A stretch of DNA of 64,000 bases from Thunnus maccoyii (taxonomy: Eukaryota; Chordata; Actinopteri; Scombriformes; Scombridae). The translations under genes and the position numbers were made by a program. The stretch's first letter is position 1. Each line of letters opens with the position of its first letter. The DNA lies in the NCBI RefSeq assembly GCF_910596095.1, contig NC_056535.1, positions 25,824,505-25,888,504 on the forward strand, read 5' to 3'. Below the pieces are notes generated by a model. The model saw nothing but the letters and a program-made list of their open reading frames with translations, ran no database searches and was not told where the DNA came from. Below, piece by piece: positions 1-64,000 of this stretch.

Positions 1-2384
1 TGATGTAAAGTAGCTCCAGTGAAATTGGTTTTGTGGGTTATCAAGAGTAATGTAGACGCTGATTTTGGAAAGACATGTAAAGAACAGTTCAACGTTGTAC
101 AAAATATTGTTTCACTATTCGTACACGCAAATGCAACAAACAAATGTAAGAAATGCATTTATAATACAGTCTATTTACATGTAAAGTGATTTTATCCCAA
201 CTTGGTTTTATGCCTTTTTCTTTGAATGCCACTTAAATCACTGAAAATATGAATTATTCACAGACATAAATGAGATACTGTGTGAAAGTCCCACATCAGC
301 ACTTTCAACTGGTTTTCTCAGCTTATTTCTAGATGATGAAGTTGTTATTGACCTGAACTGTCCTGATATATGATATATTATGAATCATACTTATATTAGC
401 ACTCAAAACTTCATAATTTTGTTCTAGCCAGTAATATACATGTCATGGTGGACTAAACAAACTGCATCAATGTGATGATCTGCTCCACACTGAAAAGGAT
501 GCAGGTTAAGGAAACTTTTACTGTTTAAAAAATGATGTATTCAATCTATCAACCTCCACTAACTTTCAACAAAGAGTAAATGAACAATAGAAAGGGCAGA
601 GAGGTGAACACACAGTGAAAAACTGGCATGTGACCAGTGAATCCTACGCATGAGAGTGAAATATGATCGAGAGTCAAACAAGAGCACCTGGCAGGCAGAC
701 GGACAGGTTCAGGACTTCACTAGCGATGAGAAAAATGAGCCCCGTGCTGCACAAACAGAAGTTAACTTAAGTTTCTGGCACGTTACACTGACAGGGGGAC
801 AAACAGACAGGTGAAAGGAACAGGCTTCTATTCAGAAATAACAAAAGAATTTACAGGTTTCACGTGACATCTATTGTGTCGAGGCTCTACTGTATGTTGC
901 TGCACTATTTGATACGTCCTAAGAATAGGTGCAACAACAAAAAAACAAAAAAAAAAACCCACAATGCAGACAGGGAGAATTAAGAGAATTTGTTTATTTG
1001 CGTGTAACCAAATCGTTTCAAACTGTGTTGTTGTTGGAAACATCTGTCTTGTTTATGGAGTATTTAACTGTAACTGCCCTGCCTTCTGTCAAAACATCAC
1101 GCTTTAGAGAGATTTACAGCCGCTCCTTAAGACTCAGTGCCAGTGTCTGGCCGGATATTTAATCTAAGAGGATGCGTGAGTGAGTTTAGACAAGCTTCTT
1201 TCACCGCTGGATAACAAGGTAAATTCAATTTAATGTTTTTAATTTAATGACTAGTACAATACAGTGTTATTAAGTAACACAATGCTGAAAGTTAAAGAAG
1301 ACCAATTAAAAAAATACTGTTGTTTTTAAACAGATACTGTTAAATTAAATGAATAAAACTAACAAAGTGCTGCTGATGATTATTTTGATTACTGTTATTT
1401 TTTGTGTAGTCATGGTGATAGTGGTTTTCATTGCTAGCAGTCATAGTTTACGTCTTTAGAGTTACAATGCTGATGTTTTTATGTCTTTTTTTTTTTTTTT
1501 TGTCTTATCATCATAGATAAATATTTAGAAATGCAGCCATGTTTCACTTGCATGAATCTCACAGCTAATTTCTGCCTCATCATAATGTTTTGTACACTAC
1601 AACGGGCCATATGGGGACATGAGGAGGAGGCTCCGTGTAACTCAGGAGGCTTTGGATGAGCTTGGAGCGCCTGCAGCTATGGAACCTCCCTGTCCAACGG
1701 TGAGCCATGTTGATGTATGGCATACAGCCTCCCCTGTGTTGTTGTTTTTGTTGTTGTTGGAAGATATTTCTCCCCCACTGTGCGTTTTCTGTGTGTGTGT
1801 GTCTTTGAAGGAATCAACAGAGGGTTATACATTTATAGCATTTATCAGTTGATACTAAATGAGTGTTTTGGGCTCTAACAGCAGTAGAAGGGCAGAGAAA
1901 TAAATATAACTTGGTCGGAAAGTGTAATTTAATCAGTGAGTTTAAACCACTGAGGATTGCAGTGTTAAATGTTGTGGCTGACTGTGATTGGTTTGCTGTG
2001 AACACTCGCCTCCTCCCCTACCGTGAAAGGTCCAAACAGTCATCCAAGATTAGCACTTGTCTTTTGATTAGTGGTGCTGGAAACAATCCAGACATTTCAA
2101 TTAAGTCTGTAGTATTTAGTCCACACTGTTCATCTATGAGGGTGATTCTCCGGGCTCATCTCCTGTGTTGCATAATCTCCTTAGTGAAGTAGCAGCCCTC
2201 ACAGTCAGCACAGGCGTCTCTATCAGCTATCAGCTAGACCAAATCCTCAGTCCAAACAAAAGGGAAGTGTTCACCCACGGAGGACAGAAAAATTACTTCG
2301 ATAGCTATTATTCCATCAAAAATGTCCCCCTCCAGTCAAAAATATGTTTCGCTTATTGTTAATTCACTCGGACGTTTGATCGTC

Positions 2385-2800
2385 ATTATGCAGAATGATG
2401 TATGTATGACTTCAACACCAGAAGGCTGTTTTCATATTCATCTGCTGAAGGGGGATTGTTTCTCTGTGCTCACCTTAATCTGAGTTTAACACATGTATGT
2501 ATGTACAAGATAATTTTGTTACATCACAACTAGTGTGGAAGCCAGTGGTTGTCGAATATGCGATTTGAAATGTCCAGTGCACATGCACTGAGAATAGAAG
2601 TAGAGGACATATAGCAAATTTGCAACCAGCCCTTTTCAATGAGGGAGAAGGAGTCATTTTAAGGAATTTCAACTTGTTAATTTCACTTTTTTATGGGGGA
2701 AACCGTGTTAGATGCAATTATTATTTAAAACTGAGTATTCGTGTCATAAAATATATCTGGAGGGGATTTTTAAAGGACAGGTTCACAATTTTTCAAGTCT
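2385..2800 (+). repeat. Dispersed repeat, copy 1 (paired with 10935-11300)
   Basis: This block shares a colinear series of matches with 10935-11300: CAGAATGATGTATGT near the start, GGCTGTTTTCA, a TGGAAGCC segment, TCAATGAGGGAGAAGGAGT, CATTTTAAG, and a final TCTGGAGGGGATTTTTAAAG-like segment. Spacing is similar, with small indels. It is therefore a diverged interspersed element of unknown class. I see no terminal inverted repeats or coding capacity. Confidence 0.65.
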
Positions 2801-5800
2801 GTGCCAAAACAACAGTCAGGTGCCCAAATGATCATTGACACATGTTTTTCTTAATGTAATCACTCCTCCTGTTCATACTGACCATTAGAAGATTCCTTTT
2901 AATGCACAAAATCCAGTCCTCCTTCCATTCAAAAATTTAAAAGTTTACTTGAAACTAGTATGAGCTTCTGCAAATTAGTCAAATAAATTTGATATCTTCC
3001 AAAGTTAATGTCTTAATGGTACCAAATTCCTTGGTTTTGTTAAGGTTGTTCTGCTGAACAGGAAAACACTGTCTGTTGAGACACAGAGAGATCATTTTAT
3101 ACTAAAAAGACTGCAACTGTGGAAGACATCCACTTTATTTGACTAACCTAGACTGCTGAAGCCTTATATCATATTCAGATAAACTTTAAAACACATTTTT
3201 GTGGATTTTGAACCCCCATCACTTACATTATAAGCTCATTAGTAGGGGATCATCTAATGTTCAGTTATGAACAGGAGGGATGATTACAGCAAGAAAAAAC
3301 TGCTTCAGTGTTCATTTGGTCACCTGACTGTTGTAATACGTGACACACTTTTTTGCAATAAGGCTGTTTATAGTGGCCTATTTCCAGAACGTTAAGATGT
3401 GACCCTGACTACATATGAAATGAACCCACAAGGGGGTCTCAAACCTGAGACTGAGAAACTCATCTTACTTAAGGCCACTGACACTAAATCTATATGCACT
3501 TGTGGCACTCTGTGAGGTTTTGGATGCCACTTTATCTTAGCTAACACTACATTTTGAGCTGTTTGGAGGCTGATATACTGTAGCTGTCGATGCCCTTGTA
3601 GATGTGCTCCTGACCCAACCTTGTAGGTTATTTGCAATGAGAAGAACCTCTGCTGCAATATCTAGGATTACTAGACTAGAATAACCAGCTGCTTTTACAA
3701 CTGCTATAAGATTACTAGGCTGGAATACATAATCCTTGCTACCTGACATGCACTTTGAAATCCTGTCACCCTTAATGGATGAGCATATTAGCTTTTCAGA
3801 TAGAATTACTTAGATCATGTGCACTAGATGAGTAGCCCACAGCTTTTGTTACTTTGTCATATCCAACCCAGCTGGCATCTACAGACATCATGGTTTAAAA
3901 TTAATATCCATGTGCATTCATTTAATTCATTTCTGGAACACATCTGGAGGAAAAGAAACATCAAAATAAGAGCAATACGGCAATACACACATTTTTGTTT
4001 TCTCAATAACAGTTACTATTCCTATCAGGCATCCGTGGCTCAAAGTCAAGCTCTATAAAGGTGCGGTAGGTGTTTATACCTGTGCAGCGTCAGTATAGTT
4101 CACACACAAGTATGCTGATGGAGAAATTGCTTTGTCAACACAGTCTGTTAACGGGTAAGGTGACAGTGTCATCAAGGGAAGGGAGGAGGGATGGATGATA
4201 GATCAAGTACTGCGTGGAAGGACAGAGGGAGGGGCGTTATCCCTCTGGTACCCTGTCAGGACTCCTGAGGCGAGTGACACTGCAGTGGCTGCAGTCCATC
4301 TCATGAAGCTCATATCTCACCCGTTTACCCCCCCTTTCTCACTTTTACTGACACAAATCGTTTTGCAGGGGAATGAATCGATTATTTACCCTCTCAGTCC
4401 GGTCTATGGTCGCCCCCTCGCTGTCCATCTTCCTGTCTCTCTTTGCCTGTAGCAAATTCTATTATGAAGTGTTTAAGTGGCAGGTCATGCCTCAGCTTAC
4501 TGCGTTCTCAATGACACGTGCAGGACATTGCAGGATCACACAAGAGAAAGATCCCCGTATATCGAGGATGTTGAGTCAGCTGAGTGATGTTTGTGTGCGT
4601 GCACATGCTCGTCCCTGCGTCCTTATACTGTGTACTGTATGCGTACGGGTTCATATTTATAGATGTACATGTGCGTAATGTTCCCATGAGCACACATCAT
4701 GAGGATTCCTATAGCTGACTGTGTCCGATGATGTATAGCAAACCGTCAGCTTGTAAAGTCTTGAAACAGTTTTCTATGACCTTGAAGCCGTGTGCCCGAG
4801 CCTGCAGTGGTGCTGCTCACGCTGCAATGTTACAGGGGACCAGCAGACAGCCAGCTCCTGGCTGCAGCACAACGAGAGTGAGATGAGGGAATGATTTCTG
4901 ACTGCAGTTAACTGGTTCTCTAGGTAACACAATATTCAACCTATGTTGCCAAATTGGCCGCCCTTCTGAAAAAGTACAAGATTAACTTTGATTAAAGTTC
5001 TTGCTCCCCGAGAGAAATCAGCAGCGCTAAATAAAGGAACTGTTGCCTTTCTTTAATAGGAATTTTTACCTTTTAATTAAGTTTGTCACGTTTCTTCAAA
5101 GCCATAAAGCTACTTTATAAATCTGACAAACCCTCTACTGCTGGCACAAAGGTGCTTGAGCTGGCAGGGACAACAGAAATGAAAAAAACAAACCCATATA
5201 CAGGATTTTCTTGGAAAAGGACTGTTTTTACTCTTTCTCAACCTAATAAAACCTCTCACAAATCTATACCGAACACCTCAAGGGGAAATGTGCCCAATAT
5301 AAATTACCCCTGTGAAAAATTCAAGTATTTACTGTATCAATAAAATTGATTGTAATGTACTGCCTAATTCTTGAAAGGTTGGCTGGAGATTTCAGGAAAC
5401 ATTTGGAAAACATCTATGACAGTTAAAAATCAATATGATTTCATAGAATACTGACATGAGATGAATTGACAGCATTTATCACTAAGGACGTAAACAAGAG
5501 AAAGCTGAAACCCCTGAGCAGATGTGTGCTGCTGCAGGTATTGAGAGCTATGACAAGTACTGTAACGGGTGAAGAATACAGTAATCCCCAAGGTTAGGGT
5601 GGATTGGATGATCCTGCATGTGGATGCTTACTCTGCAGGAAAGGGGGGAAAGAATGGGTCCCACTCTCCCTTCGCCACGTCAAACAGCGATTGGCTCCTC
5701 CAGAGTAAATCTCCTATCAGAGAGCTACCTAGACGTCCTCACTTATCCCACTGACGGAGGAGGGAACAGGGAGAACAAAGCCAGGTGACCCCCACATTCA

Positions 5801-5818
5801 AAATACAGTGAGTTGTTT

Positions 5819-5881
5819 GCGCGTGTGTGTTTGTCTGTTTGTGTGCGCGCATGTGTATGTTTGTGAGTGTGTGTGTGGGTA
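5819..5881 (+). repeat. GT-rich alternating purine-pyrimidine tract
   Basis: An imperfect GT/GC dinucleotide tract of about 60 bp. Such alternating tracts are common in fish promoter-proximal DNA. It lies about 180 bp before the putative 5' exon of kcna10. Confidence 0.7.
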
Positions 5882-5949
5882 CCTCTGGCATCTCTGGTTT
5901 CGTATAGGGTGTTAAATTACCCAATGGGAGCTTTAATAGAGCTAGAGAC

Positions 5950-6064
5950 ACTCTTGATTGTGAGTCTGGATGAGGGAGAGGGTGAAGGGAGGAAGGGGGA
6001 GCAGAGCGGAGCTGCCAGGCAGGATAGAGAGGGCACGACCACTTCTATAGAACCAAGGACTCGG
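5950..6064 (+). other. kcna10: Putative kcna10 5' UTR exon
   Basis: A purine-rich segment ends at a strong donor: G at 6064, then GTAAGT from 6065. The next good acceptor in the right direction is a long T-tract followed by TTTTACAG, ending at 7093. That would join this exon to 7094 and leave 167 nt of 5' UTR before the kcna10 ATG. A non-coding first exon is usual for Kv1 genes. The exon start is not defined by the sequence and the link is inferred, since no transcript is available. Confidence 0.45.
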
Positions 6065-7260
6065 GTAAGTGGTGCGGACATCTGCACACAGCTGGATTTA
6101 AACTTTTTTAATTCACCGTTTATCGGCATGTGTTTGTAAGTGCTTTGAGGTTACGATCTGATTAGGGTAATGATGTTGCTGTTTATGTTGTGGCTTTCAA
6201 TGTCAGCTCGGTGTGAAAAGTTCATTCAGATTTAAGATTTAAGCAGCAAAAAGCCATTCTTAAATAAAAAGAATTGGCTTTCAGAAGCAATTAAAAGTGC
6301 CTAAGATGCAAGGATGTATACTTAATCGCACTTTTCAGTTCTATGCATCTGCATCTGCATCTGTCCTTTCTCTTGGACTTAGTAACCCCTCTTTGCAGAC
6401 ACGGTGCAATCAATACACTTATTTTTTGCACAGGCCCTATCACGATGTCCTTACATAAGAAGATTCAATTCTATATCCTGGACTGTTACTTTAGCTACTA
6501 CAATGCAAGTGGAAATAGAGCCAGATGAGTCTCCCTGAGTGCGAAGGGCCCTCGGTGTCAAGTGGACACAGAGGTTGCAGCTTAAAAGTGTGTGTTAGGA
6601 TTTGGTTACCTTTCCGAACCAGACAAACGGAATGATGAATGGCTACTTAGAGATAAAGTAAACGTGATGCTGATAGACTGGAGTCTGTAGTTAGAGACTG
6701 ATGTTTGTTGAAACGTTTAAAAATTAAGAAGAGGAAAATGCGTTTCAGTTTTGATGAGTTTCTGCTTTCAGTCGTAAACGAAGGTTCAGAGATTTTCCAC
6801 AAGGAACTGAAACATGTTCAGCTTTTCTAGCAAATGATCAGCAATAATACTATCCATACCTCGTGTAAGCACTTTGACAGCCGAACCTGCTGAGTTTGTG
6901 CTTTCGTTTAGGTCAGGAGAGAGAACTGAGGGGGGAAAAAATAACAGTACAGGCACAGTATAAGATGGCAGGTTCTCTGCTGATGCAAACAGGAGCTGAC
7001 AGAAAAAACTCTTTACCAACAAAACTATATTGCACCATTTAACAAAACATAACACAACTTTGCTTTTTTTTTTTTTTACTCCCTCTTTTACAGATTACAC
7101 AGATGACTGAATCAAAAAGTAGCATACAGCTGCCTGAATGATAACCAGGAGGAGGGAGACCCTGGCAGGATTCAGCGTGGCACTGGTTGTGGTGTCCCCT
7201 CTGTCTCCTGCAGCCAAACCAGGCTGATAGACAAGGCTGTGGATAGCAACAAGGACGGTG

Positions 7261-8952
7261 ATGGAGGTGCCTCTGGTTAATTTTGAGAACATGGATGATG
7301 TCGGTATCAACCTGGGTGACCCGAATGACTCTGGGTACCCGACCTCACCCCCCTCAGAAGCCCCGGATCAGAATCTTTTAACTCGCCGTCTGACGTCTCC
7401 TCATCAGTCACCTCACAGAGGACGACGTAGGCATCATTCCGGTCAAGAGGGGTTGTCACCCTCCACTCCCCCAACTCTGACCACCAAAGCGAATTCCAGC
7501 AGCGGCAGTTTGATCTCTAATCTGAAGCTCCTGATCAACAGTGAGTCTCCCACTGACAGCGTCTTCAGTAAAATGGTGAAGGATTGCTATGAGAATGAAG
7601 ATTTGTTTGAAAAGCAATGCATGGAAGAAAAAGATGAGAAGGTTGTCATCAACATTTCAGGCCTGATGTTCGAGACCCAGCTCAGCACCCTGAATAGGTT
7701 CCCCGAGACGCTGCTCGGTGACCCCATGAAGAGGATAAGCTACTTCGACCCAATGAGAAACGAGTACTTTTTTGACAGAAACCGACCATCCTTTGATGGT
7801 ATTCTGTACTACTATCAGTCAGGGGGGAGAATCCGCAGACCGGCCAATGTTCCCTTAGATGTTTTTGCAAATGAAATTGTTTTCTATGAGTTGGGTCATG
7901 AAGCAATGGAGCAGTTCCGTGAAGATGAAGGGTTTATCAAAGAGCCAGAGGTTCTTTTGCCCACCAACGAACTCCAACGACAATTCTGGCTCCTGTTTGA
8001 GTACCCAGAGAGCTCCAGTGCAGCCAAATCTGTAGCTTTGGTTTCTGTGTTTGTCATCGTCATTTCCATCTTCATCTTCTGCCTAGAGACTCTGCCAGAG
8101 TTCAGGGAGGACAATGACTTTGTCCCAGGCGTAACCCAAATCATCAACGGGACCCAAGACGGTTCTGCCCCTCATCCTGCCGCAAAAGACTTGATGGCGT
8201 ATATCACAGACCCGTTTTTCATTGTGGAGACTATTTGCATCATTTGGTTCTGCTTTGAAGTCGGTGTCCGTTTTGTGGTCTGCCCCAGCAAAAGTGACTT
8301 CTTCAATAACATCATGAATATCATTGACATAGTCTCTATAATTCCCTACTTTGTAACCCTGGGAACAGAGCTGGCTACGACCCCTGATGATGATGTGAAC
8401 TCTGGTCAGAACATGTCCCTGGCAATCCTAAGGATCATCCGACTCGTGAGAGTTTTCCGAATTTTCAAGCTCTCTCGACACTCGAAAGGGCTTCAGATCT
8501 TGGGGCAGACCTTGAAAGCCAGTATGCGGGAACTTGGGTTGCTCATCTTCTTCCTTTTCATAGGAGTCATCCTATTCTCAAGTGCCATCTACTTTGCAGA
8601 AGTGGATGAGCCCCAGACACAGTTTGTTAGCATCCCTGACGGCTTCTGGTGGGCTGTGGTGACGATGACCACTGTGGGATACGGAGACATGTGCCCCATC
8701 ACAATGGGAGGCAAAATGGTCGGCACCCTCTGTGCCATTGCTGGTGTCCTGACCATTGCCTTGCCTGTCCCTGTCATCGTCTCCAACTTTAACTATTTTT
8801 ACCACCGTGAGACTGAGCAGGAGGAGAAACAGGTGATGGATGCAGCTGCAGAGGCTGCCCAGAAAATGTCAGCTGCAAACAAGTACGGAAGCACACCTTC
8901 GCTGAACAAAAGTAACGGTACCTGGCAGAATGAGAAAAATGGCATGCACTGA
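7261..8952 (+). CDS. kcna10: Voltage-gated potassium channel Kv1.8 (KCNA10)
   Basis: Intact 563-residue Shaker-type K+ channel subunit that would assemble as tetramers in the plasma membrane. The T1 tetramerisation domain spans about 126-225. S1 is about 256-275, S2 316-340, S3 349-369, S4 387-407 with the [13 protein letters not shown] arginine ladder, S5 426-446, the pore with selectivity filter TVGYGD at 471-476, and S6 486-512 with the PVP gate motif. A glycosylation site NGT (296-298) lies in the S1-S2 loop. KCNA10 is chosen over other Kv1 members because the N-terminus begins [10 protein letters not shown] (human as recalled: MEVALVNFDN), [20 protein letters not shown] follows T1, and TVGYGDMCP is in the pore. 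The coding region is one exon, as in other Kv1 genes. I chose ATG 7261; the in-frame GTG at 7258 is not a likely vertebrate start. The N-terminal stretch is longer than in human KCNA10 (511 aa as recalled). Confidence 0.96.
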
Positions 8953-8985
8953 TAGAAAAACAACAGTATTTATATCAAGGGCATG

Positions 8986-8991
8986 AATAAA
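8986..8991 (+). promoter_or_regulatory. Candidate polyadenylation signal, kcna10
   Basis: AATAAA lies 34 nt after the kcna10 stop. This would be a very short 3' UTR for a Kv1 gene, so a more distal signal is also possible, for example an ATTAAA near 10782. Confidence 0.35.
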
Positions 8992-10934
8992 CGTACGGAT
9001 AAATCAAACATATCCTGGAGTGAGAGGCAGTGGGTGATATCTTTCTCACTATTTTGTACTCCAAACATGGCAGCATTTGTGCACATTACTACAGTATTAA
9101 GAGGCACTGTGTGGTGAGACAGCCTTTACACGAGTCGTCTGTCTACTTGTGGATGTGTCAAAGTGCAATTAACACAACTCAGCAACCATTATGTCAGTTA
9201 ACTTTGAGGAACAGAACTGAAAGGTATAATTAAATTATCTTCCATCCGGTGCAATTTGAAGAAAAATGGCTCTTTTGTAGCAAAGACAAACATCTCACCT
9301 TGAAAATACTGATAGTTTGAGTAAATATAGAAGTGAAAGGCAAAGAAAGTTGTGAATTTGACCCAACTGTCCTTGCAGTCTGTGACTTTATCCCACAGAA
9401 GAAAAAGAAACCAATACCGGGTTTGATAATCGTAGCATTTAAACCGGAAATACACTCTGAGCTCATATTACATCACAGTTCCATGTTAGTCTACACTTTG
9501 TCATATTCAGCAAATCGAGATAGAACTTGGCATGACTTTCAAGGGCAGGCGAATGTGTCCAGTGTAAGGCAAGAGGACCGCAGCGCACACATTGTCTTAT
9601 CAGCGAATCTATAGTTGCGAATGCTCAGCCTGCAGCACTTCTTCCAAAAGACGCAGCGTAACAATATCTGTATGATGAATAGTTGGCACTTTTGCATGTC
9701 CGCTATTAGTCTTGTAGATAGGCTGCAAAATATAAATCAAACCATGAAACTGCTTCATATTGACTGTATAACTTATTATAGCACATGCAGTAGTTGCATG
9801 CAACAGATTCTGTTATTAAAGTCACCTGTTATTTTTTATTACATGGCATTTTGCACCAGATTATGCTGATTTAGCTGTACATGCTATCAACTTCTAACAT
9901 TATAATGTGAATTTACCCTTTAAAAACCATATCATGTCATTGCACTGAAAGTTTTTTTTCCACATATCTCTTAAGCACTTTTGGAGCTTTTCACCATCAG
10001 CTGTTGGCAGGGAAAACATTTATTTGAGTGTATTGAAATGTGAGATGAGATATATATTTGTGATCAGACTGAGATAAAAGAGGAGACAGAGAGGACGAAA
10101 GCAACTTTGCACTCTTATATTCGAACGTTTCTCCATTTACATTTGTTCTGTCATTTTTATTGCATGGCTTAGTTTGCTGAAATGAGGTTTAACTCTTACT
10201 CTCAGTAACTGAAAGTTTGACATATTTATTGTAGCTAAATATAATATAGCATTTTAATCATATAGTGATAATTGTTGTATTCCATGTCATAGAGAAAAGC
10301 CAATTGGATTTTAAACAAATATGACAATAAATGACGGAAAGTACACGTTTGTGTCTCACCAGGAAAACATGAATCAGTACTATACTGTATATGCATGCCA
10401 CATTTCAATCTTGAGAATGTACTGTATGTGAGTTTATTATACATATAAATACAGCTTGTATAGAAATGGCAGTGGGTGTAGTTGTAACTCGATCAATGCC
10501 TTTCTAATAATCCTACGATATGCAATAACGATGATATGTGGGTGGAAAACAGAAACAAACGTGTTGTGTTTTTCACCCGTGGAAAGAGCAATACTTGTAA
10601 TTAATGAAAACGAAATGCAATTAAATGCAAAGGTGACATCAGTTAGTCACGTGGGTACTCAGCACTTTACTATGTTATGAAGCACTTATGGTTTGAGCAC
10701 TGTTACTGTATGTGTCAGCATTGTACAGTATATGGTGTCATAATTTGCTATGTTTTAATTATTCTGTAAAGAGTGCCTTTCATTAAACATGTATCCTAAC
10801 TGAGTGAAGTTTCCTGCTGATGAATTCCTGGGATAAACTGCACCTGTGACATCATTACATTGCACAAATTTAAAGTACGCACAAAAATATGTTTGTCGTT
10901 TTGTTACTTCAGTTGGATGTTTGAGCTTCACTGT

Positions 10935-11300
10935 GCAGAATGATGTATGTCCAGAGTTTGACACTAGAGGGCTGTTTTCACATTCGCAGGATTTGTGACA
11001 TCACTAGTCTGGAAGCCGATCGTGGTCCAGTATGCAACTTACACACGTGTGACGTGGAAAGAATTGACTTTTCAGTGAAGTAAGCGACATCTTCTGTCCA
11101 GGACTTAAAAACTTTGAAACTAAAAACATTTTCATATCCATAGATTCAGGATTTTTCAATGAGGGAGAAGGAGTAGATGTCATTTTAAGAATTTTTAATG
11201 AGGTAATTGCACATTTTTTGTGGAAAAACCACATCAGACACAAATGATAATTCGGTGCAGAGTTCCTTTATAGGTCTTAAAATATGTCTGAAGGGGATCT
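10935..11300 (+). repeat. Dispersed repeat, copy 2 (paired with 2385-2800)
   Basis: Same block order as 2385-2800, in the same orientation 8.5 kb downstream of that copy. It includes CAGAATGATGTATGT, GGCTGTTTTCA, TCAATGAGGGAGAAGGAGT and a TCTGAAGGGGATCTTTAAAG-like segment. Divergence is substantial, so these are old copies rather than a recent duplication. Confidence 0.65.
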
Positions 11301-11551
11301 TTAAAGTTTTGAAACTTTTTTTCCCGTGTTTAACAGTAATCCTGATGAATGGAGGTGTGAGTGTCAGTGTATGGCTTCAGGGCTGAATACTCATTATCAC
11401 CTTATGTTAGCTGTTATTAACGCCTTCTCGCTGCTGGTTCTCAGTACTGATATCATGATGGCATCCCTCCCTCTCTGTCTCTCTATATATCTCTCAATCC
11501 CAGTGCCTATAAGAGCGTGTCACTTCACAACATGAAAAAATAGCTGGGTTC

Positions 11552-11574
11552 ATTTTTTTTTTTTTTTTTTTTTT
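11552..11574 (+). repeat. Poly-T tract
   Basis: An uninterrupted run of about 23 T. No retro-element body is recognisable next to it. Confidence 0.85.
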
Positions 11575-14500
11575 CCAAATATCTGGTGTCATGGTGGAGA
11601 TGACAGCCTGGAGGAGCAGACGTTTCTGCTGTGTGTTCAGTAATAAGCCTGTTATCCAATGAAGAAAATGATACAGCCTGGCTAAAAATAGGTAGGAAGA
11701 TCAGGAGGGATAATCAAATTGCGTGAAAATGCAACAGACGGAAAAATATTGAGTCATATTGAGGAGTTTTTGTTTTGTTGTGTGCAACATCAGTCAACAC
11801 TGTGGAATACAAACATCTTTCAGCTCTTCACTAGATGGAGAAGTTCTAGTGCTGTGTGCCCGACAATGCCTTGGACTGGGATAGCTTCTAAGGCAAAAGC
11901 ACCAAATTAAATATGCAGACCAAATTAATCTTTTATAAGATTATCTATCTTGACCTCCAAGGCTAGAAGCTGGCTGTTTCACTTGATGCTTTACTGTCCC
12001 ATAAAGTCACATCAAGGACAAACACTCGGTTGATAAGTTTAAACATTACGTAAGTCTGAACTGTGCACATTTTGTATGTGTCATGCATGTGATTTTAGAT
12101 TTTCTGAGCTGCCTCAGTAAGATGAAGCTGTTAAGTCATTTCCTGTTGAGACACACTGGTTTTGTTTTTACAGATCTGTCAGTCTTGTCAATAGTTAACA
12201 GTCAGGTCAGCGAGCTGCCCTTCTGCCCGGCTGATCACTGATTGAACAGTGATATCCCGAAGACGAGGCCTGATAGCATTTTAGCATTTAACAGACAGGT
12301 GGCTCTCGCAAGGTCAAAGACAATGTGAGGCTGTCATTTATAATTCATCGGGTGTTCCACGAAGAGATCACATCCATCCCGCCTTTGATAAAGATTCACC
12401 CAAAGAAATCCATTCAAAGACCAGCAGATGGTCCAATCAGTGTGACACAGCAGTCTGCGCTGCAACCCTTAATGGATCTAAAAATATCACCGTTGCATGA
12501 CTCTGTTCTTCCCTTTTACTCTGCAAGTTGGTGACAAGCTGCGTCCCACTGCTTCAAGGGAAACAATGGATGGGTCTCACATGAAAGCTCAGACAGCCAG
12601 TCTCATATCAGTAGATTGGGTTACTGTTTTGTCAGCAGACACGTTACAAGCCAAATACAGAGCTGCACATACAGCAGACTCTGTACTGTAGTTCATTCCC
12701 TCCAGAGGGCAAAGTCACTTGGAGCTGGGCATCTTGTGCTTGTATTGAATCCCTTCAAAGTCTCTTGTTTCTTCCAGTGACTCTTCAGGATGCAGGACAG
12801 ACCACACGGTGGCATCAGGCTGGATCACCGCTACGGTGACCTTGCCATCACATTTTTGATCAAAGTGCGAGCACAGTGCTACTTTGGAGCACAGCAGGTG
12901 TAATATTGAGTGGCAAAGCAATCCTCGTGTGTTTGATATTGATTAAAGTTCAGCTGAGCTCACCTACACTATTACTTTAGCCATTGATTCTGTGCCCTGA
13001 CTTTGCTGACCAAGAATGTTCAGACATGACTTTTGCATTACTTTTATTGCTTCTTTGTGCTGATTTGATGAAACCAAAAAAGCTAAACATCTTCAGAAAA
13101 AGGGGAGGATGCATTTTAACACATTAGCAACATATTCTTGGCACAGGGTAAACAAATCATGCAAGGTGCTCCATCTGCTCTCTCAGCACTGGTGAGGATA
13201 AAGGACAGACGGGCGGACGCATCCTGCTTCTTACTGGGAGTGATGGGGGCTCGGGCATCCCGACACAGTGTGTTGACACCTCAGAAGGTGCATGTTTGGG
13301 AAGTCATTCTGCATAAAATTTTTATTTCCAATTTCCTGTTTCCAGTTTCCTGGCTGAAAATCTCAGATGTCATCCCATATATTTAATGACAAACTGTCTC
13401 AAATTGCACTTGAATTAGCTTGAATATATCCTATAACATTATAATATTGGAATCTGGCTAACAGGAAATGTGTCTATTTCCTCAATTGTTCTTTTAATTG
13501 ATAAGTCTGATAGTCTATATTTTTCTAACTGTCAATAAATCCCAAAACAAATGAATTGATCCTACTGATGCAGCTCATTTCTCTGTGCCTTAGAGCTCCA
13601 CTGTTGTCTAAAAACTGTTAGAAACACATCAGTGTGCTACACCATTACACTGGGGGATATGTTCTTTCCTTACTATGAACACATGCACTGTAGTTTATTT
13701 TGATTTGATCCCACATGTATTGTCCTGTTGCATCAAATCTGTGAATGAAAACAGTCCCCCAAAATACACTGTATACTCCCTTTTGGGTAACATTTGCTAA
13801 AAACTACAGTTCCCAGCTGTTTTAGGAAATTACTGAGCCATTTAAAATTAATTTAATGATTTAATTGATGTATTTTCCCTAGGAAAGTCAGATAATATTG
13901 AACGACAGGCTTGGTTTTGGTCTTTTCATGACATTTGTTGTCTATGTATGTATGAATATCTGAGATCTCTGCATATATAAAGTTTAAGAATGGCATTTCC
14001 TCAGGTTTTAATGTCTGTTTATGGATGTAGCTCTAATTGATGTTAAATGTTTCTGGAAAATATAAAACTATGTTACACATTAACAGATTCTCTCTTATAT
14101 TTTCCTTATTATTGACTTTAAAAGAAAATCATGTGATCCTGATCGAGAGTTCATGGCACAAGGACTTTGTTCCTAAAAATTCTTCAATTATTCAAATGAC
14201 ATTTTGGCCTACTTCAATAAAATCATTCAGAGTGACCTAAAGAAACATTTGTGTTGACCAGCCCTTAATTTATCAAATAGGCCATGATAATTAAAATCAT
14301 AACAAATCAATAAAGCGTTTAAGTAATAATTTTGGATGTTGATATAAGTGGAGCCAGTGTATTCTCCAGTATTTGTCTGATTGTGCTTTATTAGCTCAGT
14401 TCTGCTCCACCTGGGTGCACTAATTCACATCTATCATTTTGAGATTGGAAAGGGGAGTCCCGTGATGGAGAGGCCGAGTAATAATTCAAGGAGATAAAGA

Positions 14501-15114
14501 TTTATGACAGGTAACTGCACAGTGACTGCTCTGCTGCAGTGCGTCAGCCCTGGAGGTCAATGGCCCTAACCTTGTGGGACGAAACATGAGTCTCACATTT
14601 GTCCTGCTTAACGCCCATGAAAAACGAAGAAGGTGACCTAAAGTATCACCCGGGATCAGACGGTAGACGACGTGTTGCCTTCAGATGACCAAAGGCTGCT
14701 CGTAACATCTGGCACAGACAGGAATGTTTACAAAGTGTGATAACAGAGAGAGAGAGAGGTGATGAATGATTGTGTAACGATCACCCAACTGTAGTCAAGT
14801 ACAAAGATAAATGTGGATCACACTACACAGATGATTACCCTAATTACTCTAACTATTTGATGGTTTACTGTAAATTAGCTTGGAGCAAAAACTGTCAGAT
14901 TACAGAGAAATGGATTAATTTAGACTTTAATTTAGAATTTAATTTGATTTATATTGTGCTTAGTTAAACAAAAACTAAGTTTATAAGCAGATTACACTCT
15001 ACTAACTCATAAATGTATGTAAATACTGCTGCTTGGAAACCTCAGATTGACAGATGTGAGTCGACAAAGTGAAAGATTGACTGATGTGCAATTCAACAAA
15101 GCACTTAACCTACA

Positions 15115-15652
15115 GACACTAAGTATTCAGATCATTTACTTAAGTAAAAGTAAACACTCCATTATTTTCACTTCATTTATTTATTCATTTGGCAGGGACA
15201 ATGCTCTTGAACCAACAGAAAAAAATGAACTGTAAAGGAACCAGAGTTAGCTGAGAATACTTATCTGATGTTAAAACGGCAACCTTAAATCACAAGTAAA
15301 ACTTCTGCATTGGAAATGTCAGTCAGGAAGTAGAATAATGTTTGTATTATCAGCAAAATTACTTATTATACAGAAAAATAGCCCCTGTGAGTGTTAACTG
15401 ATGCACTAATGTGTAAATAACATTTTAGGTTGAAGCTGGTTGATGTTGAGTTAATTTTATTTCATCCTATGTTTTGTATGTGAAATCTTAATGAGTAACT
15501 AAAGCTGGCAAATAAGTGAAGTGGAGTCAAAATACAGTATTTTGCTCAGGGTTGTAGTAGAGTACAAGTATAAAGTCACATAAAATGTAAATAGTTATAG
15601 TAACATAGGCCTAATTAGTAGAGTAAATGTACTTAGTTATATTCCACCACTT
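15115..15652. mobile_element. Relic of a short DNA element of the family complete at 45087-45876
   Basis: The left part contains AGTATTCAGATCATTTACTT and AAGTAAAAGTA; the right part ends with AAATGTACTTAGTTATATTC and CACCACTT. These are degraded forms of the two ends of the complete copy at 45087-45876. The middle also keeps scattered similarity, such as TATAAAGTCACATAAAATG. The ends are diverged and no clean target duplication is visible. Confidence 0.6.
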
Positions 15653-16847
15653 CATACAAGGAACACATGTTTGATAATTTATGAGCACAGGATTGAATTG
15701 GTTTGAATTACTGTGTTCCCACAGAGGAAGCAGCGAGAGGGTGTTTCTCAGTGTTTAGGATGACACCTTGTGGCTTCTTTCAGGTGCTACACAGCAAGCT
15801 GATATAAAGATTTTCACTAAATCTTCACTTAAATCTACTTTTTGTCTAAATATTGGAATAAATGTGGAAAATTTGCCATTTGTATTTTAGATTCATAAAA
15901 GTCTCCTCACAGTGTTATACAGTACAACACAATTATGAGTCAATAACATCTTTAAATGAGAGTCTCTCTAATAACAGAAGAAGAATCATCAGTAATAATG
16001 ATGATAATAAAACCGTAGGTCTGCTGTAATCTCTACAGACAATGTAAGAACTATAAAAAGAATCTGCTTTGTTAATAATTATACCCAGATAAAACCAGTT
16101 GCATGACAAGAAGGAAAATTACCCACCGATGTTGCTTTAGGTTACAGAAAACATATCAGGTTTCTCATAAACAAGCTAAACAAGGGATGACTCATGAAGC
16201 CAAAAGCCCTGGGTCATAAAAATGGATCCTGTTTAGATGATTGTGACATTAGCGGAGGAATATGAACTTTTAAACCCAATGAAATCAATTTTACTTCCTG
16301 GAAATCTTTGACAGCACAGTGAGTGGCCAATTCCAGCTCATGCATGTACAAGAAGTAAAGTAATGATTACAAAACCTGGTGGAACTGACAGACGTGACGT
16401 TACAGACGTTTTGTCTGTTTATTGGCATGTTAAATGAATAACAACATTACAAAGGTGAAAATGCTGATTAATTGCTTATGGGTCATAAACATGGAAACAT
16501 AAAACTGAATGTAGTGCAGCCATGACAGTGAACATATAAAGTCTTTTTTATATAAAAGATGACTATTATCAATATTCAGGTCAGATACGGTCGATCAACA
16601 GAAAATTAATCTGCAACTTTTTTTATTATAATCACTGAAGTTATTTTTTGAAGCAAAAACTCAAAAGCAAAAACTGTTAAATCATTGCAAATGAATATCT
16701 TTGGGTATAGGAGTGAAGATGCTGCCCTGCACTCTGAGATTTTTCTTTTTTTTTTAAGATTAATTGAGAAAATAACCAGTAGATTAATCAAAAATTAAAA
16801 TAATATTTTATTGTTGTTGTTGTTATTATTGTTGTTTTTAAGGGTTC

Positions 16848-17049
16848 TATATCTCAGTAGTTACCTTGTATCCCTGTATTATTATATAGGCTACCTGTAC
16901 TACCTCTATCGATAGATAGATAGATAGCCAAGACATATAAATCTATGTATGTATGTATCTATCTATCTAACTATCTATCTATCTATCTATCGAGATAGTA
17001 TAGGGAGCCTATGTAATAATACAGGGATACAAGGTAGCTACTGAGATAC
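16848..17049. repeat. Foldback with about 43-bp arms around GATA/TATC repeats
   Basis: Left arm about 16848-16891 and right arm about 17006-17049 are reverse complements with about two mismatches (for example CTTGTATCCCTGTATTATTA on the left pairs with its complement on the right). The loop holds GATA repeats near 16910-16928 and TATC/TATG repeats near 16949-16992, which also pair with each other. Both sides continue into diverged pieces of the CTGCAACTAA-type element described at 47551-47978. Confidence 0.8.
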
Positions 17050-17568
17050 AACAACAACAATCAAATAATGAACACAATCAATTGGTCTAAAAAAAATGTC
17101 CACAAAATTCTGAAAAAATGTCTTTAAAAAGTCCCCAGAGCCCAGTTTGGCATCTTCAGTTGACTTGTTTTGTTGGACAAACAGACCAAAGTAACTAATA
17201 TACATTAATTTGTAATGGTATAAACAGAGAAAAATAGCAAAATCGGTGAATGTTTGGAGTTTTTGCTTTAAAAAATAAACGATTATAATCAAAGTCGTTG
17301 GAGATGAATTCTCTATTAATTGACTAATCGATCTGAATAATGATAATAACATGAATAGATTTTTCTATTACGAGATTCCTCTATCAGTTGTTTTTTATTT
17401 ATTTTAAAAAATAAAGACAGAGTCCAACTTTTCGTTTATTGTAGTTATTTTTATTATTATTATTATTTATGCGTTTTATTTTCATTGTAGTGTCATTTGT
17501 ATTATGTATTTGTGGCCCATATGTCTCATTTATGTGTGTAGGCTGCTGTAACACTAATGACCTACATA

Positions 17569-17575
17569 TCTATCC

Positions 17576-17637
<62 letters not shown>
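17569..17637 (+). repeat. (TATC)n microsatellite
   Basis: About 17 near-perfect tandem copies of the tetranucleotide TATC. An open frame across it, YLSIYLSI..., is a by-product of the repeat. Confidence 0.95.
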
Positions 17638-17638
<1 letters not shown>

Positions 17639-18091
17639 ATTTTACAGCAAACTCGTGTTATTTCGCTGCACAATACGCACCTACATTTATTCAGTTGCCT
17701 TTAACAGCCTGAAAGTTTTATTTGCAACAGACTGTACACAGTTTCTGAAAGGCAGCCCCTGATAGGAAATGAACGTTTGCAGCATTTACTTCCTGTACGT
17801 GAGCAAACCTCTACTCTGGTCACGACAGAGCAGAACCGAGAGTGAGGTCGAAACCGTAAACAACCTGACGCTAACTCGATAACGATAAACGCAGGGACTC
17901 AGGTGATCTTTTTTTTCTTCTTCCCGTCATACGCCCACTCTAACACTGAACTATGGCTGTAAATTGCTGCAGGTGAGGAGGGAGGGCAGAGACATGTCAA
18001 AACATGGGTGGAGTATGCGAGCAGGTATAGACGCACCTTGGAGTTAAAGATAACTTTCCTACAGATCCGTAGAGAGAGTTAAACGAGTCTG

Positions 18092-21000
18092 ATGCAGGTC
18101 ATGGAGACGAGGTAAGTCTGCTTTAGTCCTCACTGTTCTCACTCTTCTTTTACACTTTTCTTCCTGTTCTTCTGACTTCTTATAGTTTTATGACGGAAAC
18201 TATAACTGCAGCTATAGACTTAGCACTTTCACTATAAGAAAAGAGAAGTTAATGCTGGACTTTTTTCTGATCCACAGAGTTAACGAGCATTTTACAATCA
18301 GTTTTAGAGCTGACACGATTGTAAATCGATCGATTGGTCAAGCAACAGAAAATGATCGGCAACAAGTTTAATATATTAAATCATTTTAAAGCAAAAATGT
18401 CAGAAATTCAATGATTCCTGCCTCTCAAATGTGAATATTTGCTCATTTTCTTAGTCTGCGGCGAGTGGCAACAACTACGACTCACAAGCACACGCACGGT
18501 CTGCGTGCGCGCTCTCGGTGTTACACCGTATTTGGTGACCCATAAGATTATGTGACCTGCAGTGTTGGCAGAAGATCCTTTACTAAAGTGAAAGTATCAA
18601 TACCACAATGTAAAAACACTTCATTACAAGTAAAAATCCTGCATTTAAATTCCTGCTTAAAGTACTAAAGTAAAGGTACTAATTTTGCTGCAAAATTAGT
18701 ACTTTTACTTTAGTGCTTTAAGTACATTTAGCTGCTAATACTTCTATACTTTTACTTAAGTAGGATTTTATGTAAACCCACAATTCATCAAATCCACAAG
18801 GGCTCTCAAGCAGAATTTCTGCAGACTTCCAGAGAGTCCTCTCAGGGTGCAGATTTCACCAAACTTCACTTGGGAAATGAACCATAACCCTGTAGCAATA
18901 CTATAAAGTGACTATGTAAAGAAAATAGTACTGCTAACTATTATTATCAATTATATAAAACAATAATAATAATAGGATATGTAAAATATTTACTTTTGAT
19001 GATATTTGCTGTTTTCACTTGTGACGTAGTGAGGTATAATGTACAGACAGAATAGACTTATAGGCTTAATAACGTGGATTTCTTTATTATAATCAGCTAA
19101 ACTAGATGGGCAAAGGTTGGTTTTTGTCCATCTACAATATGAAGGTCCTCAGTTGAGGTTTTAATGTGAATATAATATTAGCAGTGCAGCAGCTCATGTA
19201 AAAGGTCTCACTGAGCTCTGACCAGATTTGTTGAGAGTAAAGCAGCAGACCTGCTCCTATCAGATCCATTAAGAACTGAGTCATTTCAAGTTATCTCCAT
19301 GGAAACACCAGAGGTCTGAAGTCCTGTCTCAGAGCACACTTTTATCCCCTTGCAGACTTGATGTGATGACATTTAACACAGTACGTACAACTGAAGTCTG
19401 CAAGGGGTCAGTCCACTAGTCCAGAGGGTGGACATTTGGATTCAGCTGAAGTCTGTTAAACTGCAATACCACTGAGGGTCACTAGATGTTGGCTCCACTA
19501 GACTCCCATTCAAAAAGCATCAACTTCTCTCATGAAATACTAGGTCAATACATTTTTTATGGTCTCAATCTCTAAATTCAGACCCTCTAAGTGCTGGTGG
19601 TCATTTTGGAAATTATTGCTCCGTTAGTAAGATTTGAAGACTTAAACTATCTTAGATGTCTGCCGTGTGGGCGTTGACAGTTGGCTCACTTGCTGCTCTC
19701 CCGGTGCCAGGAATTGCACTGAGTCAGACTAATTTTGCAATATTTCTGTTAATTTAATGCTATTTTAATAACAGTATCTGCTGTGTCAGTCATTTAATGT
19801 GTGTACCACTCAGTGTTCCTGGTAAGTTAGCGTTAATACATTTCCAGAGCGTGAAAAGAAACACCCTGCACTCCTTATTTGGAAGGTCCTGGCTCCAGAC
19901 AGAAAAGATGGCACCGACCATAAGCAGCAATTCTGGCCTTCAAACTTTTTTTTTTTTTTTAAATGTTCTTTATTAAACAAAATTTGAATACAGAGAACAT
20001 TCAAGTTCCATCAATCAATCATAATAAAATAAACAACATAAACAAAATGCCAGGGGACATTATTCATTCATATAAATACATTAAAGGAGATGCACAAACA
20101 AAAGCTGTCTTGACAGTTTTCATGTATTGCTTGGTTTCATTTTCAAATATAATAAATAAGAGTTTAGTGTTATTAAATTTGGATTTGTGGATATTAAATT
20201 ATGCTAAAAGAATGATTAGGTTGATAATATTATGTTCTTTGATTGTATTGTCATTACATTTGTTGAAACCAAACAAAACATCCTCTTGGCATAAAGTGAA
20301 ATCAGAGTCAATATAATCAATAATAATCTACTCCAGTCCTTCCACAGCTGTTTGGTATGGGAACAGTGCCAAAACAAATGAAGAAGTGTTTCTGGGAATG
20401 GATAACAAAATGAACAATTTATATCCTTTTTCAACTTGACAAGATAATTATTTGCTGGGTAGTATCTGTGTATAGTTTTAAAGGAGACCTCTCCTATTTT
20501 ATTAGTCAATAAATACTTGTAGGGGAAATTCCTTTCCTTTTGTAAAGCTGTTCCAGGAAGTAACAACAACAACAACATAGGGAACAGAGACATCATCACT
20601 CTGAAATAAACTACGTATACCTCTGTTGTTATTTTTGGTAGACAAAGAGCATATCTGACCCACAGGAGTATCAACTGGATTCAGATCCAGTGACACAGAT
20701 CCTCGTTTTGCTGCATCTTTTAAGAGCATTATAATCCTAGAAGGGATTGTATCTATAACTACAGCATATTCCTTTGGAGTTACATGTATACCAAACTTAG
20801 TGAGGAATTCTGAGTAGCTTAGCAAAAGCCTAGCAAGATAATGTTATTTGTTAATGGGCTTCAAACTGGCTCCAATGCAAACCAATAGGTGACGTCACGC
20901 CTTGCTATGTCAATCTTTACATAGTCTATAGCCTTAAGTGAAAGGAAATTCAAAATCTTTTGTTTTTGTTCTTTGGTTTTGGACTGTCAGTCAAACTATT

Positions 21001-24000
21001 TGATAAAGTCAATGTTGGCTTTAAAGAATTGTGATGGGCATTTTTTTACTATTTCATAAACCAAACAGTCAATATTTTGAGAAAATGGCAGATTAACCAG
21101 TGATGGAAATAGTGCCACTAATGATAATCTCTGTCGATAAACTGTCGATTATTTTCTTGGTCAATGGGTTAGTTGTTTGGTCTATAAAATGTCAGAAAAT
21201 GGTGAAAAAATGTCAATCACTGTTTCTCAAAGCCCAATGTGATGTCCCCAAATGTCTTGTTTTGTCTCAATCAACTAGTCAACAACCCAAAGATATTTAG
21301 TTTACTATCATAGAAAACTAAAGAAACCAGAAAATATTCACATTTGAGAAGCTCGAATCAGACAATTTGCCGACTATTATCTTGATTAATCAATCAACCG
21401 GTTGATCTATAAAATGTCCAACGATCAATTACTTTTCTTTCGATTAACAAATCGATGACTTGACTAACTGTTACAGCTCTAACGTGTTCTTCTAAAAAGC
21501 TCAACACTTCTGCTTGCAAACGTGATTTCTAACTGACCCTTTGAACGTGTGATGTGCTTTTCTTCTTCCTGTAGTTGTTCCACCATGGAAACACAGACAG
21601 AAAAGCAAAGGCCCAATTATGGCCAGTTGATCTCTGTTACTCGCAAGGATACAATCCGTCTGCTGGAGGTGTACGTAAAGCGGAGCCTCAGCCTAAATGA
21701 CGGAGCTCTGGGGGAAAGGAGGGCTAAGAGGAAAGAAAAATGGGTGACAATGCCAAGAAAGCAAAGACGACATTCCAGCGACCCTTCTCTTCACTGGGGT
21801 GACGAATTAACTGACGGGGAAATTAGTACATTCGCCTCACCCGAACCTCCCAAAACCCAGCCTGAGATACGTCCCGAGGAACCGAAGAAGCCGACCAAAA
21901 AATCTAAAAAGAACAAGAAGCCCTCATTGTGGAAAAGCTTTATGGGTTTGTTCTCTCGGAAGAGTGATGATGATCAGGAGGGTTCATCAGAGATGCCCGA
22001 GGCCACCCCAGCAGAGCAGGACTCTGATACTGGAACCACCTGCCTTCCCACAACTCCAGTCACTGTTCAAAAGAAGAAGTCCATGAGAAAAAAATCCTTA
22101 AAAAGAAGGTTCAGCAAAAAGCGTCTGTCTATGATTAAACCAAACAAACCTAGTAAAGATCTCAACCCAGCTGACATCACCGGGGTTGAAGGTAAGTTTG
22201 AGGATTGATCATAACAGGAATGAATCATTTAATTTAATATCAGAAGTGATGTTGACATGACAAATATTAACTTACAAATAACTGATTGTTGCTTTGAAGC
22301 TGTTGTAAGTGTGGAAGCAACATATTCCTACTATGAGAAGGTATCAGAGGAACTGGAAAAAATTCTTCACGAGGTCAAAGAAAAAGAGGAAGTTGAATCG
22401 CTCACAGATGGTAAGAAACGGTTCCTCTTCTCGTTCTCTGAGCCATCATTAAAGTGTGAATGTGTCAAGTGCATGGCAGTGTGAAAAGTTGTAAAATTGT
22501 ATTTTTAAATATTGGCATATAAAAATAAAATAATATATTGCATTTCCCTCCTAAATGTAGTAAGTGGAAGTTATACTGTCATTTCTCTTGGCTTTACATT
22601 TGTGTTGTGTGTTATTTCCCTCGAAAATGAAATAAATGTACCGTCATATTTAATCAAATAACTGCATTGGTTTTGGTATCGTGAGAAATACCACATGTTA
22701 CAGTCGTCAGGTGACTGATCATACTTTCCATTGCTTTTGTTTTTTGCTTCACAGAGGAAGTAATTAACCGGATTATTGCTTTGACAAAGGAGGAGGGAGA
22801 CGCCATAGATTACAAGGTTAGTATTCATTAATATTTTAAGAAAAAAAATGAGTCTGTGAAACTCTGAGTTGTATAAACTCTGTATTTATAGGATGAAGTG
22901 TCTCTGCCATTATCAGGTTGTTTATAAGATCAGGCGCTCAGTTAATTATTAAGCAGTTAACGACAGTCAGACCAACATTACATATCATATATTTTCATCA
23001 AGCCAGGTGCTTGACAGAAACAGAAACCAAAACCCATCAGTGGATCATAAAGGAGATTATACAGTCAAGATAGTCAAAGTGCAAATTCAATGATGCTTTT
23101 ATCCAGTTACATACAGTATCATCAGTCAGTGCCTTTCATGATCTGTCTAGAATTTCTATGGTGCAAATTTCCTCTTTTCCTCAACCTGCCCCCTTTATCC
23201 CTGCATGAGTTTAATGTTTGCTACTGTAGGTGTGCCAAAAGTAGTAGCAGTGATAACAGTAGCCGAAGTGTAGCTAGAGTAAGAGAGAAAAAGGTTTGGG
23301 GAGTGAGATATACTGAGTCATGAGTTCCAGCTATGCAAAATACAGCATGTCATGTGACTGGCTTGTATTACGGTCTGGTGAAACTGCTGTTTTTGGAACG
23401 TCTGGTACTTATAAAACAGATTTTTTAAAATGATAATGGCAAAAAAAGCACTGAAATTATGCTGACGGGGCAGCACGTGATATGACATCATCTGCGTTTA
23501 GCCAGTTTCCCGCTGGAATAAAGCTATTTTAAGGTGTAGTTTTCCTCTTACCAGGGAGGTTTAGAGGCGGTGAGATCACCGGTGGGTCAAAGTATACTGC
23601 AGTTATTGACATCCTCCCTTTCCTTATCTCCTCCAGCTGAAAGACAATCCTACACTGAGCAACTTTTTCCAGGGGATGTCGTACTCTTCCTTCCAGAAGT
23701 TGGCTGATGCCTATTTAGCGAAAGAGACAACGCCGACCCACAACCCACTCACTGTCCCCCCAACAGCGCCTGAGCTGGTCAAACTGGCCTTTACACTGGA
23801 TTTTACAGCCAGGATAGCAGGCCTCTCCAGACAGAATATAGGTCACATTACTGGCCTGGGCAACCGTTATCTAAAGGACCGATTTGAATACGAACAGGTA
23901 AGAATTAGACCTGTGGAGAAGAGCACTTCAACATAAAGGGTAGACAGCTGTAGTCTTTTTTGGGGATATTATTTATACCACTTGTAATTAAATGATTCTC

Positions 24001-24103
24001 TCCTAAATGCTTTGACTGGCATACCAATAGGTTTGATTTAAAACTTTTTTGTTTTCTTTTGCAGGCATGTACAGATCATCCATGGTCCGACAGCGACGAC
24101 TGA
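18092..24103 (+). CDS. bcl2l14: Bcl-2-like protein 14 (Bcl-G)-like, six coding exons
   Basis: Exons by splice consensus and frame continuity: 18092-18111, 21575-22191, 22300-22410, 22755-22816, 23637-23897, 24065-24103. They total 1110 nt, 369 residues. Every junction has GT-AG and keeps frame. The start begins MQVMETSC and an in-frame stop lies just upstream; ATG 21585 (strong CCACCATGG context) is an alternative start. The N-terminal half is basic and serine-rich, with KKPSLWKSFMGLF resembling KKSSWKAFFG of human BCL2L14. A BH3-like motif IIALTKEEGDAID (about 256-268) spans exon 4, followed by LKDNPTLSNFFQGMSYSSF, which parallels the human LKKDKALMGHFQDGLSYSVF. A BH2-like tail GLGNRYLKDRF ends in HPWSDSDD. 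BCL2L14 proteins are linked to apoptosis regulation; the activity here is inferred. BCL2L15 is the main alternative, but its recalled sequence fits less well. Confidence 0.85.
18562..18775. mobile_element. DNA-element fragment forming a 32-bp-arm hairpin
   Basis: Terminal sequence of the family complete at 45087-45876 appears twice in opposite directions. Arms 18656-18687 and 18691-18722 are reverse complements over 32 bp with two mismatches, around a 3-nt loop (CTG). It lies in intron 1 of the bcl2l14-like gene. Confidence 0.75.
19300..20935. repeat. Older interspersed repeat split by a LINE
   Basis: The parts on either side (about 19300-19946 and 20859-20935) appear to be one teleost interspersed element. 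The left part has GCCGTGTGGGCGTTGACAGT and AGATGGCACCGACCATAAGC; the right part has TGGCTCCAATGCAAACCAAT, AGGTGACGTCACG and TACATAGTCTATAG. I recognise this order from fish repeats in general, not from a search. Within the left part, CCCCTTGCAGACTT (19346-19359) has an exact inverted copy at 19394-19407. Confidence 0.5.
19947..20858 (-). mobile_element. 5'-truncated L1/Tx1-like LINE with target-site duplication
   Basis: On the minus strand two frames together give the C-terminal part of a LINE ORF2 protein. One includes SFKTIHRYYPANNYL, then CSFCYPFPETLLHLFWHC and LWKDW, a zinc-knuckle-like end typical of L1/Tx1 reverse transcriptases. The upstream part lies in another frame with a frameshift between. 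The 3' end is a poly-A tail (poly-T on plus at about 19947-19960). CTTCAAACT occurs at both sides (19938-19946 and 20859-20867), a 9-bp target duplication, so insertion borders are well defined. Truncated and frameshifted, it cannot encode an active element. Confidence 0.85.
21115..21483. mobile_element. Non-autonomous DNA element, CTGCAACTAA family
   Basis: The copy contains the family's internal markers TGGTCTATAAAATGTCAGAA, AAATGTCTTGTTTTGTC, CAACCCAAAGATATTTAGTT and GAAACCAGAAAATATTCACA. It ends in AACTGTTACAGCTCTAA, the diverged inverted terminus. It sits in intron 1 of the bcl2l14-like gene, about 90 bp before exon 2. Confidence 0.75.
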
Positions 24104-24743
24104 ATGACAGCCATGCAAAGCAAACACACAAACGCTTTACTCTCAAACTTTTCTCAGCACCACAGATGAAATTAAGGAAGTGTTGCAAGCATGAATTCCT
24201 CTTTACCCCTTTATAAGAACACAAAGGGAACCAAACGCAATATTTATGTGAAAGGCTGCTTATTGTTGCCATTTTCATTAGATGGTAGTTTGTTTGTTGT
24301 AGTATTTTCTGAAAGAATAAGAGTGTAATTCTGTTTCAACAGGATGTTTGCTGAAAAACCAGTTTGATTGTCTTTTTTTTTAGGTTTTCCTGTGTTTACA
24401 ACTATCCTTCTCATAGCGAATCAACTGAAAAACGTAGGTCTTACAAAACACAGTCTTACAACATGTAGCAATGTTTCAGAATCACAAATTGGTTCTCAGA
24501 GTGACACTAAAAATGTGATGTGTGTTGACAAATTCACCACCAATGAATTTGATGTATTGTACATATTAATTTGTAATAATTAATATAATTGAGTAAAGTG
24601 TTTACCATTGATGTACATAAGCTAGGCACAACTGTGCAATAATTTTTACTTTTTTAGGATTTTAAGATGAGAATGTGACTAAACTGTGACTTTTTTTGTT
24701 TTGTTTTTTTATTTGATTAAGAATGCTGGCATTCAAAAAATCA

Positions 24744-24749
24744 AATAAA
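24744..24749 (+). promoter_or_regulatory. Candidate polyadenylation signal, bcl2l14-like gene
   Basis: AATAAA about 640 nt after the stop at 24103, followed by another overlapping AATAAA. It gives a plausible 3' UTR end near 24770. Confidence 0.5.
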
Positions 24750-24774
24750 ATAAATTTAATGCACAATTTTGTGT

Positions 24775-27220
24775 CTTTTTTCCATCAAACATCACCATAC
24801 ACAGACACACTATATATTTTGCAGCTACATGTATGTAAGATCAAGGCTTTACTATAAAAGGCCTCACTAATGGCCATCAGGAAAATAATCATTGAGCAGA
24901 AATACTTATTCTCTACGAAACCCACTCTTGTAGTTGGTTGGACTTTGTTTAGAAGAGGGCAAACATGTTTGAATAAGTGCATCTCTTTTTATGGCTGTTT
25001 GTGACGGCACTGGTATTTTCCACAGCAGCAATTGTGCGGGTTTCTCCAGAAGACGTAGTAACCTAGTTGTGGAAAGTTCAAGGAAGAAGCAAGACTCCGG
25101 TTCAGCCACACCTCTGTTATCTCACTACATACCTCCTAAAGTGCAGACAAAAGCCTGCAGCATGTGTGTCTATTCTTAAAAGTCCATTCCTGCAATAACT
25201 GAGACTGAAATTAACACGTCTTGACAATAATTATTGCTTCCACATGCATGCGAGTTGATCAGTTAGAACAAGTTTGCTTTGTTATTAAACCTTTGCACAA
25301 ATGCAGTACAAGTATTTTTTTTTTTTTTACCTTTTTTTTTTTAAATTTTTCTTCTGCAGATAATATAGATACAAAGATGGGTACGAGTACATCTGGGAAA
25401 ACTTTTGACTGGTACTATATAATTATGTAAATATTTTTTTTCTTCCTCTTCCTTTTTTTAGAATGTAAATTTACTTCTTTATTATTATTTCAGCCCATCA
25501 GTGGGGATGGTGGGGTGGGGGGTTATGCAGTTGTGGTACAGCATGATGCCATACAGTCCTTATACAGGCCTATGTGATGAACTTAAATGACCTGTTATGC
25601 ATCCACACGTGGATACACTCATGTAAAAACTCAATAAAGAAATAATCGCCCCCCCCAAAAAAAATCAGTACAAACCAATAAATGTGGTTTTACATAACAG
25701 TATTGTAGACATGAAAAAACATTGTTGATCCCGGGCGGACAGTCTGGCACGCAATTATGAGATGGAATGTGACAACATGTCAGTTGTACGGCTGAAGCGT
25801 GCAGTGATGGATCTCACCTGTGGAACAGGTTCCCCTACAGGCAGAAGACCTTTCCAACAAAACAGAGGATGGCCTTAATATCCTGCCAGAACTAATGGGC
25901 TCACAGGGGACTTTGGTGCATCCAGTACGGTGCTACGCAACACATGCACTCACATGCACCAGGGAAAAGAAGGCAGCAGAGGCAACTGGAGAGAAGATGA
26001 AGGGACTGTTGATATTATTGTGAACAATGAAGCTAAATGTATAATGTTTTCTTTTTAACTTCAGAATAGAGTTGTTTTAGTTTGTTTGTTTCTTTTCTTT
26101 TCGGAATATACAAGTTAACACACACAGTCTGTGTTTGTCTCCTGGATGAACACAAACACAGGTGACAGTGAGGTAAGAGAAAAACAGGATGTGCAAGAAA
26201 GCAGGTGGTGGAAAAATTAAGGCCAAATTGTTACCAAGGAGTACTGAACTGTTTTGAAAGGTTCAGTGACTAAATAAGTCGTCATGCAATCACAGTTGAA
26301 TAAATAACAAACAACAAATGATTAATTGTACTGTGATTGATGACTCATCACATTTATACAATAGTTACAACCCTGACATGAGCACGGCTGCTGTGAAGAA
26401 GACCTTTTTCACGGCAGACACTTTTGACTCATCATAACAGAGAAAGCTCAGATGTAATTAAAGGATTATGTTGTACTGAGGCGTCCTCACGTCAACATGG
26501 CCCTGCAGACAGTATTAACATGTTACGCAACTTAAAAGTGTTTTGCCAAATAAAAGTCTTATCATGAGAACAATCAATAGTGAACAAGAAGAAACATTAC
26601 AATCTATTTGAAGTAGTTTCACACCTCGTCAGTAAATTCACAAAAAGCATTTAAATTCATGTCCGTGCTTGACAGCTGGGGTAAAACAAGGTTTAATCTG
26701 TATTTTGTTACTCTACCAACTGTAACTTAAAAGGTATTTTTTAACTACACATTCACAAACAATATGAACAAACCTTTCACACCATTAAAACACTTAAAAC
26801 TTAATGATTTAGTTGTCTCCTCGTGTATTTAATGACCTGACAGTTGTTTGTTGAGTGACCGCAGGTTCCAGTCCTGTTATGGTGAAAAGGTTACCTTTGT
26901 GTTTGGATCACGGCTTGTCCCTTTAAGCTTTTGCTATTATGTGGTTTCAGTTATCTGACCAACAGCAGGAAACACTGACCACATGCAGGGTCTGGATTGC
27001 CTAATGATGATGAGTGGCCCAGTCTAGACTATTTTTAGCAGGCAACAAAATAGCTTTCAACATCGAACCCTGAAACCCAGACAATTTATTTCTGGTAGTG
27101 TAATGGTGCGGTAATGTCTTTAGGAGTTATTACCTTTGTACAGTAGTTATTTGTAAAGTCTGTTTCAAACCAGTTAAAAATGACAAAAAGACAGTATGTT
27201 TTGTGTAAACCTTTTACATT
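24775..27220. other. Intergenic region between bcl2l14-like and rplp2
   Basis: The two genes converge here. I see no exon with recognisable homology, only T-rich tracts (about 25313-25345), a short G-rich stretch near 25505-25520 and AT-rich DNA. Confidence 0.5.
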
Positions 27221-27226
27221 TTTATT
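27221..27226 (-). promoter_or_regulatory. Polyadenylation signal, rplp2
   Basis: AATAAA on the minus strand, 26 nt beyond the rplp2 stop. A very short 3' UTR is typical of ribosomal protein genes. Confidence 0.8.
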
Positions 27227-27251
27227 GCTTTTTAAGCATGGAGAAGGTAGA

Positions 27252-27887
27252 TTAATCAAAGAGTCCGAAGCCCATGTCTTCGTCTGACTCTTCTGATTCC
27301 TCTTTCTTCTCTTCCTTTTTCTCTTCCGCTGGAAATGAGAGGGATTAAAGACAAGAGTCAGTGCCAAAGAAATGTGTCAGGAACTCTTATCTATAATAAC
27401 CTACATCATTAACGAATTAAACTTTGTTCTATGACTGCTACACATTTATTTGAGAGGGCGTCACAGTTTTTGCATTGCTATTATAATGTAGTAATAGATG
27501 ATAATGTTACTAGGCAATCATACAGACACTAAAAGACATCCGTTTATCAATTTGAGCTAAGAATGAAAAGGTGTATACGTACCAGCAGCAGGCGCAGCCC
27601 CTGCTCCAGCGGCCCCACCAGCACCAGCGGCAGGAGCTGCTACAGCACCACCTGCTGGTACGGAGGCTAACTTGGAGAGGCCTGTGGGGGACAAAAAACA
27701 AACATTTTTAGCCATCTTCAGTGAGCAACACCTTGAAATCTTCAGTTGTGTTCAGAGAGAGGCCTTTACCTGAGTTCATGACTTCATTGATGTCTTTCCC
27801 ACTCAACTCACTAATGACCTACAGAGAAATGCAAATATTTAACTTCAGCCACAAAGCATTTGCAGTGGACACAAGACTTGTAACTGC

Positions 27888-27931
<44 letters not shown>

Positions 27932-28069
27932 GGTTGAATGGTATACCTTGTCTAAGCGTTCGTCATCGGCCTCAATTCCCACGCTGCCCAAGATGGCTTT
28001 GATGTCCTTTGCGGAGGGGCTGGTGTTCCCACCGAGGGCAGCCAGGAGGTAAGCGGCCACGTAACGCAT
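27252..28069 (-). CDS. rplp2: 60S acidic ribosomal protein P2 (RPLP2)
   Basis: Four coding exons on the minus strand: 28069-27947, 27818-27770, 27681-27583, 27328-27252. They total 348 nt, 115 residues, the same length as human RPLP2 as I recall it. It starts [15 protein letters not shown], continues [17 protein letters not shown] and [12 protein letters not shown], then an alanine/glycine/proline-rich hinge, and ends in the acidic P-stalk tail [13 protein letters not shown]2 dimerises with P1 and binds P0 at the ribosomal stalk, recruiting elongation factors; the conserved C-terminus makes that contact. The exon just before the ATG has only one 5' UTR base (28070) after its acceptor, so a non-coding first exon is required; the candidate is at 31440-31495. 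All junctions have GT-AG and preserve frame, and no disabling change is seen, so this is the functional gene and not a processed copy. Confidence 0.97.
27893..27928. repeat. (AC)18 microsatellite inside rplp2
   Basis: About 18 uninterrupted AC units in the short intron between the first two coding exons of rplp2, roughly 18 nt from the donor of the upstream exon. Confidence 0.95.
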
Positions 28070-28439
28070 TCTGTAGACAGAAGAAACAGATTACAGGTGA
28101 ACAACTTTTGAGTGAAGCAATGCAATATTCCCATCAAGTCTGAGAAAGTAAAACAACAGAATTACACTTGAAAGCGTTCAAGTTTCAAGCTTTCAACCAA
28201 ATAGACAATTGACACACATCCTTCTTTATTTTAGTGAACTAAAATACACCAGAGATAAATAAAGAAGCTACTTGTCTTTTAAACAAGTAGGTTTATTTTT
28301 ACCATTGTCTCATATTGTGAATTCCATAACTTAGAACTATTTTGTCTTGGACTGCCAGTATTGGTAGGTTCCTGGTGTTTTGTGTTGACACACATAGATC
28401 CGTAACACTGGATCAAGATATCACAGTCTCTGGAAAAAA

Positions 28440-29060
28440 AACCTACAGATCTTGTCTGATTTTAAATATCTCAACATCACTGTTGACTCAAATCTGTCTT
28501 TGACGTCACCATAAAAAGAAGTAATGATAGATTTAGTCGGACACATTTCAAACTAACAAGGAACTGTGTGACCACTAATGCAGCTAAAAAGTTCATGAAT
28601 ACAATGATACTCCCACACATCACATACTATCTGACAAGATGAGGACACGTCAATAAAACCGTACTAAAGCCAATAGAATCGCTGTACAAACAAAACAATA
28701 AAAACACTAGACAAGAAGCTACAAGGATACCATCATTGTAATATTTTGAAAAAGCACAACTTACTAAGTTGGGAAAAAATGGTTAAATAGAGTAGACTGT
28801 GTCTTGTTTTCAATGTATTACACAATATGGCTCCTCCACCACTCTGTATTTGCATCACATTAAAAACAAGCCGAACTACTGGAGCAGCAACTTACACCTT
28901 GAAGACAAAGTAGTTCTGCTTTTTCCTGTCAGAGCCACAAGAAACGCCTAAGAAACTGTGTCAACTACCATTCATTCATTCTCCACTACATTAAGAGCCT
29001 GGTTCATGAGAAATCAAACTCATGAACACTAGAACAGTGAAGTGTTTTTTCATGTTGTCT
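28440..29060 (+). mobile_element. Degraded LINE relic (tentative)
   Basis: Broken plus-strand reading frames resemble the end of a LINE reverse transcriptase: a FKYLNITVDSNLSL-like piece (compare the YLGIWLDS-type motif of LINE ORF2), followed by many stops. The sequence continues to about 29430 with an AT-rich tail. No borders or target duplication are clear. Confidence 0.35.
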
Positions 29061-29557
29061 TATTTGTCATTATCATGCTTAATCTAAGAGCTGCTCCTGC
29101 ATATCACAGGCTCTTTACGTAATATTCACACTTCACCAGGCCTTAAGATTGTGTTGTCATGTTATTTGATGACTTGTTGATTGTTGTCATGCTAGTGTTG
29201 AGTTTGTGTATCTAAACAGTCATATTTCTTGTCTCTATGTAGTGTGCCCTCTGTTTGTATCTGCATATTTTCATTGCTTTTATTGTAGATGTTCAATGTT
29301 TTTATTTGTAACATTTGTACTTTCAACTATTTGCCTGCCTGGTGACTACAGATGAAAATAAGCCTTTCTGACTAACACTGGCATAGTTTCAGAAATGTTA
29401 TTAATATGCATTGTCCCTATAAAATAAAGTAATAAAATAAATAATAATGAAACATAAAAATGTGCATACATACAATATCTGCTTTTTTGTAATGTGCTAC
29501 TGTGGCCACATTCATTAAGCTGTTTTGAGATGCTACTGGTGGTTATTTTTATTATTT

Positions 29558-29836
29558 ACTGATGAGCTAATTATTTTCACAATTAATGTTTTGGTCTGTA
29601 AAATGTCCGTCACAATTTCCCAAAGTTGGTATTTTCAAATTGTTTTGTCTGACAGTCCAAATCCCAAAGATATTCAGTTGACTTCATACAAGACTAAGAA
29701 AACCAGCAAATCTAATATTTTACCATTATTGTTTTAACTATTTCTTTAAACAATTAAATGATTATTAATACATGTTGCACCTGAATATTCTGTCGATGGA
29801 CAAATCTATTAAGCAAGTAATTTTTTCAGCTCTAAT
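29558..29836. mobile_element. CTGCAACTAA-family DNA element, diverged copy
   Basis: Contains TTTTGGTCTGTAAAATGTC, TTGTTTTGTCTGACAGTCCA, AAATCCCAAAGATATTCAGTT and a terminal TTTTTTCAGCTCTAAT. These follow the order seen in the copy at 47551-47978. Confidence 0.65.
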
Positions 29837-29917
29837 CATGGTATCATGTTAGACACTATACTGCTGGAGTGGGAGTATGCATTTTCTTCCTTTTCTATAA
29901 AAAGGACTGTTATCTTT

Positions 29918-30172
29918 TAATCTGTCCATTATTTTCTCAATTGATTAGTTGAGTGTGAGAGTGAAAGAATAAAATGGCTCCCCAAAGCTAAGGTCAAGCT
30001 AAGGTCTTGTTTTGTCCACAATCCAAAAGATATTCAGTTTACTATCATAGAAGACTAAAGAAACCAGAGAATATTCATATGAGAAGCTGGAACCAGAGAA
30101 TTAACATTTTTTTCATAAAAAATGACTCAATTATTCATCAAAATAGTTATCGAATAAGTTTAACTCTAGTAT
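29918..30172. mobile_element. CTGCAACTAA-family DNA element, second diverged copy
   Basis: Contains TCCATTATTTTCTCAATTGA, AAAATGGCTCCCCAAAGC, AAAGATATTCAGTTTACTA, GAAACCAGAGAATATTCA and AAAATAGTTATCGAATAAG in family order, immediately after the previous copy. Confidence 0.65.
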
Positions 30173-30314
30173 ACTGTCACTCAGAAACATCTCACTTTTG
30201 TATTTCACTTTAGTGCTTTTAATCACCACTAGGAGTCTGAAACACAAGCTTTCCCCAGTTAGAGGGTTTTATTTATAACTGTGCCAATCACTTAATGACT
30301 ATGTGGTGTGTTTA

Positions 30315-30900
30315 AATCAGTCCCTCCAGGAAACTGATTTTGCAATTGCAATATCTGAGGCAAATTCAAGAAATCTACACACTATTAGCAGGAACTGGCA
30401 ATTTTGCTAGATTACTGCAACTCTTCCAGATGAAATTACCAAATCAACAGACCGCATGTGATTTGGTCCTATTGTTGCATTTCGTGTTGCGGTAACTCGA
30501 GCCATCGCAGCGCAAATTCAGCAAGGATTCAGGCGTTAATAGATTTTAAAATGCATTACTGACTGATCTTTTTTTTTTGGTGCTAATATTGAGGTGAAAG
30601 TTTATTTAATAAAGGCTATTTTTTTCATATTTGAGCCCATGGTTCTCATGTTCAGAAAATTTAAAATTAGCACGAAAATATACTTGTTTCTGTGATATGC
30701 GGTATGCTTTTCATCAAAGGAAGTGATTACATATGATTCATTATTGGTAGCAGTTTTATCAAAAGTTGCATTCTTTTCCTTTGCATGCATTTTTTCCCCA
30801 ATTCCCGCAATTTTAACCTAAAAAGAGCACATAACACATCGCAAATTGTATCGCAACTTTTGAGAAAGGATGCTTGAGAGAAAAGAAAAAAAAAAGAAAA
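30315..30900. repeat. Unclassified interspersed-repeat-like block
   Basis: Begins TCCCTCCAGGAAACTGATTT and includes GCAATTGCAATATC, CCGCAATTTTAACC and ATCGCAACTTTTGAGA, an arrangement I associate with a fish DNA-element family. No clear inverted ends, so the class is unproven. Confidence 0.35.
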
Positions 30901-31234
30901 AAAATCAAGCATTTTGGGCTGCAATAATTACAAAAAGTGAAATCCCGAAGGTACAGATAAATGAAGTAAATACCGTGAAGCAGGCATTAAATAACAGTAA
31001 CTACTTCAGAATACCTTACTAGGACTGATCGTATTTATTTTAGACTGAGTATGTGTGACAGGGAGGAGCCCAGTTTGATGTTAGCTACCGTTAGCTTTGC
31101 TGACCGTATATATTAGCTTTAATTACACACGGACAGAAAGACAATAATTGCAGAAATCAGGTTTGTATAACACTGTTTTGATCTGTAGACACCACATCTG
31201 CAACACTAGCCGCGTCACGTGAGATAAGAAATGA

Positions 31235-31257
31235 CAGCAGCAGCAGCAGCAGCAGCA
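31235..31257. repeat. (CAG)n microsatellite in rplp2 intron 1
   Basis: About 7.7 perfect CAG units, roughly 180 bp from the proposed first exon of rplp2. Confidence 0.9.
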
Positions 31258-31439
31258 TGGCACGCGGGTGTTTCTGTCTGTCCTCCATTTGTGACAGAAC
31301 AACGAGCCTCGTTTCTCCTCCAGAAAACACACGTCTATCGGCGATTAGAAGCCACAGTCGAGTAAATATCGTCTTAAAAACATTTAAACGTTGATTCGTC
31401 GACACACACACCGTTTAAATGCTTGTAAATTTAACTTAC

Positions 31440-31495
31440 TTTAAGTCTAAACAGACACGAAACGTCGGTCACGCTAGGAAATCCGGAAGAGAGAG
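31440..31495 (-). other. rplp2: Proposed non-coding first exon of rplp2 with 5'-TOP start
   Basis: On the minus strand a pyrimidine run CTCTCTCTTCC (rc of about 31485-31495) resembles the 5' terminal oligopyrimidine tract that starts ribosomal protein mRNAs. About 45 nt later, after GACTTAAA, comes a perfect donor GTAAGT. The surroundings are richer in CpG than the flanks, and AGCGTGACCGACGTTTCG lies inside. Joining to the acceptor at 28071-28072 gives a 5' UTR of about 55 nt plus one base before the ATG. Supported by motif and frame logic only; the exact start base is uncertain. Confidence 0.65.
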
Positions 31496-32094
31496 ATGGG
31501 CGGTACCGGAACTTGTAGAAGTGTGGAATGCGTCGATTTTATTGGTCCATTTGGATGACAGACGTGACGTGTCATCCATGGTCAGAATACGTATTACTGT
31601 ATGTCTTCTAAAAAGTAAATCTTTATGATCTCTTTCTATAACATTTTTTTTAAGAAGTAGCGGGTTTTTTTTTTAAAATAAGAACGATAATATATTTTCT
31701 CATCATTGTTGTTGTCAGAAGTTATGTGATGGAATGAAGAAAGTATGTAAAATCTGTAAAAACGGGTTGGGTATAGGCCATGGTATAGGCGATGAAAATC
31801 CCTTTTGCACTTTGGTTCTCAGTAATCTGCCTGAATCTTCTTGTTTGCAAGCCTTCATCTAATCTGCATTCTATATTTATTCCTAGATACATTTTTAATG
31901 AAATCACAATAATTATTTCAAGAAGACAACCTGGCAGCTTGTAAAAATCTCTACAGGTTATCTTAAAAACGATGTTTTGTGATTATTATGGGTACAATTT
32001 ATTGAAAAAAAAAACAAAAAACAAAACAAACATTCTTCTTTATCTTTTAAAAGTGAGAGACAGTTCCTGTGTTTTTCATGCTTTACTGTGAGTG

Positions 32095-32540
32095 CAAAAG
32101 TAGGTCTTTTCCTTAAGTAAAAGCAACAATACCACAGTTACAACTAAGTCCTACATTCATAATGTTACTTAAGTATTAGAAGAATGTTTGATTTCATGCC
32201 CCCTGCGATTGCATGTACTTTTGGTGTGTTCTCTTGCTTTTTGTGTGTTTTATGTATAGATTTTTTTTCTATCTTCTTCTGTGTGAAGCATCTTTGAGTA
32301 CCTTGAAAAGTGCTCTATAAATAAAATGTGGTATTATTACAAAGGATTATCATATTAGGTGTGTTAGGCCTATATGTATGTATGTCTATATATCCTAAAT
32401 GCTACGTATGTAAAATCTGAATCTTCAAAGTATTCGTCAAATAAATGTAGTGTACAATATTTCTCTCTAAAATGTAGTTGAGTAGAAGTGGTGTATAATG
32501 AAAACACTCAAGTACACACTATACTGTACGTTTTAGTGCT
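32095..32540. mobile_element. DNA-element relic interrupted by a LINE tail
   Basis: The outer parts (TTCCTTAAGTAAAAGCAAC near 32110 and TAGTTGAGTAGAAGTGG with CACTCAAGTACACACTATAC near 32475-32525) match the two ends of the family complete at 45087-45876. Between them, 32200-32335 looks like an L2-type LINE 3' end: TGTGAAGCATCTTTGAGTAC, then AAAAGTGCTCTATAAATAAA. No target duplication could be fixed. Confidence 0.55.
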
Positions 32541-32823
32541 AATTTTTGTACTACGTTTTTCAGCACTATATGCAAATACGACAATTCTGTATCTAATATG
32601 ATGCCGACTTAAAATTAAATCACTCATGTTTATAATGTTTGAAACTTGCTTGCTGCAGTGTCATAAGTCTAAACATAACATGGTAACTATGCTATAAATT
32701 ACACAAATGAAGGACAATGACCAGAAAGTGGAGATGCTACAAGTTTTTAAAAATGTGCAATAATAGCAGAGTGTCATGTGCTATAGTAGGACAGTACAAT
32801 GATCCAGTTTCTTGCGTACATTA

Positions 32824-32829
32824 TTTATT
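32824..32829 (-). promoter_or_regulatory. Candidate polyadenylation signal for the 33017-33361 gene
   Basis: Minus-strand AATAAA, about 190 nt beyond the stop of the small membrane-protein ORF. Confidence 0.45.
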
Positions 32830-33016
32830 TCCATCAAATCACAGTCAGAAACACAGTTCAGAAATCATCATTACATCATCTCTAGTTATGACGTGGCTCT
32901 GAATTGATTCTTTGCTGGAGATCTGTAATACCACATGTGCTTAAAACATTGTAGAAAACACAAAAAAGTGACAAAACAAGCGTAGTTAATGTATTAACAG
33001 TTGTTCTCTTATCAGA

Positions 33017-33361
33017 CTACAATTCAATCAGCTCCTCCTGTCTCTCCTGACTGAAAAGCCAGTCGAACAGAAAGACGACTGAATCTGTCACAAATTCTGC
33101 AATCTTGTTCACGTTTGTCACATACCACACTTTATAACAAACTTCTGCCATCAACACAACGAAGAAAATGGCCAAGACCCCGAGAAAGATGCGGTCCATA
33201 TAATAGTTTGCTTTTTCTCTGAAAGTCCACTGCTCCCAAGGTAGTGCCCGCCGGGCCTCGGTGTATTTACTAAAGTGTAGCAAGACCTTCTGTTCATCAT
33301 CCAGGTCTTCCTCTGGAGCCTCCACATTTTCGACACCCTCTGCTTCATCAGTGTCAGCCAT
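33017..33361 (-). CDS. Small acidic single-pass membrane protein, unnamed
   Basis: A 114-residue intact frame. Residues 1-25 are strongly acidic (MADTDEAEGVENVEAPEEDL). About 26-55 are mixed and charged with LPWEQWTFREK. About 57-78 are a hydrophobic membrane segment (IFLGVLAIFFVVLMAEV), and a second amphipathic, moderately hydrophobic stretch at about 88-104 (FVTDSVVFLFDWLF) precedes an acidic end. There is no cleavable signal peptide, so the N-terminus is probably cytoplasmic. The ATG context on the minus strand is AAAATGG. A donor consensus GAG/GTAAGA on the minus strand near 33495 and an acceptor-like TTTGCAG about 10 nt before the ATG suggest a small 5' UTR intron. I do not recognise the family and assign no function. 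Composition, the clean frame and splice signals argue for a real gene. Confidence 0.65.
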   Translation of the reverse strand: MADTDEAEGVENVEAPEEDLDDEQKVLLHFSKYTEARRALPWEQWTFREKANYYMDRIFLGVLAIFFVVLMAEVCYKVWYVTNVNKIAEFVTDSVVFLFDWLFSQERQEELIEL

Positions 33362-34618
33362 TTTTAATGCTGCAAATGTAAGTTTTCCTCAGTCGCCTAA
33401 GGATATTAAAATGAAAAAAAATATTAGAAAGACTGGTGTATTACAGATAGTGTTTCTTATAAAGCTGTCTTAGAATGAATATTAAGGGTCTTACCTCAAA
33501 GTAGACAAGTCTTTAAGATGGGATGAAGATAAGGTTCACACACAAAATTGAGACTCTTGGCTTTTTGTCTCCTCACCTATCATGCTTGTGCTCCTCAGGT
33601 TTCGGTAGGCCGCTGACCACAGGAGAGTGGTGTGAAGGCAGTAAATGCCAGGCTGATAATGCGACACCTGCCTCACTAAGACGAGGGCTGGGGATTAGAA
33701 CACACTCAGCAGTTTCAAATCCCTCAACAAGGATGAAGGTGACAGATGGTAAAATAAGTATTACTGTCTTTGTCAGAGAGAGGCAGACAGAGACAAAGAA
33801 ATAGAGGGTGGAGGTTTCAGATGACAGCATGTTCATGTCAAACTATTTCAACCTTACAACTCTCAGGTGGTCAGCCTACCTGATGTGAATGAACTTTAAT
33901 CTGAGTAGAAGAAATGTCTTGCTGGAGCTCACTGTAATATTTACAGAAAAACCTGGTGTGTTAAACATTTCAAATGACAAAAACATTTAAACTCAAATAT
34001 TCTAAACCAGATTTTTTTTTCTCTGTGTGTGAAAATGTGTGACTGAAATCAGGCAGAAGTCAAGCTGATGACAAAGCAGAACTGACAGCTTCAGCAGAAG
34101 CTTTAGCAGAGTTGGAATAAATCACTTCAACATAATGCTCTGTGGGTAATTTACTCAAATGCTTCAGAGCCTTTCCAACATGCTGCCACAGCTATTGAAA
34201 TATGGCTTAAACTAGCTGAATTAGCTGAAGAGGTGCCTGCATTCTGTGATAAAGACTAATGGTTGGATTGCTTTGTCGTTGCCACAATTGTGTTTCATTT
34301 AGTGATTTCATTGGCAATTTGCATTCCAGGCTAGGCCTTTTCAGTTCTATTAAATGGGTTTCCACAAAGCATTTCACAACACACTGTACTCTCTATTGAT
34401 CCTACTCAGTAAGTCCTGCTACTCTGAGTCTTCTGCTTTTTGCTCACGTGATTACTCAGAGACCAAATGTGAGTAGTTGCAAATCTCCTTTTGGAAATTA
34501 ACTGAAATCAGCATATGTAGATGTGAAATAATAATAGTAATGAGACATGTTAATAGTCAAGCTATGTATGTTTATTCTGGATAACAAGCTTTTTAAACAT
34601 GAAATGTTTGTTGTACTT

Positions 34619-34637
34619 TATATATATATATATATAT
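34619..34637. repeat. (TA)n microsatellite
   Basis: A short uninterrupted TA run downstream of the minus-strand receptor gene. Confidence 0.9.
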
Positions 34638-34824
34638 TACAATTCAATATGAATCAATTGAGGAAGCAATGAGTTTTTAAAAATAATGCAGACTGAGACT
34701 GATGGGAATAATATTATTTCCCTGATTGCAGGCACATTTTCTTCAGATCTGACTGGGTAAAAAGAAGGTGAATGGGTCAAAAATGAACTTGTCCATGACT
34801 CAATGAAGTGCTTTGTTATGTCTG

Positions 34825-36897
34825 TTAATGTGGTGATATTTTTGAACTCCCTTTAGTGTCACAGGGATTCTCCAGTCCTTCTGGCATGTTTACATCCACT
34901 TTCTCAGTCAGGGCAGGTGTGCTGGTGGGGTACGGGGTGGGCTCTGTGGACTTACATAACATGCAACGATGAGTGATCTGGATCAGTGTGACACGGAACC
35001 GCTTTATCCTGAATGCATAAACCAACGGATTTAGTGCTGAGTTCACATGGGACATGAAAATGCCTACATACATGGCAAACTTAGGTATGACACACCCTGG
35101 GCAGAAGAAAGTGATGCAGTTCATGATGTGTATTGGCAGCCAACAAACAACAAAGAGGAAGACCACCAAGGCCAGTGACTTAGCCAACCTCAGCTCTTTC
35201 CTTAAGTACCTCTCTCCATCACAAGTGGCTTCAGCACGTTGGTTAAGCTGTCGCCGGATCACCCTAAAGATCTCCCCATACAGGGCAATCATTATGGTCA
35301 GCGGTACCACCACCCAGCCGAAGAAATTGAAGTACACCATGTAGTCCATCCTCATCACAGTAGTAAATTTGCAGATGATGTCGCTGGAACTGCTGAGGTT
35401 TTGTTGAGCATCACGGTTATTCCAGCCAATCATTGGAACCAATCCAGTGAGGAAGGACAGGATCCAGCACAGACAAACGGCCACATATGCCCTCCTCTGG
35501 GTCACTATGGTGCAGTACCTGAGCAGGGTTATTGGGAAAAAAATGATGACAGGTTTTTCAATCACCTAAATGCACGCATGCATACTACTGAAGTAGTATT
35601 TATTTGAACAAATGCCAGCCTACATATTTATTATTCAGAGACATTTGATCAAGTTGCTGCTTTTCAGATTAGGACCCAACTGATAAAAAATGAAGTAGTA
35701 TGGGCGACTGCCAAAATCCCCTAACAAACTATGCCTATGTCAGTTATTTAGGCAGACAGGGACATTTTAATTTGCTTAAAAGCTTTTGATGTCCAGCCCA
35801 TTGATTTGCATTAAACCAAGCAACGATATATGGTGCCATGTCAGACATCAACACTTGGAACCACCTCCTCTTGATTGACTACCTGAGGCTAAAAGCACAC
35901 ATTTAGCTCTCTAATGCTGAAAGCAGTAAAAAATATTTTGCATCAGACACTACTGGTCCTACTATTATAACTATTTATTCTTCTAAAATATTCTTGGGAC
36001 ACATTAGGTTAAGAGGTTTATTGTAAAACTAAGGGGGGTGGCTGTTGGGGAAAGAGTTCAACTGGTTTTGTTGATGTTGGTTCTGAGAACAACACTTTTG
36101 TCATGTTGGGCTGTAAAAGATAAAGGTTGCTTGTTAATATCAAAGAGATACATGGGGTCAAGTGTGTATTTCCAGTGAACTTAGCCTGATGAATGAACAT
36201 GTTCAGTATATTTCAGTGAAGGGATAGTTTGAATAATAGTTTGTTTATGTCAGCAAACTGGACTAGACTGGAACACACAATCACAACCAATCAGGGATGA
36301 TATTGACATCCACTTCCTCTTCTCAGTTATGAATATTTTATTGCTCTTACCATAAGAACTGACATGTCAATTACTGTACAGTATTGATACTGTAATACGA
36401 GTGTTATCACAACATCAACAACCAAGACCTACCAAACCAATCTTGACTTTCTTCTAATAAGTTTATGTTTATATCATAAAAAAAAAAAAAAAAACATTTC
36501 AAAGGAACATGTGACCAATTGATTTTACAACAGTTTCTCACCTGGTTGGAATCTTGACCCGCAGATATCGGTCGATGGCGATAGCGAGCAGGGAAAGGAT
36601 GGAGCCCTGGGTGATAATGAGCAGCAAGCAGGAGAGGAAGAGGCAAGTGTAGAACTGAGTGTTAAATCCCAGACTGATGATAATGGCCAGAGGGATGACC
36701 AAAACTCCCACAGCAATGTCAGCCACCGCCAAAGACACGATGAAGCAGAAGGTAGTGTTACGGAGAGCCCGGTTCACACACACCACCAGCACCACCAGCA
36801 CATTCCCCAGCACAGAGGCCAGAGCGATGGCTGTCTCAATGGAGATGTACATCATGTCCACATGCTCCCGAGGCTTGATACCAGGAGAGGAAATCAT
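34825..36897 (-). CDS. adora3: Adenosine receptor A3-like GPCR (minus-strand copy)
   Basis: Two coding exons, 36897-36542 and 35518-34825, joined as CCAACCAG/GTACTG with GT-AG borders; 349 residues. The single intron after the DRY-containing exon matches the known adenosine receptor gene structure. Features: seven membrane segments; TM2 [20 protein letters not shown] at 109-111; glycosylation site NLSS in extracellular loop 2; Cys in TM3 (C85) and loop 2 (IICKF) for the disulfide; the ligand-pocket Phe followed by Thr, where A1/A2 receptors have Glu; TM6 Asn in HIMNCI; TM7 His in [22 protein letters not shown] and [13 protein letters not shown] resemble human ADORA3 more than ADORA1. Expected to couple to Gi and lower cAMP (family knowledge). 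I chose ATG 36897; an upstream in-frame GTG is not credible. The tail is longer than in human A3 (318 aa as recalled). Confidence 0.9.
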
Positions 36898-37458
36898 TTT
36901 CACTACTCAAAGATGTTGCTTACCTTTTCTCAGACTGTAAAAAAATATAAATTGGTTGTTGAAACTTCTTGCCTCTGCTCTGGGCTTTGCTTCAGCACAG
37001 AACCATCTTCCATTGTGTGAGTTCTCTAGATGAAAGAAGAGTACTTTTTCTCTTTGTCACATTTACACACTGAGTGGCCCTTCTACTGATGACTGGATGT
37101 TGAACGATGAATCCTCCGCATGTTTGGGTATCAGTGCATCACCACTCTTCTACATCCTTCCTCTCTCTTACTCACTCTCTCACTAGTCTGTAAAAAAACG
37201 AGTCATAAAAATCAAGGGGAGGGACTTTGATTTCTGCAGTATGCTGCAGTAATAGTTGTGCTCACATTAAGTGCATGATTTTGATAAGAACTGTGGTCTT
37301 CATGTAAGAGCTGAAAGGACGCATTTTGATAAAACGTGTTAAAAATAACAAGCTCTTAGCTGAAGATGGATGCTTTAGAACTGATTTTATCTTACTGTGT
37401 AAGTAGAGGAAAGCGCAGTGCATAAGATATATCTGAGGAACAGTGTTGCTATATATAT

Positions 37459-37489
37459 GTCAAATGATACAGATACTGTATCATTTGAC
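37459..37489. repeat. Perfect short palindrome
   Basis: GTCAAATGATACAG and its exact reverse complement are separated by ATA, a 14-bp-stem hairpin about 560 bp upstream of the minus-strand receptor ATG. Confidence 0.9.
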
Positions 37490-40400
37490 TTTTCCATAAC
37501 TCTTAAATAATAACTCTTCCATATCAAGATCAGTCACAAAAACCCTGTATTGGTCAAGCTCTAATGTGCATAAGTAAACCTAAAATTTAGATGCACAGTT
37601 TGAAGTTACTCCTGATCCAGTTGGACTGCAAAAGGAGCCCTATTAGTAATTTGATAATTCTGTTCATTTGAAAAATGCTTAATTGCAAATTTGACCCCAT
37701 CCAGTAGTAAGTCAGTAATCCATGTATTACATGAATTGACAGTATTAACGAATGCCAATTCTACATACATTTTATTGTTGTAACGAATGATGAATCCAGC
37801 TTTGCTGCACCTTTAGCCTTTGTCATGTCATGTTGGTCGATTATTGTTAGACTACATCATCTTTAGTATGACTGCATTCTCATCCTGCCTTAAGGATCCA
37901 AGCACACATACACATGTTCCACTTTAATCACTGCATCAATATCTTAAAAAGACATGGGACTAACTGGAGTGATGTAATGACAGATTTATGTGAATTAGGT
38001 CCAGTTTATCACTATTTCCATCCGCTAAGATTAGAAAATACACATTTCAGCACATTTTGCTTTTAATTATAATTATGTACATCTGCTGCAAAAAACTTAT
38101 TTTGTCATCTTTGAACATCAATGAAAGTCATAGCAAATATTTAACTCTCATTGTCACAGGCTTGCATTAAATTTCATATGCACATTTTTTACATTATATC
38201 TCCAATTTTTTATGTAGTTCTCCACACAGCTTAAGTCTAACCTCTCTAGAAATTGGACCCTGCTGGGTAAACTGCCGATATAGATCCAAATGTTCAATTA
38301 CTTACAAAAACTTAATTTAATTGTCCAGCCGAGGATGACAAGACTTTGGCAGCAAGTATCACTGAGCCAGCAATCATTGAGATGGTCTTCAGTTGCTTTA
38401 GAAAGCAGATTTAATGTCTGCCTGTAAATACATTCAGTCTCCCTCTCTCTCTTTTTTTCCTTCTTTTTTAAAGGAAGCGATGACTCAGGATGTTTCTTCG
38501 GGATATTGCCTCAGATCTCAGGCTCTGGTCTATGCATTGGAGTGTTTGTGAGCAGTCACTGAATCAGTTTTATTAGGCCTCTAGTCTAAATGCATTAGCA
38601 CTTCTGGAGACGCAGTAACTGTAAATGTCAAAAATGACAAAAAATACAATACCGCAGTATGTATCAAGTATCTGTCGAGGACGCCGTTAATCAACTTGAA
38701 CTGTTTGTTACTCTTTTATTGGTCGCCAATTTTAGTGAAAAGCTTTGTTGCAGTTAACTTTTTTCTTCTTTTTTTTATTATCCTCTTGCATTAATTCAGT
38801 AATGTAAGATTATCTTTTGTGGTTGTGTGGTTACATATTAACAATTAATGTAACATGACTGAATTTGATTCTTTGTACCATCAACTATTGATTGTCAGTT
38901 GTCAGTATCCAAACACATCACACTGTTACAGATTGAAACATTTTGTAGACTTGTAGTATACATTAAATATAGCCTCTATGAAGATTTTTAAAATGTCTTT
39001 GAATTACAAAACACATTTAAATTTAAAACCATATAAACATATGCATAATATTTTTTTTACTACTGATATTCCTCTGCAGAAGACTCCCTTTAGTATCACC
39101 ACACAAGACGTCATTATCTATAAACAGAAGTAATGAATTGGATTACGGCCTCGCAGGGATCCGCTTGCACATGTGCCAAAGGGATTACATGACAGTAAAG
39201 CTTCTATTACCGGTTCAAATTAGCAAAATTATTCTCAACATCCTCACCAAGCATTCCTGTTTAATGTAGAATTTATTTACTCTATGCTATACTGCTCCTG
39301 TGTGTGTCTATATTAATTGGTCAAACTCAGCTGTTTTCTAAAAGGATATGAGTGTTCAAATTAATAAACTGAATGAGGTGCGGTGAAAAAAAATGTGCAA
39401 AACAACTCCCTCTACAGCAATGACTGCAGCTCATGAGATATAGCTTATTATCTTTCTCCATTTGTTCTTTTGTTGGTAAATTTAATGTTTAACTATTGCA
39501 TGTCAAACAAGTACTGGATTTACTTGTCAAATTCCCCGTTAAAGCTGAGATAGATATCTGTAAATTTGATGCAAAAGCGCAAACAATGACACATACTGTC
39601 CATGCCACCTGTGTATGTTTCTTTATTTTTTTTCCATTTACGTTCAATCAGCACTCAACGGGCGACAGAAAGACTCCACAACAGAATAAAAAAAAACAGC
39701 ACTGAGAAACTATCAAGTATGTCACTGAAATGTTGGAAAAGAAGAGCCTACTTATACTACTAATAGACACAGAACAACTGTTCCTGTGATGTAAGTCCAA
39801 TACTTACTTTTTGGCTCTGGTTTCGTCTCCTCCAAACTGGTGAAAAACAGCGTGCTTGATTTTTGAGTTTCTTCACCACTCACTGACTCGTTTAATCTCT
39901 ATTCCATTTTATGTGGAACAGGTAATAGCCAATACAGTCAGTGTGTGTGCTGGAAATAGCCACTGGAAAGATTTTATAGACAGGTGATAACACATAAGGT
40001 GTTCTGATAAGCAAATAATATGCAAAGTAGGGTTTATTTACAAAATGCAAAATAGTTCCCTGCACACACTCTGTGGACACCTTCAGAGGGAATTATCATT
40101 CATATAACATGGTCACTTAACTGTCAAGGCAAGGAAATGCTGTGTTTAATTAAATCAAGACAAATAATCATGGCACTCAAGAAGATTTAGCTAGTGTGTT
40201 ATGGTATATAGTAGCTACCTGCTTCCCCTAAGTCAACATTTTCTTCAAGAGGCTTGCACTTAACTAAATATTTGTTGTGATTATGTGAATAATAGGTTGT
40301 TTGATCTGGATTATAATGGTAGCTAGCATGTTAACTAACCAAAGTAGTTAGTTAATTGCCTGGCACTAACATTGAGGCTCAGACTGGAGTAGTTACAACG

Positions 40401-40774
40401 TTACATATACATAATCACATAGATTTTTGTTGGCATATTAAGTTAATACCAGCGATTGTTTTCAACAAAATACATAGCCTATTGTATGCAAAAACTACTT
40501 TTGCTGCTCAAAACTACCATGTGTGAGTCTCCTTTGAGTTGAAAGGTCAGTTGAGCCGAAATCTGTGGTGGCTCCCCCCTCAACTAAGACAAAATAGCCA
40601 AGACTCTGAGATATATTTAGTTTGCTGACCCCCCAACTGTTTTAGCAGTCATGTATATTAGAACACTGGCTGACCTGCTGTTTTACACTGAGAATGATAA
40701 TACATACTCAACAGGCAGACTCCGGTCCGGATCCAGACCAAATAAAAATTTAATCTGAACTGGGAACAAAACCT

Positions 40775-41955
40775 GGGCTGTTTTTGAGTAACACATCACT
40801 CTCATGTCACCTCACCTGTCATCTTTCAACCACTATCCTGATAAAGAGGTTACGTGATTGGATGGGCATATCAGGCATAGCATTAGACTGGTTTATATCT
40901 TATCTCACTGACAGAAGTTTCACCGTCTCTATTGGTGACTTTGTGTCTGATTCCTCTCCACTGTTGTGTGGTGTTCCACAAGGCTTCGTTCTGGGGCCTC
41001 TGTTATTCTCTATATATTTGCTGCCCTTGGGATGGATCATAAACAGATTTGTTGTTGCTTATCATTTATTTGCAGATGATATCCAACTCCACTTTTCATT
41101 CAAACCTAGTGAGGCTTTTAGGTTATCTAGACTCCTAGACTGTCTTAACGCTATTAAAGACTGAACGTCAGAATATTTTCTACAGCTTAATCCTGATAAG
41201 ACGGAATTTCTGGTCTTTGCCCCAGAAAAGGTTGCCCCTGAGATTATGAAAAGTATTTAGCCTGTTTCCTCCGCTGCCCACTCCAACCTGTGTAATGTTT
41301 GATCAATCTTCGTTGTTTGACACCCATGTTACGCAGATGACCAGATCTTGTTTTTTCCACTTAAGAAATATTAGTAAACTGAGATCTGTAGTTTCAATGG
41401 CTGAACTAGAGATGCTCAAACATGCCTTTATCTAATCTCGTATTGACTACTGTAATGCACTATTCTCCTCTTGTAGTATCTCTGCCTTAGATCGTCTGCA
41501 GACAGTCCAGAATGCTGCCGTGAAACTACTAACTAGGTCAAATAGATTGTCTCACATTACCCCTATGCTTAAATCTCGTCACTGGCTTCCTGTTGCATGT
41601 AGGATTCAGTTCAAAATTCTCTTTCTTACTTACAGAGCTTTACAAAGTAAGGCTCCTGCATATGTGGCTGATCTACTACACTCTTACTCATCAGCTCACT
41701 CTCTTGTAATGCTCTGCCTGCACCCTTCCAGTCTGCTGATTCTGTGCGTTCATTTAAAAAGCAGCTAAAGACACACTTGTTTAGACAGGCATTTGGGTAA
41801 CTTGTAAGCATCAAGGCAGCATTTTATGTTTTTATCGTGTATTTTTTATTGCAGATTGTGTTTTTTGATTTCTTTCTTTTCTGTATGTTGTATCATGCTC
41901 ATGTAAAGCACTTTGTGACTACTGTCTGTGAAAAGTGCTATATAAAGTTTGAGAA
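40775..41955 (+). mobile_element. Degraded non-LTR retrotransposon (CR1/L2-like LINE)
   Basis: The plus-strand frame at 40784-41164 has reverse-transcriptase motifs: GIALDWFISYLTDRSF, then GVPQGFVLGPLLF, then FADDIQL (the YADD-type catalytic box with Phe for Tyr). After a stop at 41162-41164 the similarity goes on in broken frames: LNPDKTEFLVFAPE, then DYCNALFS, then LQTVQNAAVKLLTRSNR and HWLPVACRIQFKILFLTYRAL. That order is characteristic of the C-terminal half of fish CR1/L2/jockey-group LINEs. The 3' end carries GTAAAGCACTTTGTGACTAC and AAAAGTGCTATATAAA. It is 5'-truncated, with several stops and frameshifts, so it is inactive. Confidence 0.88.
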
Positions 41956-42367
41956 TTTATCAACAGTCAGGTAAAAGTCATTTGAAAATCTGCAGGGAAG
42001 TCCAGTTGCGGTTGCAGCCGTGCCAGCAGTACAAGGAGCAAAAATTTAAGTGTATCTTCGTAAATTGATGATCACAAAAAATCTCTTTTTAAAGTGACAA
42101 TTAGGCATGAGGTCTCCTTTAGGTTTAATCTTGGGGTTAAGGTGAAGATTAGGTTAATAAACAACTTTTTAGGTTACGATTTTGCTAGCTCATCCAAAAA
42201 GTGACGAGATGACCCAATGTGAGCTGACGAGAGCATGCATCAGGCACACAACAATCTGTGTGATGCAGGACTTAAGGAACTACCCTTGGGTGAAATACCA
42301 AGTTTTTAGGGAGTCCCATGTGTTCACGACATTATATTGGCCAACTAATGAGTTTACTTTACTTTAA

Positions 42368-43098
42368 TGACACGACACTGAAGTTATCTTTAATTTGGGG
42401 TTAAGGGAAAAGTTACAGGAAACATAAATAATGATATTTAGTGGCTGATTCCCCTTTTTTTTTTTTTACCACTGACACTCCTACACTATGGTTTTTGATC
42501 TGGACCTAGTCCGATGTGTTCTGGATGGAGAAATATCAGTGAAATCACCTTTTTTGTGTTTTCACAAATAGAATAAAGGTTTCACAAATCTGAAACTGTG
42601 TTTTAATGAATCTCTGGAGTCTCCTTGTTAATCTACCCTAGATTTGACAAAGCTATATTGATTTTTATCTGGACCTGGTCTAATGTGGTCAGCCAGTCAA
42701 AGCAGATGGCTGCCCACCAAGAGCCGGGTTCTGCTTGAGGTTTCTACCCCTTAAAGGGGAGTTTTTCCTTACCGCTGTCACCACGTGCTTGCTCAGGGGG
42801 GAATTGTTGAGTCTCTGTAAATTAAAGAGTATGGTCTAGACCTGCTCTATGTGAAAAGTGCCCTGAGATGACTTTTGTTGTGATTTTGCGCTATATAAAT
42901 AAAAATTGATTGATTGATTGATTGATGGATGGGGGGAAAGCAGTGAAATCACCCTTTTTTCAGTTTTCATAAGCAAAATAAAGGTTTCACAATCTGAAAG
43001 TGGAGAATCAGCCACTAAATATTATTATTTATGTTTCACTTTACTTTGCCCTTAACTTTTCCCTTAACCCCGAATCAGAAGCTAACTTCAGCGTCATG
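42368..43098. mobile_element. Non-autonomous DNA element with about 90-bp inverted ends
   Basis: Left arm (42368-42454) and right arm (43001-43098) are inverted copies: CTGAAGTTA, GGGGTTAAGGGAAAAGTTA, AACATAAATAAT and ATATTTAGTGGCTGATTC occur in order on the left and as reverse complements on the right. The inside carries a diverged direct repeat (AGTGAAATCACC followed by AATAAAGGTTTCACAA near 42537 and 42950). A LINE tail sits in the middle. No open frame of transposase type is present. Confidence 0.8.
42690..42926 (+). mobile_element. L2-like LINE 3' end with (TTGA)n tail
   Basis: Contains AGATGGCTGCCCACC, GGTTCTGCTTGAGGTTTCTA, GGAGTTTTTCCTTACCGCTG, GGTCTAGACCTGCTCTATG and GCGCTATATAAATAAAAATTG, ending in tandem TTGA units. 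This is a very common fish LINE 3' UTR as I recall it. It is severely 5'-truncated and inserted into the element above. Confidence 0.85.
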
Positions 43099-43409
43099 TT
43101 AATAACTTGAATTGGCTTCAGTTTAGGTTTATGCTGTGTGAAGCCCACTCTGTATAATCAACTAGATCTTTTGTGGTCAAAAAGTGGTGACAAAAAGCCA
43201 ATAGTGGAGAAGAATGTAAACACAAATTAATCATTAGCAGCACCGGAATTTGCTGCCATATTTTTTTGTCACTGCTGCTGATATAGTACTTTTTTAATTC
43301 TCACCTTTTTGTTTAAGTAACAATTTCAGTAACAATTGCATTTCTTTGGAGGGTTTCAGCTTTTTTATTTTTTGAGTTTTGTTGAGTTTTAGAAGCCCCA
43401 GTAACCACT

Positions 43410-43600
43410 AAATGGCATCTTAATTTAATTAACTTTTAACTTATTGCATATACTGTAAGCTATTAAAGCAAGAATTAAAAATTATGCTATTAATTCAATT
43501 TAAATTAAAGGTTCAATTAATAGTATATATGGCATCTTAATTGAACCTTTAATTAATTGCATATAGGCTAGATGCTGTTAATTAAAGCAAGACAGGCACA
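43410..43600. repeat. Tandemly duplicated AT-rich unit with a perfect hairpin
   Basis: GGCATCTTAATT ... ATTGCATATA ... TTAAAGCAAGA occurs twice (about 43413-43472 and 43531-43592). Between and into the second copy, AATTAAAGGTTCAATTAA (43503-43520) pairs perfectly with 43537-43554 around a 16-nt loop. Confidence 0.7.
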
Positions 43601-44352
43601 CCACTTTCCTTAAAAAAGTGTTTTACACAGTTTGGGTTGATAAGATGTCTTAAGTATCAGTATGAGGTCTTAGGACAGCAAAGTGTGTGGGTGGAAGGTC
43701 ATTTTGTGGTTCCTTCTTTATGGAGTGTTGGTTTGCATAAAAAAGTTTGTTAAAAGCATTTTCTGCTGAATCTTTTTAGTTCCTTGTGGTACTGCACCTG
43801 TCATCACTTTCATATTTCTGCTTTTTAATATGGTACATTTTTGAAAAAGTGTGATTGTTTTGCTTACACATTGTTTTATTTTCTGTTATGCCAGCTCAGT
43901 AATACTGAGACTCCGTTCAGGCTGATAAAGGAAGTGGAATTGGTGACCACTTTGTGACCCTTAGGAGCTTGTACACAGTAATCACATTTTGTAATTACTT
44001 GAGTCATATGACTGAGTTATACGAGTCAGGCCAAAACTTGCTCACTTACAAACAGTCTATGTGTCTGTGTTATCCTCTAACCTCTGCCTTTCAGCAATTA
44101 TTTTACAGAAATAAATCATTACAGCCCCCTCTCATAAACGTGCCTATTGTAAAAAAAAAAACATGTTACAACCTGACCTTTTCAACAGTACCAATTATAG
44201 AAATGAGAAGGAACTGTATTATACCACTGAAAAAGTTCCTGTCCTCATTTTTTGTCATAGCTGTGCACAAGTGGAACTGTGACAAAGAACTGAAACGATG
44301 CTATTCATTTAGTTCTCCTGTAAAAAAAAAAAAAACAAATTAACAATTATTT

Positions 44353-44635
44353 TATTATCTGTCAATCTGCCGATCATTATCTCGATTAATTGATTAGTTG
44401 TTTGGTCTATGAAATGTCAGAAAATTATGAAAAATGTCTTTTACTGATTCCCGAAGCCCAAGGTGATGTCCTCAACTATCTTCTTTTGTTGCGACTAATA
44501 GACCACAACCAAAGATATTCAGTTTTTTGTTTAAAAATGACTCAGAAAGATGAATCGATCATCAGAATAGTTGATTAATATTCAGTCTATTGACTAATTG
44601 ATTAATCGACTTATTGTAGCAGTTCTACTTGAGCT
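44353..44635. mobile_element. CTGCAACTAA-family DNA element copy
   Basis: Carries ATTGATTAGTTGTTTGGTC, TATGAAATGTCAGAAAATTA, AGCCCAAGGTGATGTCCTCA, CAACCAAAGATATTCAGTTT and a final ATTAATCGACTTATTGTAGC, in family order. Confidence 0.7.
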
Positions 44636-45086
44636 ATTAATCATATTAATTTTAATCACTAAATTCTGAGCTGCTATCCCCATACCCCTCATCCCCTCAT
44701 TTTAAATCACATGTTAAAGAGTAAAAGAAGAGAAGCAATTGGCTGAAATGAGCCAATAATGATAATAATTAAAAAATAATAGGCAGGAAGATTTGACCCA
44801 GATATCTTGTTAGATGATGTTCACTCTGTACCTTTACTATAGATAGAATTTAAGTCTACGTAACAGAGATATGAATCAGGAGGAGGAGGAGGAGGTCCAA
44901 CTCAGTATGAGCGACATTTTCTGGAAGATTATTCTGTTTTGGTCAAGCCAAAAACAAAAAGATTGCACAAGATTGCTTTTTGAAAAAAGTTAACTGTTAA
45001 CTGTGATGGTCTTTTCATGTTGTTGTATGTTTTTTTTAACTTCTGTGTAAGAGTTTCTTTATAACTGACAAGTGAATGGCAGCAAA

Positions 45087-45876
45087 CAGTGGTGAACAAA
45101 GTACTCAGATCCTTTAATTAAGTAAAAGTACCAATGCAGCAATGTAAAAATGCTCCATTGCAAGTAAAAGTCCTGCAAGAAAAATCATACTTCAGTAAAA
45201 GTACATAAGTATTAGCAGCAAAATGTAGTTAAAGTATTAAAGTAAAAATACTTGTTTGGTCCCTCTGACTGATATATTATTATACATGACATCATTAGAT
45301 TATTAATACTGAAGCATCAGTGTTAGAGCAGCATGTTACTGTTGTAGCTGCTGGAGGTGGAGCTAGTTTCAACTGCTTTACCTACAGTTAGCTACTTTAG
45401 TCCAGTGGTTCCCAATGTAGGGGTCGGGCCCCGTCAAAAGGTCCCCAGATAAATCTGAGGAGTCGTGAGATGATTAATGGGAGAGGAAAGAGGAAAAAAC
45501 AAGTTCTGATTCACAAATCTGTTTTCAATTTTTGGACTTTTTCTTTAATCTTCGATTCCTGGTGAAATATTGGATCATTTGAACATTGCATTAACAACTC
45601 ATAGACATCTGAAATGTGAACCTGGTTTCATCTTTAACAATGTTGTATTTTAAAAGCTTGTTATATTATCCATTGTGTCAAATCTTCATCTGAAAAGTAA
45701 CTAAAGCTGTCAATTAAATGTAGTGTAGTAGGAAGCACAATATTTCCCGCTGAGATATAGTGGAGTGGAAGTATAAAGTGGCATAAAATGGAAATACTCA
45801 AGATAAGTACAAGTACCTCAAAACTGTACTTAAGTACAGTACTTGACTAAATGCACTTAGTTACTTTCCACCACTG
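45087..45876. mobile_element. Complete hAT-like non-autonomous element with 8-bp target duplication
   Basis: Starts CAGTGGTGAACAAAGTACTC and ends GTTACTTTCCACCACTG, forming imperfect inverted ends. GCAGCAAA flanks it on both sides (45079-45086 and 45877-45884): an 8-bp target duplication, the hallmark of the hAT superfamily. AAGTAAAAGTACCAATGCAG and CTCAAGATAAGTACAAGTAC lie near the ends. There is no transposase frame. A different hAT-type terminus, CAGTGGTTCCCAA, starts inside at about 45411, so a second element seems to be nested or fused within it. Confidence 0.88.
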
Positions 45877-46180
45877 GCAGCAAATAGCCTAATTAATGTA
45901 AATCACGTAGCGAAATTATTTACATACATTTACAAACAAACTCAAACAATCTTTATTTAAAAGTAAAGTAACAGTAAAGTAGGTGTAATTTAGACTCAAA
46001 TGATATTTAGAAGAAAATATGTTTGTCTTACAACTACACAAAAGATATTATTGTTGAGTGAGACAACTGAGAACATATTTTAAAGTGCAATTCTCTTATA
46101 TTACTCATTTGAAGTCTCATTTGAAAGCTACTAAAATTCATTTTGTGTCTTTGTAATCTGTGTCATGAGCTGACACAGAT

Positions 46181-46216
46181 ACCACCACCACCACCATCAC
46201 CACCACCACCACTACC
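46181..46216 (+). repeat. (ACC)n microsatellite
   Basis: Imperfect ACC/CAC trinucleotide repeat directly before the unexplained 101-codon frame at 46217-46522. Confidence 0.9.
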
Positions 46217-46522
46217 ATGGTGATTCACTTCGTCAGCCCCTCAAAAGTGTTAAGAGCTGCTAGAACTAAGAGTTTAGATTATCATCAGTGTGAGAAAGAC
46301 GAGGGTTATTTCCCGGAAGCTGCATTTAGAGTGTTAACAACACCCATAGAACAAGAAGACAGTGGCTGGGAAGAGGGTAGTTCTTATTCTGAATTTTCCT
46401 TTCCTATGGAAATTACTCAACAACATTCTTTTATTTCTGCTCTGCATGCCCACAACCTGTTTGAACTCCCACACACTGGAGCTAAAGGTACCTCAGTGAC
46501 ACAGAATTCAAGTAAAATTTAG
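46217..46522 (+). other. Unidentified 101-codon ORF, coding status doubtful
   Basis: An ATG frame (MVIHFVSPSKVLRAARTKSL...) of 101 codons directly after the ACC microsatellite, 0.6 kb before the plus-strand receptor gene. Composition is balanced, with acidic and hydrophobic parts and no membrane segment. A donor-like AAAG/GTACCT occurs at about codon 90. I recognise no family. It could be a chance frame or a terminal piece of an unknown gene. Confidence 0.2.
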
Positions 46523-47148
46523 TGAAATTCCTGCAGCACAGTGCTGACTAGCTGTGCCACTCTCATTGTAAGATATTAATGGATTTACAATGACTCGTTG
46601 TCTTTGATGTTTGAAGTGTGATCATGGTTGTGGTTAACTGTTCATGTTCTTGTGTGATAACTGGCTGTCACTTCAAAGGTTAGATGCAGCTTAGAATTTT
46701 AAAGCAGCTTGTGTGCAACATCTTTTACTTGCAAGTTGTTTATCTGTAAATCATTTGTGGTAAAAAAAAAAAAAAACCTGTGTTGTTTCCTCCTGACAAA
46801 ATGTAACGCAACAGCTCTTTTGTAAACTTTTTTGGTGTGACCTGTTGCAACAGCCTACAGTGCATTTTTTTCTGTCAAACTCCGCTTGCTTAGCATTACA
46901 ATTTATCTGCAATGTTTATAGGAACAAACAAAAACATATTTTCTCAATTGTACACATACTACAAAACATTCAGATACATAGTTTACAGAGAAAGTATCAA
47001 AGGGTGTAGTTCTAATTTTAAAAAGAGCTGATTGGCTGAGGACTTCCTCAAAGATTTCACAAGACCGAGATGAATGATAAATGGCTCAGACTCACATTCA
47101 GACACGCTGCATGGATAACAATCCAACGTTAGCCTGACAGGACGCACA

Positions 47149-48837
47149 ATGGATGTGTGTGAAGTGATCTACATGGTGATGGAGGTGATCATTGCTGTCA
47201 GCTGCTGTCTGGGTAATATGCTGGTTATTTTGGCCCTGTGGACCAGTAAGTGCATTCAACAGCCCACCTTCTGCCTTATTGTCTCTCTGGCTGTTGCTGA
47301 CTTTATGGTTGGCTGCATAGCCATACCAATGGCTGTGGTGGTGGACGGAAAAGTGGAAACTTCATTCCACGGCTGTCTCTTTATCAGCTGTGTGGTGATC
47401 TTGTTGACTCTGGTCTCAGTTCTGTCTCTTGCGGCTATTGCAGTCGACCGTTTCCTCCGGGTGTATGTCCCTCTCAGGTAATTTTTCTTCTTTCATTGTG
47501 TTAAGGAAAGTAAAATAGCACTGCCTGGTTTGGTATTTAATCATAAGCTTTAGGGCTGCAACTAACAAATATTTTCATTATCACTTAATCAATTATTTTC
47601 TTAATTAATTGGTAAGTCATTTGGCCTATAAAATGTCAGAAAATGGTGGTTTGCCAAAGCCCAAGGTGACATCCTCAAACGTCTTGTTTGTTTGTTTTTT
47701 CAAATGTCTCAAAAGGATTAATTGATTATCAAAACAGTTGGCAATAAATGTTCTGTCTATTGATTAATTGATTAATCAACTAATCGTTTCAGCTTTAAAC
47801 TTAAGATATTCAATTGACTGTTATATGTCGAAGACAAAGACTCACATTTAAGAAGCTAGAACTAGAGAATTTTTGGTAGTTTTACCTAAAAAAATGACTG
47901 AAATGTTGAATCGGTCATCAAAATAGTTGTCGATTAAAATTATTTTGATTTATTAATCAACTAATCGTTGCGGCTTTAATAAGCTTTACATTTTCTCTAT
48001 TTCATGTCATTCTCATCTCTCAACCTTTCACATGGCTTGCACTGCAAAAAGGCATTAATTTACTGTATATTACTACTATCACTTCATAATTTTTTAAATA
48101 AATTCTAATTCTCTGCATTTTTTGTCACAATACATGATTGATTATGTCAATAATTATGATTTATTATTAACTGTCTCTATAGGTACAAAAGGACTGTCAC
48201 ACAGAGACATTCTTGGCTTGTGGTAGCAGCATGTTGGCTTGTTGCAATACCACTGAGTTTTGCACCCATGTTTGGATGGTACAACCAAAAAACCTCGTCT
48301 AAGCCTAGCATTCTCTGCACGTTTACAGCCGTGATCCCCATGTCATATCTTGTCTACTTTAACTTTTTCCTCTGCACCCTGATACCGCTGTTGATTATGG
48401 CTGTATTTTACGGCTACATCTTCTGTACCATTCGAGGAAACCTTCGAGAGAAACCAGGCAACGGTGTCCAAACACAGTCTTACAACTACCTAAGGAAAGA
48501 GAAGCAGCTGGCAGGATCTCTGTCTCTGGTCTTGGTCCTGTTTGCCCTGTCCTGGCTCCCGCTCCACATAATGAACTGCATTGCGTACTTAGGTGGTCCG
48601 AACATTGTAGCAAGAGAAGCTTTCTATGTTGGCATTCTGCTTTCTCATGCTAACTCAGCCGTAAACCCAGTTGTGTATGCATTCAAAATACAGAAGATCA
48701 AGACAGCATACCTGAAGATCTGGCGACGGTGTACTGAATGTGGAGAAGATAATCAAAGCTCTCACACTAGCGGGACGACAGACAACAATCTCAGCAACAA
48801 CAGTGTGGCCAAAATGACTGTCACAAACAATGGTTGA
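47149..48837 (+). CDS. Adenosine receptor A3-like GPCR (plus-strand copy)
   Basis: Two coding exons, 47149-47477 and 48183-48837, joined CTCAG/GTACAAA with GT-AG borders in the same place as in the minus-strand paralogue; 327 residues. It starts [14 protein letters not shown] without a glycosylation site. TM2 is [17 protein letters not shown]. The TM3 end is DRF at 100-102, where almost all family members have DRY. Loop 2 has Cys then Phe-Thr (ILCTFTAV), matching the first copy and unlike the Phe-Glu of A1/A2. TM6 HIMNCI and TM7 [14 protein letters not shown] keep the Asn and His of the adenosine pocket. So ligand binding looks intact. The C-tail ends TVTNNG. Polyadenylation could use AATAAA at 49300-49305. 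A3-type is the best assignment; the exact teleost symbol (a second adora3 copy) is not decided. Confidence 0.88.
47551..47978. mobile_element. Complete CTGCAACTAA-family hAT-like element in a receptor intron
   Basis: Begins TAGGGCTGCAACTAAC and ends ACTAATCGTTGCGGCTTTA, an imperfect inverted pair. ATAAGCTT flanks it on both sides (47543-47550 and 47979-47986), an 8-bp target duplication as made by hAT transposases. Inside, near 47770-47798, an extra terminus-like segment (CTAATCGTTTCAGCTTTAA) makes the copy look like a 1.5-unit composite. No coding capacity. Confidence 0.87.
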
Positions 48838-48839
48838 TT

Positions 48840-50520
48840 GATAAAAAGACTGTTGAGGGTGCTTAAATGTTGTTTTCTTATGTGAAAAGAAAGTAAATTT
48901 CAGTATGTGAAGTGTATTGAGATCCAAAAGCTTAAGCATTAATTGAAGATTATGTCGGGTTGTATTGATACAGAAACCAAATCTAGCCGTGTGAATTGAA
49001 AGATCTGTTACATTCAGGGCGTCTGTGTTCTGTAAATGTGGATGTACATGATTGTGTGTCTGTATGTATTGCGAAAATTTGTCTTGTAGAGAGGAAACCG
49101 GCAACTTCCACTTGTTTTAAAAGCCTTCGCTTTAGACAGTTTCACATCGCTATCTTGTAGTTCGCAGTTTTTTCTGTCAAGTTTCAGTTCTTTATGTTCC
49201 CTCTATGTTAGGAGTTACCTTCCCTAAAGAATACAACCTTTACATTGGACGTATGTGCCCTTGATCGAAAAACTCACGGAACAGAACATCTCTACAGTAA
49301 ATAAATTATATTAATATATTTGTTACAACTGCATCAGTGAGTCATGAGTCATGAGTTAATTAGGCTGTATGTTCGTTTTTAAATCTGTAGTTTGTGCTAT
49401 TGTCATATTGAGTTGCAGCTGTTTATAATATTTAGTTCCCTTTATGTAAATGAAAAGGGTTAGAAATACCTCTGAAAACAGTTCACTGGTCACAGTCTGG
49501 TTAAGACAGCTTTCATGAAACATATTTACAATATATTGTACCAATTTTACTACTGGTTCGTAATCACTCATGTTTTTATTGTTTTTTCTTCAACAAGAAA
49601 ACATACTTAGCAACAAAATATGCATGATAGATAATCATTTAACGTTATGTAAATAAGCACTATTGACAATGTACATTCTTTGAAATACATCACAGGACAG
49701 GCACTGGCACTTTTCTTTGACTTGTTAGCATTTGTTTTATTTTGCTGTCATGTGTTTTTGATGTTTATTTTTGCCTTAAGTTTTGATCTCAGAAATTCAG
49801 GTGTCTCATTATTTTTGTAGATATGTTCATAAGACTGGTTATCAGATGTGTACAGGTTTTTGGTTAGTTGTGTGATAGCTGAGCATTTTGTTTCGTTTCC
49901 TGAGTTCTATAATCTATGTGTGGCTTTCTCCAATATGTAGTGACTCTGAAGATAAATTAGAGTCACCATGTTTATTAAAACTGTGTATTTACTTCTTATC
50001 TGCCATAAATAAACAACGTGTGGATATTTATGAGCACTGGTGCACTTTTGAGCCACTCTCCATGCAGCTTTCCAGTTTCTCACTTTTTTATTTACATGTA
50101 AGACTTTGACTGTTCCAACAGTGATGGAGTCATCTGTCTGTACAGAAATTAAACATCAATCTAATATTAATCCTCTGATCTCACTCTGGGTATAATGTGC
50201 TGTAATTGCTAAAATGCGCTTTGTGAAAGAAAATGCTACAAGCCCACCATGAAGTTAGATGCTAAAACTTTCTGACTTTTACCAGACTGTAATGCATGAT
50301 AACAAACTTTTTGCACACTGGGTTTATAGACTGATACATTTTATAATCTAAATTTATATAAAAAGCTATATATAAAAAGATACAACTTTCACACTTATAT
50401 TCTAAACTAGAAATAAAATTTGGTTTATCCACCTAAATTTTCCTTAACATTTATCCAACAGATGCCACTATATCTAACTGCACTAACCCTAACCATATCC
50501 ACTTCAAAAGCAATTGAAAT
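48840..50520. other. 3' flank of the plus-strand receptor gene
   Basis: Probably 3' UTR up to about 49320 (AATAAA at 49300-49305), then AT-rich non-coding DNA without recognised features. Minus-strand frames here, for example 48655-49104, overlap the receptor exon and have no family resemblance. Confidence 0.5.
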
Positions 50521-50527
50521 ATTTTAC

Positions 50528-51193
50528 TTAAAGGGGACATACAGTATCATGCTTTTTGTGATTTTCTGTTATTTTTATACTGTTACAATGTTGGATGTCA
50601 ATGTTAAACACAGTCAAATTTCAAAACTTGAGGTGAACGTATGTAAAAATACTCCCTACAAGTCAAAAGCCAGGGCTTCAGCCTGCTCTGAATGCTTCAT
50701 TTGCAAAGTTACCTCCACTTCCTCCTCGTGATGACATCTGATTGTTCCATGCCCACAAATGTCCATCTGTTAGGCTTTGTTGCTAAGGTTGTTCCACGGG
50801 TTGTTTATGTGCATAATTCAGATCGGAATCGGGCTTGGGGATGTATTAGAGAAGTTTCATGTTGAGTAAAGAACAGGAAAAAAGAAGCGACATCCTATTA
50901 TTATTATTGTTTTGGGTTTTTTTTAATGTAGCTTCTGGAGTTGGTGGAAGTCTGCCGAGGAGAAGCTTCCGGGAGCTAACCAATCAGAATAGTGTGGGCT
51001 CATCGGGAGGGCGGCCTTAAAGAGACAGGAGCTACAACAGCCTTTCAGACAGAGGCTGAACCGAGGTGTTGTATAAAGATTCAGTATAAGATAAATAAGG
51101 AGTTTTTTTAACTGCAAATCATGCAAAGATATTCCAGTAGAGCCCCAGAATATAAATACAGACTACGAAATGTGCATGATACATCCCATTTAA
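50528..51193. mobile_element. TTAA-bounded non-autonomous DNA element
   Basis: Starts TTAAAGGGGACATACAGTAT and ends GATACATCCCATTTAA; the ends are inverted copies (TTAAA-GGGA-TA). TTAA at both borders suggests piggyBac-type target choice. The interior has AACCAATCAGAATAGTGTGG, TTAAAGAGACAGGAGCTACA and GCCTTTCAGACAGAGGCTGA, which I recall as a frequent teleost repeat. It lies 250 bp from the let-7 cluster. Confidence 0.75.
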
Positions 51194-51444
51194 TATAATG
51201 CTGATCAAAGACTTGTACAGGTTATGTTGTGTTGTCTCGTCTTAAATCACAAATTATTGTCACTTATAACTCATTTATGGTCATTTTTCACACTTCAAAA
51301 CACCAGATACACACAATACAGGTTCAGGGGTCCAGAAAATGTTCCAGAGTGATGTTAGTCTTTGGCCACAAGATGGCATCAAAGTGGCTCCTTCACTCAG
51401 TCTGTGTGAGTGAGCTTAATTCCAAGCACTCATTGTACCTCTCA

Positions 51445-51527
51445 AGAAAGGTAATAGACTGTATAGTTATCACCTGAGTAGGATTCACTCCATCCCACAA
51501 ACTATACAACCTACTACCTCACCTTGC
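51445..51527 (-). ncRNA. let-7a: microRNA precursor let-7a type
   Basis: The minus strand carries the let-7a mature sequence: TGAGGTAGTAGGTTGTATAG plus TT, 22 nt, at 51521-51500. It lies in the 5' arm of a hairpin whose 3' arm, ATAACTATACAGTCTATTAC (about 51471-51452), pairs along its length. The loop between holds about 30 nt (GTGGGATGGAGTGAATCC...). Both flanks add pairing (AAGGTG with the matching 3' end). Mature let-7 represses target mRNAs through the seed GAGGTAG; LIN28 recognises let-7 precursor loops (family knowledge). Sequence and fold together leave little doubt. The number of the paralogue is not decided, because several let-7 loci share this mature form. Confidence 0.95.
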
Positions 51528-51758
51528 TAGGCTCAACTTCAAGCACAAATACATATCCTAAAAAAAAAGTCTTCTTTAGAACGTTTTAAGTAAACAAGTT
51601 TCACTGCTACATCTGGTAAATATATAAAGTTTTTCTTGTGCTTGCAGTCTCTTCTTCAAAGGTGAAGGATGGGTTATCTCTTTAATATTTGTTCAGTCCA
51701 TAAGTTATTTTATCCATGAAGCTTTGTCTTTTTGGCATCACAGCAGATCAACCTGTCT

Positions 51759-51845
51759 CCTTAGGAAAGACAGTAGATTGTATAGTTATCTCAGAGGGAG
51801 GACACAAACCCCACAACTATTCAATCTACTACCTCAGCCTTAAGG
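51759..51845 (-). ncRNA. let-7k: microRNA precursor let-7k type
   Basis: The minus strand holds TGAGGTAGTAGATTGAATAG plus TT at 51836-51815, in the 5' arm of a hairpin. The 3' arm ATAACTATACAATCTACTGT (about 51790-51771) pairs with it, and the outer CCTTAAGG/CCTAAGG-type flank closes the stem. The A at position 12 and GAA in place of GTA separate it from let-7a and let-7f. It equals chicken let-7k as I recall it. It lies about 315 bp 5' of the let-7a hairpin on the same strand, so both probably come from one primary transcript. Confidence 0.93.
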
Positions 51846-53094
51846 ACAGATACTGTTGCAGGGAAGAGATGAAATTTGTCTGTCGATCTGTGAGACAAAA
51901 ATTAAGAAGAAAACAAATTAGTTAAATACTGTTTGCAATAGTTTTCAACCTGCTTTGAAACCCGGATATGTGGGTTTTATCAGATCTGGTCATTTCAGAT
52001 TGTATTTTGCAGCAGAACATCCAAGAATAATATACTAAATAGACGTTGACATAATTTCTTGTGATTGGTTAAACAGTTTGACATTGATTGTAATTTCTAA
52101 TACAGTTTCACATATATTGTACACATAAGCACCCCTACACACAACCACGTTATTCAAATGATGCCCCCTGCCATGGAATGAGGTAGTCTGGTAACAGTTT
52201 TATCAAGAATTACTTTCTAGGAACAATTTCCTCTATAGACTTGCAAAATCGTAGCCTGTGTTGTGAAATCAAGGCTTGGTTCACCAGGCTCATGACCAGC
52301 ACTACAGTTTATGTACAGTAAGTCATATACAGTATCAGACCCTTTATGTATAATGACCTGTGTTTGGGAAGAACAGGTGAACAGGTGACAGACAGTCTGT
52401 ATGGCATACACTCAAAAATGTGCAAGAAATACTACTTTCTGAAAGACCTGAACATTAAAAATGAAATGCATTTACCACAGGTTTGCTAATGTATGAAAAC
52501 TTGATAGGTTAAAATCACTTTTTTTCAGATTATGTGTTTTTATTATATTAGTGCGACAAAAAAAAAACACCAATTGGCATAAAATAAAGGCCAGCTGTGC
52601 CAAGATATAGTGCCTATTTTACTTCAAAACTTGACTTGGTTCTACTTCCATCGTTCAGTTTAAGCATGTCTTCCCCCAGTTCAGTCCCTAGAACCAGAAA
52701 GCAATGCAAAGCAAAGGAAGAGAAATGGAAAATGGCAGTACCTCGGCCATTTTAGGGAGTTGTTTGGCACCCGTACCAAACATCTGTGGTGCAACCTGTT
52801 AACTTCTGCCTCCTCCCTTAAATCCCTATCCATAAGATAAACTGGTTATTTTTCCCCAAATAAGGGCGTAGGGAATACTAAGATTGACTTGAGGAGTTGC
52901 TCGGTCATAAATTATTTCTGAGAGTTTGTTTTTTACTGATTCGCAGATGCATGCTATGACAGAATGCAAAGAAATTCTGCATAAGTATTTTTGTTTAAGA
53001 TGTTTTAATGGAGAAGCTGAAGTTTTGACTTCAGAAAATTGCCCTTTTTGCTCAGTGTGAAAGCCACTTCAAGTCCATTGAAAAAGGAGTCTGT

Positions 53095-53470
53095 TTACTG
53101 TGCAGCTAGAGTCTGGGACACAAGCTGGGCAGAGCCGTCTGGGCCCCGACAGAGCCATACTTTGGCAGAGCTGACTGAGCAGACACTGTTATGGTAGACG
53201 ATGGTCAACCCATGCAAAGGCTGGGACTCGTTGCATAAATTAGCATGTGAAGCATGATCGCTGAAAAGCGGCTGGGCAGTTCATTAACATTCTGAATTCC
53301 TCTTTGGCCTAATTAATGCCGACAGTGATTGAAATGTTTTGGCAGGCTGTGCGACTGTGGTGCCAGGGCATGCTCATTGGGGCAGAATGAAAAGGCACAA
53401 GGGCATCAGAGAGTGGGAGGCCTTAATTGAGATGTTGAATTAATTAGAAGGTAAATGGTATTAAACTCTT
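53095..53470. promoter_or_regulatory. Candidate conserved non-coding enhancer
   Basis: About 375 bp free of recognised repeats, less AT-skewed than its flanks and rich in homeodomain-like cores: AATTAGCAT, GGCCTAATTAATGCC, CCTTAATTGAG, TGAATTAATTAG. This texture is typical of developmental enhancers in vertebrate gene deserts. Conservation itself cannot be seen from one sequence. Confidence 0.35.
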
Positions 53471-54071
53471 CTAAATGGCTGGCCAATACAGAGGGGGTGG
53501 AGTGAAAGCAGGAATGGATTAAACTTTTCATACAAGAAAAGTTGTATGGGCTACAAACATTTGTTGTGGTGATGGGTTATTACCGTGTGAATCCCTAGTG
53601 AATCATCAATAATGTACATAATTTATCACTGCTTATAATTAAACCTACTTAAAGCTTACACCACAATATGAACATAAGCAATACAACTCAAATGTTGCTT
53701 TTTCAGTAACTTACTGTAAAAACCAGATATTATCTAAAGTAAAAGCCTAAAAAAAGAAAAGCATCATCATTTTTTTTTTCCCGTGGTCTAGTCAGCGAGG
53801 AAAACAACACCATCACGTTGCTTCATCTAACATGATGTGACTCACATCTCTGTTTCTCAGAATAATCTTGTTTTAAAATGAAGTGTTAGCACAGTCTGAG
53901 CAGCCAATCTGATTTCTAATATCTGTTCTGCCTAAGTTGATTGAAGATTACTAAACCACCATCATGACTTTAGACAGAAGTTGTGATGTATGAGTGTAAT
54001 ACATCTACAATCTACCACAGGCCAGCGAGGCATGCAAACAGGTACACTTAAATTCTTTTAGTTTTTCTTAC

Positions 54072-54203
54072 CTTGTGACATTTTTTTAAATGCTCCTCTA
54101 TGGTTTCCAATATTCCTATTTGTGATAGTGCAACAACATTTTTACCACACCAATTGGCAGTTCCAGTAAGAGTCCATATGGGTGGGTGGTAAGGTACAGC
54201 CAT
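54072..54203 (-). other. Exon-like ORF with donor, unidentified
   Basis: On the minus strand ATG at 54203 opens 44 codons (MAVPYHPPIWTLTGTANW...) that end in phase 0 at ATGTCACAAG/GTAAGAAA, a near-perfect donor. The next exon was not found within the window. No family recognised. Confidence 0.25.
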
Positions 54204-54298
54204 GACTACAGAAAATGTTTTTTTTAATGTTTTTTTTAACACCCGGAAGTGATGGTTTGACTTTCACAGCGTATGCCCAAGCTATCGATGACAGGAAA

Positions 54299-54706
54299 AT
54301 GGCTGCTCTGTTACAGAGTATAACGAAGGAAAACTGTTATAAATACATAACCTTTGTCAAATCTAAGCAAGTCACTCAGAACAATCCACATTCCAATCAA
54401 CCTGTATCGCTAACACAGTCATTCAGTGTTGCTTCAGATGGAGATGCCCACAGCAGCCCTCCTCGTCTTATTATTCAACTTCAATCCATGCTATCGAATT
54501 GCTCAGAAGCCAAACAAACTGAGTATTTAGTAGACAAACGCACAAAAAAAATACCCTTTACAAGTTGGCGTTGGTCCATGATGATCGACGGAATATGGGG
54601 GACGACTGTGAGGGAAAAGACTGAGGTTGGTTCTCTTATGCGGCTCCCTCCAATATTTGGTGCCAAGAAATGGGCATTGTCTGCGTGCCAAGCCGAATCT
54701 CAATGA
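54299..54706 (+). other. Unidentified 135-codon ORF
   Basis: Starts MAALLQSITKENCYKYITF in good Kozak context (GAAAATGG) and runs to a stop at 54704-54706. It is hydrophilic with no membrane segment. It faces the exon-like frame at 54072-54203, with ACCCGGAAGTGATGG, an ETS-type site, between them at 54241-54255. I do not recognise the protein; it may be a remnant of a transposon or of an unknown gene. Confidence 0.25.
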
Positions 54707-55754
54707 GACAAAAAGGGGGTGATGTCGTGGATGCAGTATGGCAGAGCCCACCACTGAGGGGGGAGGAGAGTATTGGCAGCCAAGCAATGAGAGGATGCCA
54801 TGTCAGAAAGGGGGTATGATAGCACACAATAAGGTATGGTGGCATAGCTCGCTGCCAGATGCTCAGTGCACTGTCTGTGCTATGTGAGCTAGGTGCTCAC
54901 ACATCGAGAGAAAGGTCCATTGTTCCATAAGCAGACTTTGTCCATATGTTGGACATGTAGTTATGTTTTGTATGAATCTGAGGTTACAGTAAATCTCATA
55001 ATCTGTGATGCATCCTGTGTAATAAACTCAAGCCAGCAGGAGTTTACATCCATCTGGCAGGCCATACATCTTCACTTGCTGTAACTGTCTTGACGGCTTT
55101 ATTTAGAACATAAGTTCCAAATTCATTGTAATTTCAATGGAACATCAAATAACTGAGCTATCATTGTTTTTCCTTACAAAAATTACTTGCCAATTGAATC
55201 CAGAAGAGTTAATCTGTCCAGTCTGCCAATACTGTATGTTTAAACACTGATTGCCATTGAGTATATTAGCCAATCAGCATACCTGCAGAAACTTTAAATT
55301 AGAGAGGAATGATTAATATTCTGAAGCTCTAACTGGCCGTAGCAATGTTTTCCTCATAGCGAACATGTGTCGTAAGTCATGGATCCAAGTTTTTCAACTG
55401 TAGAATTCATTCAACAATTTCAATTTTCATTTTCATTTTTCAATTTTCACTTTTTTGAGAAACCAGGTATTGCTGGGAGCATACCATTATACCACAGTCA
55501 GCCCAACAAAACCATTTCTTCAGTTTCAAGTTCCTTCTTTTATTTTGTCATGTTCCTGTTCTTACTTTCTGTTCTCTTTTTGCAGCATTTTTTTCTAAAA
55601 CTACAAAACTACTCCCTTTAAATGTCAAATCAGCACTTTAAAAACCTTAAACATACAAACAAGAGTTTGGGGTTATTTAAAATATTGAAAATTAAAACCC
55701 ATTTGTAATTCAGGAAAGTATTGGAAAATATTATCTTTTCTCTATTTTTTCGGG

Positions 55755-56000
55755 TAATGCTCCCAACCTTTTTTGCTTGTGACCCCTTAATAAAAAGAAA
55801 TATATACTCTTGAGTTGTGAGCAGTTCACTCAAAGAGGGATTTTCCCTTATCGGAATGTTTGATTTGAATCCGTGAAGGGCCTGAAGAGGTAAAATAACA
55901 TTTTTCTAGAAAAAAATGTAATTTTGTGAAGCTGAATTCAGTTTTTCCTTATTTCCTACCCAAGTGATCACCTCGCAACCCCTTTGGGAACCACTGGTCT
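55755..56000. mobile_element. hAT-type element remnant
   Basis: Left end ATGCTCCCAACCTTTTTTGC with TTGTGACCCCTTAA; right end AACCCCTTTGGGAACCACTGG. The right end is the inverted form of the CAGTGGTTCCCAA terminus seen at 45411. Non-coding. Confidence 0.65.
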
Positions 56001-56020
56001 GGACGATTCAATATTGTGGC

Positions 56021-56385
56021 TTAAAGGTGCAGTGTGTAGAATTTAGTGGCATCTAGCAGAACAGACTTGGCAGAAATGGAATATAATATTCATAAGTATG
56101 TTTTCATCTGTGTATAATCACCTGAAAATAAGAATTGTTGTCTTTCTGTTACCTTAGAATGAGCCCTTTATTTCTACACAGAGAGCAGGTCCTCTTCCAC
56201 GGAGGCCACCATATTGCAACACCATGTTTCTACAGTAGCCCAGAATGGACAAACCAAACATAGGCTCTAGAGAGGGCCTCTCATGTTTTTTGTGAGTTTG
56301 CAGCCACCATAGATTCTCCTACACACTTGCAATCTGCAACCTCACTGCTATAGATGCCACTAAATCCTACACACTGGTCCTTTAA
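56021..56385. mobile_element. Complete TTAA-bounded MITE with about 40-bp inverted ends
   Basis: A 365-bp element. The left end is TTAAAGGTGCAGTGTGTAGA then ATTTAGTGGCATCTA. The right end read in reverse is TTAAAGGACCAGTGTGTAGG then ATTTAGTGGCATCTA. TTAA at both borders fits a piggyBac-like target duplication. It has no open frame. It abuts the hAT remnant just upstream. Confidence 0.88.
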
Positions 56386-59153
56386 GATGTGGGGAGGACT
56401 CAGCCACTACAGTATGTCAGGGTGTCATTAGTTGGACTGGCTTTGGTTTTAGGGCCTTACATCAACACTGTCTCTTAGAAATTACATGTATGTACTTCTA
56501 AATTGCAACAGCAAATAGATCAAAACTCAAGCAGAGGAGAATGCCAAAGTTTAATAAATGGCATTTGCTCAAACATAAAGTATATTTGGTGGACTTAGAT
56601 TTTAGTCTCAACAAGTGTCAGAGGTCAGGTGGCGTACTGCTGTGCTGTCCAATTCGACTTGATGCTTGTTGAATAAATGGTTGTTTCCAGCTAAAATGGA
56701 CCATCAACATAAAATTTACCTGCACAAAAAAGGTGGCAAGCATTTACCAGATCAGAAAAATGTATTACTTTTAACAAATGTCATGTAGGATGATGAGACA
56801 ATTAGCAAAAACTGGTCTTCAAATTTAATATAAAAAATGTTTGCAGTTGCCTATGTCTGATGTGGTAACATGGATCTGGCTTCAAGAAACCATTGAAATT
56901 ACTGACTTAAGTCTAGGTCCACTAAAAAATGATTCTTGGGTGCATATCTTTTCTACTGTATATTTAAGATCAGTAGTGATTATTTTACACAGTGTTATTT
57001 TAAACACTAAACACTTAATGGTATTAATGGCAGATTCAGGACTAAAATAACATTTTCCACCATTGCTGGTGTGTGAAAGCTGGGGCTGAAGACTTGTACT
57101 TGCATCTTTAAGTGCTCTACTATGGGTTTGTTTACTGCTTGTTGTTTTATGAGAGCGATAAAACTAGAAGACTGTTGTTTGAGATGTATATTTTGTTTTG
57201 GACTGTGGAAGTTTCTTGTGAATCCTACCCATATTCTGCTGTAATACCACTCAGTGAATTATGAGAGATAGATCTTTACACACACTGACATTCTCAAGAG
57301 ACTTTGCTGAAAAAAAGCCTTATTTTTTATGGTTTGTTTTAGTCAAAGTTAGTTTCTTGATGTCAATCCAGTGAGTGCCTGAAAGTTTAGACACTCACGG
57401 GAGTGTTTGAAAGTTTGTTTAGTAAACTTTTGTCATATGTGGCTCCATTCTGTCACGGGAAACCTGTCAGTCTAATATTCCTCACAGGTTAAGACAAACG
57501 TTGAGACACTAGTGGAACATCTGGAGCATCCAGATGTTATTCCCGAGATGGATTCACCATGGCTCTTACAGAGAGAGTGCATTTTTTGGACATCTGTTAA
57601 TTGGTTGCTCATTGTTAGAACGGTTTTGAGCGGTAGTCTGTATGAAATGGCCGTAGTCAATGCCGTAAGTGCTGTTTGCTGTTTATAGCCCGTGAATCAG
57701 TTGTGCTAACAAACAGGAAGAGCTGAATGTGTGTATGCAGTATGTCCTGATAAAAGCAACAACCATAAAAAAGAGACTTTGATCCTGGTAACCACACAGT
57801 CACTCTAACCACGGGGAGGAGAGAAACGCAAATAGCGGAGGATATGGCTTTCCAAACAACATATCATCAAGCAGCACAGCAAGTTCATCTGAGGAGAACT
57901 GGGGGGAGGAGGAAATTAGTTTCTCTCTCCCTGCCCATCCTCCCTAGGCCCTCCCCCTTTTTTTCTTCATTCACCCTTTCCGTACAGTACAGTATGCCAT
58001 AATCTGTCTTTATCACACTCAAACACAAACCTAAAAGCTGACTCGACTGTATGCAAACAAAACCACACACAAGTGTGCACCAAGTAACATGTGCTGAAAT
58101 GTTTACACAGTGGGTTCGCAATAAATCTGCTTCATAAATGAGTTTTATCTGTGTAGTAAAACAGAGGTTTGTAAATATAACTCATTTTGAAGCATTTGTG
58201 TTTTTTTTTACGTTAGAAAACCGAAATAAACCGAAAGAGCTTCACCTGAAAACCAGATCCTGCAATCTTACAATACAAGCCCCTTCATGTATAGAACAAT
58301 GCTTTCATCAAAGGGATCTGGTTCATACTGGTTTGTGAGCAGGTCTATCAAACAGCAGCATTCAAGAACACTTCAGGAATGATTCATTTTGCCTATATGA
58401 TATGGTAACCACATATTTTTCGAGATGCTTATTCCACCCGTTTGGAATACTTTTTCATTTTATGGTGAAATACATGACGAACAGTAGCCCCAGTTTGTTG
58501 ATTTCTCGCACCTATACATATCAATCCTGCAACACAGAAACCAAAATGTTTAATAAAAGAGGCAAAATGACTTTATCACAGAGAGTTTCCCGCTTGAAAC
58601 TGAGAGATAATTATCACTTTTGATGGGGTGAAATGTTGTTTGTTCAAGCCAATAGTGTTGTAGTGTCTTTAGGCTCCGACGTACTGTAAATTATACCTAA
58701 ATGTTGCTTTTTACTACAGTCCTGTACTTTAAGAGGCAGTAACACAACCACTAAAATATCTTTTTACTTGGGGCATGTGTTTTCATCGAACATCGCAGTG
58801 TAAACAGACTGCTCATTACCATAACTATATACAAATGTTTTGGTCATTATTTCTTAATGCGTCTAAACCGAGAAATAACATTATATAAAACAAAATCCGA
58901 GTGTGTCTCGGTCGAACAGAAATGGTGGACATTGTGTTCGGTGCAAGCAAAGCAGTCACGTGTACAGTGTGGAAGGTGATAGTAAAAGACGTGTAAAAGT
59001 GCAACAGAAATGAATAAAGGGAGACTTAAGTACAAAGAGGAATATCAAGGCCCAAACAGAAGCAGAATCAAAAATCAGAAATACCTGGAGGTGAGTTTTT
59101 TGTACAGGTCAGGCTACTGTTCACCCGCAAAGAATTAGGCCATGGTGGCGGCG

Positions 59154-59175
59154 AAAAAAAAAAAAAAAAAAAAAA
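59154..59175. repeat. Poly-A tract
   Basis: A run of about 22 A after GGTGGCGGCG, in a purine-rich segment. No LINE or SINE body is recognisable upstream. Confidence 0.85.
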
Positions 59176-60697
59176 GGCGGGTTAGAAAAGAGACAAGAAT
59201 GCATTTCCACATCCCTCTCTTTCGCCTGCAAGACGAGGGAAAGGCTGAGTAGTGTACCAGCAAGCAACCCCACTCGAACAGGGGCTGGGGCTTGAGAGCA
59301 GTTTCTGGGCCATGCCCTCCTCTCTCTCCCTGCCCACTTTTGCCCCGCTGCCAAGAGGGAGAGACAGCGAGGAGAAAGGGAGGCAGAAAAGAAATCATGA
59401 AGTCACAAAATGCTGCTTACACGCTCCCACTAAAGGTACGAAATTTGTGGCAGAATATGAATACAGCAGGCTTGAGTTTTGCCTTCATGGTAAAGTCACA
59501 GAGTTCGCAGAGTAAATTCACCACATAAAAGGGGAGCAGTCACACGAACTGTAGATTATGTGTCATCAAATAGACATCTCACTTGTCTGTAGGATTAAGG
59601 GCTGGGAGGGGAGAAAGACGGACAGAGAGAGACAGACAGAGAAATAAGCTCGGGTAAAGGAATCAGAAGTGAGTACTTACATGCTGTCTTGTAACAAAGC
59701 CAAAAGGTTTGACAGATTTATCTACAGTTGGCCAAACAAATCAGTGCCAGATATTCCTGAAGCATTTCAGAGCAAAATGAGTTAAAGCCTTCTCCCAGAG
59801 CCGTGCAGTAAAGTCTTTTGTCAGCACTTGGCATCATTCCCAGGTAGTACATACATGCCTCACAGTTCCCATTTTCGGTAGTCACTCCGGACGTCTTTAG
59901 TTGTTCTGCACCTGCCTGTGTTTTTATTTGGATTCGTTGCAGAGTCGACAGAAGAGGACAATAACCACTGAGATTTCTGATTTAATTTGATTGTAGCAGT
60001 GAATGGAAACTAGTGTTTATAGTCAACATAACAGCCCGAACGAGTGGTCTGGGATGTTAACCACAATACATCCTCAAGCAACAAAATCTTGTCATGGAGC
60101 TCTGAAAGGAAAATAAGGGCAGAGGGAAGGGTCAATCTCTGGGAACAAACAAATCCAGAGACATTGTTTTGTGTGGACCATCCCCAAGAAATGAAAGTCA
60201 CTGAAATAATCCAATGTACGAGTCCTGAATGGGTGCTTTCATTTTATTTGTGTCCACACCACAAACACTCATCAGTGTCTTTCCTCAGGCAATATCCAAG
60301 ACAGCTTCCTGTGTGACGTCACTGACTCTTCATTTTTTAAAAGCAATTACCTCCTTACATATAAATCCTTCCTCTCCTCATGCAGTCCTCCTTTCAGAAT
60401 ATTTTTGTGCATATTCTTGACGAATTTGTAGTTTAAATGAACAAAGAGATGCAAGCGTGAATCAATCAGCTGACATATCACGCAGGTCGAAGAAGAGGGG
60501 AGAAGAGTAGAGGAGCTGCAAAATCCCTTTACTCTGTGTCTTTCTCTTCCTGCTCGAGAACACTGAGCTTGTAAAAGTTCAGCTGCAAGGGCTTGGGCCA
60601 GCCTCCATTGGCACCGTTTCAAAAGCACACTGCTTGTTTCAGAAAAACGGTGGGGACAAGTCTGCGAAGGGAGCGCTGGCTCTTTGCACTCTCTCCC

Positions 60698-60727
60698 ACC
60701 ACCACCACCACCACCACCACCACCACC
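60698..60727 (+). repeat. (CAC)n microsatellite
   Basis: About nine CAC/ACC units followed by CT repeats. The poly-histidine frame across it is a by-product. Confidence 0.9.
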
Positions 60728-62029
60728 CTCTCTCTCTCTGTCGGGGACTCAGGGCAGTGACCACTCTCAGGACTTCCTCTCTCTGCTCTCAGGGCACAGC
60801 AAAGCGTACCAGCTCAGATGTAAAGGCATCTGTTAAGGGATCCACGGTAGTCTGGATCACTCTGAAGAGGCTGGTCTCTATCACAGACACCCAGAGAATA
60901 GGAAATGCAAGCTACAGCACTATTTCCTGGATACTTTGTCCTCCATTTCAGATGTGTGTCAAGCTCTCACGAGGCTCAGCGCTGCTTGTGTTACAGTTCA
61001 CACAAGGTTCTGGCTGCTTGGCCTTTATTTCTGCTCTGAGTGGCTCAGAGGTTCTCATCAAACCTTCCACGTTGCTTCCTTCTTGACACTTTATAGCAAC
61101 TGTTATATTTCTCTTTTGCCATATTTTTGCTGCAACTTTTACTGTAAATAGTTTTGAAGAATAATACACTAAGTGAAAGAGAGCGCATGAAAGTAGGTTT
61201 ATGCTGAAGATGAGAAAAACTAGTAATATCCCTTGTATTATTTTCATCTGTTTAATTGTACAAACTCTCTATGCAGGTGTCATATTAATACTGATACTGC
61301 CGGGGGCATGCAGGGAGGGGACCCGAGTAAAGAAGTATTTGCCAACACTTGTATGTTTTTCTTATCCTACTGTGCCCAAAACTCAAACACTAACAGGACT
61401 GATTGTTTGACATTTTGCAACACACAAAACTGAAATGTCTTAAAAATGATTTAAACATTCTGAAATAAGAGTGAGTCTTTTTTAGTCTCCTCATAAAGTT
61501 GTAAACTTCTGTTGCCTGTCCTGCAGAAACACATTGACCCTTCACACAGCTATCTGTGCAATGGGAAGAGTGTTAAAGATCATATAACCTAATGTGAGCT
61601 GTAAAAATTGTGTTGAAACAACTGCCGCTCTTCTAAGGCTATAAAAACACAGTTGTCTTTGGAATTTACAGTAAGCAGCCTACAGTACATGTAGGCAGCT
61701 GCCAAAAAAACACTGGGTGTTATGCAAAAACATGTTCTTCCAGTTGTTTGATACAACCAACTCTGTCTTAACTAATATGGAAAACGGTCTATACATTAGA
61801 AAAAATACTCAGATTCTGCTCTTATCTCTCCCTGTCCTATGCAATTTGTCATCAGCTACACTTAGCGTGTGTGAGAGTGCACATGTGCAGTACATTCACC
61901 TGTAAGAGTGTGCATCTGCGTTCATGTTTGTATATATTTGAGGAATTAGTTTGTGTTAATGCTCTTTATGGCGCCAGTGTCTGAGGACGCTCTCTCTCCT
62001 CTGGGACCATCCATTTGAGATCCTGCTTT

Positions 62030-62240
62030 CAGCAGTGATGTCATCACCCGCTTGACTGTGCATTGTATTTACATGGCCTCCCCTCCCATCTTTTTTTCTC
62101 TTACGGGTCAATAAGGGCAAGTAATGCACTCTGCGGTGAATAGCCATAATATGATCCGCTATTACTGTATCTGCTGGGATTTTATTAACAAGGCAGAGAT
62201 ATCAGGGAGGCTTGTAAGTGAAGGGGCGTTCTCAACTTGT
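62030..62240. promoter_or_regulatory. Candidate conserved non-coding block
   Basis: Contains GTGATGTCATCAC (a palindromic CRE/AP-1-like site), TTACGGGTCAATAAGGGCA and ATGATCCGCTATTACTG, without repeats. It looks regulatory rather than coding; this is a judgement of texture only. Confidence 0.25.
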
Positions 62241-62995
62241 TGTCTTTATTAGATTTGGCACTTTGCTTCTTAAGCCTACATGGGGAACTTTTGTTTCAGT
62301 ATCGTCTCTTATCTTCTTGCCAAGCCAACCCTGATGGTCCAATGAAGACCACATGAGTACAAATAAAGAGATAATTTAGTGTTGAGAGAAATAGAAAAGT
62401 GATACCTCAGCTTCTGAGATGGTTCACAAGTTCTCATGAGATGTTTAACTTCTCACCCAAACAGTGCAGTTGTTCGGTTTTGTTTTTACAGAATCATTTC
62501 TCAAAATAAAAATCTTAAAAGTCATCTTAAAAAAATGCTCATCAAATGGGACCCACAGGACAAAGCCTATATTAAATACTTTGATAAATTACTGAGAATT
62601 ACTTTTCATGTAGTCCCACCCACAGATTAAAATTTCCACTTGCCTAACAGTTAAGTTATGACAGGAAACCTCTAAAACCAATGACCAAATTCTCATTAAT
62701 CTTAGCTGTGTTTTCAGATCAACGATAGCATGCCATTCTGCAGCGTCAGTAAATGTCAACATATTAACATCCATTTGTCTTGATTTGTAAAGATCAACAA
62801 ATCATTGGTTTTATGTCCTGCCAACTGTCATTAACATTTTCAAATTATTCTTTAAAAAGATATATACATACATGGATACATGATACACAAATACATGTTA
62901 TCAAGTGTGATATAACCACCATATTTTTTGGCATGTACCACACTAAGGCCATGTGGTCAAATTTAAATAATTTATTTAAAATGTAATAACAATAA

Positions 62996-63243
62996 CTTAT
63001 TTCACCAGTCAATTGGGAACGAACTGTTAACCACAAAAACAAAAAGAAGAGCCACTAGATGGCAGAAAGGGGCTTTACAGTAACAGCTTCAGTTTCCTCA
63101 CCTGCAAAAAGCCACCAGGATTAAACTAAATTAAAAAAAAAAATACCAGGAGAATCGTTGATCCTGCTTTTAATTTCGACCGATTTCAAATGCTTCTCAT
63201 TTTAATTGATTTTCGATTTAGAATCAAAATCGCGACACCCCTA
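62996..63243. repeat. Interspersed element fragment
   Basis: Includes AGAGCCACTAGATGGCAG and ends AGAATCAAAATCGCGACACC then CCTAG, a terminus shape seen in fish hAT-like elements. The opposite end was not found. Confidence 0.4.
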
Positions 63244-63244
63244 G

Positions 63245-63960
63245 AAGATATATTGCGTGTTGTGCTCTAGTAGAATATTCCAGAGATAACTTTTAATTTT
63301 TTCATAAGACTTTTAAATGGCTAAATTCTCAGCTTCTAAGGATTTATTTCACGTCAAACATTGCTTTTACATAAACTTTAAGTATGCAAGAAGTGTTTTT
63401 TTCTGCCACTTGGGGGCAGCAGAAACAAGTTGTAAACATTCCACTGACATATCACCTTTAAGTTGATATGTTGAACTTGTTAGCAAACAGTTGCTTATTT
63501 ACACATCCAGCAGTTCCAGAGAAACATCATCAATCATTTGGAATTGTGTTTCTGTACATCTGGTGAATATAAGTCCAATATTCAATCTCCTTTTGCTCTG
63601 TTTTTGCTCTCTACCAACTCCAAAGAGAAATATCTGGTCTTTAGCTGCTGAATGCGCCACTTTGTTCACAGTTTGGTGCTGAGCAGGTAGTGTACAGTGG
63701 GTTTTAAGAGCTTTTTGGTGAAAACAGCTGCCTTCTGCATCCAAAAACAATGCAATTAGAGTGGTGAGATTGAACTGAAACAGTAAATTTGCGGGCTGGA
63801 GAGCTAGCATTGAACAATTGCTGAAACTTGCTGTAAAGCTCCAGAAATCTGAGGGGAGATGCAGAGTTGGGTAATAATTCTCTGTGGGTTCATTACGACG
63901 CCCCTCACATCTGATATGTTGTTATTATAAAAAATAGATCATAGCTGCTTTAACTTAGTA
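63245..63960. repeat. Interspersed repeat, common fish type (tentative)
   Basis: Contains CACTTGGGGGCAGCAGAAAC, GGTGAAAACAGCTGCCTTCT, AATTGCTGAAACTTGCTGTA, AGGGGAGATGCAGAGTTGGG and CTCTGTGGGTTCATTACGAC in an order I recall from many teleost genomes. Frames through it are not conserved coding sequence. Confidence 0.45.
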
Positions 63961-64000
63961 GTGACACGTTTTGGAAAACAGAAAACCGTGCCACTACAAT

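Follow-up and report, generated by a model that had tools for sequence, protein, structure and literature searches.

An intact two-hairpin let-7 cluster in a teleost genome and its probable counterparts, chicken let-7k/let-7j and zebrafish dre-let-7e/dre-let-7a-5

Vertebrate let-7 microRNA genes occur in many copies, and a pair of let-7-like hairpins beside an adenosine receptor gene raises the questions of whether the pair is an intact microRNA cluster, which of the named vertebrate clusters it represents, and whether mammals have kept it. We addressed these questions for a 64-kb stretch of DNA, hereafter the window, which lies on contig C3 (37.6 Mb), and extended the search to the whole 782-Mb assembly of 54 contigs.

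Two let-7 hairpins on the minus strand

By searching the window with the Rfam let-7 family model (RF00027), two minus-strand hairpins were obtained, k with 69.2 bits (E 1.9e-12) and a with 72.8 bits (E 2.1e-13), both above the gathering score of the family, 53.5 bits (Table 1). At the gathering threshold, Rfam found three elements in the 64 kb, namely these two let-7 precursors and a potassium-channel editing signal. Read along the minus strand, k precedes a. The k and a mature sequences each occur once in the window, with starts 315 bp apart, and both lie in the 5′ arm and are base-paired with the 3′ arm in the predicted fold; both 22-nt 5p strands carry the seed GAGGUAG at positions 2–8. The first mature sequence is UGAGGUAGUAGAUUGAAUAGUU, as expected for a let-7k/let-7j (fish let-7e/let-7a) cluster, and the let-7a/j hairpin is found within a few hundred bases on the same strand.

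Both segments were folded, a check that the earlier note had proposed, and both were far more stable than dinucleotide shuffles. The a hairpin reached a minimum free energy of −35.8 kcal/mol (z −5.6), with none of 1000 shuffles as stable, and the k hairpin −30.1 kcal/mol (z −4.6), with one of 1000 as stable. Comparison of the strands, minus vs plus, gave −35.8 vs −20.3 at the a locus and −30.1 vs −20.3 at the k locus. Rfam, the exact mature positions and the fold thus agree with what the earlier note had read from the letters, that is, two minus-strand hairpins about 315 bp apart with a let-7a and a let-7k-type mature sequence in their 5′ arms. The element is a real, intact and well conserved two-hairpin let-7 cluster. 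A single minus-strand primary transcript would probably be cut by Drosha and Dicer to give two let-7 guides, both with the seed GAGGUAG, and processing of the window hairpins into mature let-7 is what their sequence would predict. In tissues undergoing differentiation, guides of this family repress the usual targets of let-7.

Table 1. Features of the window (window positions) and let-7 hairpins of the genome (contig, position in Mb)
Feature	Location	Strand	Evidence
let-7 precursor hairpin, transcribed first (chicken name let-7k, fish name let-7e)	51761..51842	-	Rfam RF00027, fold
k mature, 5p strand, TGAGGTAGTAGATTGAATAGTT	51815..51836	-	exact match; letters of published let-7k/let-7e
k hairpin 3′ arm opposite the mature (predicted star region, predicted ends)	51767..51788	-	fold; same letters in C4 copy
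let-7 precursor hairpin, transcribed second (mature is let-7a)	51442..51527	-	Rfam RF00027, fold
a mature, 5p strand, TGAGGTAGTAGGTTGTATAGTT	51500..51521	-	exact match
a hairpin 3′ arm opposite the mature (predicted star region, predicted ends)	51448..51469	-	fold; one-letter difference from C4 copy
adenosine A3-type receptor, coding exon 1 (open-frame bounds)	47119..47478	+	Pfam 7tm_1; C4 counterpart
adenosine A3-type receptor, coding exon 2 (open-frame bounds)	48160..48834	+	best fit to solved adenosine A3 receptors
potassium channel gene of Kv1 type, used as synteny anchor (open-frame bounds)	7231..8949	+	Pfam Ion_trans and BTB_2
k/a pairs, two	C3 window; C4:18.321		
a/f pair, one	C3:3.908		
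a/b pairs, two	C5:10.943; C23:10.004		
pairs with mir-98-like second member, two	C4:16.574; C4:29.449		
single let-7 hairpins, seven	C5, C23, C3:20.30, C6, C13, C10, C15		

Genome-wide, the family search returned 23 rows, two of which were reverse-strand matches over hairpins already counted and were left out. At least 21 let-7 hairpins were found in this way, 20 above the cut-off and one at 53.0 bits, and the single hairpins on C6 and C13 both lie no more than about 1 kb from a hairpin of the mir-10 family.

A second copy in a collinear block

Among the genome matches was a second k-then-a pair at C4:18321105-18321436, and the 130 kb around it were compared by translated frames with the window and a further 70 kb on the right. 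C3 carries, in this order, an A3-type receptor (+), the let-7 pair (−), a TEAD gene (+) and a plakophilin-like gene (+), and C4 has the same neighbours with the order inverted and the strands flipped. The TEAD gene by the let-7 pair scored 424.0 bits against TEF-5 vs 388.3 against TEF-3, which we take to be TEAD3 and TEAD4, respectively, while the plakophilin-like exons scored 97.3 bits against plakophilin 1 vs 61.6 against catenin delta-1. Beyond the receptor, three Kv1 genes lie on each contig (C3 at 25.799, 25.812 and 25.832 Mb; C4 at 18.474, 18.458 and 18.432 Mb), with one-to-one matching established for the window's own gene only, whose best other match is C4:18431843-18433318 (75% identity) and which, from its long N-terminus, is presumably KCNA10-like. 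The collinear neighbours of the C3 and C4 pairs are a case of double-conserved synteny, as expected from the teleost (3R) genome duplication, which would have copied the cluster together with its neighbours, both copies being kept. Together with the gene and let-7 content, the doubled block suggests that the genome is that of a bony fish.

Among these neighbours is the A3-type receptor gene, whose larger exon scored 165.3 bits against solved adenosine A3 receptors vs 149.6 against A1 chimeras. It converges on the let-7 pair from the opposite strand and ends 2.6 kb from the nearer hairpin, which accords with the adora3-type gene placed there, within about 3 kb, by the earlier note; its suggested use as a synteny marker is a good one, for the gene is convergent with the let-7 pair on C3 and C4 alike. 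On C4, the receptor frame is likewise convergent and ends about 0.6 kb from the pair (C4:18321105-18323337), and thus the let-7 transcript may be overlapped in antisense by the receptor 3′ UTR. The C4 receptor (C4:18322050-18323337) also has an apparent extra intron late in the coding region, absent from the window copy.

Between the two let-7 pairs, the k mature, the k 3′ arm and the a mature are all identical, and the a 3′ arm has one letter changed, A to G in the C4 copy, which would keep the pair as G-U. The loops have diverged, the flanks beyond the hairpins align poorly, and the DNA matches end near the hairpin ends. Such keeping of the arms while loops and flanks diverge is the mark that selection on the precursor would leave.

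Several other features of the window were recorded. A second adenosine receptor gene at 34828-36906 (−) is nearer to A1 (227.5 bits) than to A3 (196.1 bits); the translated-frame comparison revealed nothing in the C4 block that would be its own counterpart, and its best other genome match is at C4:15.707 Mb (54%). The potassium-channel RNA editing signal of Rfam, at 8674-8787 (+) with 116.7 bits, lies inside the Kv1-type gene, where the codon at what we presume to be the editing place reads isoleucine (ATT), so that editing could occur. A LINE-like reverse-transcriptase remnant occupies 40754-41765 (+), with Pfam RVT_1 on 40754-41161 and a second open frame behind it, and an open frame of 123 aa at 33020-33388 (−), which matched nothing in Pfam at E 0.001, contains what by eye is probably a membrane segment. 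The stretch 50545-51103, adjoining the let-7 pair, is about 70% alike to C4:18335370-18335858 and to another place on C3. It was rejected as a part of the conserved block and looks like an interspersed repeat, because the match on C4 is separated by about 14 kb from the C4 let-7 pair and C3 has a further match.

Counterparts and names in other vertebrates

The letters of the k mature have been published under two names. They are given as let-7k, with gga, in PMC2644714, in line with the let-7k type assigned by the earlier note, and as flounder let-7e in PMC3092494, which gives oan, tni, fru, dre and gga as the species that conserve them; this list apparently goes by sequence, for chicken is included although its gene is named let-7k. 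Published tables for sturgeon, zebra finch and silver carp also call them let-7e, a tongue sole primer named oni-let-7e contains them, and reports of its cloning or sequencing cover flounder, sturgeon, zebra finch and silver carp. Chicken let-7j and let-7k, given in the earlier note as a chromosome 26 pair, are indeed placed by PMC2777939 at chr26:1442697-1442779 and 1442897-1442979 and were sequenced there from lung and trachea libraries. The chicken let-7k mature is identical to that of the window, and the two hairpins lie close together in both cases, 233 bp apart in the window, where both are on the minus strand, and 117 bp apart in chicken.

For fishes, table 1 of PMC5372658 gives the pairs dre-let-7e/dre-let-7a-5, ola-let-7e/ola-let-7a-2 and fru-let-7e/fru-let-7a-3. 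These zebrafish, medaka and fugu clusters are likewise two paired genes, and the fish let-7e mature is the first mature of the window; they are likened here by membership and mature sequence to the window cluster, whose genome has two such pairs. The cluster is thus already known, being catalogued in zebrafish, medaka and pufferfish, and its supposed novelty in fish does not survive. In Japanese flounder, PMC8869744 reports 20 let-7 copies, compared with the 21 hairpins here, and four clusters of the same kind, E, F, G and H, traced through vertebrates by synteny, of which F would by elimination correspond to the window cluster. A naming trap is cleared at the same time. Zebrafish and human let-7e share one row in a published table, and human let-7e belongs to the mir-99b/let-7e/mir-125a cluster (PMC4742387); the fish let-7e of the pair is the chicken let-7k mature and is distinct from human let-7e.

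We therefore hold it to be highly probable that the window contains an intact two-hairpin microRNA cluster, which in this teleost corresponds to chicken let-7k/let-7j and to zebrafish dre-let-7e/dre-let-7a-5. Orthology to the chicken pair would be supported by mature identity, pairing, close spacing and the gene content of chicken chromosome 26, and the a hairpin is, from its pairing, the probable counterpart of chicken let-7j.

Two other readings were weighed against this one. The window pair could be a decaying or unprocessed let-7 copy, with the working genes elsewhere (C4 and other loci), and its second hairpin does sit on a branch longer than that of its C4 twin (0.55 vs 0.09) and has a less stable fold (−35.8 vs −44.8 kcal/mol), while the genome contains six further perfect let-7a matches that could supply let-7a; but the mature letters and both arms have been kept, the changes being mostly in the loop and flanks, and both hairpins exceed the Rfam cut-off and are far more stable than shuffles. 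Decay, disfavoured above all by the conserved arms, is consequently regarded as quite improbable. Since the let-7a mature is common to seven places in the genome, the window's included, one might also suppose that the pair arose by lineage-specific copying from a different let-7 locus and has no relation to chicken let-7j/k. This is hardly credible in view of the collinear C4 block, which has the same pair in the same order; moreover, the k mature equals chicken let-7k in PMC2644714 and PMC3092494, and PMC5372658 lists clusters with the same members for zebrafish, medaka and fugu.

Relation to other tandem let-7 clusters and loss in mammals

A tree was built from the 21 let-7 hairpins with 15-base flanks. 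The k hairpins of C3 and C4 joined each other (98) and then the first hairpins of both a/b pairs (76), and the second hairpins of C3 and C4 likewise paired (98), with the second member of the a/f pair joining next (89), which places the window "let-7a" precursor nearest to let-7f and let-7k nearest to first-position let-7a. The k/a and a/f second hairpins joined weakly (59) with a group of let-7b, the mir-98-like seconds and let-7i, in which the mir-98-like seconds fall with let-7i; the hairpins are short, supports outside the best-resolved pairs range from 25 to 93, the first hairpins are spread over more than one clade, and any deeper order in the tree is tentative. In human, table 2 of PMC4742387 gives the tandem clusters let-7a-1/f-1/d, let-7a-3/b and let-7f-2/mir-98, on chromosomes 9, 22 and X, which are of the same kind as the window pair, and this table holds no k/j counterpart. 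The tree of the fish counterparts points to a possible common origin of the tandem let-7 clusters, and the window cluster would be grouped with the vertebrate pairs let-7a-1/f-1, let-7a-3/b and let-7f-2/mir-98.

A search of the genome for TEAD genes gave 20 matches, spread over five places (C3, C4, two on C5, and C1). The C5 a/b pair lies 0.27 Mb from a TEAD gene, which scored 369.2 bits against TEF-3 vs 356.0 against TEF-1, and 1.8 Mb from Kv1 genes; this one positive case suggests that the TEAD3 and TEAD4 blocks share an origin in the early vertebrate duplications. Two observations count against such an older duplication: for the four remaining tandem pairs (C3:3.9, C4:16.6, C4:29.4 and C23:10.0) this search found no TEAD gene nearby, and the Kv1 genes of C23 lie 14 Mb from the C23 a/b pair.

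The LIN28 motif GGAG was found just before the 3′ strand in 14 of the 21 hairpins. The seven that have none at this usual site are all four k/a hairpins, the hairpin that comes first in each a/b pair, and the let-7f member of the a/f pair, and hence its absence is not unique to the k/a cluster. The second hairpin of the window has a GGAG earlier in the loop, and its C4 twin has none.

As for mammals, we take the species code oan to denote platypus, and human ADORA3 and TEAD3 to lie on chromosome 1 (1p13) and chromosome 6 (6p21), respectively. The human let-7 family given in PMC4742387 comprises 12 genes on chromosomes 3, 9, 11, 12, 19, 21, 22 and X; its human table places none of them on chromosome 1 or 6, and its species table shows no let-7j or let-7k for human or mouse. 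To that extent, the earlier note's view that mammals lack the locus stands, but as worded it was too broad, given the oan entry in PMC3092494, and PMC2644714 reports 6 pig reads of the k sequence. The oan listing suggests that the pair was lost after monotremes split off, and the pig reads are at odds with a complete lack of the pair in placentals, unless what was read were let-7f variants, let-7f being different at a single base.

A scenario that we put forward only tentatively, and consider rather unlikely, is that the tandem pair originally lay between ADORA3 and TEAD3 and disappeared from placentals when this stretch broke, fish and birds keeping a let-7 source that is less restrained by LIN28 and supplies let-7 earlier in development. 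The ADORA3 and TEAD3 neighbours offer a test of where and when mammals lost the pair, and the missing GGAG would furnish a simple prediction about LIN28 control: if true, two precursors lacking GGAG at the usual site, as seen in the fish, may be held back less by LIN28 and would give let-7 earlier in development.
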